The notes under the pieces are model-generated. The model searched no databases and had not been told where the DNA came from. It worked only from the letters and a program-made list of their open reading frames with translations. A program made the position numbers and the translations under genes. DNA of 64,000 nucleotides from Pontiella desulfatans (GTDB lineage Bacteria > Verrucomicrobiota > Kiritimatiellia > Kiritimatiellales > Pontiellaceae), in contig NZ_CAAHFG010000002.1 in the NCBI RefSeq assembly GCF_900890425.1, forward strand, positions 868,001 to 932,000. The letters run 5' to 3'. Below are positions 1-64,000 of this stretch, piece after piece; position 1 is the first letter of the stretch, and the number at the start of each line of letters is the position of its first letter.

Positions 1-2401
1 GGCGCATGCCGAAAAGGTCGCGCTGTTCCTTCGTCGTCTCTCCGATCCGGAAACCGGCTATCCAAAAACCTTGCAGGCGAGCAGCGGCAGCCTCGTGCAG
101 GAAGGGGTGTTCTTCCAGCATGCGGCGTGGGCCTACGACACGATCCATAATGCGGCGGTTTTGACCGGTGAAGACCATGCGAACATCGAGCAGACGTTCC
201 GGCTCTATTTCAAGGTAATCGACCAGAGCATCAGCCAGGGCATTACCGGCAACTGGGAGGTGGCGCAGCTGTGCGGCGCGGTCTATTGCGCGCTGGCGAT
301 CCAGGATCTGGCGGCGGTCGAACGGTTCATCGAAGGCCCCGGCGGGTTCTACGACCAGGTCAGCAACGGCATCATGGCCGATGGCTGGTGGTATGAATGC
401 GCGATCGGCTACAATGGTTGGGTGACCAGCGAGTTCACGCAGCTGGCGTTGGCGCTCCAGCCCTGGGGCATCGACTATCTGCATGCCTCATTCCCGGCGG
501 CCTACTCAAAGGAATACAGCATCTTTCCGGTCGATGCCGCCGCGCGTCGCCAATATATCTACGGCAAGCCGTTCCAGAAGTGGGGCCCCATCCATAAGCC
601 CTATGTGAAGATACAGGATATGTGGAACGCCATGCTGCCGTATATCGATTACGACGGCGTCATGTTTGCCAACAACGATGCGGTCGAAAACCGTTTTGAT
701 GCCAACTATTACGAGATTGCCTACTTTGCCTATGGCGACCCGAAATATGCCTCCGTCATTAAGGGCTCCGGCCATCGGGATCTGGTTTATGGCGTGGCGG
801 AGCTGCCGGAGCAAACGCCTGCGTTTGGAAACGGGTCGGCCTTTTCGGATAATGTGGGCGCGGCCATGCTGCGCTCCACGCAGGAAGAACCACGGGAGCG
901 GATCCAGGCGGTGCTCAAGTATGGCACGCACGGCGGCTACCATGGCCACTTCGACCGCACGGCTCTCAACTCGCTAATGCGCTATGGGCGCAGTTTCTAC
1001 AACCCGGAACATGTCTGGTACAGCTATCCAAACTTCATGTACGCCTACTTCGTGCAGAGCTCGCTTCCCCACAATATGGTGGTGGTCGATATGAAACAGC
1101 AGGAGGCGGTGGAGAGCCACAAGCTGCTGTTCAGCACGAATGAGTTGATGCAGGTGACGGCGGTGGAGACCCTGGCGCGCTGGTCGTCTCCCCCCTACGG
1201 CGGCATTAACTATCCCTGGTTCACCGGCGATACCTTCCAGGAAAAATGCTGGGACGAGGGGCGCCATATGCCCGTTCCCGAAAACGAGCCGAAGTGGGGT
1301 GTGCTCGGGTCGTTCACGGATCGCGTAACCCAGCGCCGACTCATGGCCGTGACGGATGATTATGTCGTGCTCGCGGACTACCTTGAAGCTCCGGAGGAAC
1401 ACACCTTCGACTGCCTCTTCAACATTAAGGGCTTCCAAGGGATCGAAGGTGCGAGACCGGTTCGCCACACCGAGCAGATGAATCCCGATCCGGTGCTGGC
1501 GGCGCAGCTCATCACCGATTGCAACTGGTACAGTGCGGATGGTACCACCAAGGTCAGCTTCGAAACGCAGTATGGAAAAGGGGCCGACAACGCCGGCACC
1601 CGCATCCATGGCGCCGATGGCGTGCTGAAGATGGATGTCTATTCCGCCTGGCCTCGTGAACGCGAAGTGATGATCGGCACGCTGCCCGAAGCGCATGGGG
1701 TCAACCGTAAGTTTTGGTATGCCGTGAAGGGCGATGGAAAAACGCTGGCCGATGGAAAATTCGGCGCCTGGATTCTCGGGCGCGATGAAATCGATGTTTC
1801 GCTTGAAGGGATCAAAACGCTGACGCTTACCACCAAGGCCGAGTTTAAACCGGATGCCCCGAAAACCCTCTTCTGGGCAAATCCTGTGATTGTGACGGCG
1901 GATGGGAAGGAACTGAATCTCAGCGACTTCAAACTTGCTTTCAGCCAAATCGACGACCAACCGGAAAGTGGTTCCGATTATTATGGCGGCCCCATCAAGA
2001 TTGCCGGTCGCCTGTTCGAAGCAAGCGTTCCGGCCAACCCGCTCCAGTCCGGCGAAGAGGGCACCGTGACCCTCGACCTCACCGGGCTCAATGCCGTCCG
2101 TTTCACGGCGCATGTTGGCGGCGACTATCCGCTGGGCGACGAAACGTGGCGGCGCAAATCGCTTAGTTTCCGCACCGATGGAAAACAGGCGCGGTATCTG
2201 ACCGTCATCGAGCCGTTTGAAAAGGATGGTGTCATTGCGTCGGTTGAAGCCGCATCTGCAAATGAGGTTGATGTGAAGCTGAAAGATGGCCGTACTCAAA
2301 AAATCTCGATTCAGAACCTAGAAAAAGGAAAAGAGATCAGTGTGACGATTCGGGAATTCAAAAATGGAACGTTCATTCGAGAGGAAGGGCATGGAAAATA
2401 A
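1..2401 (+). CDS. Heparinase II/III-family polysaccharide lyase-like protein (5' end outside window)
   Basis: The frame is open from base 2, so the start codon and any signal peptide lie upstream; about 799 residues are present. The motif HGGYHGHFD near nt 925-955 sits in the middle of the protein, as in the heparinase II/III beta-sandwich region that follows an alpha-helical toroid. The N-terminal part is rich in Trp and Tyr (WWYECAIGYNGWV), fitting a carbohydrate-binding toroid. Family members eliminate uronic-acid-containing polysaccharides such as alginate or glycosaminoglycans; the substrate cannot be read from sequence. The last ~80 residues carry a Lys-rich stretch resembling an SHD1-like or other small beta domain, which is uncertain. 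An acetyltransferase gene follows after 12 bp, suggesting one operon with the next two genes. Confidence 0.72.
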   Translation, partial: AHAEKVALFLRRLSDPETGYPKTLQASSGSLVQEGVFFQHAAWAYDTIHNAAVLTGEDHANIEQTFRLYFKVIDQSISQGITGNWEVAQLCGAVYCALAIQDLAAVERFIEGPGGFYDQVSNGIMADGWWYECAIGYNGWVTSEFTQLALALQPWGIDYLHASFPAAYSKEYSIFPVDAAARRQYIYGKPFQKWGPIHKPYVKIQDMWNAMLPYIDYDGVMFANNDAVENRFDANYYEIAYFAYGDPKYASVIKGSGHRDLVYGVAELPEQTPAFGNGSAFSDNVGAAMLRSTQEEPRERIQAVLKYGTHGGYHGHFDRTALNSLMRYGRSFYNPEHVWYSYPNFMYAYFVQSSLPHNMVVVDMKQQEAVESHKLLFSTNELMQVTAVETLARWSSPPYGGINYPWFTGDTFQEKCWDEGRHMPVPENEPKWGVLGSFTDRVTQRRLMAVTDDYVVLADYLEAPEEHTFDCLFNIKGFQGIEGARPVRHTEQMNPDPVLAAQLITDCNWYSADGTTKVSFETQYGKGADNAGTRIHGADGVLKMDVYSAWPREREVMIGTLPEAHGVNRKFWYAVKGDGKTLADGKFGAWILGRDEIDVSLEGIKTLTLTTKAEFKPDAPKTLFWANPVIVTADGKELNLSDFKLAFSQIDDQPESGSDYYGGPIKIAGRLFEASVPANPLQSGEEGTVTLDLTGLNAVRFTAHVGGDYPLGDETWRRKSLSFRTDGKQARYLTVIEPFEKDGVIASVEAASANEVDVKLKDGRTQKISIQNLEKGKEISVTIREFKNGTFIREEGHGK

Positions 2402-2413
2402 GCGAGGAGAACG

Positions 2414-3013
2414 ATGGCTGTAGAAACAATGTTCACTCATCCCGCGCTGGGTGCCGAGGTTGTTCAGGAGTTGTTCGGCAAAGCGGGTTCGCATGTCGTG
2501 GTGTCGGAGCCGTGCGAGTTTAACTTCTCGAAAAACATCGAGATCGAGGACTATGTCTACATCGGTCCGCATTCGTTCTGGGATGCGACCGGCGGGATCA
2601 AAATCGGCACCAACGTCATGTTCGGGCCGCACACCAAAATCTGGACGCTCAACCACAACTTTTACGCAGGGGCGGAATATCTGCCCTACGACTATCATGA
2701 CATTCTCAAGCCCGTCTCCATCGGGGACAATGCCTGGATTGGCCTGGGCGCCATGCTTTGCCCCGGCATCACCGTGGGCGAGGGGGCGATCGTTGGCATG
2801 GGCGCGGTCGTTACGAAGGATGTCCCGCCGCTGGCGATCGTCGGCGGCAACCCGGCCAAGGTGCTGCGCCATCGCGACGAGGCGGAATACAACCGCTTGA
2901 AGACCGAGAATAAACTCTATTTGAAGGACAAGTTCACCCCCGGTAACATAAAACAAAAAATCCCGATCAGTTGGGAAGAATTTCAGAAAAAACAGGCGGA
3001 TAATCATGAATAA
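2414..3013 (+). CDS. Hexapeptide-repeat acyltransferase (LacA/NodL-type O-acetyltransferase)
   Basis: A 199-residue left-handed beta-helix protein. Isoleucine/valine-led hexapeptide turns run from about residue 40 to 150, including IGDNAWIG and VGEGAIVGMGAVVTKDVPP, followed by the typical GGNPAKVL closing element. Members transfer an acetyl group from acetyl-CoA to sugar hydroxyls. The histidine in TLNHNF is a candidate catalytic residue, as in maltose and galactoside acetyltransferases. The ATG has a strong ribosome-binding site (GAGGAGA, 4 bp upstream). The 3' end overlaps the next gene by 8 bp, so the two are probably translated together. Its acceptor sugar is unknown. Confidence 0.85.
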   Translation: MAVETMFTHPALGAEVVQELFGKAGSHVVVSEPCEFNFSKNIEIEDYVYIGPHSFWDATGGIKIGTNVMFGPHTKIWTLNHNFYAGAEYLPYDYHDILKPVSIGDNAWIGLGAMLCPGITVGEGAIVGMGAVVTKDVPPLAIVGGNPAKVLRHRDEAEYNRLKTENKLYLKDKFTPGNIKQKIPISWEEFQKKQADNHE

Positions 3014-4388
3014 TAAAGAAGCAATCTATGATGTGATCGTGGTGGGCGGCGGGATTTCCGGCGCCATGGCAGCGATCGGTGCGGCGCGCGCCGGGGCGAA
3101 AACCCTCGTGGTGGAACAGTATGGCTTTCTCGGCGGCATGCTGACGGCGGCGGGCGTCGGGCCGATGATGACGTTCCACGCCGGGGAGCAGCAGGTGGTG
3201 CAGGGCACGACCGGCGAATTGATCGACCGGCTGAAGGCCAAGGATAAGTCGCCGGGGCATCTGTTCGATACCACGGGCTTCACCTACACCGTCACCCCGT
3301 TCGATGTCGAAGGCATGAAGATGGAGCTGGAGCTGATGCTGACCGAGGCCGGCGGGGAGCTGCTCTACCACGCCATGCTCGCTTCGGTCGAAGCCGAAGC
3401 CGGCAGGATCAAGTCGATCACCGTCTGCACCAAGGCCGGTTTGGGCAAGCTGCATGCAAAGGTTTTCGTGGATGCCACCGGCGATGCCGACCTGGCGTTC
3501 CATGCCGGCGTCGAATGCACCAAGGGGCGGGAGTCGGACGGCGCCTGCCAGCCGATGACCATGAAGATGCGCATGATGAATGTCGATATCCGGCAGGTGC
3601 GCGACTACATCAAAAACAATCCCGACGAGTTCCCCCGGTTGGAAGGCGATGTGAACAAGATCGACAAGGCGCCGCGCATTTCCATCGGCGGTTTTGTCAA
3701 GACGCTGGCCAAAGGCCGCGCGGCGGGCGACTTCACCTTTCCGCGCGAAGACATTCTCTTCTTCGAGGCCAATGCGCCGGGCGAGGTGATCGTCAACACC
3801 ACCCGGATCCTTGGCTACGACGCCAACGATCCGTGGAGCTTCAGCTTGGCCGAGATGGAAGGGCGCCGGCAGGCGCTGGAGGTGGACCGCTTCCTGAAAA
3901 AATATATTCCGGGTTTCAAGGACTCGGTGCTCGTCTACACCGGCCCGCAGATCGGCGTGCGCAGCTCGCGGCAGATCAAGGGGCAATACACGCTGACCGG
4001 CCAGGACATCCATTCCCGCAAAAGCTTCCCCGACACGATTGCCCATACGGGCTACCCGGTCGACATCCACAGCCCGGACGGCGAGGGCACGGCCCATGTG
4101 AAACCGAAATGGGGCACCTTCTGCAATATTCCCTACCGCTGCCTGGTGAACGGCCAGATCGCCAACATGGTCACGGTCGGGCGCTGCATCTCGGTCGATT
4201 TCGAGGCGCAGGGCGCCGTGCGCACCACGCCAACGATGGGGGCGGTCGGCCAGGCCGGGGGGATCGGCGCGGCCCTGGCCGCCGAGGGCGGCACCTCCGT
4301 CGGCGAGATCGACCCGCAGCGGCTTCAGCAGGAATTGAAAAAACAGGGTGCTTTTCTTTCCCTCGCGGAGTTAAACAGCCTCGAATAA
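3006..4388 (+). CDS. FAD-dependent oxidoreductase (FAD_oxidored family)
   Basis: A 460-residue flavoprotein. The Rossmann dinucleotide-binding fingerprint VGGGISGAMAAIGAARAG lies at residues ~13-30, followed by the acidic strand end LVVEQYG and GGMLTAAG. The C-terminal part (VGRCISVDFEAQGAVRTTPTMGAVGQAGG) is the usual second FAD contact, with GQA near the flavin. This family is common in planctomycete and verrucomicrobial carbohydrate loci, often next to glycosidases, where it may oxidise sugars or alcohols; the substrate is unknown. No signal peptide is apparent, so it is probably cytoplasmic. It overlaps the acetyltransferase gene and precedes the LacI regulator, consistent with a sugar-responsive unit. 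Confidence 0.82.
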   Translation: MNNKEAIYDVIVVGGGISGAMAAIGAARAGAKTLVVEQYGFLGGMLTAAGVGPMMTFHAGEQQVVQGTTGELIDRLKAKDKSPGHLFDTTGFTYTVTPFDVEGMKMELELMLTEAGGELLYHAMLASVEAEAGRIKSITVCTKAGLGKLHAKVFVDATGDADLAFHAGVECTKGRESDGACQPMTMKMRMMNVDIRQVRDYIKNNPDEFPRLEGDVNKIDKAPRISIGGFVKTLAKGRAAGDFTFPREDILFFEANAPGEVIVNTTRILGYDANDPWSFSLAEMEGRRQALEVDRFLKKYIPGFKDSVLVYTGPQIGVRSSRQIKGQYTLTGQDIHSRKSFPDTIAHTGYPVDIHSPDGEGTAHVKPKWGTFCNIPYRCLVNGQIANMVTVGRCISVDFEAQGAVRTTPTMGAVGQAGGIGAALAAEGGTSVGEIDPQRLQQELKKQGAFLSLAELNSLE

Positions 4389-4513
4389 TCAATGCCAGCA
4401 AGGGTTTTTGCTGAAAATTGGTGGTAAATAAATGTAAAAAGGGTTGCTGGTTTTTGGTTCTAAAACTATATATGGAGCATTCATTGCGGCCAGAAAAGGT
4501 CCGGGGCGGTAAT

Positions 4514-5593
4514 ATGGCATCGATAGTAGACGTGGCAAAGCTGGCGAACGTTTCCGTGGCAACGGTTTCGCGGATCCTGAACGACGAGCGGAACGTGACG
4601 CCGGAAACAACCAAGCTGGTCGAGGTGGCCATCAAGGAACTCGGGTATGTGCCCAAGGCGGTCCGTCCGGGCCCCAAGCCGAAAAACCGCAAAGGGATCA
4701 CCACCGGCACGATTGCCTTCATTTCGGTCGGCTCCTTTTCCCCGGTGGACATGTATCGCATGCCCGCGTTTCCCTCCCTGCTCGGCGGCATCCAGCGCGG
4801 CATCGAGCGGCATGGCATGGAGCTGGTGCTCGCCCACCTGCCGGAAGGCAAGGCGGTTCCGCCCGTATTGGCGCGCCGCCGGGCGGACGGGGTGTTGCTG
4901 TTTGGCTTCGAGACGCTATCGACGCAGCTTAAGCGGGCGTTGAACCGGGTGCCGGCCGTCTGGTGTTTCCTGCGCGATTCCGTGGCGCCGAGCACCGACT
5001 TCGACCATGTGTTGTACGATAATTCACACGTGGGGCGGATGGCGGCGGACTATCTGCTGGGTCGCAAGCACCGGAACCTGATGTTTGTCGGTTCGCGGCC
5101 CAACCACCAGGCGTTTGCCGAGCGGCGCGATCAGTTTGTGGCCCTGGTGGCCGCAGGAGGCGGCACGGCCAAAGTGGTGGAGGGTATCGCCAAGAACGAC
5201 GATGCGTTGACGCCTTCCCGGTTGGAGGAGATTGCCCAGAGGGCGGTGGCCGGCCTCGGGGACGGAGCCGCCCGCACCACCGGGATCTTCGTGAGCAGCG
5301 ACGACCTCATGGTTCGTGTCTATAACCAGCTGAAGCAACACGGGGTCGAACCCGGGAAAGACGTGGATCTGATCGGGTGCAACAACGATAAGCAATACAT
5401 GGATCAAATGCATCCGCGTCCGGCAACGGTGGACATCAAGCTCGACCTGGTCGGGGAACGGGCCGTTGAACAACTGCTGTGGCGGATGTCGCATCCGGGC
5501 GATATCGCCCAGGCGCAGCTCCTGATCAAGCCCGAGGTTCTGCCCGCAGGAAAACCCGCCGGCAAGGTTCCCTTGTGTTCGGGGTTGCCCTAG
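4514..5593 (+). CDS. LacI-family transcriptional regulator
   Basis: About 359 residues. The N-terminus MASIVDVAKLANVSVATVSR is the canonical LacI helix-turn-helix, followed by a hinge helix with ELGYVPKAVRPG. The remainder is a periplasmic-binding-protein-like effector domain (residues ~65-340). I chose ATG 4514 because it begins exactly at the conserved HTH; in-frame starts at 4418 and 4472 would only add an unrelated Lys/Cys-rich leader. Such proteins repress sugar-use genes until an effector binds. The preceding lyase/acetyltransferase/oxidoreductase genes are its likeliest targets by position, but I could not identify an operator with confidence. Confidence 0.9.
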   Translation: MASIVDVAKLANVSVATVSRILNDERNVTPETTKLVEVAIKELGYVPKAVRPGPKPKNRKGITTGTIAFISVGSFSPVDMYRMPAFPSLLGGIQRGIERHGMELVLAHLPEGKAVPPVLARRRADGVLLFGFETLSTQLKRALNRVPAVWCFLRDSVAPSTDFDHVLYDNSHVGRMAADYLLGRKHRNLMFVGSRPNHQAFAERRDQFVALVAAGGGTAKVVEGIAKNDDALTPSRLEEIAQRAVAGLGDGAARTTGIFVSSDDLMVRVYNQLKQHGVEPGKDVDLIGCNNDKQYMDQMHPRPATVDIKLDLVGERAVEQLLWRMSHPGDIAQAQLLIKPEVLPAGKPAGKVPLCSGLP

Positions 5594-5661
5594 GCCAACT
5601 TTCGGATCGTTGGACGGCATTGAGGGAAACGGGAAAACAGGGGCGTTAAGGAGAGGTTAGG

Positions 5662-7527
5662 ATGAAGAAAACCAAAAAGACAAAGGGCGTCGTCAAGGGC
5701 GCCCCCAGCGGATTCGTCATCAGCCTGATGGTGCATGCCGCCGCATTCCTGCTGGCCGGCATGCTGGTGGTGTTCACCGTGCACCAGAAGGAGGACACAA
5801 AGTTTGTTCCCCCCAAGCCGGTCGACCGACCGAAGATGAAGCTCAAGAAGCCCAAGGTGAAGGTGAAGAAGAGCGCCAAGCCGAAACCCACCACCCGCAT
5901 CGTAACCAAGGTCAAGCGCGCCAGCATGCCGGACATCCAGCTGCCCGAGATGAGCGGCATGGCCGATGGCCTCGTCGGCGGTGTCGGCGGGTTCGAGATC
6001 TTGCCGGATTTGTCCGAGGTCACCATGTTTGGCTCGGGGCAGTCGATTGGCAACGACTTTGTCGGCACCTTCTACGACATGAAACGCGATCGCCGCGGGA
6101 AGCCCATCCCGCATGACCGCGATACCTTCAAGCAGGATGTGAAGCAGTTCATCATCAAGGGTTGGAAGCCGTCGGCCTGGGCGCGGTTCTACCGCTCCCC
6201 GCGGAAACTCTATGCCACCACCTTTGCGGTGCCGCCCGTCCAGTCGGCCCTCGCGCCCGAGGCCTTCGGCGAGCACGACACCATCGGCTACACCTGGATT
6301 GCGCACTACAAGGGGCAGCTCGTCTATCCCGAAGACATCACCTTCCGGTTCTGGGGCATGGGCGACGACCTCCTGGCCGTCCGGGTTGACGGGAAGGAAG
6401 TCCTGCTGGCGCCCTGGCCCAGCCACGAGGAACCCTTCACCTCCATCTGGCAAACCTCCTCGGCCGATTCCCGCAAATTCGTGCTCGGCAACAACCTTTC
6501 CGTGGTGGGCGACTGGATCACGCTCAAGGCCGGCGTCCCGCTGGATATGGAGGTGCTGGTTTCCGAAATCACCGGAGGGGTCTTCTGCTCCCTGCTGTGC
6601 GTCGAGGTGGAAGGGGAGGAGTATCCCCGCAATCCAAAGCTCAACGGCCCCACGCTCCCGATCTTCAAAACCGAGGAACCTTCGCTCGACCTCGCCGAAA
6701 TCATCTGGGCCGACCTCGACCCCGGCGATGCATCCGTCACCAACGGCCCCGTCTTCCGCGACTTCATCGTCAAAGGCGGCACCGGCCTCAAAAACGAGGC
6801 CCCGCCGCCGGAACCGGAACCGGACCCCGAGGAAGACCCGATGCGCATCTGGACGAGCACCGATGGCAAGACCATGGAAGCCGAGTTCGTCACCATCATT
6901 GGCGACAAGGCCGTGCTCAGGACCCCCAAAGGCAAGCAGATCAAATACGACCTCGTTAAAATGTCGCAGGACGATCGCACCTACATGTCGCTCGCCATGC
7001 CACCCAACTTCTCGCTGGATTTTTCCAAGAAAAGCACCCAGCTCGAACGCCCAGAGGAAAGTCCGTATATCGCCAACGAGCGGCCCTTGCAGATGTTCGG
7101 CTATACCTTCGGGGTCAAGATGAAGCAAACCGGGGCCGGTTCCTACAACCATCCGCTCAAGGTCGAATATTTCGCCATTGGCGAAGAGGAGGATGGCGAC
7201 AACTGGGTGCTGCTGGAGCGCAATTCGGCGACCTTCACGCCCAGCAAGGAAAACAAGGGCAACTTCGAGTTCTATGGCGAGCAGGTCAAACTCCAGATCC
7301 AGGCCATCCGCGACAGTGCCCCGATGCGCGGCACCAAATATGGCGGCTTCATCATCACGGTAACCGACGAGCGCGGAAAGATCATCCAATACAAGGCCTC
7401 GCATGAATTCCTTTACGAACTCAAGGACAAGCTCAAAAAGCTGCCCGTCGGCAAGCATTTCGACAAGAACGGCGACCGCGTTTGCCCGCCGCGCCCCGGG
7501 CCGGGCGATCGACCGGATTGGGTCTGA
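5662..7527 (+). CDS. Membrane-anchored SHD1-domain protein with TonB-like N-terminus
   Basis: A 621-residue protein not assignable to a named function. A short basic N-terminus (KKTKKTKG) precedes one membrane helix at residues ~19-38, then a Lys/Pro-rich linker (PPKPVDRPKMKLKKPK...) as in TonB-type periplasmic spanners. Residues ~190-320 resemble a PA14-like lectin fold (RFWGMGDDLLAVRVDGKEV). A Pro/Glu linker (PPPEPEPDPEEDP) leads to an SHD1-like domain from about residue 394 (RIWTSTDGKTMEAEFV), a domain frequent in PVC bacteria. The orientation is probably N-in with a long periplasmic part. The gene stands alone between the LacI gene and a 36-bp palindrome. It resembles the VWA protein at 24089-25561 in its N-terminal design. 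Confidence 0.6.
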   Translation: MKKTKKTKGVVKGAPSGFVISLMVHAAAFLLAGMLVVFTVHQKEDTKFVPPKPVDRPKMKLKKPKVKVKKSAKPKPTTRIVTKVKRASMPDIQLPEMSGMADGLVGGVGGFEILPDLSEVTMFGSGQSIGNDFVGTFYDMKRDRRGKPIPHDRDTFKQDVKQFIIKGWKPSAWARFYRSPRKLYATTFAVPPVQSALAPEAFGEHDTIGYTWIAHYKGQLVYPEDITFRFWGMGDDLLAVRVDGKEVLLAPWPSHEEPFTSIWQTSSADSRKFVLGNNLSVVGDWITLKAGVPLDMEVLVSEITGGVFCSLLCVEVEGEEYPRNPKLNGPTLPIFKTEEPSLDLAEIIWADLDPGDASVTNGPVFRDFIVKGGTGLKNEAPPPEPEPDPEEDPMRIWTSTDGKTMEAEFVTIIGDKAVLRTPKGKQIKYDLVKMSQDDRTYMSLAMPPNFSLDFSKKSTQLERPEESPYIANERPLQMFGYTFGVKMKQTGAGSYNHPLKVEYFAIGEEEDGDNWVLLERNSATFTPSKENKGNFEFYGEQVKLQIQAIRDSAPMRGTKYGGFIITVTDERGKIIQYKASHEFLYELKDKLKKLPVGKHFDKNGDRVCPPRPGPGDRPDWV

Positions 7528-7576
7528 TTTGAAATCAATCGCACCCCCTGGCTCGGTCTCTCGGTCCACCCGGACC

Positions 7577-7612
7577 CCACGGAAAAATTCACGATCGTGA
7601 ATTTTTCCGTGG
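7577..7612. repeat. 36-bp perfect palindrome, copy 1 of a three-copy family
   Basis: The left arm CCACGGAAAAATTCACGA is exactly reversed and complemented by the right arm, centred between 7594 and 7595. It lies 49 bp after the SHD1-protein stop and just before the esterase gene. Near-identical palindromes occur at 19208-19247 and 42293-42330, all with ACGGAAAAA...TTTTTCCGT arms and a CG-rich centre. As RNA it forms a long hairpin with U5 inside the stem rather than after it, so it is not a standard intrinsic terminator. It may still end transcription or serve as a repeated protein-binding site. Confidence 0.85.
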
Positions 7613-7641
7613 AGTGGGGGGAACCCTTGATGGAAGGAAAT

Positions 7642-8283
7642 ATGACGATGAAGGAAAAAACAATCCTGTGCTTCGGCGACTCCAATACGTGGGGCGCCGA
7701 TCCGGCCGGCGGGCCGCGCTTCGACCGCGCCACGCGCTGGCCGTGCATTCTACAGCAGGAGCTGGGAGAGGGATACCATGTGGTGGAGGAGGGGCTGTGT
7801 GGCCGAACCACGGTGTGGGACGATCCGGTCGAGGGGCACAAGAATGGTTTCAAGCATCTGGTGCCGCTGGTCCAGTCGCACGAGCCGCTCGACCTGCTGA
7901 TCATCATGCTCGGCACCAACGATCTGAAAAACCGCTTCGGGGTCTCGGCCTTGGATGTGGCGAACAGCGCTTGGCAATTGGTGAAGGCGGCGCGTTCCTG
8001 CGCCTACCCGCCGACCGGGCAGGCGCCGGAGGTGCTGGTGGTCTGTCCGCCTCCGTTCGCCCCGTTGGAGCCCACTCCTTTCAAGGATATGTTTGTTGGC
8101 GGGGAGGAAAAATCGCATCAGCTGTCCGCTGCGTTCACCGGGGTTTCCGGGCAGCGCGGCTTCCGGCTGTTCCATGCCGCCGACGTGATCCGCAGCAGTG
8201 CCATCGACGGCATTCATTTCGAGGCATCCGAACATGGAAAACTGGGGAAGGCATTGGCCGACGAAATCAGGAAAATCGTATGA
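7642..8283 (+). CDS. SGNH/GDSL-family hydrolase (arylesterase-like)
   Basis: About 213 residues from ATG 7642. The SGNH blocks are all visible: GDSNTWG near the N-terminus (catalytic Ser), the Gly of EEGLCGRTT, IMLGTNDLK (Asn of the oxyanion hole), and DGIHFE near the C-terminus (Asp and His of the triad). No signal peptide is seen, so it is probably cytoplasmic. Family members remove acyl groups from small esters or acetylated sugars. I prefer ATG 7642 because GGAAGGA lies just upstream; in-frame GTG 7597 would begin inside the palindrome. Its stop overlaps the next start as ATGA, so the GH95-like gene is translationally coupled. Confidence 0.85.
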   Translation: MTMKEKTILCFGDSNTWGADPAGGPRFDRATRWPCILQQELGEGYHVVEEGLCGRTTVWDDPVEGHKNGFKHLVPLVQSHEPLDLLIIMLGTNDLKNRFGVSALDVANSAWQLVKAARSCAYPPTGQAPEVLVVCPPPFAPLEPTPFKDMFVGGEEKSHQLSAAFTGVSGQRGFRLFHAADVIRSSAIDGIHFEASEHGKLGKALADEIRKIV

Positions 8284-10553
8284 AACATGTTTTGAAACTT
8301 GGCCTGTTTGGCTTATGCGTTGCTGCGGCAAGCGCTGCTGGACGGACGCTGGATGTCGACTGGCCGGACCAGATGGCCGGCCAGGATTTGCAGTGGAACT
8401 CGGTGCCCGAAATCTGGGACGAGGCGCCGTTCATTGGCAATGGCGTGATGGGCAGCATGATCTTCCGGGAGGATGGAAGCCGCCTGGTGATCCAGATCGG
8501 TCGCGGCGATGTGCAGGAGCACCGCATGGCATCGGGCCAGCATGTTGCCGGTAATGTGCTGCCCGATTCATCGCGCCTGCCGGTGGGCTATTTCACGCTC
8601 GATACCGTCGGGGAAATCAAAGGGTGCGATCTGCGGTTGAACCTGTGGGATGCGGAGATTACGGGTACCGTTTCGACGGATCGCGGCGAACTTGGAATTT
8701 TGGCGTTCATCCATTCCGGGCGCAACCTGCTGGTGGTTGAAACCAAGGCCGATTCCGGGGAAGCCGGCTTTGCCTATTCATGGCATCCGGAAGAGGCGTT
8801 TTGTCCGCGCGTGAAGGGAAAGCGCAAGGGGGGGAAGGAATATCGCCCTGAATACGACGGCAACCCCGACCCGGTCGTCACGGAAGGCCAGGGGCTGAAC
8901 ACCTGCGTGCAGACGCTGCGTGGCGGCGGGGTGACGGCGACGGCCTGGGCCATTGCCACCAAGGGACGGGAAAAGACATTGCTGGCGAGTGTTGGCCACA
9001 CCTACCCGGAAGCAAACGCGCTGGAGCTGGCGACCGCCAATGTTGGGTTCGGGAAGAAAACCCCGCTGGACGCGCTGCTCAAGGGCCATCGCCGCTGGTG
9101 GCATGCCTTCTGGCCGGAGAGCTTTGTCTCCCTGCCGGATGCGCGCATGGAGAGTTTCCTGTGGGTGCAGCACTATAAAATGGCGTGCACGACCAAGGGC
9201 GGAAATCTGCTGGCCGACAACCAAGGGGTTTGGATGCAACCGGTAACCGGTTGGCCGGGACTGTGGTGGAACCTCAATGTGCAACTGGCCTATTCGCACC
9301 TGCTGCCGGCCAACCATCCGGAGCTGTCGCTTGGCCTGGTGGAGCACTTGCACAGATACCGCGATAACCTCGCCAAAAACGTGCCGGAAGAAATGCGGGC
9401 CGATTCCGCGGCCATCAATACGGTGTCGGGGCAGGATCTGCTCAGTCCCATCGGCGATCCGCGAACCGGCGGCCGGGGTTTGTCGACCGGCAACCTGACC
9501 TGGGCGATGCACAATGCCTACATGCAATACCGCTACACGATGGATGAAGCGCTGCTCCGCCACAAAATCTTCCCGTTGCTGAAGCGCGCCATCAACTACT
9601 ATTTCCATTTCATGATCGAAGGCGAAGACGGGCGAATCCACCTGCCCCGGACGAGCTCTCCCGAATATGGCGATGCCGAGGACTGCAACTATGACCTGGC
9701 GCTGCTGCGCTGGGGTTGTGGAACGTTGATCGATATTTGCGGCATCCTCAAGGTGGAGGATCCGCTCCTTCCGAAATGGAGGGATGTCCTGGAGCGGCTC
9801 ACGCCGTATCCGGTGGATGAAACCGGCTTCATGATCGGCAAGGGGGTGCCCTATGCAAAATCGCACCGCCACTATTCGCAGCTGCTGATGCTCTACCCGC
9901 TCTGCATGATGGACCTCGATGATCCGGAGCAGCGCGCGCTGGCCATGAAATCGCTGAAGCACTGGCAGAGCTATCCCGAAGCGTTGGCCGGCTATTCCTA
10001 CACGGGCTCCTCCTCCATGTTCTCGCTCTTCGGCGACGGCGAAATGGCGGAGCGGCGCATGCAGGATTTCTTCAATGATAAACTGTTGCCGAACACCTTC
10101 TACAAGGAGGGATCGCCCGTCATCGAAACCCCGCCGGCCGGGGCAAGGTCTATTCTGGATATGCTGATCCAAAGCTGGGGCGACACGATCCGGGTGTTCC
10201 CGGCCATCCCCGAAGCATGGGCGGATGTTTCCTTCGCCGACCTGCGCACCGAAGGCGCTTTTCTCGTGAGTGCCGTCCTTAAAAACGGAAAGACGGCGTT
10301 TATATCCATTGAGAGCCTCGCCGGTGCGCCCTGTCGCGTGCGGACGGGGATCAAGGGCGAAATCAAGGTGGATGGAATCGATGCGAAGGATGTGGTGCAA
10401 CTGGGCGATGGCTTGGTTGAACTGGCGCTTCCGAAGGGCGCAACGGCCATCCTTTCCGATGCCGCCTATAAAGGGGATTTCAACATCGAACCGGTCGCCA
10501 AAACCCGTTATGCCGATTGGCGGTGGGGGTTGAGCGGGGAAGGAAAAAAATGA
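8280..10553 (+). CDS. GH95-like glycoside hydrolase (fucosidase-clan), secreted
   Basis: About 757 residues with an N-terminal signal peptide (MKHVLKLGLFGLCVAAASAA). An N-terminal beta-sandwich (from ~residue 25) leads into an (alpha/alpha)6 barrel carrying GLWWNLNVQLAY, GNLTW, SSPEYGD and SHRHYSQLLMLYP. These line up with GH95 motifs: the N-x-N pair that activates water, the Glu of the SPE motif, and the GHRHLSHLY-like segment. Characterised GH95 enzymes are inverting alpha-L-fucosidases or alpha-L-galactosidases; this protein is divergent and its linkage is not known. ATG 8280 overlaps the esterase stop (ATGA), and the next sulfatase overlaps this stop in the same way. Two paralogues lie at 57512 and 60102. 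Confidence 0.75.
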   Translation: MKHVLKLGLFGLCVAAASAAGRTLDVDWPDQMAGQDLQWNSVPEIWDEAPFIGNGVMGSMIFREDGSRLVIQIGRGDVQEHRMASGQHVAGNVLPDSSRLPVGYFTLDTVGEIKGCDLRLNLWDAEITGTVSTDRGELGILAFIHSGRNLLVVETKADSGEAGFAYSWHPEEAFCPRVKGKRKGGKEYRPEYDGNPDPVVTEGQGLNTCVQTLRGGGVTATAWAIATKGREKTLLASVGHTYPEANALELATANVGFGKKTPLDALLKGHRRWWHAFWPESFVSLPDARMESFLWVQHYKMACTTKGGNLLADNQGVWMQPVTGWPGLWWNLNVQLAYSHLLPANHPELSLGLVEHLHRYRDNLAKNVPEEMRADSAAINTVSGQDLLSPIGDPRTGGRGLSTGNLTWAMHNAYMQYRYTMDEALLRHKIFPLLKRAINYYFHFMIEGEDGRIHLPRTSSPEYGDAEDCNYDLALLRWGCGTLIDICGILKVEDPLLPKWRDVLERLTPYPVDETGFMIGKGVPYAKSHRHYSQLLMLYPLCMMDLDDPEQRALAMKSLKHWQSYPEALAGYSYTGSSSMFSLFGDGEMAERRMQDFFNDKLLPNTFYKEGSPVIETPPAGARSILDMLIQSWGDTIRVFPAIPEAWADVSFADLRTEGAFLVSAVLKNGKTAFISIESLAGAPCRVRTGIKGEIKVDGIDAKDVVQLGDGLVELALPKGATAILSDAAYKGDFNIEPVAKTRYADWRWGLSGEGKK

Positions 10554-11989
10554 AAACACGGATCATTGCCAGCCTGTTGCTTGCTGCAACCGGATTTGTT
10601 CACGGAAAAGCCAAGGTCCCCAATGTGGTGGTCTTCCTGGTGGATGACCTCGGCTACATGGATGTCGGGGCCAACAACCCGGATTGCTTCTACGATACGC
10701 CGAACATCGATGCACTGGCCCGGTCCGGCATGCGCTTCACCGATGGCTATGCCGCCAACCCGGTCTGCTCGCCGACCCGCTACAGCCTGATGACCGGCAA
10801 GTATCCCACCCGCGCACGGGCGACCAATTATTTTTCCGGCAAGCGCGCTGAAACGTTCAACCCGGCGCCGTTGAACGACAACATGCCACTCGACGAAACC
10901 ACCCTGGCCCAGGCCTTGAAGACCAAGGGCTATGCCACCTTTTTCGCCGGCAAGTGGCATTTGGGCGAATCCGAGGAATACTATCCGCAGAACCGGGGGT
11001 TCGATGTGAACATCGGGGGCTACAGCCGCGGCGGCCCCTATAGCGGGAATAAATATTTTGCGCCGTTCAAGAATCCGGAGATCAAGGAGGAGAGTCCGGA
11101 GGGGGAGCATCTGCCCGCGCGCCTGGCCCGGGAAACCGCCACGTTTATCGAGGCCAACAAAGCGCGGCCTTTCCTGGCCTACCTGTCGTTCTATTCCGTG
11201 CACACCCCGTTGCAGGGGCGTCCCGATCTGGTGGAAAAATATAAAAAGAAAGCCGCCGGGATGGCCGGCGATGAGTTCGGGGTGGAGGAGCAAATCTGGC
11301 CGGTCGAGAAGGAGCGCAAGGTCCGGGTGCTGCAGAAGCACGCGGTCTATGCGGCAATGGTGGAAGCCATGGACGAGGCCGTTGGCCAGGTGCTCCGGCA
11401 ACTGGAAACCTCCGGTGTGGCCGAAAACACCCTCGTGGTCTTCACCTCCGACAACGGCGGCCTCGCCACGTCGGAAGGGCTTCCCACCAGCAACCTACCG
11501 TTGCGCGGCGGCAAGGGCTGGGTCTACGAAGGCGGGATCCGCGAGCCGTGGATCGTGCGCTACCCCGGCGTGACCAAGGCCGGCTCGGAAAGCGCGCAGC
11601 CCATCTGCTCGATCGACCTGTTCCCGACCGTCGCCGCCGCCGCCGGAGTGCGCATCGACCACGTGGTCGATGGCATCGACCTTCTTCCCGCGCTCAAGGG
11701 CGGGACGCTGGACCGCCAATCGCTCTATTGGCACTATCCGCACTATGGCAACCAGGGCAACTTTCCCGGCGGCGCCATCCGCGAGGGCGACTACAAGCTG
11801 GTCGAACGCTATGAAGACGGCCAGGTGCACCTCTACAACCTAAAGAAGGATATCGGCGAGCAGGACGATCTCGCCGCCCGGCAGCCCGAACGGGTGGAGC
11901 AGATGCGCAAGCGCCTGCATGCCTGGTATAAAACGGTCGATGCCCAGTTCCTGCGCGAAAAGGATGGAAAAACGCCTTGGCATCCGTAG
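10550..11989 (+). CDS. Secreted S1-type sulfatase (formylglycine-dependent)
   Basis: 479 residues with a signal peptide (MKTRIIASLLLAATGFVHG). VVVFLVDDLGYMDVG supplies the N-terminal metal-binding aspartates. Cys73 in CSPTR is the site converted to formylglycine, and GKWHLG plus TSDNGG complete the alkaline-phosphatase-type core. The C-terminus has YPHYGNQGNFPGGAIREGDYKLV, a form common in marine sulfatases that act on sulfated sugars. The start overlaps the GH95-like stop (ATGA), so both products are made together; desulfation followed by hydrolysis of the same glycan is likely. It needs a formylglycine-generating enzyme or an anSME, and neither is in this window. Confidence 0.93.
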   Translation: MKTRIIASLLLAATGFVHGKAKVPNVVVFLVDDLGYMDVGANNPDCFYDTPNIDALARSGMRFTDGYAANPVCSPTRYSLMTGKYPTRARATNYFSGKRAETFNPAPLNDNMPLDETTLAQALKTKGYATFFAGKWHLGESEEYYPQNRGFDVNIGGYSRGGPYSGNKYFAPFKNPEIKEESPEGEHLPARLARETATFIEANKARPFLAYLSFYSVHTPLQGRPDLVEKYKKKAAGMAGDEFGVEEQIWPVEKERKVRVLQKHAVYAAMVEAMDEAVGQVLRQLETSGVAENTLVVFTSDNGGLATSEGLPTSNLPLRGGKGWVYEGGIREPWIVRYPGVTKAGSESAQPICSIDLFPTVAAAAGVRIDHVVDGIDLLPALKGGTLDRQSLYWHYPHYGNQGNFPGGAIREGDYKLVERYEDGQVHLYNLKKDIGEQDDLAARQPERVEQMRKRLHAWYKTVDAQFLREKDGKTPWHP

Positions 11990-12127
11990 GGCGGATTTTA
12001 TAAATAGCGGTTTTCGGGGGACTGTTGATGCGGTGAGTCCGCTGCCCCAAGGTTCGTTCTCGTCGGTCAGGGATCGTTTGTTTGATGGTTGCCGTCTTGG
12101 CAACGGTATTGAATGAAGGATGAATGA

Positions 12128-13672
12128 ATGAAATACGTGATGATATTCCACGCGAACCTGAACTATGCCTACCTGCCGGAACGGCGCTATGAATTCGTGA
12201 TACGCAACAGCTATGAGCTGATCTTCGACACGATGCGCGAACACTTCCCGGAGGATAAATACACCTTCGAGGCTTCGGGCTACACCATCGAGCAGATGGC
12301 GCTGAAGACGCCGGATGTGCTGGCAAAGCTGAAGGCGGCGATTGAATCCGGCCAGTGCGAGTTCATGGGTTCGCCCTATGCCCACCCGATGCTGCCGAAC
12401 TTTCCGGAAGAGGATGGGCGGTGGTCGATCAAGTTTTCGAACGACATTTATGAAAAGCATCTCGGCATGGTGTCGGACAGTTTCTGGAACCCGGAATGCG
12501 GCTGGCGTTCCTATGTGCCGCAGCAGATTCTGGACAACGGCTACAAAAACCTGCTGGGCGAGTTCGAGGCCTACAGCCGCTCGCTCGACCAGGACGGCAA
12601 CCCGCTGCGCCCGGAAATCTATGACCTCGAAAAGATCGAGGATTCCAAGTTCTACAAGTTCGATTTCCAGTATGACCTGCCGGGCGACGAGTCCGCGATC
12701 CATCTGCCGTTCAAGAACCTGGAGGGCTACGAGGATTCCGACCTGCGCATCCTGATGCGCACCGACCGCATCGCCATGTTCGGCGTCATGTATATGATGG
12801 GCGGGGAGGGCAACACGCTCGAAAACTATGTGAAGCTACTGAAGAAGTTTTCCGCGCAGAAGCCGGGCGAGCCGGAAGGCGCCGTGCTGCTGTTTGCGGA
12901 CGATGCGGAATATGTGGGCACCAATGCCTGGTACAACCTGAAATATTGCAACGATCCGGAAGCCATCTTTGAAAAGATGGATGATGCCGAAGAGAAGCTC
13001 GTCGGGCTGGTGCGGGAAGTGAAGAAGCTCGGGCGGATGGTCTCCTTCGGCCAGGCGTGCCGCGAAATCCCGGCGCTGGAAGACAAGATTGCCTTCGACG
13101 ACAACTGCGCGTGGCACGGCGGAAAAGCCTCCAACTGGGCGGATACGCCGATGGCGCAGCTGCTGCGCCCGTGGCAGGATCTGGTGCGCGAAACCTTCCA
13201 CGCCAAGAAAGCGTCGCTGCCGGAAGCCGTGGTGGAAAAATTCTGGTTCCACCTGACCAATTCCTACAACTCCGACGGCCAATGGCCGCCGACCACCAAA
13301 AAATCGCCGCACATCATCTACCCCTTCAACTATCAATATTGCTTCGAGAACCTGCTGACCGCCGACACCCTGCTCGGTGGGGTGGACAAGGCTTCGCTCG
13401 CAACCGATCCGGTCCAGACCATGAAGGATATCTTCACCATGCAGCAGGATCTGGTGCTGCAAAAGGCGGCCAGCCTGGCGGATGGCGGAACGGACGGGGA
13501 GCAAAAGAGCGCTGCGCTGGCCCAGGAGCTGATCGCCCGGGCGCGGAACTATGGCTCGGTCGACCGCACCCTGAAAATCCTGTTCCCCGCCGAATACGCC
13601 ACCCGCGCCGGCCTCCTGATGGAAGCCCGGCAGTTGGTCGGCGGCGTCGTCGTTGCCGGCGATAAGGATTGA
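12128..13672 (+). CDS. Glycoside hydrolase family 57-like protein
   Basis: 514 residues. FHANLNYAYLPE at the N-terminus matches GH57 region 1 (HxNL), SFWNPECGW matches region 3 with its nucleophilic Glu, and LLFADDAEYVG matches region 4 with the acid/base Asp. GH57 includes alpha-amylases, 4-alpha-glucanotransferases and branching enzymes acting on alpha-glucans. There is no signal peptide, so a role in internal glycogen or maltodextrin metabolism is likelier than extracellular digestion. GAAGGATG lies upstream of ATG 12128. It stands alone, 138 bp after the sulfatase and convergent with the minus-strand AEC gene. Confidence 0.8.
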   Translation: MKYVMIFHANLNYAYLPERRYEFVIRNSYELIFDTMREHFPEDKYTFEASGYTIEQMALKTPDVLAKLKAAIESGQCEFMGSPYAHPMLPNFPEEDGRWSIKFSNDIYEKHLGMVSDSFWNPECGWRSYVPQQILDNGYKNLLGEFEAYSRSLDQDGNPLRPEIYDLEKIEDSKFYKFDFQYDLPGDESAIHLPFKNLEGYEDSDLRILMRTDRIAMFGVMYMMGGEGNTLENYVKLLKKFSAQKPGEPEGAVLLFADDAEYVGTNAWYNLKYCNDPEAIFEKMDDAEEKLVGLVREVKKLGRMVSFGQACREIPALEDKIAFDDNCAWHGGKASNWADTPMAQLLRPWQDLVRETFHAKKASLPEAVVEKFWFHLTNSYNSDGQWPPTTKKSPHIIYPFNYQYCFENLLTADTLLGGVDKASLATDPVQTMKDIFTMQQDLVLQKAASLADGGTDGEQKSAALAQELIARARNYGSVDRTLKILFPAEYATRAGLLMEARQLVGGVVVAGDKD

Positions 13673-13702
13673 TCCCGGGAACGGAGGCCGACCACCCAAC
13701 CC

Positions 13703-14641
13703 TCATCCAACCACGAACACGTAGATGGGAAGGACGACCACCAGGAAGAGGGTGGTGCTGATGATGTAGACGGAGTTGGCGAGGTCTTTTTCGAGATTGA
13801 AGAAGTCGGCGATGAGGTTGGAATAGATGGCGGAGGGCACGATGCCGAAAAGGGTGAGGATGCAGGTGTCGAGCGGGTTGAGGTGGAAGAGCCGCGCCGC
13901 GCCGATGAAGAAGAGCGGATAGAGCGTGGAGCGGTAGATTAGGGAAAACAGGTTTTCCTTTTTGTAGTGCAGCACGTGCGAGGCCTTGAAGAGCAGGCCG
14001 ACGGCCACGCCGCTGATGATGGTTCCAACATAGACGGCGATGCGGACGACCTCGGAAAAGAGGGCGGGGCGTTCGACGCCGGTTAGGTTGAGCGCAAGGC
14101 CGGCCAGCATGGCGAGGAGCGGCAGGTTGCGTTTGTCGACCAGGTTTTGCCTGAGCATCCGGCCGATGCTTCCGCCTTGCACTTCGCCGCCGAAGTGGCG
14201 CGCAACGGGGAAGCAAACGAGGATGAGGAACGGGACGATCAGCAGCTGGGTGTAGGTGGCTTGTGCCAGGCCCTCTTCGCCGAACACGACGAGCGCCACG
14301 ATTCCAAGCAGGGTGTAGCCGTGGTTCGAGAGGCATACCGTGAAGACAAAGGCTCCGCGTTGCTTCGCGGTGTGCTTCATGATGGGCTGCGCAAGCAGGC
14401 CGATGCCCAGGCTCAGGAACCAGGCGGCCAGGGCAACGAAGGGCAGCACCCAGGCTTTGTTGATGAGCTGGGCGTTCCAGACGGCGAGGAAGGCCACCAG
14501 CGTTTGGAAGAGGTAGAGCGCCAAGGCGAACAGCCGCGAAGAAACCCGGCCGGACCACGCGGCCTTCGAAAACGCCATGCCGCAAACCAGGGGCAGGACA
14601 ACCAGCAGGAGCAGCTTTAGGTAGAGGTCGGCCAGGTTCAT
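13703..14641 (-). CDS. AEC-family transporter (auxin efflux carrier-like)
   Basis: 312 residues of mostly hydrophobic sequence with about ten predicted membrane helices, starting MNLADLYLKLLLLVVLPLVC. The internal CLSNHGYTLLGI segment and the closing FGIVPSAIYSNLIADFF resemble the AEC/BASS-like carrier fold. AEC proteins move malate, other carboxylates or amino acids; the cargo here is unknown. ATG 14641 overlaps the stop of the upstream GNAT gene (ATGA), so the two are coupled. A longer in-frame start would add a charged Arg-rich leader with no membrane character and was not used. Confidence 0.8.
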   Translation of the reverse strand: MNLADLYLKLLLLVVLPLVCGMAFSKAAWSGRVSSRLFALALYLFQTLVAFLAVWNAQLINKAWVLPFVALAAWFLSLGIGLLAQPIMKHTAKQRGAFVFTVCLSNHGYTLLGIVALVVFGEEGLAQATYTQLLIVPFLILVCFPVARHFGGEVQGGSIGRMLRQNLVDKRNLPLLAMLAGLALNLTGVERPALFSEVVRIAVYVGTIISGVAVGLLFKASHVLHYKKENLFSLIYRSTLYPLFFIGAARLFHLNPLDTCILTLFGIVPSAIYSNLIADFFNLEKDLANSVYIISTTLFLVVVLPIYVFVVG

Positions 14642-15129
14642 GCCTCGGCCAGCCACTTGTACAGAACCAACGCATCGACGAACCCGTGCCCTGGATGGTT
14701 GAACGCCTTCGGCAGGCGGCCGACCGTCTCGAAGCCCAGCTTGTTCCAAAGGCGCACGGCGACCTGGTTGGTTGAAATGACCAGGTTGAATTGCATGGCT
14801 TTATAGCCCAGTTCGAGCGCCATCCGCTGCGAGTGTTCGCACAGGGCCGTGGCCACCCCCCGGCCCCGGCCTTCGGGCGCAACCATGTAGCCGCAGTTGC
14901 AGACGTGGCTGCCGCCTCCCCCGGTGTTGGGCTTGATGTAGTAGGTGCCGAGGATTCGCCCGTTCGCTTCCGCCACGAAGGTTTTTTGCGGCACGTGCAT
15001 CCATAGCCGCTCGCCTTCCGCCTTCGAGAGGTCGCGCGGATAGGGGTAGGTTTCGCCGGCGGCGGCGACCTGTTGGACAATCGGCCAGATGGCCTCGAAA
15101 TCGGCGGTGGTGGCTTCCCGGATGATCAT
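14638..15129 (-). CDS. GNAT-family N-acetyltransferase
   Basis: 163 residues with the GNAT fold. The N-terminus IREATTADFEAIWPIVQQV is followed by the acetyl-CoA pyrophosphate loop GYMVAPEGRGRGVATALCEHS, matching the Q/RxxGxG/A motif, and STNQVAVRLWNKLGFETVGR near the end. The best general match is to phosphinothricin/Rim-like small-molecule or protein N-acetyltransferases; the substrate is not predictable. It is the middle gene of a minus-strand run, 6 bp after the URO-D-like gene and overlapping the AEC gene by 4 bp. Confidence 0.9.
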   Translation of the reverse strand: MIIREATTADFEAIWPIVQQVAAAGETYPYPRDLSKAEGERLWMHVPQKTFVAEANGRILGTYYIKPNTGGGGSHVCNCGYMVAPEGRGRGVATALCEHSQRMALELGYKAMQFNLVISTNQVAVRLWNKLGFETVGRLPKAFNHPGHGFVDALVLYKWLAEA

Positions 15130-15135
15130 CGTTTT

Positions 15136-16137
15136 CTAGGGGTGGGCGGCCAGGGGTTCGCACAAGGCCCTGAGGTTTTCTGCGGGGGTGCCGGCGGGAA
15201 TCTCGCAACCGGCGTTAACGAGGAAGGGATTGCCCGCCTGGCGGTAGGCCTTGAGCGTTGCTTCGCGAATGACTTCCGGCGTTCCGTTGCGCACCACGGA
15301 AACCGGATCCATGTTGCCGGCAAGGGCCACCTGGCCGCCCAGGGTTTGGCGGACGGTTGCGAGGTCGACCATGTGGTCGACATCGAGGATGTCCACGCCG
15401 AGGTCGGCCATGCCGGGGAGCAGGTGGGTGATGTTCCCGCAGATATGGAGTTTGGCGAATGCGCCGGCATCCTGAATGGCTTTAACGAGCTTCTTCTCGC
15501 GCGGTTGGATCAGGTTTCCATAGGTGCCGGGGTCGACCTGGCTGGCGATGGCGTCGCCGATGCCTATCGTGTCGCACCCCGCCTCGATCTGCGCGCGTGC
15601 AAAGGCAATGGCGGTTTCGAGGCAAAGATCCATCAGGTCGCAGGCGAAGGCTTCGTCGTCGAGCAGGTCGATCATGAACGGCGTCATGTTCCGCAGGTCG
15701 GCGGCTTCGGCGGCCGGGCCTTCAACCCAGCCGAGGATGGAATATTCGCCGCCGAAATTCCGTTTGTAGGTTTCCACCGCCTTGATCCGGTCGAGCATGC
15801 GCTCCGATTCCCGTGGGTCGGGGCGGGCCAGGGCGGAAAGATCCTTCGTGCCTTCAAGCGGGTGCGTGCTGCGGGGCGGGCCGTCGGGAACATACCGCAC
15901 GGTTGCGCCATAACCCTGGGTTTCGCGGTAGGGATCGGAGATGCAACTGAGCTGGTCGAATCCGAATTCTTTTGCGCATGTTGCGTTTGCCTCAACCAGC
16001 ACGCGGTGGTCGGCGGCGAAGGCGGCGTAGTTGGAGCCAACATGCTCTGCGGCAAACTGCATCAGGATCGGTGTCCGTGGAACAAAGTCGACCGGTTCGC
16101 CCTTGAGCATGGCCCTGTACCGTTCGAATCCGTTCAC
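15136..16137 (-). CDS. Uroporphyrinogen decarboxylase-fold methyltransferase-like protein (MtaA/CmuA type)
   Basis: 333 residues with the URO-D TIM-barrel fold. FERYRAMLKGEPVDFVPRTP is the typical N-terminal strand, and LHICGNITHLL plus the late NAGCEIP give the His-x-Cys...Cys zinc set of corrinoid-dependent methyltransferases such as MtaA and CmuA. Haem-type HemE usually lacks this zinc motif, so I do not call it hemE. The likely reaction is methyl transfer between a corrinoid protein and a small thiol, but no corrinoid protein or partner is nearby. It sits between the LptF/G-type permease (1 bp gap) and the GNAT gene, suggesting a mixed-function operon. Confidence 0.75.
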   Translation of the reverse strand: MNGFERYRAMLKGEPVDFVPRTPILMQFAAEHVGSNYAAFAADHRVLVEANATCAKEFGFDQLSCISDPYRETQGYGATVRYVPDGPPRSTHPLEGTKDLSALARPDPRESERMLDRIKAVETYKRNFGGEYSILGWVEGPAAEAADLRNMTPFMIDLLDDEAFACDLMDLCLETAIAFARAQIEAGCDTIGIGDAIASQVDPGTYGNLIQPREKKLVKAIQDAGAFAKLHICGNITHLLPGMADLGVDILDVDHMVDLATVRQTLGGQVALAGNMDPVSVVRNGTPEVIREATLKAYRQAGNPFLVNAGCEIPAGTPAENLRALCEPLAAHP

Positions 16138-16138
16138 G

Positions 16139-17251
16139 TTAGCGCATCCTGTAGATCATGAAACTGCCGATGATGTAGAAGGCAATGACCGGGGCCCAGG
16201 CACCGACCCAGGGCAGGACAACCATCTGTTTCGCGAGGTATTCGAGAACAAACTGGGATCCGTAGAAGCCGAAGAACATGGCGATGGCCATCATGATGCC
16301 GGCGAATGCCCCTTTTCGGCCCGTGTGCGCGCCGACGGGAATGCCGATGATGACGGCGATGATGCAGAAGAACGGCATGGTGAGCTTGTGGTGGAAATCG
16401 GTTTCGTATTTGGTGAGTGTTTCCGGCGAGAGGAAGCCGTGGGTCCGGATATATTTCAGCAGTTCGAGCGAAGACTGATGCTCGGCGCTTTTGGCTTCGC
16501 CCATGAAGTCCTCGGGGATTTCATGCACGTTGCGCATTTCGCGGGTGTGGAATTTTTCGGCGGGGCCGAGCGGGTTCCCCTCGTTGTCGTAGCGCTGGAT
16601 CAGGTTGTTGCTGGTGTCGAAGCGCTGGATGGTGCCATCCTCGAACCACCAGCGCCCGTCGAGCCAGCGCCCTTTCTTGGCGGTGATCTTGGCGATGTCG
16701 GAGCCATCCGCGCGCCGTTGGCGGAGCGTGATGCCCTCCATGGTGTAGGTGCGCGTGTCGAAGCTTTCGATATACCAGGTGTGCCCGGAGGAGGGGTTGC
16801 GGTAGGGGATTTTCTCGAAATAGACATCCTCCGAATCGTATTTCTGGCTTTCGAGCAGCTGGTGCGCGCGGTAGGCGAACTTGGGGCCCGTGTATTCGTT
16901 CACCACGGCGGTGAACAGGAAGCAGAAGAAGCCCATCAGCATGTAGGGGCGGACAATGCGGTAGATGCTGACGCCGCTGGCGCGCATGGCGACGATCTCG
17001 CTGTGGCGCGTCAGCATCGAAAGGCTGTAGAGCGTGGCCAGCAGCAGGCAGATCGGAACAATGAAGATCACCATCGAGGGGAGCTGGAGGCTGTAGTAGT
17101 GCGCCATCATCGCCAGCGAGGCCTTGCTCGAGAAAAACTCGTCCGCGTTATCCATCAGATCGCCGATAATGAACAGCAACGAGAATGCCAGCAGCAGGTA
17201 GAGCAACGGCATCAGCAGGTTCATGAACAGGTATCGGACGAGTATTTTCAT
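16139..17251 (-). CDS. LptF/LptG-family LPS transport permease
   Basis: 370 residues. Two N-terminal helices (MKILVRYLFMNLLMPLLYLL; YYSLQLPSMVIFIVPICLLLA) precede the cytoplasmic coupling segment TRHSEIVAMRASGVS, the signature that contacts the LptB ATPase. A periplasmic beta-jellyroll of about 150 residues follows, then three C-terminal helices. Such proteins extract lipopolysaccharide from the inner membrane with LptB and LptC. LptF and LptG cannot be told apart here, and only one is in the window. I start at 17251; a longer frame would add 38 non-membrane residues. It is transcribed away from zwf. Confidence 0.88.
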   Translation of the reverse strand: MKILVRYLFMNLLMPLLYLLLAFSLLFIIGDLMDNADEFFSSKASLAMMAHYYSLQLPSMVIFIVPICLLLATLYSLSMLTRHSEIVAMRASGVSIYRIVRPYMLMGFFCFLFTAVVNEYTGPKFAYRAHQLLESQKYDSEDVYFEKIPYRNPSSGHTWYIESFDTRTYTMEGITLRQRRADGSDIAKITAKKGRWLDGRWWFEDGTIQRFDTSNNLIQRYDNEGNPLGPAEKFHTREMRNVHEIPEDFMGEAKSAEHQSSLELLKYIRTHGFLSPETLTKYETDFHHKLTMPFFCIIAVIIGIPVGAHTGRKGAFAGIMMAIAMFFGFYGSQFVLEYLAKQMVVLPWVGAWAPVIAFYIIGSFMIYRMR

Positions 17252-17358
17252 TGGTATGGATGGGAAGAACGTAGCGGGAAATCGAGGCAACGGCAAGCGT
17301 TGAAAAGCGGCGGAGGCATCTGTAGGATTCGCCGCAATCAACAAGGAGCAATCATCCC

Positions 17359-18888
17359 ATGGCAACTTCTGGAATTATCGGCGAGAACCGCGTGAACGAT
17401 CCGGTCACCATCGTCATCTTCGGCGCCTCCGGCGACCTGACCCATCGCAAGCTGATCCCCGCGCTCTACATTGCGTATGCGCAGGACCTGCTGCCCGAAA
17501 AGTTCACCATCGTCGGATTCGCCCGGCGCGACTACGACGACGAAACCTTCCGCACCATGATGGCCGACTCCATCAAGGAGTTTTCCCGCCTGCCGACCGA
17601 CGACGAAACCGTGGGGCGTTTCGTCAGCCATATCCGCTACCACAAAGGCGACATTTCCTCCATGGACGCCTACGACGACCTGCGCACGAAATTCGAGGAT
17701 CAGGAAGCCTACCCGGAAAACCGCCTATTCTATCTCTCCATCATTCCATCGTTGTTCGAAACGGCGGTGCGATCGCTCAAGGAGTCGGGGCTGGTGGTGA
17801 AGCCGGGCGGCGGCCCATGGACGCGCGTGGTTATCGAAAAGCCGTTCGGCCGCGACCTGGAAAGCGCGCTGGCCTTGAACAGCGAGCTGCTCCGGCATCT
17901 CGATGAATCGCAGGTTTACCGCATCGACCACTATCTCGGCAAAGAGACCGTGCAGAACATCCTGTCGTTCCGCTTCGCCAACGCCATCTTCGAGCCGGTC
18001 TTCAACCGTTCCTACATCGACCATATCCAGATCACCGCCTCCGAGACCGTCGGCATGGAAAAGGGACGGGGCGGCTACTACGATGAATACGGCGCCGTCC
18101 GCGACATGGTCACCAACCACCTGCTGCAACTGCTCTGCCTCGTCACCATGGAAGCCCCCGGCGACCTCTCCGCCGAATCGATCCGCAACGAAAAGGTGAA
18201 GGTGCTCAACGCCACCAAGCTCGACATCCGCAAGGAGATCTCCGACGCCGTCTTCCGTGGCCAGTATGGCGGCGGAACCGATGGAGAGGGCGGCCGCATC
18301 AAAGGCTACCTCGAAGAGGATCGCATTGATCCGGAATCCAACACGGAATCGTTCGTCGCCATGCGCCTGGCCATCAACAACTGGCGCTGGGCGGGGGTGC
18401 CGATCCTGTTGCGCACCGGCAAGCGCATGGCCCGCAAGACCACCGAGGTGGCTGTGCAGTTCAAGGTGCCGCCGCTCCAGCTCTTCCAGCAGGTCGAGTG
18501 CGAGGACGATGTTTGCGACATCACCCGCATCAAGCCCAACACCCTCATTTTCCAGATCCAGCCCAACGAGGGCATCTTCCTCAAGGTCGGCACCAAGCGG
18601 CCCGGCATGCGCTTCGTGGTCGAGGATGTGAAGATGGACTTTTCCTATTCCGGCACCTGGAACAAGTCGCTGCCCGAGGCCTACGAGCGGCTCCTGCTCG
18701 ATACGCTCCACGGCGACTCGACGCTCTTCACCCGCTCCGACGAGGTCGAAGCCGAGTGGCGCGTTGTGCAACCCATTCTCGAAAATCTAAACGCGCTCAA
18801 ACCCTACACCTATCCGCCGAACGCCTGGGGCATGCCCGAAGCCGACTGGCTGTTCCATGGTGTTGAGGGGGCCTGGAGAAACAAATAG
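17359..18888 (+). CDS. zwf: Glucose-6-phosphate 1-dehydrogenase
   Basis: 509 residues, normal length for the family. VIFGASGDLTHRKLIPAL is the nucleotide-binding start (GASGDLA-type), RIDHYLGKETVQN near residue 190 is the substrate-binding signature with catalytic His, and EKPFGRDLESA is also present. It oxidises glucose 6-phosphate to 6-phosphogluconolactone, producing NADPH at the entry of the oxidative pentose phosphate pathway. No gnd or pgl is next to it. AAGGAGC precedes ATG 17359. Its stop shares one base with the GTG start of cutA, so these two are coupled. Confidence 0.97.
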   Translation: MATSGIIGENRVNDPVTIVIFGASGDLTHRKLIPALYIAYAQDLLPEKFTIVGFARRDYDDETFRTMMADSIKEFSRLPTDDETVGRFVSHIRYHKGDISSMDAYDDLRTKFEDQEAYPENRLFYLSIIPSLFETAVRSLKESGLVVKPGGGPWTRVVIEKPFGRDLESALALNSELLRHLDESQVYRIDHYLGKETVQNILSFRFANAIFEPVFNRSYIDHIQITASETVGMEKGRGGYYDEYGAVRDMVTNHLLQLLCLVTMEAPGDLSAESIRNEKVKVLNATKLDIRKEISDAVFRGQYGGGTDGEGGRIKGYLEEDRIDPESNTESFVAMRLAINNWRWAGVPILLRTGKRMARKTTEVAVQFKVPPLQLFQQVECEDDVCDITRIKPNTLIFQIQPNEGIFLKVGTKRPGMRFVVEDVKMDFSYSGTWNKSLPEAYERLLLDTLHGDSTLFTRSDEVEAEWRVVQPILENLNALKPYTYPPNAWGMPEADWLFHGVEGAWRNK

Positions 18889-19202
18889 TGGAAGCCTATT
18901 TTGTGTATGTCACCACAAAGGATGGGGACGAGGCGCGGGCGATTGCCAAAGCGGTCGTCGAAGAGCGGCTGGCCGCCTGCGCCAACATTCTCGGGGGCAT
19001 CCAGTCGGTCTACCGCTGGGAAGGCAAGCTCTGCGAAGACAGCGAGGTCGCCCTCGTCCTCAAAACCAGCCACCCCCGCAAGGCCCAACTCATCGACCGC
19101 GTCAAACAGCTCCATTCCTACGAAGTCCCCTGCATCCTCTGCCTACCCATCGCCGACGGCAATCCCGGTTTTATTCGGTGGATCGAGGGCCAGACCGACT
19201 AA
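18888..19202 (+). CDS. cutA: Divalent-cation tolerance protein CutA
   Basis: 104 residues, the standard CutA1 size. YVTTKDGDEARAIAKAVVEERLAACANIL, IQSVYRWEGKLCEDSEVALVLKT and the closing PGFIRWIEGQT are the diagnostic elements of this small trimeric ferredoxin-like protein. It is associated with tolerance of copper and other divalent metals, although its biochemical role is debated. The start is GTG 18888, overlapping the zwf stop by one base. A 40-bp palindrome lies 5 bp after its stop. Confidence 0.95.
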   Translation: MEAYFVYVTTKDGDEARAIAKAVVEERLAACANILGGIQSVYRWEGKLCEDSEVALVLKTSHPRKAQLIDRVKQLHSYEVPCILCLPIADGNPGFIRWIEGQTD

Positions 19203-19207
19203 ACGGC

Positions 19208-19247
19208 CCGGACGGAAAAATTGACGGCCGTCAGTTTTTCCGTCCGG
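19208..19247. repeat. 40-bp palindrome, copy 2 of a three-copy family
   Basis: The arms CCGGACGGAAAAATTGACGG and CCGTCAGTTTTTCCGTCCGG are inverse complements except for one position, which would be a G-U pair in RNA. The centre is GGCC at 19226-19229. It begins 5 bp after cutA and ends 59 bp before truA, so it could act as a terminator-like hairpin for zwf-cutA. The sequence is far closer to the palindromes at 7577 and 42293 than unrelated terminators would be. Confidence 0.85.
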
Positions 19248-19306
19248 AGCGAAAATGATCTGCATCGGAAATCGACATTCCGGATTCGATATTCGACATT
19301 CCCGGG

Positions 19307-20050
19307 ATGTCCACACGTTATAAGATCAAGGTTTCGTACGACGGCACGAATTATTCCGGCTGGCAGGTGCAGCCGCACAACCGAACGGTGCAAGGGGAGT
19401 TGGAGCGGTTGCTCGCCGAGATGACGGCGCAGAAGCATGTTCGCGTTGAATCTTCCGGGCGCACCGATGCCGGGGTGCACGCCCGTGCGCAGGTGGCGCA
19501 TTTTGATTTGCCGAAGCCGATCGATCCCAACTATTTCATGCGGGGGCTCAACGCCCAGCTCGACCGCGATATCCGGGTGACGAGCTTTGAGCGGGTGTCG
19601 CCCGAATTCCATGCGCGCTTTAGCGCCGTCGGCAAGGAATACCGCTATTTCATCTACAACGGCCTCATTGTGCCGCCGACGAAGCGGCTCTACCGCCTGC
19701 AGGAAGGGCGCCCGTTGGATGTCGACCGCATGCGTACCGCCGCCGAATTGCTGGTGGGCGAGCACGATTTCGCCCCGTTTTCCGCCAACCCGCGGCGCGA
19801 GCTGGACGGCACCGTCCGTACCGTCCACTCCTTCTTGGTCCGGAAGCACGGTGCCGACATTACGTTGGAGGTGCAGGGTAGCGGCTTCCTTTATAAGATG
19901 GTGCGCAGTCTGGCCGGCATCCTGATCGATGTCGGCATGGGGCGGCGCGAGCCGGAAATCATCCACGATGTATTTGCGCATGGCAAGCGCACCGCCATCG
20001 TGCAGACTGCCCAGCCGCACGGCCTCTTCCTCTGGAAGGTCTTCTATTAA
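19307..20050 (+). CDS. truA: tRNA pseudouridine(38-40) synthase
   Basis: 247 residues. KVSYDGTNYSGWQVQP at the N-terminus and SSGRTDAGVHARAQVAHFD carry the catalytic Asp in the RTDAGVHA motif of TruA. GKEYRYFIYN and FLYKMVRSLAGILIDVG are the later conserved blocks. The enzyme isomerises uridines at positions 38-40 of the tRNA anticodon stem and loop. It is cytoplasmic and housekeeping. The start ATG 19307 follows a palindrome and a short spacer, and no operon partner is obvious, because the next gene begins 63 bp later with its own ribosome-binding site. Confidence 0.97.
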   Translation: MSTRYKIKVSYDGTNYSGWQVQPHNRTVQGELERLLAEMTAQKHVRVESSGRTDAGVHARAQVAHFDLPKPIDPNYFMRGLNAQLDRDIRVTSFERVSPEFHARFSAVGKEYRYFIYNGLIVPPTKRLYRLQEGRPLDVDRMRTAAELLVGEHDFAPFSANPRRELDGTVRTVHSFLVRKHGADITLEVQGSGFLYKMVRSLAGILIDVGMGRREPEIIHDVFAHGKRTAIVQTAQPHGLFLWKVFY

Positions 20051-20113
20051 GGCTCGCGGAAAATAAAACGGGTGCTACACTCGTCTTCCGGTAAAACCGT
20101 GAAGGAGTGTGCC

Positions 20114-20788
20114 ATGAAAAACCCATTGTTGCTGTTCTTCGTTGTTTCCTTGATCGCCGTCCAGGCGCAGCGCCCGCCGCGGGGGGCGGACCCATCGTTG
20201 TTCCAGTCCGCAACCCTTCCGCAGACCGAGGTGGAGCAGCGGATCATGAAGGTGCTCGACGATCTGGATCGGAACCATCGGCGCGGAAACATGAACGTAC
20301 CGGTCGAGGACGGGCGCCTGTTGCGCCTGCTGGCCGAATCGATGAACGCGCAGCATGTGGTCGAGATCGGCACATCCAACGGCTATTCCGGCCTCTGGTT
20401 CCTGATGGCGCTGCAAAAGACCGGCGGGCACCTGACGACCTATGACATCGACCGTGGCCGTGCCGATCAGGCGCTGGCCAACTTCAAGCGCGCCGGGGTG
20501 GAAAAGGACGTCACCTTGGTTTTCGGCGATGCACATGAAAAGGTGCTCGAACTCGGCGATACTCCGATCGATATCGTGTTCCTTGATGCGGACAAGGATG
20601 GCTACATCGATTATCTCAAAAAGCTCATGCCCAAAATCCGTCCGGGGGGATTGGTCGTTGCCCACAACATGAACACGCGCCAGGCGCATCCCCCGTTCGT
20701 GGAGGCCATCACAACCGATCCCAAGCTTGAAACCCTGTTTGTGCATATGGATGCGGCAGGGGTTTCCATCAGCATGAAGAAGCGTTGA
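20114..20788 (+). CDS. SAM-dependent O-methyltransferase, predicted exported
   Basis: About 224 residues from ATG 20114, which follows AAGGAGTG. HVVEIGTSNGYSGLWF is the SAM-binding motif I and IDIVFLDADKDGYIDYL is the metal-binding acidic motif of catechol/caffeoyl-CoA-type O-methyltransferases (Methyltransf_3 family). The odd feature is the leader MKNPLLLFFVVSLIAVQAQ, which looks like a cleavable signal peptide although SAM is a cytoplasmic cofactor. Either the leader is a membrane anchor or the true start is internal. The substrate is unknown. Confidence 0.8.
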   Translation: MKNPLLLFFVVSLIAVQAQRPPRGADPSLFQSATLPQTEVEQRIMKVLDDLDRNHRRGNMNVPVEDGRLLRLLAESMNAQHVVEIGTSNGYSGLWFLMALQKTGGHLTTYDIDRGRADQALANFKRAGVEKDVTLVFGDAHEKVLELGDTPIDIVFLDADKDGYIDYLKKLMPKIRPGGLVVAHNMNTRQAHPPFVEAITTDPKLETLFVHMDAAGVSISMKKR

Positions 20789-20798
20789 TTTACCTGTA

Positions 20799-22118
20799 GT
20801 GAAGGCACCTGCCAAAGCGCTGTCGTTGTTCGATTCCACCTGCATTATTGTCGGGATCATCATTGGCGCGGGGATCTATGAAACCACGCCAACGGTGGCG
20901 GCCTGCATGGGGGGATGGGGCGGGACGATGGCGGTTTGGCTGGCGGGCGGATTGCTGGCGTTGTGCGGTGCGCTTTGCTACGCCGAGCTCGCCACGGCCT
21001 ATCCCAGGCAGGGTGGCGACGTGGTCTATCTATCCCGCGCCTACGGTTCGTGGGCCGGATTCATGTTTGGCTGGAGCCAGATGGCCATCATTCGTCCGGG
21101 CGACATTGCGCTGATGGCGTTTGTCTTTGCCCGCTATGCCGCCACCCTCTATTCGCCATTCCCGGCGATGGGCACGGCTTATGCCGCGGGTGCCGTTGTT
21201 GCACTGACCCTCGTCAACATGGTCGGCGTACGCGCAGGCCGGATTGCGCAGAACATTCTGACCGTGGTGAAACTGGCCGGGCTGCTGTTCATCGTTGCGG
21301 TGGGCTTTTTGGCCCCCGGTGCCGATGCGGCTCCGGTTGGAGCCGCCTTTTCGTCCGATGGATTCAAGTTGGCCATGATTCTCGTGCTGTTCACCTACGG
21401 CGGTTGGAATGAAATGGCGTATGTGGCCGCCGAAATAAAGGATCCCCAGCGCAACATTGTCCGTGCGCTGGTGCTGGGCACGGTCGCGGTGGCCGCAACC
21501 TATCTGCTGGCCAACGCCGCCTTCCTGCATGCGCTGGGTTTCCAGGGCATGGCTGCTTCCGGCGCGGTGGCGGTGGATGCGGTTGCAATGCTCATGCCCG
21601 GGGGGGCGGAACGCTTGGTTGCCGTGCTCATCTGCATTTCCGCCCTGGGGGCGGTGAACGGGCTGGTCTTTACCGGGGCACGGATTTCGTATGCCATGGG
21701 AACCGGCCATCGTGTTTTCAACTGGTTGGGCGCCTGGCACCCTTCGCTCGGGACACCGGTTGCCGCATTGGCCTTGCAGGGGGTTCTTGCCCTGGCCATC
21801 GTGCTGCTGGCCGGATCGTTCATCGAAACCATCCTCTACAGCGCCCCCGCCGTTTGGCTCTTCTTCCTGGCGACGGGATTGGCGCTCTTCCGGTTGCGGA
21901 GGAAGGATGCGCAGGTGCAACGCCCCTTCAAGGTTGTGGCCTATCCCGTTGTGCCCCTTCTTTTTTGCGGCGCGGCCCTCTTCATGTTCTACAGCTCGGT
22001 GTCGTATGCCGTGGCCGGCAAACCCATCGGGTTGTTGCTGTTGCTGGGCATTGTGGCCGCGGGTGGGGGGCTGTGCTGGCGGAACTCGAAAAACGGGCCG
22101 CCGCCGGAGTCGGATTAG
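20799..22118 (+). CDS. APC-family amino acid permease
   Basis: 439 residues with about twelve membrane helices. The first helix, STCIIVGIIIGAGIYETTP, contains the unwound GxG(I/V) substrate site of APC transporters; ELATAYPRQGGDVVYLSRAYG and NMVGVRAGRIAQN are further family marks. Such carriers exchange or import amino acids or polyamines; the cargo is not predictable. The start is GTG 20799, 10 bp after the methyltransferase stop, so the two may be co-transcribed. An IS630 element is inserted at its stop codon, and the TAG is kept by the duplicated TA plus the element's first G. Confidence 0.88.
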   Translation: MKAPAKALSLFDSTCIIVGIIIGAGIYETTPTVAACMGGWGGTMAVWLAGGLLALCGALCYAELATAYPRQGGDVVYLSRAYGSWAGFMFGWSQMAIIRPGDIALMAFVFARYAATLYSPFPAMGTAYAAGAVVALTLVNMVGVRAGRIAQNILTVVKLAGLLFIVAVGFLAPGADAAPVGAAFSSDGFKLAMILVLFTYGGWNEMAYVAAEIKDPQRNIVRALVLGTVAVAATYLLANAAFLHALGFQGMAASGAVAVDAVAMLMPGGAERLVAVLICISALGAVNGLVFTGARISYAMGTGHRVFNWLGAWHPSLGTPVAALALQGVLALAIVLLAGSFIETILYSAPAVWLFFLATGLALFRLRRKDAQVQRPFKVVAYPVVPLLFCGAALFMFYSSVSYAVAGKPIGLLLLLGIVAAGGGLCWRNSKNGPPPESD

Positions 22119-23117
22119 AGCATTTTAAATAATTCTATAGCCATTAGATGAGTCATTGTGTAGAGTTCTTCGCATGAGCACTCTATCACTGGATCTACGC
22201 CAGAGAATTCTGGCCACCTACGATGCCGGAGAAGGAACCCGGCAGGACATTGCTGACCGATACAAGGTATCGCTTGGTATGGTAAAGAAGCTCCTCTCGC
22301 AACGGAAGCGAACCGGCGATATCGCCCCGCTTCACAGCCATTCAGGAAGAAAACCCTACTTCACCCAAGAGCACCGGAAGCAGATGAAAACGCTGATTGA
22401 TCGGCAACCTGATATCACGTTGTGGGAGATCCGAGAGCAACTGGAGCTCGATTGCACGCTGCCTGCCATTCACTATGTACTCAAGGACATGGGGATGAGC
22501 TTTAAAAAAAACGCTTCACGCCAGCGAGCAAGGGCGCGAAGACGTGAAACTCGCACGGGCTGAGTGGATGGCCATGCAAGGGCAACTTGACATTGCTCGG
22601 TTGGTCTTTATTGATGAGGCTGGAGCCAAGACCAATATGACTCGGCTGTACGGACGCTCGCCGAAAAATGAGCGGGCGTACGATCACGCTCCGCATGGCC
22701 ATTGGTGTACCACCACCATGATCTCCTCCATTCGTTTCAACGGAGAAACAGCCTGCATGGCGATTGATTCCGCCACAAGCGGCGATGTATTCCGTGCCTA
22801 TGTCGAACAGGTTCTGGCTCCGACTCTTCGAGTGGGCGATATCGTTGTGCTTGATAACCTTTCGGCTCATAAGGACAAGGCTTCGTTACAGTTGATCGAA
22901 GAAGCTGGGGCAGAGGTTTGGTTCCTTCCGCCCTACAGCCCTGATCTCAATCCCGTCGAAAAGATGTGGAGCAAAGTAAAGCAATTGCTTCGCGGGGAAA
23001 AAGCGCGCTCCCAGGAATCTCTATTTGATGCGATCGGCGCTGCCTTAGGTTGCGTTAGTGCGGCGGATGCTCAAGGTTGGTTTGCCTCATGCGGCTACAG
23101 TTTAAATTAAATTGCTC
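22118..23117 (+). mobile_element. IS630-family insertion sequence, 1,000 bp
   Basis: The ends are imperfect inverted repeats: left GAGCATTTTAAATAATT and right end read inward GAGCAATTTAATTTAAA. The element is flanked by TA on both sides (22116-22117 and 23118-23119), the target duplication expected for the IS630/Tc1-mariner group. It encodes one transposase in two overlapping frames. It entered exactly at the TAG stop of the APC permease gene. Joining the flanks restores a continuous sequence ending in TAG, so the host gene was not truncated. Confidence 0.88.
22174..23110 (+). CDS. IS630-family transposase in two frames joined at an A8 tract
   Basis: Frame 1 (22174-22563) encodes the HTH part: RQRILATYDAGEGTRQDIADRY and KDMGMSFKK. 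Frame 2 (to 23110) encodes the DDE catalytic part: VFIDEAGAKTNM, VVLDNLSAHKDK and PYSPDLNPVEKMWSKVK, so all three acidic residues are present. The frames meet at TTT-A8-C (22501-22512). Continuing in frame 2 reads KTLHASEQGRED, the usual IS630 sequence, so the join needs +1 or -2 slippage, or a transcript with seven A. This is either programmed or transcriptional slippage, or a one-base expansion that disabled the gene. The frame-2 stop lies close to the right inverted repeat. Confidence 0.85.
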
Positions 23118-23132
23118 TAGGCGGCGCCACCC

Positions 23133-24092
23133 CTATTCAGCGTCTTTGTCGATGACGCCTCCTTCCCAGGTGTACTTTTTCGTCAAGGAGGTGGGTTCGA
23201 TGGCTTCGCGCCAGATCATTTCGCCATCGAGGCCCTTGATGCCGATGCGGAACCAAACGCCGATGACCTTGCCCTTGCGGCGGCGGCCATGGTTATCCCA
23301 GTCGCCGAAGCCTTCGATGGTTTCCTCGGCATCTTCTTCGTCCTCTTCGCTGTCGTCGCTTTCATCATCTTCTTCGTCCTCGTCTTCCGAGGTGGTGACG
23401 AGTGCGTTGCGATCGACCTGGTGGTCGACGATGATGGCGCATTCGGAATGCATGGTGACTTCTTCTCGCGGGACAATGATGGGAATGGACTCGGAGAGAA
23501 AGCGCACCTTGTTGGTCTCGACGGTGTCGGTGTATGAGCTCTCGGAGGAGACGAACAGGCTGTCGGGGGTGGTGTAGTTTTCCTGCTCGTAGTAGACCTT
23601 GCTTTCGACCGTCAGGTTTTCAATCGGGAAAAAGTTCTGGTTGCGCAGCGTGATGGAATAGCCCTCGGCCTCCATGTAGATGACGTTGTATTCCTCGTAG
23701 TCATCCACCATGATGACGCGGTGGTTCGGCGTCTTTTTCCCAGGGATCTGGATGGCATCCATGTAGAAGGGCGTGATGGTTTGTTCATGCTTCATGCGCG
23801 CCCAGTTGCTTTTTGCGATGTCCATCTTGAAGCGCATGGTGGACATGAAGCCGGCCACCTGGTTCCAATGGATGATGTATTCCTGGTCGGCGGGGCTGAA
23901 CGTTTTGAGCGGATGGCGCCCGTTGTTTTCCAGCGTGACCTGCTCTTCCTCGGAGTCGTACTTCAGGATCTTGTCGGTGATGGTGTTCCCGTCCTTCGAG
24001 AAGGTATGCTGTCCGGCGTCGTACTGGGCGACGGCGGCAGAGGTTAGCAGGGCGGCAACAACAGATTGGAGGAGATATTTTTTCATTTTCAC
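23133..24092 (-). CDS. Exported SHD1-like protein with acidic tract
   Basis: 319 residues of unknown function. A signal peptide (MKMKKYLLQSVVAALLTSAAVA) precedes an SHD1-like stretch (FSKDGNTITDKILKYDSEEEQV... to FSPADQEYIIHW) at residues ~29-78. The middle part (residues ~110-215) is beta-rich. A tract of about 30 mostly Asp/Glu residues (SEDEDEEDDESDDSEEDEED) follows at about residues 235-260, then a short basic patch GRRRKGK. It is presumably periplasmic or secreted. Its start overlaps the stop of the VWA gene (ATGA), so the two proteins are made together and probably work together. Confidence 0.6.
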   Translation of the reverse strand: MKMKKYLLQSVVAALLTSAAVAQYDAGQHTFSKDGNTITDKILKYDSEEEQVTLENNGRHPLKTFSPADQEYIIHWNQVAGFMSTMRFKMDIAKSNWARMKHEQTITPFYMDAIQIPGKKTPNHRVIMVDDYEEYNVIYMEAEGYSITLRNQNFFPIENLTVESKVYYEQENYTTPDSLFVSSESSYTDTVETNKVRFLSESIPIIVPREEVTMHSECAIIVDHQVDRNALVTTSEDEDEEDDESDDSEEDEEDAEETIEGFGDWDNHGRRRKGKVIGVWFRIGIKGLDGEMIWREAIEPTSLTKKYTWEGGVIDKDAE

Positions 24093-25561
24093 AGTTCCCC
24101 CATGGCCGCATCGTCTTCGGCAATGGCATCGAGGACATCGTCTATGCTTTGCGTTAGATAATTATCGATCCTGGGCATGCCTTTCAGGAAACGGAAGCGC
24201 CCTCCCACCATCTTGGTGAGGTTCTGGAATTTGGCTTCGGAGGTCATCATGGAGGCCTTGACGGTTGAATCGACCGTGGCGCCGTCGCCTTGGAGCATTA
24301 CGAAATTGATATTGGGAAAGCCGAGGTTGCGGTAGTTGTCCATCACGATCACGAAGAACGATTCGAGCACTTCGTCGAGGGTGTAGCGTGTTTCGATCGG
24401 CATGATGCCGACTTTCTGCTGGTCTTTGGCGAGGGGGGGGATGGGGAGTTCGATGTTGTTGTCGTAGAGGATTTCGTCCCAGTCGCGCACCACCTTGGGT
24501 TGCATTTCGGCCTCTTCGCGGGCCTGGTTTTCCAGTTGCAGCATCTTGAAGCTGATCTTCCGCAGTTGGTCGAATTCGGCAACGTAGCCGTCCCACTCCT
24601 CTTTGAAGTCCTCCTCCTCAAGGAAATACTGGACGCGCTTCTTTTGGTATTGCTCGAACTTGTCGCGGCGCAGGAAGTAGGACATGCCCAGCTCGGGCGC
24701 GGTAATGTTGCCCCATTCGGCGCTCAGCACGAAGATGATTTCGGGCTTCTGCTCGATGGCGGCCTGGAACCCCTTCAGCCAGCCGGTGACGTCGGTCGTC
24801 GACATGGGGATTTCGTATTGCCGCTTGGCGGTGTAGTTGGCTTGTCCCTCGGAGAGCCCGACCAGCGCCAGGTTGGTGTTGATGCCGCCGACCCATTCGA
24901 GCACATTCGTTTTTGCGGTGGGCGTGGCGGCAACCATGTTCTGGTTGAAGAGCGCAACGTCGTCTTCATCGAACAACACGACATTGAAGAGCGTGGCCGA
25001 ACGCATGTTGCCGATCACCTCGCGCAGGTCGTCATGCACCATCTGGTAGGATTCGATTCCGCCGCGGTCGTCGTAGAGCATTGATTTCGAGGCATCGACC
25101 ACCACGCAGACCTTTTCGGCCTTGCCGCGCGTTCCGAAGAAATCGACGGAGGAGATGCCGAAGGAGACGTCGCGGTATTTCGAGTTGAACTCGAGGGTCC
25201 GGTCCATCTGCACAAAGTTGGTGTAGCCGCCCTTGAAGGTGGGCATGGGCGCCATTTTCACATATTCGCCCTGTTCGGGAATGTTGACCATCTGCGGGGT
25301 ATTGGCGGTAATGCGCGAGGTGGTCTGCAGCTTGGGCTTGGTCATCTGTTCGATGAAGGGTTCGGTCTTGACCGGCATTTGCAGTTTGCGGCGCTCGAGC
25401 TTGGGTTTTTCGTCCTCGACCTGGAAGCCGGCGCCCCGCTTCTTGTAGAACTTGAGCGCAACCATTCCGCCGGCCAGAACAATCAGTAGGACATGGATAC
25501 CGATACTGATGAGCGCGGCACTCGAATTAACGATTCTCTTTTTCTTCTTCTGGACTTCCAT
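24089..25561 (-). CDS. Membrane-anchored VWA-like protein with TonB-type N-terminus
   Basis: 490 residues. A basic start (MEVQKKKKRIVNSS) leads into one membrane helix (AALISIGIHVLLIVLAGGMVAL, residues ~16-36) and a Lys/Pro linker. Residues 150-160 read VCVVVDASKSM, the DxSxS MIDAS motif of a von Willebrand factor A domain, extending to about residue 290. The remainder (residues ~290-490) is helical and charged with no family I recognise. The likely topology is N-in with the VWA domain in the periplasm. It is coupled to the downstream exported SHD1-like gene and shares its N-terminal plan with the protein at 5662-7527. The function is not known; assembly of a surface complex is a guess from the domains. 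Confidence 0.65.
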   Translation of the reverse strand: MEVQKKKKRIVNSSAALISIGIHVLLIVLAGGMVALKFYKKRGAGFQVEDEKPKLERRKLQMPVKTEPFIEQMTKPKLQTTSRITANTPQMVNIPEQGEYVKMAPMPTFKGGYTNFVQMDRTLEFNSKYRDVSFGISSVDFFGTRGKAEKVCVVVDASKSMLYDDRGGIESYQMVHDDLREVIGNMRSATLFNVVLFDEDDVALFNQNMVAATPTAKTNVLEWVGGINTNLALVGLSEGQANYTAKRQYEIPMSTTDVTGWLKGFQAAIEQKPEIIFVLSAEWGNITAPELGMSYFLRRDKFEQYQKKRVQYFLEEEDFKEEWDGYVAEFDQLRKISFKMLQLENQAREEAEMQPKVVRDWDEILYDNNIELPIPPLAKDQQKVGIMPIETRYTLDEVLESFFVIVMDNYRNLGFPNINFVMLQGDGATVDSTVKASMMTSEAKFQNLTKMVGGRFRFLKGMPRIDNYLTQSIDDVLDAIAEDDAAMGEL

Positions 25562-25753
25562 AACCCCTCGGTTCTTTGCGCACGACCACCTACAGCCCGC
25601 AAGTGTAGTCGAATCGTAAGCCCAAAGTCAAAGATTTCGATGCGATTTGGGCAGGGGTTCCATCCCGCCGGGTTGAAGGCTGTTTTTTCTTCCAAGCCGG
25701 CGCAAAGCCGCCTATATTCCAACCCTGTATTTTCCAACCCATTTAAAGGCAGC

Positions 25754-26089
25754 ATGGACACGAACGAAAACAATCAGGCATTAGGTTTCATCTTCCGGCC
25801 GGCGACAGGGAATGTGCTGGCCGTGTTGTCGGCGCTCTCGTTTTTCTTCCTGAGCATGATTCTCCCGCTGGTGGGGCCGGCCGGTAGCCGGGTGCCGCAC
25901 GCCGGGCAGAACAAAGCCGTCTTCCTGCTGGTGCTGATGGCCACCCTTGCGCTTGCGGGGGCATCGGCCTATTCCAAGCTGGGTTGCCGCCGCGTCAACG
26001 GCGGCGCGTTGCCCTGGTTTTCGCTCGGGCTCTGCGGAGTCTGCCTGCTGACGCTCGTCATTCTTCTTTTCAACGGTTTTGCCATCTGA
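25754..26089 (+). CDS. Small membrane protein of unknown function
   Basis: 111 residues from ATG 25754. Three hydrophobic segments are visible: VLAVLSALSFFFLSMILPLV, AVFLLVLMATLALAGASAY and PWFSLGLCGVCLLTLVILLF. No family is recognised. The upstream in-frame extension to 25493 lies in the region divergent from the VWA gene and looks non-coding, so I start at the internal ATG. An intrinsic terminator at 26119 ends the unit, so it is a single-gene transcript. Confidence 0.65.
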   Translation: MDTNENNQALGFIFRPATGNVLAVLSALSFFFLSMILPLVGPAGSRVPHAGQNKAVFLLVLMATLALAGASAYSKLGCRRVNGGALPWFSLGLCGVCLLTLVILLFNGFAI

Positions 26090-26118
26090 TTCGGAACACG
26101 CATGATCCTATTTCATAT

Positions 26119-26153
26119 ATCCCGGTGTGCTCTTCGGCCCGCCGGGATTTTTT
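26119..26153 (+). terminator. Intrinsic terminator after the small membrane protein gene
   Basis: Stem ATCCCGG / CCGGGAT with a GC-rich 16-nt loop, followed by a run of T. It lies 30 bp after the stop at 26089 and before the PTS-EIIA gene. Confidence 0.8.
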
Positions 26154-26177
26154 GTGCAATAACACAGGGGTGGAAAC

Positions 26178-27101
26178 ATGATGACGACCAAGGAAGTCCG
26201 CCTGGCGGACTATCTTCAGGAGGAGTGCATCCTCTGCGATGTCGATGCGGACTCGCGCGATAAGGCCATAGACCAGCTGGTGGGGGTGCTCCATCGCCAG
26301 CTCGGCGGGTTCGATCGCGCCGAAGCAGTTTCGGCAGTGCTCGAACGCGAACGGCAGGCGCCGACCGTCCTGGCCGAAGGCCTGGCGTTGCCGCATGCAC
26401 GCCTGGCCGGGCTGGCGAAGCCCTCCCTGGCGCTCGCCACCTCGCACTCGGGCATCGATTTCGAAGCGGTGGGCGAGGAGCCGGTGCATGTCATCGTGCT
26501 GATCCTCACGCCGAAGGACGACCCCGGCGCCTATCTGCGCCTGATGGCCTCGCTCTCCAAAACGCTCGCCGCGCCCCACATGATCAAGCGCCTCTCCGTG
26601 GCCGGCGACACCCGCGAGGCCTTCGGCATCCTGACCGAGGGGCCGGAAAAGGTGGAGATCAGGCTCAACGCCTCCAGTATCATGAATTCCAACCCCGTCA
26701 CCCTCGACGAAGGCGATACGCTTGCCCATGCCATCCAGGCGTTCTGCTCGAACCGGATCATGGATATTCCCATTGTCGATTCCGACGGCGACCTGCGCGG
26801 CGTGATCGCCCTCGAAGACCTGCTCGGGCAGAGCTTGCCGCAGCATCTGCTTTGGATGGAGGATCTCAGCCCCATCGAAAACTTCGAGCCATTTGCCGAA
26901 CTGCTCCGCAAGGATTCCGAAACCAAGGTGGCGGATTTCATGCACGACAAGTATGTCGCCATCGCGCCCGACGTGCCGGCCATCCAGCTGGCCAAGATTT
27001 TCCTGATGCAGCGGATCCGCCAAATCCAGGTGGTGGACGGGCGCAGGTTCCTGGGGTCGGTCAACCTCGACGGTTTCAGTTCGCAGATTTTCTGGGCGTA
27101 G
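26178..27101 (+). CDS. PTS EIIA domain fused to a CBS-domain pair
   Basis: 307 residues. Residues ~8-150 form a fructose/nitrogen-type EIIA domain; His73 in GLALPHARL is the phosphorylation site. Residues ~165-300 hold two CBS motifs (SSIMNSNPVTLDEGDTLAHAI and ADFMHDKYVAIAPDVPAIQLA), which usually bind adenine nucleotides. No EIIB or EIIC domain is present, so it is a regulator rather than a transporter. It lies 13 bp upstream of an ArsB/NhaD permease gene and very likely controls that permease in response to PTS phosphorylation and adenylate charge (inference). Confidence 0.88.
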   Translation: MMTTKEVRLADYLQEECILCDVDADSRDKAIDQLVGVLHRQLGGFDRAEAVSAVLERERQAPTVLAEGLALPHARLAGLAKPSLALATSHSGIDFEAVGEEPVHVIVLILTPKDDPGAYLRLMASLSKTLAAPHMIKRLSVAGDTREAFGILTEGPEKVEIRLNASSIMNSNPVTLDEGDTLAHAIQAFCSNRIMDIPIVDSDGDLRGVIALEDLLGQSLPQHLLWMEDLSPIENFEPFAELLRKDSETKVADFMHDKYVAIAPDVPAIQLAKIFLMQRIRQIQVVDGRRFLGSVNLDGFSSQIFWA

Positions 27102-27114
27102 AAGGGGATAGGTT

Positions 27115-28536
27115 ATGCATAGCGACGACAACGGGGCGGTACTCACCACAAAACAACTGATGCTGCGCATGCTCATGCTGCTGGCGATCAGCGTCGGCAT
27201 CGGAATTTCCGGGGCCATGTTTGCGGGCTTTACCGATAAGCAAGTGGTGGCGTCGAGCGTATTCCTGGCCATCATCCTCGGAACCCTCTTTTTCTGGACG
27301 TTCCGCCTATCGATCGCCTTCCTCGGGCTGACGGTGCTCATCTTCACCCACTCGCTGAGCATCGAAAGCTTCGTCACCTCGGCCGAGCTGCCCGTCATCC
27401 TCTTTTTGGTGGGCATGATGATCGTGGTGGGGGCCTTGCGCGACCTCGGCTTCTTCACCTGGGTGGTCCAGGCGCTCATTTCGATTCCCAAGATGACGGG
27501 CCGCAAGTTCATTGCCGCCACCTCCGTCGCGTCGGCCTTGCTGGCCTGCGCGGTCGACGAGGTGACCTCGATCATCTTCATTGCCACGCTCATCTTCCAG
27601 GTCTGCAACCGGCTCAAGCTGAATCCGACGCCCTACATCATCATCTGCGTGCTCTGCACCAACATCGGCAGCGCCGGAACCATGATGGGCAATCCCGTCG
27701 GCATCTTCATCGGCACCAAGGCCGGCCTCACGTTCGGCGACTTTTTCCAGTGGGCATTCCCGATCATGCTGGTTTCGCTGGGTTCCTGCGTGGCCATCAC
27801 CCTCGTATGGTTCCGCAAGGAGCTCGACCTGTTCGATGAGCGCCTGCGCGACCGCATGGAACGCCAGTTGAGCCTCGTGCCCAAGGTCGAGGTGCCCTAC
27901 AAGCGCGGCTTGGCGCTCCTGCTGTTCACCCTCGCATTCATTGCCTCGCACCATGCGCTGGAGGAGGGGCTGGGCCTCGATAAAAACAGCATCCTGCTGG
28001 TTGCGCCGCTCGCTTGCGCCGGTGTGGTGATGATCATCAAGCGCGACCGCGCCCGCCACTATGTCGAGCACGAGGTCGACTGGTGGACGCTGCTCTTTTT
28101 CATGTTGCTCTTCGCCATTGCCGGAACCCTGGAGCATACCGAGGTAACGAAAGTGATTGCGGATGGCTTCGTCAATGCCTGCGGCGACAAGCCCGGCATC
28201 CTCATTCCATCGATCATGGCCACCACCGCCATTGGCTCGGCCTTTGTCGACAACGTCATTTTCGTGGCGGCCTTTTCGCCGGTCATCACGGCGCTGGGCG
28301 AAAGCGTTCCCGCCATGCCGCTCTGGTGGGCGCTCCTGTTCGGTGCCTGCTTCGGCGGAAACATCACGCTGATCGGCAGCACGGCCAACATTGTTGCGCT
28401 CGGCATGCTCGAAAAACAGTCGCACGCCCACGTCGGCTTCATCCAATGGCTCAAGATCGGCGCACTCTCCGCCTTCATTGCCATGCTCATCGCCTGGGGC
28501 ATGCTCTCCGTCATGGCGCCCCACATGCCGCAGTAG
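27115..28536 (+). CDS. ArsB/NhaD-type ion permease (IT superfamily)
   Basis: 473 residues with 11-12 membrane helices. The motif AVDEVTSIIFIATLIFQVC, followed by NIGSAGTMMGNPVGIFIG, and its repeat in the second half (AFVDNVIFVAAFSPVI; NITLIGSTANIVALG) are the paired re-entrant loop signatures of the ion-transporter superfamily that includes NhaD Na+/H+ antiporters and ArsB. NhaD-like sodium/proton exchange is my preferred reading for a marine organism, but arsenite or dicarboxylate transport is possible. It is co-transcribed with the EIIA-CBS gene just upstream. Confidence 0.82.
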   Translation: MHSDDNGAVLTTKQLMLRMLMLLAISVGIGISGAMFAGFTDKQVVASSVFLAIILGTLFFWTFRLSIAFLGLTVLIFTHSLSIESFVTSAELPVILFLVGMMIVVGALRDLGFFTWVVQALISIPKMTGRKFIAATSVASALLACAVDEVTSIIFIATLIFQVCNRLKLNPTPYIIICVLCTNIGSAGTMMGNPVGIFIGTKAGLTFGDFFQWAFPIMLVSLGSCVAITLVWFRKELDLFDERLRDRMERQLSLVPKVEVPYKRGLALLLFTLAFIASHHALEEGLGLDKNSILLVAPLACAGVVMIIKRDRARHYVEHEVDWWTLLFFMLLFAIAGTLEHTEVTKVIADGFVNACGDKPGILIPSIMATTAIGSAFVDNVIFVAAFSPVITALGESVPAMPLWWALLFGACFGGNITLIGSTANIVALGMLEKQSHAHVGFIQWLKIGALSAFIAMLIAWGMLSVMAPHMPQ

Positions 28537-28553
28537 GACCGTGACCGGTTCAC

Positions 28554-28580
28554 AAAAAACGCCCCGCTCAAGGCGGGGCG
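28554..28580 (-). terminator. Intrinsic terminator between convergent genes
   Basis: Stem CGCCCCGC / GCGGGGCG with a short loop. Reading the minus strand it is followed by six T, so it ends the PEP-CTERM gene transcript. On the plus strand, T's follow only after a gap, so its effect there is uncertain. Confidence 0.8.
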
Positions 28581-28606
28581 TTCCATGCATTTCCTTTTTT
28601 TTGGGA

Positions 28607-29275
28607 TCAGCAAATCTTCAAGCGCCGGATGAATAGGGCGATTGCTCCGGCCACGCCCATGAAGGCCAACGTGCTCGGTTCCGGGATGGCGATGATGCTT
28701 GCGGACGAGGGCGGGCCGCCATCGGAGGCATACGAAATCCGACCCTGCCCGAAGCCGTCCCATGAATCCAACAGGGATGGGGCAAGACCGAGTGTGTTGT
28801 TGTAGTCCTGAACCACGAATTCCCAAACCTCTCCGGGTTCGAAAATGTTGTCCTGCGTCATGCTTTCGAACACGAGTGGTTGGTTTAATCCAACCGAATC
28901 GATCCTGAAAGCCAGGGTCCATCCGGGCACCGTCAGATCCTGGGCTTCCCCGTCGTCGTTAGAGAAGGTGGTTTGTGGGTCGGCCACGTAGTGGAGGTCT
29001 GTCCAATGGTTGGGACTCAGGTTCTGTATCGTGATCCTGTAGTTCTGACCACCTTCGTAGTCTGCAGGGCAGGGGATGTACAGATCCGGTACGTCTGTTG
29101 CGAATATGGCTTCATCGGCTGGGAATCCAATTCCCAGTTCGTGCCAGCCGGGCAAGTCCTCCAATGGATCCTGCCTGGCAGAGTCCCATATTTGCGCAGG
29201 TACCGGAACCGCCAGCGCAACGGGAACCATGCCGATTGCCATGGCTGCAACGAGTAGTATTTCCATGCGTTTCAT
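28607..29275 (-). CDS. PEP-CTERM surface protein
   Basis: 222 residues. The N-terminus MKRMEILLVAAMAIGMVPVALA is a signal peptide. The C-terminus IPEPSTLAFMGVAGAIALFIRR is a PEP-CTERM signal: the PEP motif, one membrane helix and arginines. Such tails are recognised and cut by an exosortase so that the protein is released or attached at the surface; no exosortase is in this window. The middle is a beta-rich, Trp/Asp-rich domain of unknown role. A promoter-like pair TTGCGC-18 bp-TATGCT is present about 50 bp upstream on this strand. Confidence 0.85.
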   Translation of the reverse strand: MKRMEILLVAAMAIGMVPVALAVPVPAQIWDSARQDPLEDLPGWHELGIGFPADEAIFATDVPDLYIPCPADYEGGQNYRITIQNLSPNHWTDLHYVADPQTTFSNDDGEAQDLTVPGWTLAFRIDSVGLNQPLVFESMTQDNIFEPGEVWEFVVQDYNNTLGLAPSLLDSWDGFGQGRISYASDGGPPSSASIIAIPEPSTLAFMGVAGAIALFIRRLKIC

Positions 29276-29365
29276 TTTTCTCTCTCCTTGGCTTGTTTTG
29301 ATTCCTGATCGTCAGGAACATCGGGAGCATAGGATCGGCAGGCGGAAGGGCGCAAAATCCAAAGG

Positions 29366-29393
29366 ATTCGAAAGGGAGCCAATTCTTTCGAAT
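29366..29393. promoter_or_regulatory. Inverted repeat between PEP-CTERM and AraC-type genes
   Basis: ATTCGAAAG and CTTTCGAAT form exact 9-bp inverted arms separated by 10 bp. The repeat lies just 3' of the AraC-type gene and about 90 bp upstream of the PEP-CTERM gene on the same strand. It lacks a T-run, so a terminator is unlikely; an operator for the neighbouring regulator is possible. Confidence 0.45.
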
Positions 29394-29397
29394 TGGG

Positions 29398-30237
29398 CTA
29401 TTCGTGTTCTTCGGTCTGCTGGATGGCGCGGCGGAGGTTGCGGGGCGTGGAAAAGCCGCTGCGCCGTGCAATCTCGGAAAGACTGAGGTTTGTGTCTTCC
29501 ATGAGTTCCCGAGCAGTGGCCAGGCGCAGGTTCCTGACCTGTTCATGGAAGGTTTCACCGGTGGCTTCGCGGAACAGGCTCGAAAGGTAGCAGGAACTGA
29601 TGCCGATGGCGTCGGCGACGGTGGTGAGCGACAGGTCGTGGTCGCGGTAGTGTTCGGCAATGTATTCAATGGCGTGGTTCACGCAGGGATGCTCGTTCGC
29701 CGGAATCCCCTCGTCTGATTGATGGTTTTCCGGAGGGGAACTCCCTTTTGTTTTCAGCTTCTGCTTCAGGATGCTGTTTTCAATGGCCAGCTCCATTTCC
29801 CGGAGGGTGCCGTGTACGGCACTTTTTATGAGGGAGGTATGCATGGGTTCGTGCGGCGTGCGGAGAACCACCTTGCCAAAACCAAGCAGTTGGGTTCCGA
29901 TGCAGATGCATCCAAGGAAAACGGTGTTTCCTCCAGGGCATTGCCATTGGGCAATCGCATGCGAACCTTTGGTCGCGCCAAACTGGTTAGACCAATAGTC
30001 CTGGCATTCCTTGCCCGAAGGACATGAGTCGGCCATGCATTTTGGGTGGGGTTTGGGCTGGAGAATGCACCGGCCATCCTTATCCCTGCGGCGGGGAAAG
30101 CCGAAAACAATGGATTCGCCGGTGTATTTAGAGAACCAGTTCCCCACATCTTCGACCAGGCATTTGGATTCGCTGCTCCCTTTGGGCAGCACCTCCTCTG
30201 GCGGTACCATATTCTTGAAATGGAATTCGCCTACCAT
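29398..30237 (-). CDS. AraC-family regulator with Cys-rich (PocR-like) sensor domain
   Basis: 279 residues. Residues ~20-150 hold several cysteines in spaced positions (CILQPKPHPKCMADSCPSGKEC), with QWQCPGGNTVFLGCICIG later, similar to the PocR ligand-binding domain used by regulators of propanediol and related compounds. A Glu/Lys helix follows, and residues ~185-275 are an AraC double HTH (LSLTTVADAIGISSCYLSSLFREATGETF; LSLSEIARRSGFS). ATG 30237 has AGGGAGGGA just upstream. It is divergent from the cupin gene, a likely target. The cysteines could bind a metal or Fe-S cluster; that is inference. Confidence 0.8.
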   Translation of the reverse strand: MVGEFHFKNMVPPEEVLPKGSSESKCLVEDVGNWFSKYTGESIVFGFPRRRDKDGRCILQPKPHPKCMADSCPSGKECQDYWSNQFGATKGSHAIAQWQCPGGNTVFLGCICIGTQLLGFGKVVLRTPHEPMHTSLIKSAVHGTLREMELAIENSILKQKLKTKGSSPPENHQSDEGIPANEHPCVNHAIEYIAEHYRDHDLSLTTVADAIGISSCYLSSLFREATGETFHEQVRNLRLATARELMEDTNLSLSEIARRSGFSTPRNLRRAIQQTEEHE

Positions 30238-30371
30238 CTTTTTCCCTCCCTGCTGACACCTTTTTCATAACGTCTCCAAGCGTGTTTGGCAAGATTGATG
30301 TGGATTTGTTTCGCGCGGGAAAGAGTTTTCGGGGGAGTGGATAGGGGGTGCAATCTAGGCGAGGGTCTGGT

Positions 30372-30920
30372 ATGGATTTGCCTATGAACGCAATTGTCCA
30401 GCAACCGAAAAGCACGGTCGTGAAGCTGTTCCCGTTAAACGGCAACTTTCCCAATAATCCCAAGCTGCCGCTGGTGATCTACGACCAGGCGCTCAAGCTG
30501 CCCCCGGACGGTGCGCCGGACGAGATTGAAAAGTTGATCCAGTCGAACGGATGGGGGAACAGCTGGCGCTGGGGGCTCTACGACTACCACCACTACCACA
30601 GCACCGCCCACGAATGCCTCTGTATCTATCGTGGAACCGTCACCGTCCAGTTTGGCGGTGAAAAGGGTTTCAAGGTCGTGGCCGAGGCCGGCGACGTTGT
30701 CATTCTTCCGGCGGGCCTGTGCCATAGGAACATCCAGTGCTCGCCCCGCTTCCGCACCGTCGGTTGCTATCCCGCCGGGCAGACACCCGACATGAAATAT
30801 GGCAAACCCGGCGAACGGCCCGCCGCCGATCGCGCCATCGCCGCCGTCCCGCTGCCCAAACTCGACCCCGTCTACGGGAAAATCGGTTCATTGCTGAAGC
30901 ACTGGAAAACCTTGACGTAA
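30372..30920 (+). CDS. Cupin-domain protein
   Basis: About 182 residues; the start could be ATG 30372 or 30384. YDYHHYHSTAHECLCIYRGTVTVQFGG and EAGDVVILPAGLCHRN are the two cupin motifs, with His residues placed to hold a metal ion. Single-domain cupins of this type (YjlB-like) have no firmly assigned reaction; some are isomerases or dioxygenases. It is divergent from the AraC-type regulator with a 134-bp shared upstream region, which suggests regulation by that protein. Confidence 0.8.
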   Translation: MDLPMNAIVQQPKSTVVKLFPLNGNFPNNPKLPLVIYDQALKLPPDGAPDEIEKLIQSNGWGNSWRWGLYDYHHYHSTAHECLCIYRGTVTVQFGGEKGFKVVAEAGDVVILPAGLCHRNIQCSPRFRTVGCYPAGQTPDMKYGKPGERPAADRAIAAVPLPKLDPVYGKIGSLLKHWKTLT

Positions 30921-30964
30921 CGGGTAATTCGTAATTGACTGGGTGGCCTTCGGAACGAGCGTTT

Positions 30965-31016
30965 TACGCATTACGCATTACGCATTACGCATTACGCATT
31001 ACGCATTACGCATTAC
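30965..31016. repeat. Heptanucleotide tandem repeat (TACGCAT)7
   Basis: Seven exact, contiguous copies of TACGCAT followed by a partial TAC. It lies between the cupin gene and the TrhA-like gene and ends 16 bp before the GTG start of the latter. The copy number may vary among strains by slipped-strand replication and could alter expression of the downstream gene. Confidence 0.95.
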
Positions 31017-31031
31017 CCAAAAAGGATTCCT

Positions 31032-31673
31032 GTGACTGATAAACGCCCCTATAGCTTTGGCGAGGAGCTGGCGCACTCCATCACGCACGGCATCGGCTTC
31101 TTTGCGGGCCTTGCGGTGCTCGCGGTGCTGGTGGTTTTTTCCGCACTGCGGAAAAGCCCGTGGGAGGTGGTGAGCTGCGCGGTGTATGGCACCACCTTCA
31201 TCCTGCTCTACCTCAGTTCAACGCTTTACCACGCCATCACGAATCCCCGCGCCAAGGCCGTGCTCAAGATCGTCGACCACTCCGCCATCTATCTCCTCAT
31301 TGCCGGCACCTACACGCCGTTCGCCCTTGCCCCATTGCGCGGTGCGCTGGGGTGGAGCATCTTCGGGGCCATATGGGGCGCCGCGCTGGTCGGCATCTTT
31401 TTCAAAGCCTTTTTCACCGGGCGCTTCAAGGTGGTCTCGCTGGCCAGCTACCTGTTCATGGGCTGGTTTTGCGTGATTGCCGTCAAGCCCCTGTTCCGCG
31501 AGCTCACCACCGCCGGATTCGTTTTCCTGGCCGCCGGCGGGCTCTGCTATTCCGTCGGAGCCATCTTTTATGCCTGGAAATCGCTCAAATGGTCGCACGC
31601 CGTCTGGCACCTCTTTGTCCTCGCCGGCAGCCTTTGCCACTTTTTCAGCGTCCTCTTCGGCATCGCGCTCTGA
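31032..31673 (+). CDS. Hemolysin III/TrhA-family membrane protein (PAQR-type)
   Basis: 213 residues with seven predicted helices. SFGEELAHSITHGIGFFAGL, LYLSSTLYHAI, DHSAIYLLIAGTYTPFAL and SHAVWHLFVLAGSLCHFFSVLF carry the His and Asp/Ser residues that form the metal site of the PAQR/hemolysin III family. Bacterial members influence membrane lipid composition; the name hemolysin reflects one early report. The start is GTG 31032, after AAAGGATT. A heptamer repeat array sits just upstream and a 20-bp-stem hairpin lies 6 bp after its stop. Confidence 0.9.
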   Translation: MTDKRPYSFGEELAHSITHGIGFFAGLAVLAVLVVFSALRKSPWEVVSCAVYGTTFILLYLSSTLYHAITNPRAKAVLKIVDHSAIYLLIAGTYTPFALAPLRGALGWSIFGAIWGAALVGIFFKAFFTGRFKVVSLASYLFMGWFCVIAVKPLFRELTTAGFVFLAAGGLCYSVGAIFYAWKSLKWSHAVWHLFVLAGSLCHFFSVLFGIAL

Positions 31674-31678
31674 AGGCC

Positions 31679-31726
31679 GGGTATATCATCCAGCACCCAC
31701 GATCGGGGGTGCTGGATGATATACCC
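31679..31726. repeat. Long hairpin with 20-bp perfect stem after the TrhA-like gene
   Basis: The arms GGGTATATCATCCAGCACCC (31679-31698) and its exact inverse complement (31707-31726) are separated by an 8-nt loop, ACGATCGG. There is no T-run after it on either strand, so it is not a typical intrinsic terminator. It could still end transcription, protect the mRNA 3' end, or be a mobile palindromic element. It is not related in sequence to the three-copy palindrome family. Confidence 0.8.
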
Positions 31727-31822
31727 CGGGCGAAAAAATGCCGACAATTGAAAAAATCCGTGCATTCGCACCGGCGGCTAGGTACAACAGGGGTTTCGAT
31801 TTGAACCCAAGGGAGATGGACG

Positions 31823-33439
<1,617 letters not shown>

Positions 33440-33460
33440 TCATGAGATTAGATCTCGGAA

Positions 33461-33497
33461 AACCCGCTCGAAACCCGCTTTTCGAGCGGGTTTTTTT
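33461..33497 (+). terminator. Intrinsic terminator after purH
   Basis: A 12-bp stem AACCCGCTCGAA / TTCGAGCGGGTT with an 8-nt loop, ending in T7. It is 21 bp after the purH stop. Confidence 0.93.
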
Positions 33498-33592
33498 GCG
33501 TCTGGTTAGGATTGGGTTAGGGTTTCTGCATCAAGGCTTAATGGCACGCCTCGTGCGGAAGGCGGACGTATGACGGGGGGGAAATAACCACA

Positions 33593-35668
33593 ATGATTCT
33601 GGGCGACGATATCGATTTTGACACGCGGGACTTGGTTCCCTTCACGCATCATCGAACGTGGGTGGCCGTGGAGACGACGATCGAGGAGGTCAGCGTGTTG
33701 TTTAAGTCGGTGGACTTGAGCTATGTCGCGGCCATGAGCGTTGGCGAGGTGGTCGGGGTTTGTTCCCGGGCCTATCTGAGTACGCTGTGGGCGGGGCCGT
33801 ATGGCCACGCGCTGTACGACAAGGATCCGGTCGCCGCGCATATGGAGACCAACATCCGCGTGCTGCGGCAGGGAACCCGCTTGCGCGATGCCTTGCAGTC
33901 GCATTTTTCTGGGAAGGTTCCCGACCTCAACCAGGATGTGATCCTGTTGGACGAGCACGAGGGATTCCTCGGGAGCATTTCCTCCCGGTTGCTGGTGGCG
34001 CTTCAGCAGCGCCTGCTCGATCAGCAACTCAAGCACACCCAGGCGATGGCCGAGAACGTGCGGGATATGAACAAACGGCTGCGGGTCGCCAGTAGCGAGG
34101 CCACAAAGGCCAGCGAGGCCAAGAGCAGTTTTCTCGCGAACATGAGTCATGAGATCCGCACCCCCATGAACGGCATTATGGGCATGAGCCAGCTGTTGAA
34201 AGGGACTAGCCTCGACGAAGTCCAGCAGGAGTATGTGCGCGACATCTGTTCCTCTTCGGAGGCCCTGCTCGAAATCATCAACGATATCCTCGACCTATCG
34301 AAAGTGGAGTCGTCGAGTTTTGAACTGGAGCATATTACCGTAAACATCCGCGAGATGGCGCGGTCGCTCTGCCGCCTGCTGGCGGTCAACACCTTCGAGC
34401 GGGGGCTCGAGTTGGGCTGTGTGGTCGGCGACCGCGTACCTCCCCTGGTCTTGAGCGATCCCACGCGGATCCGGCAGGTCTTGGTGAACCTGCTGTCCAA
34501 TGCGATCAAGTTTACCTGCGAGGGGCATGTCTTGCTTGAGGTGGACTACGAGTCCCACGGAAAAGAGGGGGGCGAAATCGTGTTTACGGTCGAGGACTCC
34601 GGCATCGGCATGGATCAGGAGACGCTCGGCCGTGTGTTCAACCCTTTTGTTCAGGCCGACGTCTCCACGACCCGCAAGTTTGGGGGGACCGGGTTGGGAT
34701 TGACGATTTCCCGCCGCATCGCCCAGGTGATGGACGGAGATATCCGTGCCGAGAGTTCGCCCGGGTGCGGCACCCGGTTCTATTTCACGGCGCGTGTCGG
34801 CGCGCTGGATTCGGCGGAGCGCGCCGCGGAGTCCATGCCGTTTCGCGGAACCCGTATCGCGGGGTGTTGCGCGAATTCGCTGAGTCGCATGACCCTCTAT
34901 CGCTCCGCCCGTTCGCTGGATATGGATGCGGTGGTCACGACCTGTTTCGATGAATTGCTCGATACGTTGCGAAAGCGCAATGCGTGGTTTGATTACATTG
35001 TGCTGGACTCCCATGTAACGCAAAGGGAGCTGGCGCGGCTAAACCAATGGGTGCGGGCGCACGCCGCAGGCCGGGAGCCGAAGCTCGTGGCCATGTGCGG
35101 ATTGAGCCAGCAACCGCCCGGCTTCATGCTCGATTCCGAGTTTAGCGTCATTCTAAGGCGGCCCTTGTTTCCCTGCGACCTAAGCGCCGCGTTGAGTTCG
35201 GAAAGCAAAGACTTTCTCTCCTCCGTTTCCGTGGCAACGGTCGGGCGGGAGGATCGGGTGCCGGGTGCGCTGGGCAAGCGGGTTTTGCTTGCGGAGGACA
35301 ACGTGGTGAACCAAAAGGTGATCAGCCGTATGCTGGCCAAGGCGGGCGTCGAGGTCGTCGCAGTCTCCGACGGCGCGCAAGCCGTGAGGGCGTTCCGTTC
35401 CGACGAGTTCGATCTGATCTTTATGGATATTCAAATGCCGGTCATGGACGGTCTCGCGGCCTCGAAAGCCATTCGCTCCCTACCCGGCGGTGCCGAAATT
35501 CCCCTTGTGGTCGTCACCGCCAATGCCATGAAGGGCGAGCGCGAAAGTTTCCTTGCCCAGGGTTTTGATGGCTACATCTCCAAGCCCGTCAACTATGAAG
35601 CCCTCCTCGGCGAGTTGCGCGAGCACTTCCCCGGCGAGGAACCAATCCGTTGCGCTTGCGGGCTGTAG
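33593..35668 (+). CDS. Hybrid sensor histidine kinase/response regulator
   Basis: 691 residues, no membrane helix, so probably cytoplasmic. Residues ~15-110 resemble a CBS-like or SpoIIE-associated sensory fold ([21 protein letters not shown]). A helical linker follows, then HisKA with His186 in [14 protein letters not shown], an HATPase with DSGIGM and [14 protein letters not shown], a degenerate receiver-like region (~410-540) and a C-terminal receiver with Asp612 in [11 protein letters not shown]. It can probably autophosphorylate and relay phosphate internally; the output partner is not adjacent. It stands alone, flanked by two copies of the purH 3' end, which suggests it was inserted behind purH. 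Confidence 0.9.
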
Positions 35669-35683
35669 GCTGCGGCCAAGGCC

Positions 35684-35703
35684 AACATGCGCCACTTCAA
35701 GCA
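35684..35703 (+). repeat. Second copy of the purH 3' end (20-bp direct repeat)
   Basis: AACATGCGCCACTTCAAGCA occurs here and at 33416-33435 inside the purH 3' end. Read in the purH frame this copy gives AKANMRHFKH then TAG, that is, the PurH C-terminus with a different stop. Its own intrinsic terminator follows at 35731. The two copies bracket the sensor kinase gene. Confidence 0.85.
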
Positions 35704-35730
35704 TTAGCCCTCTCTTGCATCGCAAGTGCA

Positions 35731-35761
35731 AAGGCCCCGGAAATGCTCCGGGGCCTTTTTT
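35731..35761 (+). terminator. Intrinsic terminator after the duplicated purH end
   Basis: A 10-bp stem AAGGCCCCGG / CCGGGGCCTT with a 7-nt loop, followed by a T-run. It is placed where a purH terminator would be if the kinase gene were removed. Confidence 0.92.
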
Positions 35762-35895
35762 GCGGAACCTTTGAGGGGCAATCGGATTTCCGCACGGAAT
35801 CTCCATGAAAACGGACGATTTTTCTATGGCAAACGCCGCCGCGTCTTCGCATGATGCAGGCTCGATTTTGAATTTTCACATTATTGGAGGAAACG

Positions 35896-37710
35896 ATGGA
35901 GCCAACTTTTATGGACAACACCGAACTCGCCGGCCTGAAGGCCAACTGGGGAACCATTTCCGAATCGCGGCAGGAGCTGGTGGCGGCGCTGGTTGCCGCC
36001 GGTCAGGCGCACCTCTTCGCCGGATGGGACGAACCCGGCACCAACGACGAGGCCAAGGCCGCGTTTCTCGATTCGCTGGTGAAGATCAACGGCAACTATC
36101 CGGGCGGCCTGTCGGGCTACATTGCCAATGCCCGCAAGCTGCTGGCCGAATCGAAGGCCGGCGCCAATCCCTTCGAGGGGCTGACGCCGGAACAGCCGGA
36201 AAAAGTGGATCTCACGTCGTTTTCCGAAGCGTTCGAGCAATACGAGGCCATCGGTGCCGGCAAGTTCGACAAGGTTGGCGTCGTCCTCGTGGCTGGCGGC
36301 CTCGGCGAGCGCCTGGGCTACAACGGCATCAAGCTCGATATCGCCGTCGAGGTGCTGGAGCAAACGTCCTACCTCAAGCACTATGCCGACAACCTGCTGG
36401 CCATGCAGGCGCGCTCGGCATCCAAACGGCCGGTTCCGTTCATCATCATGGTTTCGCAGGATACCGGCCCGAAAACCATCGAGTCGCTGGAGGCCAACCA
36501 CTATTTCGGTCTCCGGAAGGAGCAGGTGCACATCCTCCAGCAGGAGCTTGTGCCGGCCATCGCCGACAACGACGGCGCGTTGGCGCTGGAATCGGCGTAT
36601 CAGCTGATCCTCAAGCCGCACGGCCATGGCGACATCCATATGCTGCTGCACACCAGCGGTGTTGCGGCCAAGCTGGCGGCCGAGGGCATCGAATATTTCA
36701 TGTTCATCCAGGACACCAACGGCCCCAGCTTCAACACGCTGCCGGCCGCCATCGGGGTCTCGGTTGAACACGGCTACGACTTCAACTCGCTGGCGATCCG
36801 GCGCAAGCCGGGCGAAGCCGTCGGCGGTCTGGCCCGCCTGGTTGGCGAAGGCCGGGAGTTCACGCTCAACGTCGAATACAACCAGCTCGACCCGCTGCTG
36901 CGCGCCACCATCAATCCCGAGGGCGATGTGGCCGACGAGACCGGGTTCTCGCCCTTCCCGGGCAACTGCAACACGCTGGTCATCAAGGTCGATTCCTATG
37001 TCAGGATCCTCGAAGCCTCGCAGGGCATCATTGCCGAGTTCGTGAATCCGAAATATTCGGATGAAACCAAGACCGCTTTCAAGAAGCCGACCCGCCTCGA
37101 AACCATGATGCAGGATTTGCCGAAGCTCTTTGGCGAAGCTGAAAAAGTGGGCGTCACCATCTTCGATCGCATGTGGAGTTTCTCCCCCAACAAGAACAAC
37201 GTTGCCGATGCGGCCGCGAAGATTGCCTCCGGCGGCCCGGCCGATGCCAGTGCCACGGCGGAGAACGATTTCTACGGCGCCGGGCGCGCCCGGCTGGAAG
37301 TGGCGGGCATGAAGGTGGAGGAGGCCGGGGAAAAAATGATCCTGGGCGTACCGTTCACGCTGGGCCCGAAGGTGATTCTGCGCCCCTCATTCGCGATGAC
37401 GCTGGCCGAAGGACGCGAAAAGGTTGCCGGTGGTTCGATCTCCGGAGAGGCCACGCTGATCCTCGAAGGTGCGGACATCAAACTCGAGAACGTCGAGCTT
37501 TCCGGCACGACCGGCCTTGTGGTCAAGGCCTGCGAAGGCGCAAAGGTAACCGTTAAGGGCAAGTTCGAAAACGAGGGATTCGAGCTGGTCGAGCTCGGTG
37601 CCGACGCGGATGTTCCGGAATATCTCAAGATTCGCGGCTACCGGTTCGAAAACCGCGGCGCGGCCATCTTCGAGTTCGACGAACCCGGCGAATACACTGT
37701 TCAGCCATAG
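35896..37710 (+). CDS. UDP-sugar pyrophosphorylase-like nucleotidyltransferase
   Basis: About 604 residues, the length of plant-type UDP-sugar pyrophosphorylases and longer than typical GalU. VGVVLVAGGLGERLGYNGIKLDI is the nucleotide-binding loop, followed by PFIIMVSQDTGPKTIESLE and FMFIQDTNGPSFNTLP; a C-terminal beta-helix (residues ~490-600) ends the protein. Such enzymes form UDP-sugars from several sugar 1-phosphates and UTP, serving salvage of monosaccharides released from polysaccharides. The start is ATG 35896 with GGAGGAAAC just upstream; TTG 35884 is a weaker alternative. It is cytoplasmic and monocistronic. Confidence 0.85.
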   Translation: MEPTFMDNTELAGLKANWGTISESRQELVAALVAAGQAHLFAGWDEPGTNDEAKAAFLDSLVKINGNYPGGLSGYIANARKLLAESKAGANPFEGLTPEQPEKVDLTSFSEAFEQYEAIGAGKFDKVGVVLVAGGLGERLGYNGIKLDIAVEVLEQTSYLKHYADNLLAMQARSASKRPVPFIIMVSQDTGPKTIESLEANHYFGLRKEQVHILQQELVPAIADNDGALALESAYQLILKPHGHGDIHMLLHTSGVAAKLAAEGIEYFMFIQDTNGPSFNTLPAAIGVSVEHGYDFNSLAIRRKPGEAVGGLARLVGEGREFTLNVEYNQLDPLLRATINPEGDVADETGFSPFPGNCNTLVIKVDSYVRILEASQGIIAEFVNPKYSDETKTAFKKPTRLETMMQDLPKLFGEAEKVGVTIFDRMWSFSPNKNNVADAAAKIASGGPADASATAENDFYGAGRARLEVAGMKVEEAGEKMILGVPFTLGPKVILRPSFAMTLAEGREKVAGGSISGEATLILEGADIKLENVELSGTTGLVVKACEGAKVTVKGKFENEGFELVELGADADVPEYLKIRGYRFENRGAAIFEFDEPGEYTVQP

Positions 37711-37742
37711 GACGCCGCCGTTACAGCCATACTGGAGCCAGA

Positions 37743-39842
37743 ATGGGCAATCGATGCGGTAGTGGGTTGGGGTTGGCAGTCGCAGGGCTGTTGATGCTGG
37801 CTTGCGCCGCAACCGCTCAGCTGGAATTCCATGTGTCTCCAACGGGGTCGGACGAGGCGGATGGCCACCGCCGTGAACCTTTTCTCTCCCTGAAACGGGC
37901 GCAGCAGGCCGTGCGGGATTGTGCCGGTAGGCAACCGGTGACGATCTTTCTCCACGACGGAACGCACCGTCTGGAGCAACCGCTGGTCTTTACCCCGGCG
38001 GATTCTGGAACCCTGGACGCGCCGGTGGTCTACAAGGCGCTTCCGGGCGCGCGGCCCGTGGTTGACGGCGGTCGTGGAATCGGCGGCTGGAAGCCGGCGG
38101 GCAATGGGGTGTGGACGGCGCAGCTGCCGGATCCAAAAACGGTGCCGCGCGACTTCGTTCAGCTCTATGTGAACGGCAACCTGCGGCGGCGTGCCCGTAT
38201 TCCCAATGAGGGTTTCCTGCGCGTTGCGGGGTTCCCGGATGGCGGGCGGGAGGTGCACTATCACACCGACTGCCAGCGCTTTGAATATGCGCCGGGCGAC
38301 ATCGATCCGGCTTGGCGCAACCTGTCCGACGTCGAGGTGATTGTCTATCACTACTGGACGGATTCGCACCTGCCCATTCGCGAGGTCGATGCCGAAAGCA
38401 GGATCGTTACGTTCAAGCACAAGGCCGGAAAGGTTTTTACCGACGATTTTCTCGACGAAGGCGCGCGCTACCTGGTTGAGAATGTGTACGAGGGGTTGGA
38501 TGCGCCGGGCGAATGGTATCTCGACCGCGAGAGCGGGGTGCTGCACTACATCCCGTTTCCGGATGAGGACATGAAAACCGCCGAAGTGGTTGTTCCGGTG
38601 GTTCCCAATTGGGCGGAGTTTCGCGGGCGGCCGATGCAAAGGGACTATGTCGAGCACGTGCGCTTCGAGGGAATCGGCTTCCGGCACACGCGCTGGCGGC
38701 TACCGAAGGGCAATTCGAACGACCGGCAGGGCTCTTCTTCCGTGCCCGCCGCCATCCGGTTCAAGGGCGCGCGGCATTGCGCTTTCACCGCTTGCTCGGT
38801 GGAAAAAACGGGCACCTGGGCTTTTGAAATTGGAAACGGCTGTTCGGGCATTGCCTTAACCCACAATACGCTCGCTTGGCTGGGCGGCGGCGGTGTGCGC
38901 ATCGGGGGGGGCGACGAAAGAAGCCACCCGCTCGAACGTACCGGCAACAATATCGTTTCGGATAACCATCTGCACCACTACGGCGAAACCTATCCTTCCG
39001 CGGTTGGTTTGCTTGTTACGCATTCAAGCGGCAACCGGATTGCGCACAACCATATCCATCATGGCTTCTACACCGGGATCTCCATCGGCTGGGAATGGGG
39101 CTACCAACGCAGCGTGGCGCGCGACAACCTCGTTGAGTTCAACCATATCCACGACATCGGGCAGGGGCTGCTTTCGGACATGGGTGCGGTCTACACCCTC
39201 GGGGTCTCGCCTGGAACCGTCATCCGCAACAACCTGATCCACAACATCGACGCCAACCACTACGGCGGATGGGGGATCTACAACGACGAAGGGTCGTCGC
39301 ACATCCTGGTTGAAAACAACGTGGTGTTCGACACCAAGTTTTCGGCCTACAACGTCCATTACGCCAAGGAGATCACGGTGCGGAACAACATCTTCGCGCA
39401 CTCGCGCATGAACCTGCTGAGCCGCGGTCGCATGGAGCCGCACACCAGTTTCTATTTCGAAAACAACATCTGTTTCTGGGATGAAGGGGAGCTGCTGAAG
39501 GGCAACTGGGCGGACAAGCCCTATGCGTTCCATTTTAGCGCGAAGGATCCCGCGGGAGGGCGGGAGGCTTCCAGTACCTTCGAGATGGACTACAACCTTT
39601 ACTTCAATCCGGAAACGGCGGCCGATGAAATTTCCTTTTCCAAATGGAGCCTCGGGGAATGGCGCGCGCGCGGCAAGGATGTGCATTCCCTGATCGCCGA
39701 TCCGCTCTTTGTGAGTGCCGAAAAACGTGACTATCGGTTGCGCCCGGAATCTCCCGCATTCGATCTGGGCTTTCAGCCCATCAACCTCGAAGAGGTCGGC
39801 ATCAGGCTGTTCCGGGGGGCCGCTCCCGTGTTGGGGGAATGA
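37743..39842 (+). CDS. Secreted right-handed beta-helix protein, GH141-like
   Basis: 699 residues with a signal peptide (GLAVAGLLMLACAATAQ). FHVSPTGSDEADGHRREPFLSLKRAQQAV is the typical entry strand of beta-helix CAZymes; the LFVLHDG-like turn (TIFLHDGTHRLEQPLVF) and PADSGTLDAPVVYKALPG fit GH141 best. Many parallel-helix turns follow (NNIVSDNHLHHYGETYP; NRIAHNHIHHGFYTGI; NLVEFNHIHDIGQGLLSDMGAVYTLG). GH141 includes alpha-L-fucosidases and xylanases; polysaccharide lyase or epimerase families with the same fold cannot be excluded. It follows the pyrophosphorylase gene by 32 bp, suggesting linked breakdown and sugar activation. Confidence 0.72.
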   Translation: MGNRCGSGLGLAVAGLLMLACAATAQLEFHVSPTGSDEADGHRREPFLSLKRAQQAVRDCAGRQPVTIFLHDGTHRLEQPLVFTPADSGTLDAPVVYKALPGARPVVDGGRGIGGWKPAGNGVWTAQLPDPKTVPRDFVQLYVNGNLRRRARIPNEGFLRVAGFPDGGREVHYHTDCQRFEYAPGDIDPAWRNLSDVEVIVYHYWTDSHLPIREVDAESRIVTFKHKAGKVFTDDFLDEGARYLVENVYEGLDAPGEWYLDRESGVLHYIPFPDEDMKTAEVVVPVVPNWAEFRGRPMQRDYVEHVRFEGIGFRHTRWRLPKGNSNDRQGSSSVPAAIRFKGARHCAFTACSVEKTGTWAFEIGNGCSGIALTHNTLAWLGGGGVRIGGGDERSHPLERTGNNIVSDNHLHHYGETYPSAVGLLVTHSSGNRIAHNHIHHGFYTGISIGWEWGYQRSVARDNLVEFNHIHDIGQGLLSDMGAVYTLGVSPGTVIRNNLIHNIDANHYGGWGIYNDEGSSHILVENNVVFDTKFSAYNVHYAKEITVRNNIFAHSRMNLLSRGRMEPHTSFYFENNICFWDEGELLKGNWADKPYAFHFSAKDPAGGREASSTFEMDYNLYFNPETAADEISFSKWSLGEWRARGKDVHSLIADPLFVSAEKRDYRLRPESPAFDLGFQPINLEEVGIRLFRGAAPVLGE

Positions 39843-39911
39843 GCGTCAGCGATCCATGGGCTTCCGCTTCGACCATGTGGAGTTTGCCAAGGTCGTCGCG
39901 GTTGCCATCCA

Positions 39912-40409
39912 TCATGGAATGATGTGGGAATAGCCAAAGATGTGTTTGCCGATCTTTTGGGTGCGTCGGAGCGAAACCGCCCACGCCGGCGTTACCTTGT
40001 CCGGATTGTAGAAATGCGTCAGCGATTCCCATTTATATTGTCCCGAGATGAGCAGCCACGCCACGCAATAGCATTCGTTGCGAGCCTTGACGTCGATGGG
40101 TAGCATGTCTATCCCCGTGCTGTAGTTCGCGGGGACGCCGTCCAGCTTGTTCCAGCAGGAAAATTGCGCTTCCTGCAGGCATATTTCGGCATAGGACTTG
40201 TTCTTTAGGTTGGCGCGCGTGTGGATGACGGCTGCAATGGCCATCTTGCCTTTGAGTGTTTCGCCGCGCGCCTCGCCAAACAGCGTGTAGCTGATGATGC
40301 GCGCGGAAAGCTCGCTATCCTCCGGTATTGTTTCGGGCTTTTCCGTTTGGGCCGTTGCGGCAAAGGAGAGGCTCAATAGGCTGGTGGTTAGTTCTCGTCG
40401 GGTACTCAT
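39912..40409 (-). CDS. SleB-like cell wall hydrolase, exported
   Basis: About 165 residues. A short signal-like leader (TTSLLSLSFAATAQ) precedes the hydrolase domain with LFGEARGETLKGKMAIAAVIHTRA, CLQEAQFSCWNKLD and a late WESLTHFYNPDKV block, matching the SleB/CwlJ peptidoglycan hydrolase fold in which the early Glu is catalytic. In non-sporing bacteria such enzymes are thought to trim peptidoglycan. I prefer ATG 40409 because AGGA sits 6 bp upstream; ATG 40415 would overlap that site. It is the gene after the Na/Pi cotransporter on the same strand, 84 bp downstream. Confidence 0.85.
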   Translation of the reverse strand: MSTRRELTTSLLSLSFAATAQTEKPETIPEDSELSARIISYTLFGEARGETLKGKMAIAAVIHTRANLKNKSYAEICLQEAQFSCWNKLDGVPANYSTGIDMLPIDVKARNECYCVAWLLISGQYKWESLTHFYNPDKVTPAWAVSLRRTQKIGKHIFGYSHIIP

Positions 40410-40493
40410 GGACATTCCTGGTTAAAATGGATCGTGCAGTAAAAAAGAAGAACACGCCGGATGCCAGCTTATATCGTACTGTTTGGGGACGGG

Positions 40494-42257
40494 CTACAGC
40501 CGGTAATTATCCGATTGCAGCTTGTCGAGGTAGTCGTTGGGGTTGATGGTGTCGGGCAGGGTGTAGCCCGGTGCCTCGGCCGACATGACCTTCGATAGCT
40601 TTTCGCGCTTGAGCCAGAACTGCGGATGCTGCTCGGCGAGCGCGATGTTCTTGATGTGTTTGGTGATCCTCCAGAAGTTGGAGAGGTAGTCGTTGAACAA
40701 GAGCCCGGCGATGGGGGTGATCTCCTTTTCTTCCAGGCGCTGGTAGTGGGCATTGCGGACGGTGATGGCGGTTTGGGTGTATTGTTCGCGCAGGTCGATG
40801 ATTTCCTTGGCAACCTCCTGGAAGTTGGCGGTTTCGGGGTCCAGGGATGCAATAACCTTTTCCAGCAGATGATCGACAGCGCGGTGGATCGACAGCCAGT
40901 CTTCGATGACTTCGGGGCTGAAGCGTGCCGTTGCAATGGAGCGTTGCCGCTTGGCGATGTTGGAAAGGTTTTCGATGTGGTCGCCGACCCGCTCGAGGTC
41001 GGACATGCACCGGTCGATGTGCCCGATGAGAATGGATTGCCGCTTGGAGAGGTATTGGTGGGTGAGGCTGGCCAGGAAGTCGCGCATGGTGGCCTTGATC
41101 GCATTCACGCTTTGCTCGTTCACTTTAATCAGCTTTGCGCGCTTGGGGTCGTGCTGGATGAATTCCTCGGCGGCGAGACGCAGGCTGCGGGCGCAGATGC
41201 GGGTGGTGCGCTGCAACTCGCGCAGACAGGCGAAGATGGCCTGTTCGGGGCGGTTGAGCAGTTGGTCGTCGAGGAAGCTGGATTCGGGCTGTTCGGTTTT
41301 GGCGGGCACCAGTTTTACGGCGATGTTCATGAGTAGTGGAGCCAGCGGCAGCATCATCAAGGCGGTGATGGCCATTTTGATGGTGTCGGCATTGGCGGCC
41401 TGGCGGATCAGGTCGCCGGAGGTGAGCGGGGCGTATTTATAGAACAAGGGCGAGGCGGCAATGGCCAGCGTGGTGCTGATCAGGTTAAAGACCAGGTGTA
41501 CAATGGCGGCACGTTGGGCGTCGACCGTGGTGCCAATGCTTCCCAAAAGGCCGGTCACGCAAGTGCCGACGTTTGCGCCGATTATGATGGGGTAGATGCC
41601 TTCGAACTCAGTAATGGCGCCGGCGGAAATCATCGCAAACCCCATGCCGATGACCGCTCCACTGCTTTGCACCACGCCGGTGATGAGGGCGGCCACCAAG
41701 GTTCCGGTGATCAGGCCGCCCGGGGTCTTCCCGTTGATGTGCATCAGCAAGGGTTCGAACATCTCGCGATGCGGTTTAATGGAATCGCCCATGAACACCA
41801 TGCCCAGAAAAAGAAGCCCGAAGCCCAGCACCGCTTGCCCGCCATACTTCAGCTTTCGGTTTCTTGAAACCATGTTCAGCATCAATCCAACGAAAATGGC
41901 CGGCAGGCAGTAGTCGCTCAGTTTGAAGGAAATCAGCTGAACCGACAGCGTGGTGCCAATGTTGGCGCCTAGAATCGGGCCGATGGATTGGGTCAGGGTC
42001 ATCAGTCCGGCGTTGATGAATCCGATGAACAGCACGACCGAGGCACTGCTTTGGATGAGTCCGCCGATCACCGTTCCCAGGCCGAGTCCGGCCAGTCGGT
42101 TGCGTGTGGCCTTCCCGAGCAACGTACGCATGCCATCGCCCACCGCCGACGAAAGCCCGGCACTCATTGTGCGCATGCCGAAGATGAAAAGGGCGAGCCC
42201 GCCCAGTAGACCAAAGACCAACTCAGTGATGGATCCATTCATGGAAACAGAATACAT
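40494..42257 (-). CDS. Na+/phosphate cotransporter family protein with PhoU-like C-terminus
   Basis: 587 residues. The transporter half (residues ~10-320) carries the paired QSS repeats GTVIGGLIQSSASVVLF and TGVVQSSGAVIGM that mark the NptA/Na-Pi family. The C-terminal ~240 residues are helical with DRCMSDLERVGDHIENLSNIA, the PhoU-type metal-binding motif. It probably imports phosphate with sodium, or has a related housekeeping role. ATG 42257 and ATG 42242 are both possible; no ribosome-binding site is convincing for either. It is downstream, on the same strand, of the three small-RNA units and of the 38-bp palindrome. Confidence 0.9.
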   Translation of the reverse strand: MYSVSMNGSITELVFGLLGGLALFIFGMRTMSAGLSSAVGDGMRTLLGKATRNRLAGLGLGTVIGGLIQSSASVVLFIGFINAGLMTLTQSIGPILGANIGTTLSVQLISFKLSDYCLPAIFVGLMLNMVSRNRKLKYGGQAVLGFGLLFLGMVFMGDSIKPHREMFEPLLMHINGKTPGGLITGTLVAALITGVVQSSGAVIGMGFAMISAGAITEFEGIYPIIIGANVGTCVTGLLGSIGTTVDAQRAAIVHLVFNLISTTLAIAASPLFYKYAPLTSGDLIRQAANADTIKMAITALMMLPLAPLLMNIAVKLVPAKTEQPESSFLDDQLLNRPEQAIFACLRELQRTTRICARSLRLAAEEFIQHDPKRAKLIKVNEQSVNAIKATMRDFLASLTHQYLSKRQSILIGHIDRCMSDLERVGDHIENLSNIAKRQRSIATARFSPEVIEDWLSIHRAVDHLLEKVIASLDPETANFQEVAKEIIDLREQYTQTAITVRNAHYQRLEEKEITPIAGLLFNDYLSNFWRITKHIKNIALAEQHPQFWLKREKLSKVMSAEAPGYTLPDTINPNDYLDKLQSDNYRL

Positions 42258-42292
42258 GGCCGGGAGATGAAGTCAACTTGAGCCCGGGGGGG

Positions 42293-42330
42293 CGGACGGA
42301 AAAAGTGACGGCCGTCACTTTTTCCGTCCG
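42293..42330. repeat. 38-bp perfect palindrome, copy 3 of a three-copy family
   Basis: The left arm CGGACGGAAAAAGTGACGG is exactly complemented by the right arm, centred in GGCC between 42311 and 42312. It shares almost every base with the palindrome at 19208 and most with that at 7577. Here it lies 36 bp upstream of the Na/Pi cotransporter start and just past the small-RNA units, so it cannot be explained only as a 3' terminator of an upstream gene. Confidence 0.88.
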
Positions 42331-42346
42331 GAAGGGGGGAGTGGAG

Positions 42347-42425
42347 AAAAAAACGGCGCATGGAAAAGGGGAAGAAAACCATGCGCCGCCCGGCATGTGG
42401 GGACATGCCAATCAGGGAGTTGTTG
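42347..42425 (-). ncRNA. Predicted small RNA A (about 79 nt) with CU-rich terminator loop
   Basis: Reading the minus strand, a promoter-like pair at 42460-42432 predicts a start near 42425. The transcript would contain a 7-bp hairpin with a CCCC loop (GGCATGT/ACATGCC) and end in an intrinsic terminator: stem CGGCGCATGG / CCATGCGCCG (42388-42354) then T7. The 15-nt terminator loop is TTTTCTTCCCCTTTT. No open reading frame of note lies within. Units B and C upstream repeat the same plan. The start is inferred from promoter spacing, not known. Confidence 0.65.
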
Positions 42426-42431
42426 CGTATG

Positions 42432-42460
42432 TTTAGACCACCCTGTGGAAAAGGGTTCAA
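42432..42460 (-). promoter_or_regulatory. Sigma70-like promoter of small RNA A
   Basis: TTGAAC (-35, 42460-42455), 17-bp spacer, TCTAAA (-10, 42437-42432), read on the minus strand. The same hexamers and the same spacer length recur in unit B, and a variant in unit C. Confidence 0.6.
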
Positions 42461-42537
42461 AAAACCCGACAAAAAAATCATGGTCCAACAAAAGCGTGGA
42501 TTAAAAGGGAGGATGCCTTGGCGTCCGGTCGGGGCAC

Positions 42538-42627
42538 AAAAAAACGGTGCACGGAAAAGAGGAGGAAAAACCGTGCACCGTTAAAACACGCCCCCCAAAC
42601 CGGGAACCATGTTTTTCAGGGATAAGA
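42538..42627 (-). ncRNA. Predicted small RNA B (about 90 nt) with anti-SD-like terminator loop
   Basis: The promoter-like pair at 42662-42634 predicts a start near 42627. The transcript carries GGTTCCCG in its 5' half (42608-42601), shared with unit C, and ends in a terminator: stem CGGTGCACGG / CCGTGCACCG (42580-42545) then T7. The 16-nt loop is TTTTTCCTCCTCTTTT, which contains CCTCC, the complement of a Shine-Dalgarno core. Compared with unit A the stem differs at two positions, both compensated on the opposite arm. Confidence 0.68.
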
Positions 42628-42633
42628 TACAGC

Positions 42634-42662
42634 CTTAGACCCCACCCGGAATTAATGTTCAA
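42634..42662 (-). promoter_or_regulatory. Sigma70-like promoter of small RNA B
   Basis: TTGAAC (42662-42657), 17-bp spacer, TCTAAG (42639-42634), minus strand. The spacer also shares TTCC and GGGTGG-like bases with promoter A. Confidence 0.6.
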
Positions 42663-42697
42663 AAAAAGGGGTGAAAAAATCACACAGGCGTTCTGGC

Positions 42698-42764
42698 AAA
42701 AAAAAACGGCGCAAGGAAAAGAGGAGGGAAACCTTGCGCCGGAAAACGGGAACCCAACAATGAT
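42698..42764 (-). ncRNA. Predicted small RNA C (about 67 nt) with anti-SD-like terminator loop
   Basis: The promoter-like pair at 42799-42771 predicts a start near 42764. The transcript begins with a short unpaired part containing GGTTCCCG (42754-42747) and ends in a terminator: stem CGGCGCAAGG / CCTTGCGCCG (42741-42707) then T9. The 15-nt loop is TTTCCCTCCTCTTTT, nearly the same as in unit B. The stem differs from unit A at one pair (U-A to A-U), again compensated. Confidence 0.66.
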
Positions 42765-42770
42765 ACCCAT

Positions 42771-42799
42771 TTTAGATTGTTAAAGATCAATTCGGGCAA
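42771..42799 (-). promoter_or_regulatory. Sigma70-like promoter of small RNA C
   Basis: TTGCCC (42799-42794), 17-bp spacer, TCTAAA (42776-42771), minus strand. The -10 is identical to that of unit A; the -35 is weaker. Confidence 0.55.
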
Positions 42800-43207
42800 T
42801 AAGGCCCTTTGTTCCTGAGAACGGTCGTAATTCATCACTTTTTATTCAGTCTGGCGAGAGAAATCTTCTACGTTTTTTTGGACCCCCTGTGGAGGATTAA
42901 CGTTTAACCTTCATGGTCAATGGTTTATCGGGGTCGGGATGGAGGTCATTTTATTGATTTTTTAATTCGGATCCGGTGTGTTTTGTGGCCACGAATTAGC
43001 AAATTTCGAGTTCCAGCAAGAGTTTTGCCGATGCTTGGAGGAGGTTCTCGGGCTCGTTGCGACGTAAAGTTTGGTTTACCGTCAAGTCGTCGGAGCGGTG
43101 CGTGGTTCCAGGCATGGGGAATGCATTGGAAATGCGCACGATTTGTTTGTCAGGGTGTTGCGGGTTGAGTACAGTTTCCATCTGTTTTCATAGAAAGGAC
43201 GAAGAGT
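42800..43207. other. Non-coding stretch between small RNA units and skp
   Basis: About 400 bp without a convincing gene. A short hairpin (GTTCCTGAGAAC, 42831-42842 region) and several T-runs are visible, but no fourth unit with the same promoter and terminator plan. The base composition is more AT-rich than the flanking genes. It must hold the promoter of the skp-lpxD pair; I could not pick one with confidence. GGACGAAGAG precedes the skp start. Confidence 0.5.
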
Positions 43208-43825
43208 ATGAAGAGGATTTTCCCGAGCCTGGTAATGGCTGTTTTCCTGGTGGCGGCTGGTGCCGGTGCCGCTGAAGAAGTTGCGTATGTGGATCTGCAG
43301 GAAGTGTTCAAGCGTTTCTATAAAACCGAATTGGCGCAAGACCAGATACGCCAGCAGGCCGATGACATCAAGATGGAGCGCGATGAAATCGAGGAAGAGG
43401 TCAAGGTGCTGAAGGAGGAAATTGAAGTTCTTCGTACCGATTCGCGCGACGAAACATTGAGCAACGAAGTTCGCCAAAACAAGCGCGACCAGCTGGAGGA
43501 AAAGCTGGTTGATCTCCAGAAAAAGGAGAAGGACATGACCGATTTCGAAAAGCTCCGCATGCAGCAGATGGAGCAGCAGAACACGCGTATGACCAAAAAG
43601 CTCTTCGATGAAATCCACGAGGCGATCATCAACTACGGCAAGGAGCATGGCTATCAAGCCGTCATCGACCGCTCGGCGCAAAGCCGGATCGGCACGGATA
43701 CCGTGCTGTATTCCATTCCGCGGCTCGATATCACGGCCGATGTTCTGGCGGTTCTGAACGAAGGTCGCGAAAGCACCAAGGCCGCGGAACCTGAGTTCAA
43801 GGTTGAAAAAAAGGCTGAGGAGTAG
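43208..43825 (+). CDS. OmpH/Skp-family periplasmic chaperone
   Basis: 205 residues with a signal peptide (MKRIFPSLVMAVFLVAAGAGA). VAYVDLQEVFKRFYKTELAQ is the entry strand and helix of the OmpH family, followed by ~100 residues of charged coiled coil (the Skp tentacles) and the returning YGKEHGYQAVIDRSA strand. The C-terminus is Lys/Glu rich. Skp holds unfolded outer-membrane proteins in the periplasm. It is followed 3 bp later by lpxD, the gene order skp-lpxD seen in many Gram-negative bacteria, which supports the call. Confidence 0.88.
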   Translation: MKRIFPSLVMAVFLVAAGAGAAEEVAYVDLQEVFKRFYKTELAQDQIRQQADDIKMERDEIEEEVKVLKEEIEVLRTDSRDETLSNEVRQNKRDQLEEKLVDLQKKEKDMTDFEKLRMQQMEQQNTRMTKKLFDEIHEAIINYGKEHGYQAVIDRSAQSRIGTDTVLYSIPRLDITADVLAVLNEGRESTKAAEPEFKVEKKAEE

Positions 43826-43828
43826 GCC

Positions 43829-44854
43829 ATGAAGCTTGCGGAGATTGCCGAACGTTTGGGGGGCGTCCTTGAGGGGGACGGCGACGTCGAGATTGTTGCC
43901 GTTGCGGGATTGAGGGAAGCCCGGATAGGGGACATCAGTTTCTTGGCCAACCCGAAATATGCAGCACATGTGGCGGAAACCGAGGCTTCCGCCGTGATCG
44001 TTCCCTCGGACTGGGATCGACCCACCAAGTGCGCGATTGTACGCTCGGAAAATTCCGACCGGGCCTTTGCCCTGGCCGCCGAACTGTTCTATGAGGCCGT
44101 TCCCGCTCCGCAACCCGGCGTGCATCCAACGGCGGTGGTGCACGAAAGCGTACGGCTGGGCGAGGGGGTTTCCATTGGAGCAAACTGCACCATCGAGGCC
44201 GGCGTTGAAATCGGCGCCAACACCATTGTCCAGTCCAACTGTGCCGTGGGCTATAAGGCTGTGATCGGGGACGGTTGCCTGCTCTATCCGCTCGTTTCCA
44301 TCCGGGAATTCACCGAGATCGGTGATCGCGTCATTATCCATAACGGGGCTGTTATTGGTTCCGATGGCTTCGGCTACGCGGTAAAGGAGGATGGCACGCG
44401 CACCAAAATTCCGCAGATCGGTATTGTGGTGATCGGGGATGATGTCGAAATCGGGGCGAACGTGGCGATTGACCGGGCCCGGTTCGGAAAGACCAAGATC
44501 GGAAAAGGAACCAAAATCGACAACCTCGTGCAGATTGCGCATAACGTGGTGGTCGGCGAGCACTCCGTCATGTGCGGCCAGGCAGGAATCTCCGGTAGTA
44601 CAACCATCGGATCACGCGTCATTCTAGCTGGCCAGGCTGGGTTGGCTGGCCATCTGGAGGTGGGCGATGGAGCCATCGTCGGTGCCCAGGCGGGGGTCAT
44701 GAAGGATGTTCCTTCGAAGGATTTTGTGATTGGTTCGCCCGCCATGAGCCATCTGCAGACGAAGAAGATGATTGCCAGTCTGATCACGTTGCCCAAGCTC
44801 AAGGATAAGGTGAAGCAGCTTGAGGCCGAGATTGAAGCCCTGAAGCAATCGTAG
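43829..44854 (+). CDS. lpxD: UDP-3-O-acylglucosamine N-acyltransferase
   Basis: 341 residues. An N-terminal uridine-binding domain (LAEIAERLGGVLEGDGDVEI; GDISFLANPKY) leads to a left-handed beta-helix from residue ~105 to 290 (VSIGANCTIEAGVEIGANT), with SDGFGYAVKEDGTRTKIPQIG and the catalytic His of DNLVQIAHNVVVGEHS. The C-terminus is a short coiled coil (LKDKVKQLEAEIEALKQ). It adds the second acyl chain in lipid A synthesis, showing that the organism makes LPS. It is the second gene of skp-lpxD. Confidence 0.96.
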   Translation: MKLAEIAERLGGVLEGDGDVEIVAVAGLREARIGDISFLANPKYAAHVAETEASAVIVPSDWDRPTKCAIVRSENSDRAFALAAELFYEAVPAPQPGVHPTAVVHESVRLGEGVSIGANCTIEAGVEIGANTIVQSNCAVGYKAVIGDGCLLYPLVSIREFTEIGDRVIIHNGAVIGSDGFGYAVKEDGTRTKIPQIGIVVIGDDVEIGANVAIDRARFGKTKIGKGTKIDNLVQIAHNVVVGEHSVMCGQAGISGSTTIGSRVILAGQAGLAGHLEVGDGAIVGAQAGVMKDVPSKDFVIGSPAMSHLQTKKMIASLITLPKLKDKVKQLEAEIEALKQS

Positions 44855-45002
44855 GGTTTCGAGCTGCCGAATCCGGTTGTTTCCAAAAATGTAGGAATAA
44901 TTTTTGCAGATGTACAAAATTGTTCTATCCGCTCGTGGTCGGTGGTTTTGGAAATATTTGTAAGGTTCTGGTTTATATGGAGATAGGTTCCGGGGTGTTG
45001 TT

Positions 45003-45018
45003 TGGTATGCTACATGCT
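45003..45018 (+). promoter_or_regulatory. Candidate sigma54 promoter for glnN
   Basis: TGGTATGCTACATGCT matches the -24/-12 consensus (TGGCACG-N4-TTGCW) at the invariant GG and GC with correct 10-bp spacing, and at 12 of its 16 positions overall including the free spacer. It lies about 135 bp upstream of the glutamine synthetase start, a gene type often under nitrogen control. The rest of the ~300-bp gap (44855-45153) shows no gene. No rpoN or enhancer-binding protein is in the window. Confidence 0.35.
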
Positions 45019-45153
45019 CATAGGCCAACCATTCTAAATCAGAAAAGTTTAAATGTCAGACCCGGTGGTTCCTTGAATGGACGGCTGGATTTGTTTGAGA
45101 GTAGGGTGCATTGCTTCCGGACTCCGGGGGCAATTAATTATTAAGGAGATAAC

Positions 45154-47190
45154 ATGAAGAATACCATCGAAGGATTTGGCGAACTTGTATTTGGCCTTCC
45201 GGTCATGGAAGCCCGTTTATCGGCTCCGACTTTCGCCTCGTTGAAAAAAACCATCGATTCCGGCTCTACGCTGGATCCGGGCATTGCTGATGAAGTTGCG
45301 GAAGCCATGAAGGAATGGGCCATGGAAAAGGGTGCGACCCACTACACGCACTGGTTCCAGCCACTCACCGGCTCAACTGCCGAAAAACATGACTCGTTCA
45401 TTTTCCCCGACTTCAAAGGTGGCGTGGTTACCTCCTTCTCCGGCGATGAGCTGATCCAGGGCGAACCCGATGCTTCCTCCTTCCCGTCCGGCGGCCTGCG
45501 CGCCACCTTCGAAGCCCGCGGCTACACCGGTTGGGATCCGAGCAGCCCGGCCTTCATCAAATATGATTCCGTCAATGCGGCCACGCTTTGCATCCCGACC
45601 GTATTCTGCGGTTACAACGGCGAAGCCCTCGACAAGAAGACCCCGTTGCTGCGCTCCATGAAGGTGCTTTCCGACCAGACCATCCGTCTCGGCAAGCTCT
45701 TCGGAATCGACTGCGGCGACGCCATGGCCCAGGCAACGCTCGGCGGCGAACAGGAATACTTCCTGATCGACCTCGACCTGGTTGCTGAACGCCCCGACCT
45801 GCTTCGCACCGGCCGTACCCTGTTCGGTAAGCCGGCTTCCAAGCATCAGCAGCTCGACGACCACTACTTCGGTGCCATCAAACCGCGCGTTGCCGCCTTC
45901 ATGGCTGAGCTCGATGCCGTGCTTTGGCAGTATGGTGTTCCGGCGAAGACCCGCCATAACGAAGTGTGCCCGGCACAGTTCGAGATCGCCCCGGTTTTCG
46001 AAACACTCAACATCGGCGTTGACCACAACATGATCACCATGGAGGTGCTCAAGGTGACGGCCGAGAAGCACGGCTTCGCCTGTCTCCTGCACGAAAAGCC
46101 TTTTGCTGGCGTCAACGGCTCCGGCAAGCACAACAACTGGGCCATCATGGGTCCCGACGGAAAGAACTGGCTGAAGCCGGGCGACAACCCGCACGAAAAC
46201 GCCAAGTTCATGACCATCGTGGTTGCCCTTCTTAAGGCGGTTGACACACACGCCGACCTGCTCCGTGCATCGGTTGCAACGGCGGGGAACGACCATCGCC
46301 TGGGAGCCAACGAAGCTCCGCCGGCGGTTGTGTCGGTCTTCCTGGGCGACCAGCTTACCGACATTGTCGAGCAGATCGAAGCCGGTGGCGCCAACGAGTC
46401 CAAAGACGGTGGGCACATCCATCTCGGCGTTGACTTGCTGCCGCAACTGCCGCGTGGCAACACCGACCGCAACCGGACTTCCCCGTTTGCGTTCGTGGGC
46501 AACCGCTTCGAGTTCCGTGCGGTTGGTTCCAACCAGAGCCCGGCCGGTGCCAATATCGTGCTCAACACGATCGTCGCTGAAGCCTTCGACTACATCTGCA
46601 CCGAAGTGGAAACTGCGGTTGCCGGTGGAAAAGAATTCAACGCTGCCCTGCAGGATGTTCTGGCTGCCGTCATCAAAGAACACAAGCGCATCCTCTTCAA
46701 CGGTGATGGCTACACCGACGAGTGGATTGAGGAAGCAACCAAGGTCCGCGGCCTTCCCAACCTCGTCACCACCGAAGATGCCCTTCCGATGCTCCAGACG
46801 CAGAAGGCCAAGGACTTGTTCGCCAAGTATGGCGTACTATCCAACGCCGAGCTCGAGTCCCGGTTCAACATCTACGAAGAAACCTATGAAACCATCATTG
46901 GAATCGAAGCGGCCACTGCGGCTGAAATTGCCAAGACCATGCTGGTTCCGGCGGCGGTAACGGCCATTGCGGAATACTCCGCGGTTCCGGCAGTTGCTGG
47001 TATTTGCGCCGAAATGTCCAGCCTGCTCGAAAAAGCGGTTGCCGGCATTGCCAAGCTCGAAGCCGCTGAAAAGCCGGCAAAACAGATTGCAGCCATGAAC
47101 GAGCTACGCGTGTCCATCGATGCGCTCGAATCCCTCGTTCCAGCCGATCTCTGGCCGCTTCCGAGCTATGCCGAGCTGCTCCTCGTCTAA
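45154..47190 (+). CDS. glnN: Glutamine synthetase type III
   Basis: 678 residues, within the GSIII range and much longer than [18 protein letters not shown] at the start, [28 protein letters not shown] (metal-binding Glu), [31 protein letters not shown] and [14 protein letters not shown] are GSIII hallmarks. It makes glutamine from glutamate, ammonia and ATP as a large dodecamer. AAGGAGATAAC precedes ATG 45154. It is a single-gene unit, ended by an intrinsic terminator at 47212. Confidence 0.97.
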
Positions 47191-47211
47191 CCGACCCGGA
47201 CAGATCGTCGA

Positions 47212-47242
47212 AAGACCCCGTATTGTTACGGGGTCTTTTTTT
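47212..47242 (+). terminator. Intrinsic terminator after glnN
   Basis: Stem AAGACCCCGTA / TACGGGGTCTT with a TTGT loop and a T-run, 22 bp after the glnN stop. The next ~265 bp before the IS element show no gene. Confidence 0.94.
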
Positions 47243-47508
47243 ACCCTCACATCATCCACTCATAGCCCTCACTTCTTGAGTCGGTTGCGTGATCGATTGG
47301 ATATATTGTTCGCCGAATGTCCGCTCCTATCCGATTCCCTCAATCCCGAAATTACGATTTTGGAACCTGATTTATCCTATATTCTCCGTTCTCCACAATG
47401 GTAAACCCCAGTAGCATCCGAATTGGTTATCTACCTTCGAACCTGGCGGGCAATACGAAACAAACAAATGGTCGTTGTTTGTCTGAATTCATGAATTTCC
47501 ATTGCTCT

Positions 47509-48699
47509 ATTCGGAACGGTTGTTCCGCGCTTGCGTCAGGTCCTGGCAGAAAAAATAGTCTCCTAGGTAGTAATATCATCTTCATATTGAATTCGATATA
47601 AATCGTGATTTCGGTCTGCTGTGCTCAGAGTATGAGGCCAAAACTTAAAATCACGGGGCCGGGAACGCACCAGCAGGTGCGGGATGCTTTAAGGAAGGGA
47701 GCTGATCCAAAACGCAGACGCAAACTACAGGTGATACGCCTTGGGTTCATGGGTGAGCATACCACCTTGGAGATTGCCGAAATCGCTGGGTGCGCCAAGT
47801 CCACGGCAAGCGCCTGCATCAAGGCCTATCGCAACGGCGGCATCGACGCATTGCTCGCAACCCACCACAAACCGGGGCGGGAGCCCTCCCTGAATGGGAC
47901 GGCGATCTCCGAACTCCTCGAGGGCCTTGAGCAGGGGCGCTGGAAACGGATCAAGGAAATCCGCAAGTGGCTGGCTGATGAACATAGTGTGGGACTCTCG
48001 TCCCGGGGTGTCCACTGCTGGCTGGAAAAACTCGGAGTAAGCCTCAAGGTGCCGAGGAAAAGCCACGCAAAAAATGATGAGGGCCAGTCAGTCCGCTTCA
48101 AGGAAGGGCTGGCCCGGAAACTCGCGGGACTGGGTGTCGATACCGTAAAACCCTTCCGGCTATGGGTGGTCGACGAACACCGCTACGGCCTGATCAGCAC
48201 CCTGCGCAGGTGCTGGATGCTGCGGGGGATCCGTCCTCCGGTCCCGTACCAGACGAAATGCCAGAGGGGATATGTCTCCGGGGGTCTTGAGGTGATGACG
48301 GGGCGGAGCGAATTCCTCTATTCCCCAACGGTGAGCCTGCACTTGAGCCTGGAGTTCCTCCGGCAGATCTCGCGAAGCGATCCCGATGCAGACCGCGTTG
48401 TGGTCTGGGATGAGGTCGGGTTCCACCAGAAAAAGCAACTCGCGGGTTTGCCGGACAATATCCACCTGGTCGCCCTGCCGCCCTACAGCCAGGAACTTAA
48501 TCCGATCGAGCAGTTGTGGGACTAGGTCGCTGTGGCCTATGCAAACCGGGTGTTCGAAACGCTCGATGAAATCGAAGAGGATATCAGCACCGCGCTGCGT
48601 CCGTTCTGGGAAAGTCCGCTTCCTGTCTTGAGGTTGCTGGGTGCTGACAATTACCTACTACGTTCAGCAAACGCTTTCTAAGCGGGGAATATTCCGAAT
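47509..48699 (+). mobile_element. Second IS630-family element, degenerate (ends approximate)
   Basis: Outer ends are imperfect inverted repeats: left ATTCGGAA...TTCCGCGCTT (47509-47532) and right AAGCGGGGAATATTCCGAAT (48680-48699). The transposase frame runs up to the right repeat, as in the first element. The flanking TA duplication is clear only on the left, so the boundaries are less certain than for the element at 22118. The two elements are different members of the family. Confidence 0.65.
47632..48681 (+). pseudogene. IS630-family transposase with in-frame amber stop
   Basis: From ATG 47632 the product has an HTH part (GEHTTLEIAEIAGCAKSTASACIKAY) and the DDE core: LWVVDEHRYG, VVVWDEVGFHQKK and PPYSQELNPIEQLWD. 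A TAG at 48523-48525 follows directly after the LWD motif. Beyond it the same frame continues for 52 codons (VAVAYANRVFETLDEIEEDIS) to TAA at 48681. One base change, for example CAG or AAG to TAG, explains it. All catalytic acids precede the stop, but the C-terminal helix is lost. Confidence 0.85.
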
Positions 48700-48821
48700 T
48701 CTAACTCAAAACGGTATAACCCGGATCAGGAGGGTCTCGGTCCAGCGCCCGTTAGCGGTGTTCATATTCGCGGGGTAAATGCCAGTTTTCATTTTACTCT
48801 CTCGGGCCGGCCTCTATCGGA

Positions 48822-51083
48822 TTAGAACACAATTTTCCAGTCCAGGCGCCTGGTGTTTGACGGTGTGATGATGACGCGGACGAGGTTTCCGGATTGTTCG
48901 ATGTTCGAAGTGGTGGCAGCGTTGTCGCTGACCTCGATTTTCTTTGCCTTGCATCCGTCGGGGCAGGTGATGCGTAGTTCGTAGGGATCGCCGGCAACAA
49001 CCTGGCTGGTGCCGGATAGGGTTTTGGCCTTGGCGTTCCAGGTTTCCGATACGACATCGGTCAATCCCTGTGTGATATGCCGCGAGGTGCTGAGCAGTTG
49101 CGGATGGTCGGCGGTTTCGCGCAGGGCGAGCACCTGGCAGTGTGCGCCCGCGAGGGTGGTGCTGAGAGAGCCTTTCACGGTGCCGAGGTATTTGTTTTCC
49201 CAGAAGTCGAAGGCGTCGTAGCTCTTGGAGGAATCGAGGCCGATGCGTTCCAGCGGGTAACTGATTTCGGCTTCTTCCTTTTCGTTCCAGTTGAACAGGC
49301 CGAGCAAGCACAGGCGGTCATTGGCAACCTTCCAGATTTGCGGGTGCTTGTTTTCGAGGATATCGACTGGGAGGGTGTTAAGGTTGTGGGCGGGCAGGGT
49401 GCGTTTGATAATGTCGAGCCGTTCCGGCGCAAGAAGTCCGTATTGAACACTGGTGGTGTGCATGGCGCCGCTGACGGCCAGCCATGAGGCCATCCAGCGC
49501 GCATTGCAAAGCGGAACGCTTTCACGCACATAGATGGGGTCGGGATCGTTGTACCAGACTCGGTTGTTGAGGAACCAGAAGTTGCCGGCAAAGTCGGCAC
49601 CGTCGATGGTCTGCTTCCAGTTGCCTTTGACCGCGCCTCCGTTGTCGGGGCCGACGCGCATGGCATCGACCTTGCCGAAGACGGGCGCGAGCGAGAGGTA
49701 GTTCTGGGTGGCGGCGCAACCGAGGATGAAGGTGTCCGGGAATTCCTCGCGCAGGATGCCGAGCCCTTTGCGGTAGGCTTCGATGAAGGTCATGTTATTG
49801 TCGTGGATTTCCGCATCGGCAAAGACCTTCCCTTTGTAGGTGCGGTTGACGTAGATGTTGGGGCTGGGGGCTCCGACGTGCAGGCCATCGACCTTGATGT
49901 AGCGGAAGTCCCAGTCGTGGATCCGTTTGAAGCGTTCGCGCAGGAAGGCTTCGCCCTGCGGGCTGGAGGCGTCGATGGTGGCGCCTGACCAGCGTTTTTC
50001 CTCAAACGGCTTGCCGGTGGTTTTGTCGGTGGCGAAGATGGCGGGGTCGAAGGTGGGGTTGTTGGTATCGCCGGCAAAGGGCATGAACCAGATGCCGGGG
50101 GTGAATCCCGCTTGTTCGATGGTGTCGGCGGTTTTTGCCATCCCGCTCGGGAAATGCGGGGTGGTGGAGATGAAGGTCTTGTTGGGCCCTTTGTTCTTTT
50201 TGCCAGGGTCGTTTTCGAGGGCCTGCCAGTTGTCGTCGATCTGCAGGACATCCAGACCGAAAGGCTTCAGGTGTTCTTTGGCGAAGGCGGCGTTTTCGGC
50301 GATCATTTTTTCGGTCGAGGCGCCCGAACCGGTCTGCTGGCGGTGGTACCACGTGCAGTAGACGTTGGGCTTGGGCGGAAGCTTGATGTCGTAAGCCTTG
50401 GCGATGTTTTCGGCATAGTTTTCCAGGCCTAGGCGGGCATCGTCGAAGAATCCGACGACAAGGATGTCGGTTTCACGGGTCTGTCCGGGCTGGACGCGCA
50501 TCAGTCCGAAATCGAGTTGGGTTTCCAGACCGTGTTTGCCGTTATTGAAGGTGGGGAGCATGAGGCCGACGCCGCGGTATTGAGTCAGCCATCCGCAGAC
50601 CACGCCGTTGCGTGTTTCGGGATCGGCGAGCACGGAGTAGGCATAGCCATCGGTCGGGCTGTTCGCTTCGTAGCGGCCACCGGTTCCGAGGGTGACCAGT
50701 TTGTGCGGATCGATCCCGAGGTCGAGCTCCATTTTCGCGATGATCAGCTTGTTGATGTCGCGGGCATCCTCCCCGCCGCTGCCGACACGGGTTTCGAAGT
50801 GGGCAAAGGGGTTGCCGTCGTAAAGCGTTAGCGTGGTGGTGCTGTCGCCATGTCTTACGGTAAGTCGGTTTCCCGCACCCCAGCGTGCGTCCTTGAAGGA
50901 GGAGGCCTGGGCATTCTGGATGAGTCCCGGCAGGTCGATGGTCAATCTTTGCGTGCCTGCAAGGGTGGTGAGGGTGATGATTTCCCCTTTACGGGATGCG
51001 GACATGAATTCATTTTGCAGGGTCGCAGATGCATGCGCGGCCGAAGCGGCGGACAGCAGCAATAGTATCGTTAAAGCCTTCAT
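48822..51083 (-). CDS. Secreted GH36/GH27-like alpha-galactosidase family protein
   Basis: 753 residues with a signal peptide (MKALTILLLLSAASAAHA). The central TIM barrel has CTWYHRQQTGSG, LDVLQIDDNWQ, FRYIKVDGLH (the Asp nucleophile in the K-x-D motif of clan GH-D) and DAMRVGPDNGG (the acid/base Asp). An N-terminal beta-sandwich and a C-terminal beta domain flank it. Alpha-galactosidase or alpha-N-acetylgalactosaminidase activity is expected; other alpha-linkages are possible. ATG 51083 has AAAGGAGACC upstream; a longer frame would add 28 residues lacking signal character. It is divergent from the sulfatase/GH95 cluster and probably shares its control. Confidence 0.82.
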   Translation of the reverse strand: MKALTILLLLSAASAAHASATLQNEFMSASRKGEIITLTTLAGTQRLTIDLPGLIQNAQASSFKDARWGAGNRLTVRHGDSTTTLTLYDGNPFAHFETRVGSGGEDARDINKLIIAKMELDLGIDPHKLVTLGTGGRYEANSPTDGYAYSVLADPETRNGVVCGWLTQYRGVGLMLPTFNNGKHGLETQLDFGLMRVQPGQTRETDILVVGFFDDARLGLENYAENIAKAYDIKLPPKPNVYCTWYHRQQTGSGASTEKMIAENAAFAKEHLKPFGLDVLQIDDNWQALENDPGKKNKGPNKTFISTTPHFPSGMAKTADTIEQAGFTPGIWFMPFAGDTNNPTFDPAIFATDKTTGKPFEEKRWSGATIDASSPQGEAFLRERFKRIHDWDFRYIKVDGLHVGAPSPNIYVNRTYKGKVFADAEIHDNNMTFIEAYRKGLGILREEFPDTFILGCAATQNYLSLAPVFGKVDAMRVGPDNGGAVKGNWKQTIDGADFAGNFWFLNNRVWYNDPDPIYVRESVPLCNARWMASWLAVSGAMHTTSVQYGLLAPERLDIIKRTLPAHNLNTLPVDILENKHPQIWKVANDRLCLLGLFNWNEKEEAEISYPLERIGLDSSKSYDAFDFWENKYLGTVKGSLSTTLAGAHCQVLALRETADHPQLLSTSRHITQGLTDVVSETWNAKAKTLSGTSQVVAGDPYELRITCPDGCKAKKIEVSDNAATTSNIEQSGNLVRVIITPSNTRRLDWKIVF

Positions 51084-51145
51084 TTTACGGTCTCCTTTTA
51101 AAACATGGATATAATAAAACAGTATATTCCGGTTCTGATGATGGT

Positions 51146-51174
51146 ATAGTAGCGATTTTAATCGCAAATTTAAA
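51146..51174 (-). promoter_or_regulatory. Candidate promoter with operator-like palindrome for the alpha-galactosidase gene
   Basis: On the minus strand, TTTAAA (51174-51169), a 17-bp spacer and TACTAT (51151-51146). The spacer contains GCGATT-TT-AATCGC as read on the plus strand (51152-51165), a 6+6 inverted repeat placed as a repressor site would be. The hexamers match the consensus at only four of six bases each. Confidence 0.4.
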
Positions 51175-51330
51175 CCACATCATTCCACTATTTTCAATGA
51201 TGGGCTTGCTTGTCCGAAATATTTAAAATATACCGTTTTATATAGGAACGCCGCAAAAGGCCGGATTTGGAGGATATTTCGTTAAAACTTCGGATTGGGT
51301 CATCATTTGTGCTAATGAGGTGGATATAGA

Positions 51331-52848
51331 ATGAAGAGTGGAACATGTGTTTGGATATTGGTTTTGTGGGGTGCGCTCGTTCTGGGCAGCACGGCAACGT
51401 CGCCGCCCAATATCCTCATCATCTATGCCGACGACCTGGGCTACGGCGAGGTGAAGGCGCTGAACCCGGAACGGTGCAAGCTGGACACCCCCGCCATCGA
51501 TTCACTGGTGCGGGATGGGATGGTCTTTACGGACGGCCACAGTTCGTCGGCCGTCTGTACGCCTTCGCGCTACAGCATGCTCACAGGGCGTTATTCCTGG
51601 CGCAGCAAGCTGCAAAAAGGGGTGCTGAATCCATGGGGCGAAAACCTGGTCAAGCCCGAACGAATCACCATGCCCGAACTGATCAAGACCAAGGGCTATC
51701 TTACCGCCGCCATCGGAAAATGGCACCTCGGCTGGGATTGGCAGAAGCGCGGCGGCAAGTGGGTTTTCGACGAGCCGGTGCGCGGCGGCCCCGTCGATCA
51801 CGGCTACGACTATTACTTCGGCCCCGACGTCCCGGATTTTCCGCCCTTCGCCTGGATCGAGAACGACCGGCTGACCGCCCAGCCGACGGTGGACAGCGAA
51901 CCCGATCCGCGCGGTGGTCGCGGTGGCCCCCTTGTTCCGGGCTGGGATCCGGAAGCGATGCTTTCGACCATGGCCGACAAGGCGGCGGAATACCTCGAAG
52001 CCCGCGCCGCCGACCATAAGCCGTTCTTCCTCTATTTCGGGCTGACCTCGCCTCACACGCCGATCGTGCCTTCCAAGAACTGGAAAGGGAAAAGCGGCAT
52101 GGGCACCTATTGCGACTTTGTGCTCGAAACCGACCACACCGTCGGCTGCATTCTCCAGGCATTGGAAAAAACCGGGCTCGACAAAAACACACTGGTCTTC
52201 TTTTCGAGCGACAACGGCTGTTCGAGCGGCCCCTCGAAATCGAGGCAACTGGCCAAGGAATATGGCCACTACACCAGCGCCAATCTTCGGGGGCACAAAG
52301 GCTCGAACTACGAGGGTGGCACCCGCGTTCCGTTCATTGTGCGGTGGCCGGGCGTCGTTCCGGCGGGGTCAACCTGCAACCGCACGGTCTGCCAGATCGA
52401 CTACATGGCCACGGCTGTCGATGTGCTGGGCATCGAAATGCCCGATGACGCCGGGGTTGATAGCTCCAGTTTCCTGCCGCTTTTGAAAGATCCGGAAGCG
52501 GCTTCGCCGCGCGAGTCGCTGATCCTGCACAACTACTACGGCGAGTTCTCTTTCCGCCAAAACCAGTACAAACTGATCCTCGCACCGGGCAACGGACAGG
52601 GGTTCGGTGGCGAGCCGTCCAATGCCGAGGCGATCAATCGCGGCGATCCGATGGTTCAGCTTTACAACCTGGAAGCCGACCTGGCCGAAACCGAAAACCT
52701 GGCCGGTCAACAGCCGGAGCGGGTTCAACATATGACCGAACGGCTCCTGCGGGAGATCAACGCGGGGAGGACGCGGCCGGGCAAACCACAGCCCAACGAT
52801 GTCGAAATCGACGCCTATAAAAAACACCTGCACAAAGGGAAGAAATGA
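51331..52848 (+). CDS. Secreted S1-type sulfatase
   Basis: 505 residues with a signal peptide (CVWILVLWGALVLGSTA). ILIIYADDLGYGEVKALNPE gives the N-terminal metal ligands, Cys76 in CTPSR is the formylglycine site, and GKWHLGWDW and FSSDNGCSSG complete the active site. It closely resembles the sulfatase at 56046 (shared LNPxR, SSxVCTP, SPHTPIxPSK, CDFxxETDHTVG), so the two are paralogues of one S1 subfamily. It is the first gene of the plus-strand glycan operon. The gene downstream was a third related sulfatase that is now a fragment. Confidence 0.93.
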   Translation: MKSGTCVWILVLWGALVLGSTATSPPNILIIYADDLGYGEVKALNPERCKLDTPAIDSLVRDGMVFTDGHSSSAVCTPSRYSMLTGRYSWRSKLQKGVLNPWGENLVKPERITMPELIKTKGYLTAAIGKWHLGWDWQKRGGKWVFDEPVRGGPVDHGYDYYFGPDVPDFPPFAWIENDRLTAQPTVDSEPDPRGGRGGPLVPGWDPEAMLSTMADKAAEYLEARAADHKPFFLYFGLTSPHTPIVPSKNWKGKSGMGTYCDFVLETDHTVGCILQALEKTGLDKNTLVFFSSDNGCSSGPSKSRQLAKEYGHYTSANLRGHKGSNYEGGTRVPFIVRWPGVVPAGSTCNRTVCQIDYMATAVDVLGIEMPDDAGVDSSSFLPLLKDPEAASPRESLILHNYYGEFSFRQNQYKLILAPGNGQGFGGEPSNAEAINRGDPMVQLYNLEADLAETENLAGQQPERVQHMTERLLREINAGRTRPGKPQPNDVEIDAYKKHLHKGKK

Positions 52849-52990
52849 AACCCAAACTGATTACAACCATCGTTGCCGTTGCCGGATGGGCGGCGGCTGC
52901 GCAAAGTCCCAACGTTGTTTTGATTTATATGGACGATCTAGGTTGGAAGGATATCGGCTGGTACAGGAAAAGAAAATTGCCGAAGGGCGG
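52845..52990 (+). pseudogene. Sulfatase N-terminal remnant
   Basis: ATG 52845 overlaps the preceding sulfatase stop (ATGA), as expected for an intact operon gene. It encodes a signal peptide (MKPKLITTIVAVAGWAAAAQ) and SPNVVLIYMDDLGWKDIG, the first strand and metal-binding Asp pair of a sulfatase, then breaks off about 40 residues in. The frame runs without a stop into the acetylesterase gene. The rest of the sulfatase has been deleted. Confidence 0.82.
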
Positions 52991-53000
52991 GGTGAATAGA

Positions 53001-54554
53001 ATGATGAAAAAGCTGATCTTCCTATTCCTGATGGTCGGTTGCATGGCCGCATCTGCCAAGGTTCAGTTGGCATCGGTGTTCTCCGACCACATGGTGCTGC
53101 AGCGCGGCAAGCCGGTTCCCGTTTGGGGCACCGCCGAGCCGGGCGAAAAAGTAACGATCGAATTTGCCAGGCAGAAAAAAACGACCGTCGCCGATGCGGC
53201 AGGGCATTGGAAGGCCGTACTCGACCCGATGAAGGTTTCATCCAACCCTCGGAAACTTTTGGTGTCCGGCCTCAAACGGATCGAGCTGAAAGATATTCTG
53301 GTTGGCGACGTTTGGCTCTGCGGCGGTCAGTCGAATATGGCCTTCACCATGAAAGGCCTGATGGAGAAGGAACCGGTCATTGCGGGCGCCAACCATCCGC
53401 AGCTCCGGCTGTTGGAAGTGCCGCAGAAGGTGGCCCTGGAACCGCAGGAAGCATTCAGCTCTGTATGGAAAGCATCGACCCCCGAAACCGTGCCGACCTT
53501 TTCTGCGGTCGGTTTCCTTTTCGGGCAGCGCGTGCATGTTGAGGCGGGTATCCCGATCGGCCTGATTGAATGCGCCGTCGGCAGCACCAGCGTCGAGTGC
53601 TGGGTGTCGGGCGAAACTCTCGAAAACAAGCTGTTTGCCCCTGCCGTGAAAGCCTGGAGTGAAGTGGAAGCCAACTGGGACGATCCGGAAGTCCGCGCAA
53701 AACATATCCACAAGTCGGTCAAGGATCCGGAGGCCATCCAGCCTTCGGAAGCGCGGACGTATCCGGCCGGCTGCTACAACGCCATGCTGCATCCGCTCTT
53801 TCCATTCGCCATCAAAGGCGTCGTCTGGTATCAGGGCGAGGCCAACCGCGACCGTGCGCACCAGTACCGCCAGCTATTCCCGGCCATGATTGACGAGTGG
53901 CGTGGGCATTTTGAACAGGACGACTTTAAATTCTATGTGGTGCAGCTTCCAGACATTGGAAAACCGAAGCCCTCCGGTGGCGACAGTATCTATGCCGAGC
54001 TGCGTGAGGCGCAGTGGTTGACCGTGAAGAATGATCCGCTCATGGAAATGGCCGTCATTATCGATTCAGACCAAAAGGGAAATATCCATCCAAAAAACAA
54101 GCAACTTCCTGGCGATCGGCTCGCCCGGATTGCACTGGCGAAGGATTATGAGAAGGGCATTGAATGCCGTGGCCCGCTCTTCCGTGAAATGAAAATCAAG
54201 GGCAATATAATGCATCTGTTGTTTGACCATGCGGATGGCCTGATGGTCGGGAAGCGCACCGCGCCGGCCAGCATTGAAATTCAGCCGTTGGATGCGCCTC
54301 CCTCCAACTTTTCCGTTGCCGGAGCCGACAAGGTTTTTCATCCGGCCGGGGCGGTCATTGAGGGCGAAAGCGTGGTGCTTATCTGCGAAGCGGTGAAACA
54401 GCCCGTGGCGGTTCGTTATGCCTGGGCGGACAATCCGGCCGGGTGTAATTTGTACAACAGTGCCGGTCTGCCTGCGGCTCCGTTCCGCACCGATGACTGG
54501 CCGTGGGTTACCGAAGGAAAGCTTGTCGGCGATGTCGTGGTCATCCGGCCATAA
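53001..54554 (+). CDS. Sialate O-acetylesterase-like SGNH esterase (SASA family), secreted
   Basis: About 517 residues from ATG 53001 (or 53004), with a signal peptide (KKLIFLFLMVGCMAASA). VQLASVFSDHMVLQRGKPVPVWG is the usual opening of verrucomicrobial/Bacteroides SASA proteins, followed by a beta-sandwich insert. LCGGQSNMAF carries the Ser, GVVWYQGEANR is the block III region, and DSDQKGNIHPKNK the Asp/His. It likely removes O-acetyl groups from sugars. The frame is open upstream to 52845 through a sulfatase remnant, so a chimeric product is possible, but a second signal peptide starting here argues for an independent start. Confidence 0.85.
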   Translation: MMKKLIFLFLMVGCMAASAKVQLASVFSDHMVLQRGKPVPVWGTAEPGEKVTIEFARQKKTTVADAAGHWKAVLDPMKVSSNPRKLLVSGLKRIELKDILVGDVWLCGGQSNMAFTMKGLMEKEPVIAGANHPQLRLLEVPQKVALEPQEAFSSVWKASTPETVPTFSAVGFLFGQRVHVEAGIPIGLIECAVGSTSVECWVSGETLENKLFAPAVKAWSEVEANWDDPEVRAKHIHKSVKDPEAIQPSEARTYPAGCYNAMLHPLFPFAIKGVVWYQGEANRDRAHQYRQLFPAMIDEWRGHFEQDDFKFYVVQLPDIGKPKPSGGDSIYAELREAQWLTVKNDPLMEMAVIIDSDQKGNIHPKNKQLPGDRLARIALAKDYEKGIECRGPLFREMKIKGNIMHLLFDHADGLMVGKRTAPASIEIQPLDAPPSNFSVAGADKVFHPAGAVIEGESVVLICEAVKQPVAVRYAWADNPAGCNLYNSAGLPAAPFRTDDWPWVTEGKLVGDVVVIRP

Positions 54555-54574
54555 GGAATGATGGAGGTATGGGA

Positions 54575-56041
54575 ATGAAGATAAAATGGTTTGCTCTTTT
54601 GATGTTCGTGTCCGGCACTTTTTCGGGGTATGCGAACGAACGCCCGAATATGATGTTTATTCTGGCAGACGACTGCACGTTCCGCGACCTGGAGCTGTAT
54701 GGCGGCCCCGCCAGGACGCCGCATATCAACAAGCTGGCCGCCGAGGGAATGACTTTCAGCCGCTGCTATCAGGCTGCACCGATGTGTTCGCCGACGCGTC
54801 ACAATCTTTATACGGGGATTTATCCGGTGAAGAGCGGGGCCTATCCGAACCACACCTTTGTCTATCCGGAGGTAAAGAGCATTCCGCACTACCTGAAGGA
54901 ACAAGGATACCGCGTGGCCTTGATCGGCAAGACCCACATCGGCCCCAAGGAAAATTTTCCTTTTGAGTACATCGATGATTTCGGGTTTTACGGCAAGGAC
55001 AAGCAGGGGCGGTTGGAGAAACAGCCGTATCCATCGCCGCGCTATCCGGCGCTCGATCGCTTCATTCGGGAGTGCGTGGAGTCCAATACGCCGTTCTGCA
55101 TTTTTGCGGCATCGAACGAACCCCACGGCCCCTACACCAACGGCGATGCGTCGGTCTACAGGAACAAGGATTATGACCTTCCGGGCAATCTGGTCGATAC
55201 ACCGAAAACGCGTGAGGAATATGCGCGCTACCTGGCGGAGATCACCTTTTTCGACGGGCAGGTCGGCGAATGCGTTTCCATGCTCAAGAAGCATGGGGTT
55301 GACGGCAATGCGCTGGTGATGGTCGCAACGGAGCAGGGCAGTTCGTTCCCTTACGGCAAATGGACGACCTATGAAAACGGTGTGGCCAGCGGCCTGGTTG
55401 TCAGCTGGCCGGGTAAGATCGCCGCGGGCGGCAAGAGCGATGCGATGGTGGAATATTGCGATGTGGTGCCGACGCTGCTGGCGGCTGCCGGAGCTCCGGT
55501 TCCGGATGCCGTCGAAGGGCGCTCGTTCCTTCCCGTGCTGACCGGCAAGGCGACGAAGCATAAGGACTATGCCTATTCGATCCACACCAGCGTTGGCGTT
55601 AATGGAAACAAGGCGCCCTACGGCGTGCGTTCCGTTGTGTCGCAACGCTATCGCTATATCCGGAACCTGACGCCGGGAAATGCATTCAGCATCAGTATGA
55701 CCAATCCGCTGATCGAGGGCCGCATGCAGAAAAACTATCTTGGCGAGTGGGTCGGGCGGGCGGAAGCCGGCGACGGAAATGCCCAGGCGCTCGTGGATGG
55801 AATTATCCATCGCCCGGCTGAAGAACTCTACGACATTATTGCCGATCCCTATTGCCGCAACAATCTGTCAGGAAACCCGGAGCATGCCGAAACAAAGAAG
55901 GCGCTTTCCGGGAAGCTGGATGCCTGGATGAAGCAGCAGGGCGACCAAGGCGCGCAGACCGAGCTGGACGCCGCCAAGCGCTGCACCAAATTGCTGAAAG
56001 ATGCAAAGGCGGAAACGAAAAAGAAGAAGCAGGGACAATAA
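54575..56041 (+). CDS. Secreted S1-type sulfatase, SGSH-like subgroup
   Basis: 488 residues with a signal peptide (MKIKWFALLMFVSGTFSGYA). NMMFILADDCTFRDLELYGG replaces the usual DDLGYGD, Cys71 in CSPTR is the formylglycine site, and TGIYPVKSGAYPNHT and GKTHIGP follow. DDCTFRDL and KTHIGP resemble N-sulfoglucosamine sulfohydrolase-like enzymes more than the neighbouring sulfatases, so it probably acts on a different sulfate position. The C-terminus is Lys-rich. ATG 54575 is preferred because GGAGG lies 7 bp upstream, and only 1 bp from ATG 54569. It is 20 bp after the esterase gene. Confidence 0.92.
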   Translation: MKIKWFALLMFVSGTFSGYANERPNMMFILADDCTFRDLELYGGPARTPHINKLAAEGMTFSRCYQAAPMCSPTRHNLYTGIYPVKSGAYPNHTFVYPEVKSIPHYLKEQGYRVALIGKTHIGPKENFPFEYIDDFGFYGKDKQGRLEKQPYPSPRYPALDRFIRECVESNTPFCIFAASNEPHGPYTNGDASVYRNKDYDLPGNLVDTPKTREEYARYLAEITFFDGQVGECVSMLKKHGVDGNALVMVATEQGSSFPYGKWTTYENGVASGLVVSWPGKIAAGGKSDAMVEYCDVVPTLLAAAGAPVPDAVEGRSFLPVLTGKATKHKDYAYSIHTSVGVNGNKAPYGVRSVVSQRYRYIRNLTPGNAFSISMTNPLIEGRMQKNYLGEWVGRAEAGDGNAQALVDGIIHRPAEELYDIIADPYCRNNLSGNPEHAETKKALSGKLDAWMKQQGDQGAQTELDAAKRCTKLLKDAKAETKKKKQGQ

Positions 56042-56045
56042 CGAT

Positions 56046-57515
56046 ATGAGAATAATTCAATCCACTTTGCTGGCGATGCTGTCCGTCGGATTATTGATGC
56101 AGGCCGCCGCCGGCAAGCTGCCGAATATTGTCTACATCATTTGCGACGACCTGGGCTATGGCGAAATCCAGGCACTGAATCCCGATCGCAGCAAGGTGCC
56201 GACGCCGCACGTCGATAAGCTGGCTTCGCAGGGGATGGTCTTCACCGATGCGCATTCCGGTTCGTCGGTCTGCACCCCGACGCGCTACGGCGTGCTCACC
56301 GGCCGCTATGCCTGGCGCACGAGTCTGCAAAACGGGGTTCGTCATCACAACGGGGAGCCGCTGATTGCCTCCGACCGGTTGACCGTTCCCGCGTTGCTCA
56401 AGCGGGCGGGATACGACACCGCCGCCTTGGGGAAATGGCACCTTGTTTTCAGCTTTGTGGATGAAAACGGGGAGAAGGTGAAGGGCCAGGGCAATAAGTG
56501 GAACGGTGGAATTCCCGCCGGCTCACGGGTGCAGGATGGCCCGACCACGCGCGGGTTCGACTCCTACTTTGGCTTCCACCATTCGGCGATCATTGAAACC
56601 ACCATTGAAAACGACCGCGTGGTCGATGACACGCCGATGGATCAGGTGCTTGGCAAGCTGGGCGACCGCGCCGCGAAATATATCGGGGAAAAGGCGAAGT
56701 CGGAAAATCCGTTCTTCCTCTACCTGGCGCTCAATTCGCCGCACACGCCGATTGCCCCTTCCAAAGGTTGGATCGGTAAAAGCGGCATGGGCGACTATTG
56801 CGACTTTCTGATGGAAACCGACCACACCGTCGGGCAGGTGCTCCAGGCCTTGGAAGAGAGCGGCGTAGCCGACAACACCTTGGTTGTCTTCACCTCCGAT
56901 AACGGCTGCTCGGCCAAGCCCGCCAATGCCGCCGACCTGATCGAAAAATACGGGCACTATCCGAGCGCCCACCTGCGCGGTTACAAGTCCGACGGCTGGG
57001 AGGGCGGCCACCGTGTGCCGTTCATTGTCCGCTGGCCGGGCAAGGTGAAGGCCGGTTCCACCAATCCGGAAACGATCTGCCATACCGCGCTGCTCGCCAC
57101 CTGCGCCGAATTGACCGGGCAGACGCTGGCCGACAACGAGGGCGAGGATTCGCTCAGCATTTTGCCGGCACTCCTCGGAACCAACGACCAGCCCGTATAT
57201 GACGCGTTCATTCATCATACAATCCGCGGCATGTTTTCTATCCGGCAGGGCAGGTGGAAACTGTGCGTGCACTCCGGTTCCGGCGGATGGAGCGCCCCGC
57301 AGGATCGGGATGCCCGCAAGCAGGAACTGCCCGAATACCAGCTCTACGACATGGAACAGGATTTGGGCGAAACCAGTAACCTGGCCGACCAGTATCCCGA
57401 AAAGGTTGAGCAACTGCTCGCCCTGCTCAAGAAGCAGGTGGCCGATGGCCGCAGCACCCCCGGTGCTCCGCAAAAGAACGATGCGGAAATCGACCTGTTC
57501 AAGAAGGGGCAATGA
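56046..57515 (+). CDS. Secreted S1-type sulfatase
   Basis: 489 residues with a signal peptide (STLLAMLSVGLLMQAAAG). IVYIICDDLGYGEIQALNPDR holds the metal aspartates, Cys76 in CTPTR is the formylglycine site, and GKWHLVFSF, SPHTPIAPSKGW and TSDNGCSAKP complete the core. It is a paralogue of the sulfatase at 51331. It begins 4 bp after the previous sulfatase and its stop overlaps the GH95-like start, so esterase, two sulfatases and GH95-like enzyme form one tightly packed unit. Confidence 0.93.
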   Translation: MRIIQSTLLAMLSVGLLMQAAAGKLPNIVYIICDDLGYGEIQALNPDRSKVPTPHVDKLASQGMVFTDAHSGSSVCTPTRYGVLTGRYAWRTSLQNGVRHHNGEPLIASDRLTVPALLKRAGYDTAALGKWHLVFSFVDENGEKVKGQGNKWNGGIPAGSRVQDGPTTRGFDSYFGFHHSAIIETTIENDRVVDDTPMDQVLGKLGDRAAKYIGEKAKSENPFFLYLALNSPHTPIAPSKGWIGKSGMGDYCDFLMETDHTVGQVLQALEESGVADNTLVVFTSDNGCSAKPANAADLIEKYGHYPSAHLRGYKSDGWEGGHRVPFIVRWPGKVKAGSTNPETICHTALLATCAELTGQTLADNEGEDSLSILPALLGTNDQPVYDAFIHHTIRGMFSIRQGRWKLCVHSGSGGWSAPQDRDARKQELPEYQLYDMEQDLGETSNLADQYPEKVEQLLALLKKQVADGRSTPGAPQKNDAEIDLFKKGQ

Positions 57516-59734
57516 TGAAGATGTTTCAGAAGACCGTGATCGTCGCCGTTGCGCTGGGTGTGTTGCCGTCCGTGGCGCAGGTTGAGTACGAAGCAACACT
57601 CGCGCCGCGTAATCTGCTATGGGAAAATAACGATTTTTCGGCCGACTGGCAGAATGTCGGTTTTATCGGCGACGGGCAGCAGGGCGCGAGTGTGCTGGTC
57701 GATAATGTTAACTCGAACGACCTGCGATTCCTACTGAGCCGCTACGACATTGTGGAGTATCCCGAGACGGGCTACTGGCCGCGCGTCTTTGCCGGCAACG
57801 TGGTTATCAGCCCGAAAGGGAAGGTGGCCGACCGTACGATGGAGCAGGATCTCTACACCGGCGTTCTTTCCGGCACCATCACGACAGACGAAGGTTCCAT
57901 GGAGTGGAAGGCGTTTGCGGAGCGCGAACACGGCGTGCTCGTTGTGGGAGTGCGCGGACAGGGTGGCGAGGTCGGTGCCAAACCGAACTATCGTGTGGAG
58001 CGGCCGGTGGATACGCGCCATTATTTCAAGCAGCACAGGCATTATGAGAGCAAGGGCTGGAATCAAATCCCATTTGCGCCGGAGGCCAAGCCGATGCGCG
58101 AGGTCGGCGGCGTGCAGGTGCTGGAACAGCCGATGAATAACCGGGGAGGTTTCGGCGTCGCTTTCCAATCATTGGAAAGTTCCAGGGGTTGGAACTGGAT
58201 GCTCGTTGCGCTTTCCGCCGATCCGGGCGAAGACCAGGCTGCGGCCATCCGCCGTGCGGCGGAGGCATCGTTGGCGCGGGTTCAGGTGGCGGCGTCCGAC
58301 GGCGTGGACAAGCTGGCGGCTTCGACGGATGAATGGTGGAAGGACTACAGCGAAAAATCGTTTCTGAAAATCGACGAGGATCCGCGCTGGGAAAAGATCT
58401 ACCAGATCCAGCTCTACAAATTCGGCAGCGCCAGCTCGGAGCATTCACCGTATCTGATCGACAACCAGGGGCTGTGGCCGTGGTATTGCGGCTGGGCGGG
58501 CACCTGGTGGAACCTCAATGTGCAGCTCTCCTATTTCCCGATGTGCTCAGCCAACCGCCTCGATGCGGGGCGGTCGATGATCAATGGCATCAACCGCATG
58601 TACAAAGCGGGCACGCTGCATGCCAACGCCGCCCACAACGAATGGCCGGGCATCACCGTCGGGCGCAGCTCCGACTACCGCGGCCTCAAGGATCAGGGCT
58701 GGAGCCGCGAGTTCGGCAACCTGACCTGGGTGCTGAACAACTATTGGAAATACTGGAAGTATAGCGGCGAGGAGCAGATCGGCCGCGACCTCTTTCCGAT
58801 GCTCAAGGACAACCTTGTTTTCCTGACGCATTTTCTGGAGAAAAAGGAGGATGGAAAACTGCACATGGCGAAGTCGCGCTCGCCGGAATATGAGGATGTG
58901 ACCGGTAAAGGTGAGCCTCTGCGTGAGGATACCAATTATGCGCTGATGTCGCTCGACTGGGCGCTGCGCACCGCCATCGAAATGAACGAAGAGCTGGGCA
59001 TGGACGACCCGGATTCCAAGGGTTGGAAACAGACGTTGGCTGATTTGACGCCGTTGCCGGTGGACGAAAAAACCGGATTCATGGTCAGCGCCAACACCGC
59101 TTTTGAGCACGGGCACCGGCACTATTCGCATCTGCTGTCCATCTATCCCTACCACACCGTCAACGTCGATCAAGGCCCCGAGGCGCGGGCGCTGATCCAG
59201 AAGAGCGTCGACAACTGGCATAGCTTCGGCGGCCGGGGGGCGGCCGGCTATACCTTCACCGGCGGATGCGCGATGTACGCGTTGCTCGGCGACGGTGACC
59301 GCGCGCTGGAGCTGCTCGACCAGCTGCCCGGCCGGCTGAAGCCGAACACGATGTACCGCGAGGGCGGCGGGCCGGTGATCGAGACGCCGCTTTCCGTGGT
59401 GGAGTCGGTCAACTATCTGTTGCTGCAGTCGTGGGGCGGGGTGGTGCGCGTCTTCCCCGCCGTGCCGTCGAAGTGGAAGAATATCGAGTTTCGCGATCTA
59501 CGCTGCGAGGGCGCTCATCTGGTTTCGGCCAAGCGCGTGGATGGAAAAACGCAGTGGATCCGTATCCAGAGCCTCGCCGGCGAACCACTCGTTGTGCAAA
59601 CCGATATCGGCCAGCTTGCGGCGGATCGGGATATTGCCATCCAGTCCATCAAGGGGCCGCGCGGACAGCAACGCTGGACGATTGATTTGAAGAAAGGCGA
59701 AACGGTTCTTTTGACAAGCAAGCAGGAGCAGTGA
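57512..59734 (+). CDS. GH95-like glycoside hydrolase, secreted
   Basis: 740 residues with a signal peptide (MFQKTVIVAVALGVLPSVAQ). GFIGDGQQGASVLVD is the N-terminal sandwich motif. The helical barrel has GTWWNLNVQLSYFPM (N-x-N pair), EFGNLTWVLNNYWKYWKYSG, SRSPEYEDV (candidate catalytic Glu) and GHRHYSHLLSIYP. A beta domain closes the protein. It is closer to the protein at 60102 than to that at 8280. Fucosidase or galactosidase activity is likely but untested. The start overlaps the sulfatase stop (ATGATG), so there is a second in-frame ATG at 57515. Confidence 0.77.
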   Translation: MMKMFQKTVIVAVALGVLPSVAQVEYEATLAPRNLLWENNDFSADWQNVGFIGDGQQGASVLVDNVNSNDLRFLLSRYDIVEYPETGYWPRVFAGNVVISPKGKVADRTMEQDLYTGVLSGTITTDEGSMEWKAFAEREHGVLVVGVRGQGGEVGAKPNYRVERPVDTRHYFKQHRHYESKGWNQIPFAPEAKPMREVGGVQVLEQPMNNRGGFGVAFQSLESSRGWNWMLVALSADPGEDQAAAIRRAAEASLARVQVAASDGVDKLAASTDEWWKDYSEKSFLKIDEDPRWEKIYQIQLYKFGSASSEHSPYLIDNQGLWPWYCGWAGTWWNLNVQLSYFPMCSANRLDAGRSMINGINRMYKAGTLHANAAHNEWPGITVGRSSDYRGLKDQGWSREFGNLTWVLNNYWKYWKYSGEEQIGRDLFPMLKDNLVFLTHFLEKKEDGKLHMAKSRSPEYEDVTGKGEPLREDTNYALMSLDWALRTAIEMNEELGMDDPDSKGWKQTLADLTPLPVDEKTGFMVSANTAFEHGHRHYSHLLSIYPYHTVNVDQGPEARALIQKSVDNWHSFGGRGAAGYTFTGGCAMYALLGDGDRALELLDQLPGRLKPNTMYREGGGPVIETPLSVVESVNYLLLQSWGGVVRVFPAVPSKWKNIEFRDLRCEGAHLVSAKRVDGKTQWIRIQSLAGEPLVVQTDIGQLAADRDIAIQSIKGPRGQQRWTIDLKKGETVLLTSKQEQ

Positions 59735-59915
59735 TCAAGCTTCCTGTCCAGGTATCGGCAGCCGAAGCCTCCTCGGCTTCGCGGGACTTGATTGCCTCCT
59801 GACTGCAAGCGGTGCTGATGAGTTTCAAAGCAATCGATTTGCTTTGGTAAAAATTTTGGTCAGCCGCGTTTCTTGTTCAGGAAAGACGGCTTGACTGGCC
59901 GGAGGACGTTGGAAA

Positions 59916-60101
59916 ATGGAGCATATCCAGGACTATTTTGGGGCGTTGCTGCCCATCTGTTCCCGCGGTACCATCCCGCTTGGCATCGGGTTGGTGCGCA
60001 GCGGCGCGGCGAAGGGAACCACGCTTTCGTTCATGACCAGCTCACCCGCCATTTCGGTGGTGCCGATCCTGTTGGGCTTGAAGTTCCTCGGTGGCCCGTT
60101 G
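59916..60101 (+). pseudogene. Fragment of a UPF0718/YraQ-type permease, in frame with the next gene
   Basis: About 62 codons read LLPICSRGTIPLGIGLVRSG, then AAKGTTLSFMTSSPAISVVP and ILLGLKFLGGPLMG. This matches the core of UPF0718 permeases, where C-S-C-G precedes a proline and GAxxGxxxSFxxSxP follows; here the second Cys is Arg. The 5' and 3' parts of the permease are missing. The fragment runs without a stop straight into the GH95-like signal peptide. An in-frame TGA at 59892 bounds it upstream. Confidence 0.7.
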
Positions 60102-62426
60102 ATGGGAATCAAGTTGAGATCATTGGTTTGCGGTGCCGCGGTGGCGGTGCTCGGGGGGCAGGCGCTGGCCTGTGGTATTTTCGATCCGGTGATGTTGGCG
60201 GACTTCAAGGATCCGCGCAGCCCCGACATCAAGTGGCCGCTGTTCATGGCCGAGCAGGATTTGGTTTGGGAGGACGGCGTTGGCGACACGTGGGGCGATT
60301 CCGCCTTTATCGCCAACGGCCTGACCGGGGCGTCGATCTACCGCAAGCCCGGCGACGACTGGGTGCTGCAATGGGAGCTGGGACGCACCGACGTGGCGGC
60401 GGAGTTCCATATTCCGAACATCGATTGGTCGATCCCGCGCGTGCCGATCGGCAGTATCCTGCTCGATCCTATTGGCACCGTGAAAAAGGCATCCATGCGG
60501 CTGGACATCTGGAACGCGGAGGCGCGCGGCCGCATCGATTCGGACGAAGGCCGCATTTATTGGCGCTCGTTCATCGAGCGCGAGTCCAACGTGGTGGTGG
60601 TGGAAATGCGCGGCACCGGCGGCGAAAAGGGGTTGCCGCTGGGCTTGGCCGAAAAGTGGTCGATCAGCCCGCGTATCATGACGACCGGCACCGATCCTGC
60701 GACCCTGCCGCTGGAACAGCTCCCGCCAAGGCCATACCGCGAGCAGCGCGGCGACCTGACGGTTGTCGTCCAGTCGCTGACGGAACACGGCGCGCATGCG
60801 ACCGCGTTTGTGAACATCCCCGGAAAGAAGGGACGCAACACCTTCCTGCTGTCCGTCGGCAAGGCCTACGCGCCCGAAAAGCCGCAAGCGGACAATATTG
60901 AAATGGCGGTGGCCGAGGCGGTCTCTGCGATTCAGGGCGCCCGTGCCGATGGGGTGGAGGCGCTTTCCAAACGCCACCGCGAATGGTGGCACCGCTATAT
61001 GCAACAGGCCTTCGTGGAAGTCGATGGCGACGATTTTTGGGAGCAGTTCTATTGGCTCCAGATCTACAAGTTCGGCGGCGCATCGCGCGCCGACCTGCCG
61101 ATCCTGACCGACAACATGGGGCCGTGGTTCACGCAATGCGGCTGGCCGGGCACCTGGTGGAACCTCAACATCCAGCTCTCCTATTTCCCGGCCTTCAGCG
61201 GCAACCGCCTCGATGTGGGGCGCTCGATGATCACCGCCATCGACCATTTCGACCAACTCGGCCGCTTCAACAGCGCGGTCAACCCGGACGCGATCACCTG
61301 GACGCGCACCTCGACCTACAACCTCATCCGGCGCGAGGGGGGCGATACCTACGAGCTGGGCAACCTGACCTGGGCGTTGCACAACTATTGGCGCTACTGG
61401 AAGTATTCGATGGACGAAACCGTTGGCCGCAACCTCTTCGCGCTGCTCAGGAAAAACATCAATTACTATTTCGACGTGATGAGCGAGGATACCGACGGAA
61501 CCATCCACCTGCCGCCGATGGTGTCGCCGGAATACAACTTCAAGGACGAGCCGGAGGAGCGGGGCTGGGCCATGGAACGTCCCGGCCTGCTGGCCGACAC
61601 CAACTATTCACTCCAGCTTTTCGACTGGGGGCTTGGAACGCTGTTCGAACTCAACGAGCGCTTTGGGATGAACGATCCAATGGTTGGAACATGGGCGGAT
61701 GCCAAAAAGCGGTTGCGCCCGTTCCCGGTCAACGAACACGGCCTGATGGTCGGCGCAGGGCAGGGGTTCGATGTTTCCCACCGCCACTACTCGCACCTGA
61801 TGGCGCTCTATCCGCTGCACACGGTCAACCCGGAGCAGGGGGCGGAGGCCGAGGCGCTGATGCGAATATCGATCGAGCGCTGGCTGAGCCTGCCTAGTCA
61901 ACTCGCGGCCTATTCGTTCACCGGGTCGGCCGCCATGTTCGCCACGCTCGGCGACGGCGAGCGCGCACTCGAGCAACTCGACGGAATGATTTCCTCCAGG
62001 AAGCTGGGTACGGCGTCCGATGTGCGCGCGGTGAAGCCCAACACCATGTATGCCGAGGACGGCGGGCCGGTGATCGAAACACCGCTCTCCGTGGTCGAGA
62101 GCATGGGCTATATGATGCTCCAGAGCTGGGGCGGCGCCATCCGCGTTTTTCCCGCCATGCCCGCCCGCTGGGAGCAGGAAACCATCTTCCACCAGCTGCG
62201 CACCGAGGGGGGCTTCCTCGTCTCCGCCGAATGGAGCGAAGGCAAAACCCAATGGATCCTCATCGAAAGCCTGGCAGGGGAGCCGTGCGTGCTTCAGACC
62301 GACATTCAAACGTTCAAGGCCGACCGCGATGTCGCCATCGAACCCGAAGAAGGCCCGCGGGGTATAAAGCGCTGGAGGATCGGCCTCGAAAAAGGCGGCC
62401 GGGTGCTCCTCCGGTTGAAAAAATGA
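60102..62426 (+). CDS. GH95-like glycoside hydrolase, secreted
   Basis: About 774 residues from ATG 60102, with a signal peptide (IKLRSLVCGAAVAVLGGQALA). IANGLTGASIYRKPGDD is the N-terminal sandwich, and the barrel has PGTWWNLNIQLSYFPAF, ELGNLTWALHNYWRYWKYS, MVSPEYNF and SHRHYSHLMALYP. It is a close paralogue of the enzyme at 57512, sharing NRLDxGRSMI and GPVIETPLSVVES. Different insertions (RPYREQRGDLTVV; SRKLGTASDVRAVKP) suggest different specificity. I start here because the upstream in-frame codons belong to a permease fragment; initiation at 59916 would place that fragment ahead of the signal peptide. Confidence 0.77.
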   Translation: MGIKLRSLVCGAAVAVLGGQALACGIFDPVMLADFKDPRSPDIKWPLFMAEQDLVWEDGVGDTWGDSAFIANGLTGASIYRKPGDDWVLQWELGRTDVAAEFHIPNIDWSIPRVPIGSILLDPIGTVKKASMRLDIWNAEARGRIDSDEGRIYWRSFIERESNVVVVEMRGTGGEKGLPLGLAEKWSISPRIMTTGTDPATLPLEQLPPRPYREQRGDLTVVVQSLTEHGAHATAFVNIPGKKGRNTFLLSVGKAYAPEKPQADNIEMAVAEAVSAIQGARADGVEALSKRHREWWHRYMQQAFVEVDGDDFWEQFYWLQIYKFGGASRADLPILTDNMGPWFTQCGWPGTWWNLNIQLSYFPAFSGNRLDVGRSMITAIDHFDQLGRFNSAVNPDAITWTRTSTYNLIRREGGDTYELGNLTWALHNYWRYWKYSMDETVGRNLFALLRKNINYYFDVMSEDTDGTIHLPPMVSPEYNFKDEPEERGWAMERPGLLADTNYSLQLFDWGLGTLFELNERFGMNDPMVGTWADAKKRLRPFPVNEHGLMVGAGQGFDVSHRHYSHLMALYPLHTVNPEQGAEAEALMRISIERWLSLPSQLAAYSFTGSAAMFATLGDGERALEQLDGMISSRKLGTASDVRAVKPNTMYAEDGGPVIETPLSVVESMGYMMLQSWGGAIRVFPAMPARWEQETIFHQLRTEGGFLVSAEWSEGKTQWILIESLAGEPCVLQTDIQTFKADRDVAIEPEEGPRGIKRWRIGLEKGGRVLLRLKK

Positions 62427-62506
62427 TTCCGCCGCGGTAATTCGTCCATGGAGATAAAATATTTCATTAAAAAGTGAGTTAGGTTGGTATTTTATAAATG
62501 ATATTG

Positions 62507-62535
62507 TTGACATGCAGGGGTATTGGGCATAAAAA
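62507..62535 (+). promoter_or_regulatory. Sigma70-like promoter of the PEP-CTERM gene
   Basis: TTGACA (62507-62512), a 17-bp spacer and TAAAAA (62530-62535). The -35 is the perfect consensus. The predicted start is about 30 bp upstream of ATG 62573. The preceding 80 bp are AT-rich and show no gene. Confidence 0.65.
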
Positions 62536-62572
62536 CGGCGAATAAATCGAAATATTAATAAGGATAAACCCA

Positions 62573-63295
62573 ATGGAAAAAACCGTATTACTAGCCGTTT
62601 TCGCAATGTGTGCAGGGTTGGCGCAGGCGGAGATTATTGCACTGGACTCCACTTCGTCGCAGATTGTTACGGATGGAACGACGACGGGCAACAGCATCGG
62701 GGTGACGGCCGGATCCCGCGTCTTTGCCATTGGCGAAACAGCCATCGTTACGGCTCAATTGACCATGACCGGAACCCCGGCCTACAACGCATCGGCCAAC
62801 TGGACGCTTGGGTTTCGCGACAACGTAAATGAGGTCGGTTCCGCGCTGTCCATCCGCCTAAACTCGGTTCCGCTGTGGAATGCTTCGACCGACAGTTCTG
62901 CGGCCAGTGCCGGCGGCAACACCGCGGATCTCGGAACAACGGAGCGCGAAAGCACCACGAATGTGGACGGAACAACGGCCGATATGAAGACCGATGGAGA
63001 CGTTAGTCTGCTTGAGATGCGGGTCACCAAGGTATCTGCCACGCAATACGGCTATGTGGCCTACTGGAAAGACGGTAGCGGCAACACGCTGGAATCCTTG
63101 AGCAAGACCTATGACCTGGGTAAAGAGATTGCAAGCATCACCGATGTAACCTTCGGGAACCGTGCCACGACAACCACCGTTACCGGCGCCTTGACGAACA
63201 TCCAGCTCGAGGTGATTCCGGAGCCGGCCACCCTCGGCCTGATCACGGCTCTTGGCACGGGATTGCTGGTGGTTCGCCGCTTTTTCGTGATTTAG
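62573..63295 (+). CDS. PEP-CTERM surface protein
   Basis: 240 residues with a signal peptide (MEKTVLLAVFAMCAGLAQA) and a C-terminal IPEPATLGLITALGTGLLVVRR sorting signal. The core is Thr/Ala/Asn-rich and beta-strand-like, with no charged active site visible, typical of surface or matrix proteins. It shares most of its motifs (GTPAYNASANW, LSIRLN, WNASTD, TKVS, SKTYDLG, FGNRAT) with the next gene, showing a recent tandem duplication. It would need an exosortase for release, and none is in the window. Confidence 0.85.
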   Translation: MEKTVLLAVFAMCAGLAQAEIIALDSTSSQIVTDGTTTGNSIGVTAGSRVFAIGETAIVTAQLTMTGTPAYNASANWTLGFRDNVNEVGSALSIRLNSVPLWNASTDSSAASAGGNTADLGTTERESTTNVDGTTADMKTDGDVSLLEMRVTKVSATQYGYVAYWKDGSGNTLESLSKTYDLGKEIASITDVTFGNRATTTTVTGALTNIQLEVIPEPATLGLITALGTGLLVVRRFFVI

Positions 63296-63317
63296 GCGCA
63301 GGGACAAATTTTATTGC

Positions 63318-63350
63318 AACGCCCGGGGGAGCTATCCGGGCGTTTTTTTT
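63318..63350 (+). terminator. Intrinsic terminator after the PEP-CTERM gene
   Basis: Stem ACGCCCGG / CCGGGCGT with a 9-nt loop and T8, 23 bp after the stop. Confidence 0.93.
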
Positions 63351-63376
63351 CGGAACAAATCAACGTAGGTAAGCAG

Positions 63377-64000
63377 ATGAAGAAAACCATTTTTTTGACC
63401 GCCTTGGCCATGGCTGCGGGACTGGCTCAGGCCGGGATTGTGGCGTTGGATACCAATGCTGCATCGATTGTCTCCAATGGGGGAACGCAGGGCGCTGATA
63501 TTACACTTACGGATGGCACACACGCCTTCAATGTGGGTGAAACCGTTAAAATGACCTGGGATCTGGGCATTACCGGAACCCCGGCCTACAGCGCGTCGGC
63601 CAACTGGTCGGTCGGCTTTCTCGATGGTGCCGGGCACGGGGCCGCCCTGTCGATTCGCCTGAATGGGGCCGCTTTGTGGAATGCCTCGACGGACGACAAC
63701 GCACCCACGGCAGACAACAACACGGCGCTGTTGGGAACGGCCGACCGTGAAAGCGCCACGAATGCGGACGGTACGGCCTATGACCTGAAGGATGACGGTG
63801 AAAGCGCCCAATTCGAACTGCAGGTCACCAAGGTTTCTAGCAATGAATACAACTATGTGGCCCGTTGGAAAGACACCGGCGGAACCGTACTGGATTCAAT
63901 CAGCAAGACCTATGACCTTGGCGTCGAGTTGTCGAACATCGCTTCCGTATCGTTCGGCAACCGTGCGACGTCCGGCTCCGTTACGGGCAACCTGAGCAAC
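63377..64000 (+). CDS. Tandem paralogue of the PEP-CTERM protein (3' end outside window)
   Basis: The frame is open from ATG 63377 to the window end (208 codons). The signal peptide is MKKTIFLTALAMAAGLAQA; the body has VALDTNAASIVSNGG, GTPAYSASANWSVGF, LSIRLNGAALWNASTDD, TADRESATNADGT, QVTKVSSNEYNYVARWKD and SKTYDLG, aligning throughout with the preceding gene. A PEP-CTERM tail is expected just beyond the window. No separate promoter is obvious between the terminator at 63318 and this start, so how it is transcribed is unclear. Confidence 0.85.
   Translation, partial: MKKTIFLTALAMAAGLAQAGIVALDTNAASIVSNGGTQGADITLTDGTHAFNVGETVKMTWDLGITGTPAYSASANWSVGFLDGAGHGAALSIRLNGAALWNASTDDNAPTADNNTALLGTADRESATNADGTAYDLKDDGESAQFELQVTKVSSNEYNYVARWKDTGGTVLDSISKTYDLGVELSNIASVSFGNRATSGSVTGNLSN

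Follow-up and report, generated by a model that had tools for sequence, protein, structure and literature searches.

A dispersed multicopy family of predicted small RNAs with a common pyrimidine-rich terminator loop in the genus Pontiella

Three tandem units on the minus strand

The stretch of Pontiella desulfatans DNA analyzed here (64,000 nucleotides, hereafter the window) carries three 42-nt repeats on its minus strand, at 42347-42388, 42538-42579, and 42700-42741. Each repeat comprises a GC-rich stem of 10-12 bp, a pyrimidine loop of 15-16 nt, and a run of T7-T9. The hairpins noticed in the initial annotation are far above chance (fold z-scores of the three units -4.9 to -5.4; 0 of 200 shuffles as good), and its statement that no protein frame explains the region was borne out: no frame is preserved. 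The features, in the direction of the minus strand, are as follows.

42829-42858, minus strand: conserved upstream elements of unit 1, probably its promoter; CTCGCCA (42858-42852) and TGATGAATT (42837-42829), from the alignment with six orthologues
42698-42823, minus strand: unit 1 predicted sRNA, about 125 nt (inferred 5' end); CGTTCTCAGGAAC (42822-42811), then a hairpin AAAATGGG..CCCGTTTT (42773-42743), then the terminator
42698-42742, minus strand: unit 1 terminator hairpin, loop UUUCCCUCCUCUUUU
42635-42665, minus strand: unit 2 promoter, sigma-E-like; TTTTTGAAC, N16, GTCTAA
42538-42628, minus strand: unit 2 predicted sRNA, about 91 nt (inferred 5' end)
42536-42581, minus strand: unit 2 terminator hairpin, loop UUUUUCCUCCUCUUUU
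42433-42464, minus strand: unit 3 promoter, sigma-E-like; TTTTTTGAAC (42464-42455), N16, GTCTAA (42438-42433)
42347-42426, minus strand: unit 3 predicted sRNA, about 80 nt (inferred 5' end); 5' single strand AACAACUCCCUGA, then stem-loop 1, then the terminator
42345-42389, minus strand: unit 3 terminator hairpin, loop UUUUCUUCCCCUUUU

The array consists of one class A member (unit 1) and two class B members (units 2 and 3). A perfect 38-nt palindrome (CGGACGGAAAAAGTGACGG / CCGTCACTTTTTCCGTCCG) occurs at 42293-42330 of the window and again beside two other units of the P. desulfatans genome (L086:3129 and L087:2955); in the DNA sampled from this genome, each of its three copies is close to a unit.

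A dispersed family within the genus

A covariance model built from the three units, the search that the initial annotation had proposed, returned 12 matches with E < 0.01 in the 8.66-Mb P. desulfatans genome and matches in 22 of the 25 genomes of the genus Pontiella. The view that the array is a duplicated sRNA family was thus well supported (about 12 genome copies, covariation in the stem of the terminator, and a dedicated promoter at each of units 2 and 3), whereas its confinement to the array site was not, the matches being dispersed through the genome. Searching the genome with the loop only and no structure revealed further copies, several of them in GC-rich stems with T tails and with differing stem sequences. 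In a scan of 388 genomes of the phylum, strong matches were confined to the genus; eight other genomes gave weak matches only (E 5e-6 to 7e-5), which we took as chance. A 21-base loop pattern was found in 15 stretches among 84,980 species genomes, of which 13 lay in Pontiella, Pontiellaceae, or Kiritimatiellales; the matches in Lachnospiraceae and in a Desulfobacteraceae MAG were embedded in other sequence without a hairpin and were likewise attributed to chance. The viral contigs searched contained no match.

When the window and ten related loci were compared with Rfam 15, only tRNAs and one riboswitch exceeded the threshold; no Rfam family matched the units, and their candidate Rfam relatives scored at noise level. 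An nhaA-I riboswitch match (RF03057, 48.5 bits) lies near one unit (L083:5759-5817). Our literature search found no sRNA described for Kiritimatiellota or Pontiella. Judged by sequence comparison, the units belong to a previously undescribed dispersed family with approximately a dozen copies per Pontiella genome.

A covarying stem presents a long pyrimidine loop

Over 115 matches, 99.2% of the stem cells were paired, and 207 two-sided stem changes were counted against 57 expected by shuffling, a number reached in none of 500 shuffles; because the alignment was fitted to the covariance model, these counts lean towards the model. Sliding the stem partner by one to three columns abolished the covariation signal. 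The loops of the same matches are 10-18 nt long and 95% C/T, and 114 of the 115 contain CTCC, TCCC, or CCCC. These motifs are absent from the 38 further terminator-like hairpins compared from that DNA, whose loops are mostly 3-7 nt, a comparison that is partly circular because the covariance model itself scores the loop, and its matches favour the stem and loop used for selection. The loop cores are of the CCUCCUC or CUUCCCC type; the initial annotation had noticed neither this long C/U-rich loop nor the spread of the family over the genome. The predicted class B RNAs carry, besides the loop, a second single-stranded stretch, CUCCCUGA. Covariation of the class B 5' stem-loop was not recovered on a MAFFT alignment, although single sequences do fold it.

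Promoter classes and start modules

The initial annotation had assigned a promoter to each unit and had implied the sigma-70 class. The assignment stood for units 2 and 3 (TTGAAC, 17 bp, TCTAAR) but not for unit 1: its six orthologues do not share the TTGCCC-17-TCTAAA, and the TCTAAA forms the 5' arm of a hairpin that is itself conserved. The implied class had to be given up, since the conserved elements are sigma-E-like and not TATAAT-like; a simple scan for sigma-70 promoters found none at the three units.

Class B promoters follow the pattern TTTTTTGAAC-N16/17-GTCTA[AC], with a spacing of 16 or 17 and no other, and TTTTTTGAAC-N16-GTCTAA is conserved at units 2 and 3. Downstream come AACAACTCCCTGA, then a stem-loop whose sequence varies, and finally the terminator. 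A comparison with ECF signatures identified TTTTGAAC-N16/17-GTCTA as a close variant of GAAC-N16/17-(G)TCTRA; the class B pattern also resembles the AlgU/sigma-E promoter, GAACTT-N16/17-TCTGA (PMC10651043). The narrower pattern TTTTTGAAC-N-GTCTAA occurs in the 8.66 Mb only at the promoters of units 2 and 3. Across seven genomes, the strict class B pattern matched 24 sites and its reversed form 3, and 19 of the 24 stand directly before a unit. By these counts, the sigma-E-like promoter is nearly private to the family. Three of the 24 sites precede the same gene in three species (L188, L197, and L208, ~1500), a putative neutral zinc metallopeptidase for which PF04298 was tested in L188 only; this gene is likely a protein-coding member of the sigma-E-like regulon. 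One further site precedes a nitroreductase-like gene in a single species (L200, ~1500), identified from its first residues only, and the context of the last site is ambiguous.

Classes C and D have GTCMA-N16-CGT before 27 units, with a spacing of almost only 16. The ECF41 promoter is TGTCACA-N16-CGTC (PMC3426412); the form found here is TGTCCAC or GTCAAC-N16-CGTC, so the -35 element is a near match and not an identity. The class C pattern alone is unspecific (15 sites versus 18 in the reversed-pattern control). In class A, that is, unit 1 and its six orthologues, the order CTNGCCA, TGnTnAATT, CGTTCTCAGGAAC is conserved, as is the hairpin AAAATGGG...TTCCCGTTTT, whose 5' arm includes TCTAAA. The P. 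desulfatans genome has approximately 30 sigma-70-family genes; upstream of its sigma-factor genes neither promoter type was found, apart from one weak partial match.

A further start module is the 3' end of an mRNA. The terminator module was seen directly after genes whose products end like PEP-CTERM proteins (L063, L073, and L098), and weaker copies follow EF-hand-like genes (L089, L090, and L101); these endings were read from translations. Copies after such genes are possibly 3'-UTR-derived sRNAs, and they may also be plain mRNA terminators. At the array, sequence features general to sRNA genes with intrinsic terminators are present: a structured predicted RNA, a covarying stem, no reading frame, and, for units 2 and 3, an own promoter, with a probable one at unit 1.

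Pairing with translation starts

Shine-Dalgarno motifs are enriched upstream of start codons, and the loops paired more favourably at translation starts than within coding sequences (p 5e-5, 2e-7, and 0.008). However, shuffled probes of the same composition paired with translation starts equally well (20, 23, and 30 of 30), and loop-specific anti-Shine-Dalgarno pairing is therefore unsupported by the energy test. The target pattern AAAGAGGAGG-N2..9-ATG occurred at 24 places versus 8 for its reverse, as expected from Shine-Dalgarno use alone. The candidate targets, which are leads only, are MsrB-like and MnhB-like genes, each in two genomes, and in P. desulfatans a RodA-like gene. Before the start codon of the MsrB-like gene in the two species (L264 and L266) stands AAAAGAGGAGG, whose complementarity to the loop spans 11 bases. 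A search that recovers the Hfq of Escherichia coli and Bacillus subtilis found none in seven Pontiella genomes.

The equal performance of shuffled probes would also fit sRNAs whose C/U-rich loop binds a protein, either an RNA chaperone or, as a sponge, a translational regulator, and not ribosome-binding sites. Conservation mainly of pyrimidine composition (95% C/T) points the same way, and the failure to find Hfq means that another chaperone may exist. We nevertheless regard protein binding as unlikely: ordered CCUCCUC and CUUCCCC cores are kept, as is typical of mRNA-pairing sRNAs (LhrC, PMC4132741; SmelA075/A099, PMC3927594), and class B has its second single-stranded stretch.

Genomic context

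The array, a class A member followed by one or two of class B, adjoins skp(OmpH)-lpxD in five other species as it does in P. desulfatans, and beyond it in those species lies ychF, where P. desulfatans has a Na/Pi cotransporter gene; family tests covered OmpH and YchF, each in a single relative, and the rest were read from near-identical sequence. This synteny ties the array to an envelope-biogenesis neighbourhood.

Its conservation over six species also bears on whether the units are a mobile repeat of palindromic type (REP/MITE-like) or ordinary bidirectional terminators that copying has dispersed. The many dispersed copies, some at gene 3' ends, would suit such an origin, but the stems vary by compensatory changes around a constant loop, dedicated promoters stand at precise spacing, and the loop is missing from the other terminators of that DNA, all of which makes it highly improbable. 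That the units serve the Na/Pi cotransporter gene as attenuators or as parts of its leader, the alternative raised in the initial annotation, is barely credible although this gene lies downstream on the same strand, since ychF takes its place after the orthologous arrays of five species, the other copies are dispersed and mostly not upstream of a cotransporter, each of units 2 and 3 has a promoter of its own, and the array is separated from the gene by another palindrome.

Proposed mechanism

We consider it likely that the three units are members of a multicopy family of trans-acting sRNAs, in which several stress promoters drive RNAs whose common loop represses translation without Hfq. The family itself, its conserved structure, its promoter specificity, and its synteny are read directly from the sequence; beyond these we infer expression, the sigma factors, mRNA pairing, and the targets. 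Each unit would be a short autonomous transcript comprising a promoter, a class-specific 5' segment and stem-loop, and an intrinsic terminator, whose unusually long loop would display a conserved C/U-rich, anti-Shine-Dalgarno-like motif. The loop would pair with the G/A-rich ribosome-binding sites of mRNAs, as would the 5' ACUCCCUGA stretch of class B, and this pairing would lower translation of the targets with no need for Hfq. The promoters differ between copies, with a sigma-E-like and an ECF41-like type at the least, so that one effector loop would receive several stress inputs. With a dedicated promoter, accessible C/U-rich single strands, and a terminator, the units have the anatomy expected for trans-acting sRNAs. 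Hfq-independent, stress-induced translational repression is proposed on the basis of the Hfq search, the Shine-Dalgarno enrichment, and the likeness to anti-Shine-Dalgarno loop sRNAs.

More tentatively, and with rather less than even confidence, we suggest that one anti-Shine-Dalgarno-like terminator module has come to stand behind various ECF-type promoters and mRNA 3' ends, such that different stress sigma factors could act, by way of paralogous sRNAs, on the same translational brake in a genus without Hfq. The unusual trait is a single terminator-loop module common to several promoter classes. If expressed, the family would amount to a large sRNA regulon whose promoter classes can be read, in a genus without a recognisable Hfq, and with clustered promoters and a common loop, the question of why sRNAs stay multicopy becomes directly testable.

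Comparison with known sRNA systems

The short predicted RNAs behind sigma-E-type promoters resemble the sigma-E-dependent enterobacterial sRNAs MicA, RybB, and MicL, which depend on Hfq and act through a 5' seed. Unlike these, the Pontiella units occur where Hfq was not found, and their conserved motif is the terminator loop.

LhrC1-5 of Listeria monocytogenes (RF00616) are multicopy sRNAs with CUCCC...UUUU motifs in the terminator loop and in a single-stranded stretch; they are induced by envelope stress and control lapB without the need for Hfq (PMC4132741). The Pontiella family shares the multiple copies and the CU-rich motif in both the terminator loop and a single-stranded region. It shows no sequence homology to LhrC (18.5-19.3 bits versus a gathering score of 110 for RF00616), and whereas LhrC is LisRK-dependent with nearly identical copies, the Pontiella family has several promoter classes and divergent 5' parts.

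In Rhizobiales, SmelA075 and SmelA099 present CCUCCUCCC anti-Shine-Dalgarno loops on variable stems (PMC3927594), and the "cuckoo" RNAs, including CcsR1-4 of Rhodobacter, have hairpin loops with an anti-Shine-Dalgarno motif in clustered copies (PMC10253847). A motif in a hairpin loop, variable stems, and clustered copies are likewise found in Pontiella. The cuckoo/CcsR RNAs, however, carry CCUCCUCCC in at least two hairpins per RNA, whereas in the Pontiella units only the terminator loop holds the motif, in the form CCUCCUCUUUU. CcsR1-4 arise by cleavage of a single RpoH-driven transcript that includes a DUF1127 gene, whereas each of units 2 and 3 has a promoter of its own.

The best reading of these comparisons is that the family would work like LhrC and the anti-Shine-Dalgarno loop sRNAs while being, by the tests made, a member of neither; if expressed, it would parallel, independently and in a different phylum, the designs of LhrC and of the rhizobial anti-Shine-Dalgarno loop sRNAs.
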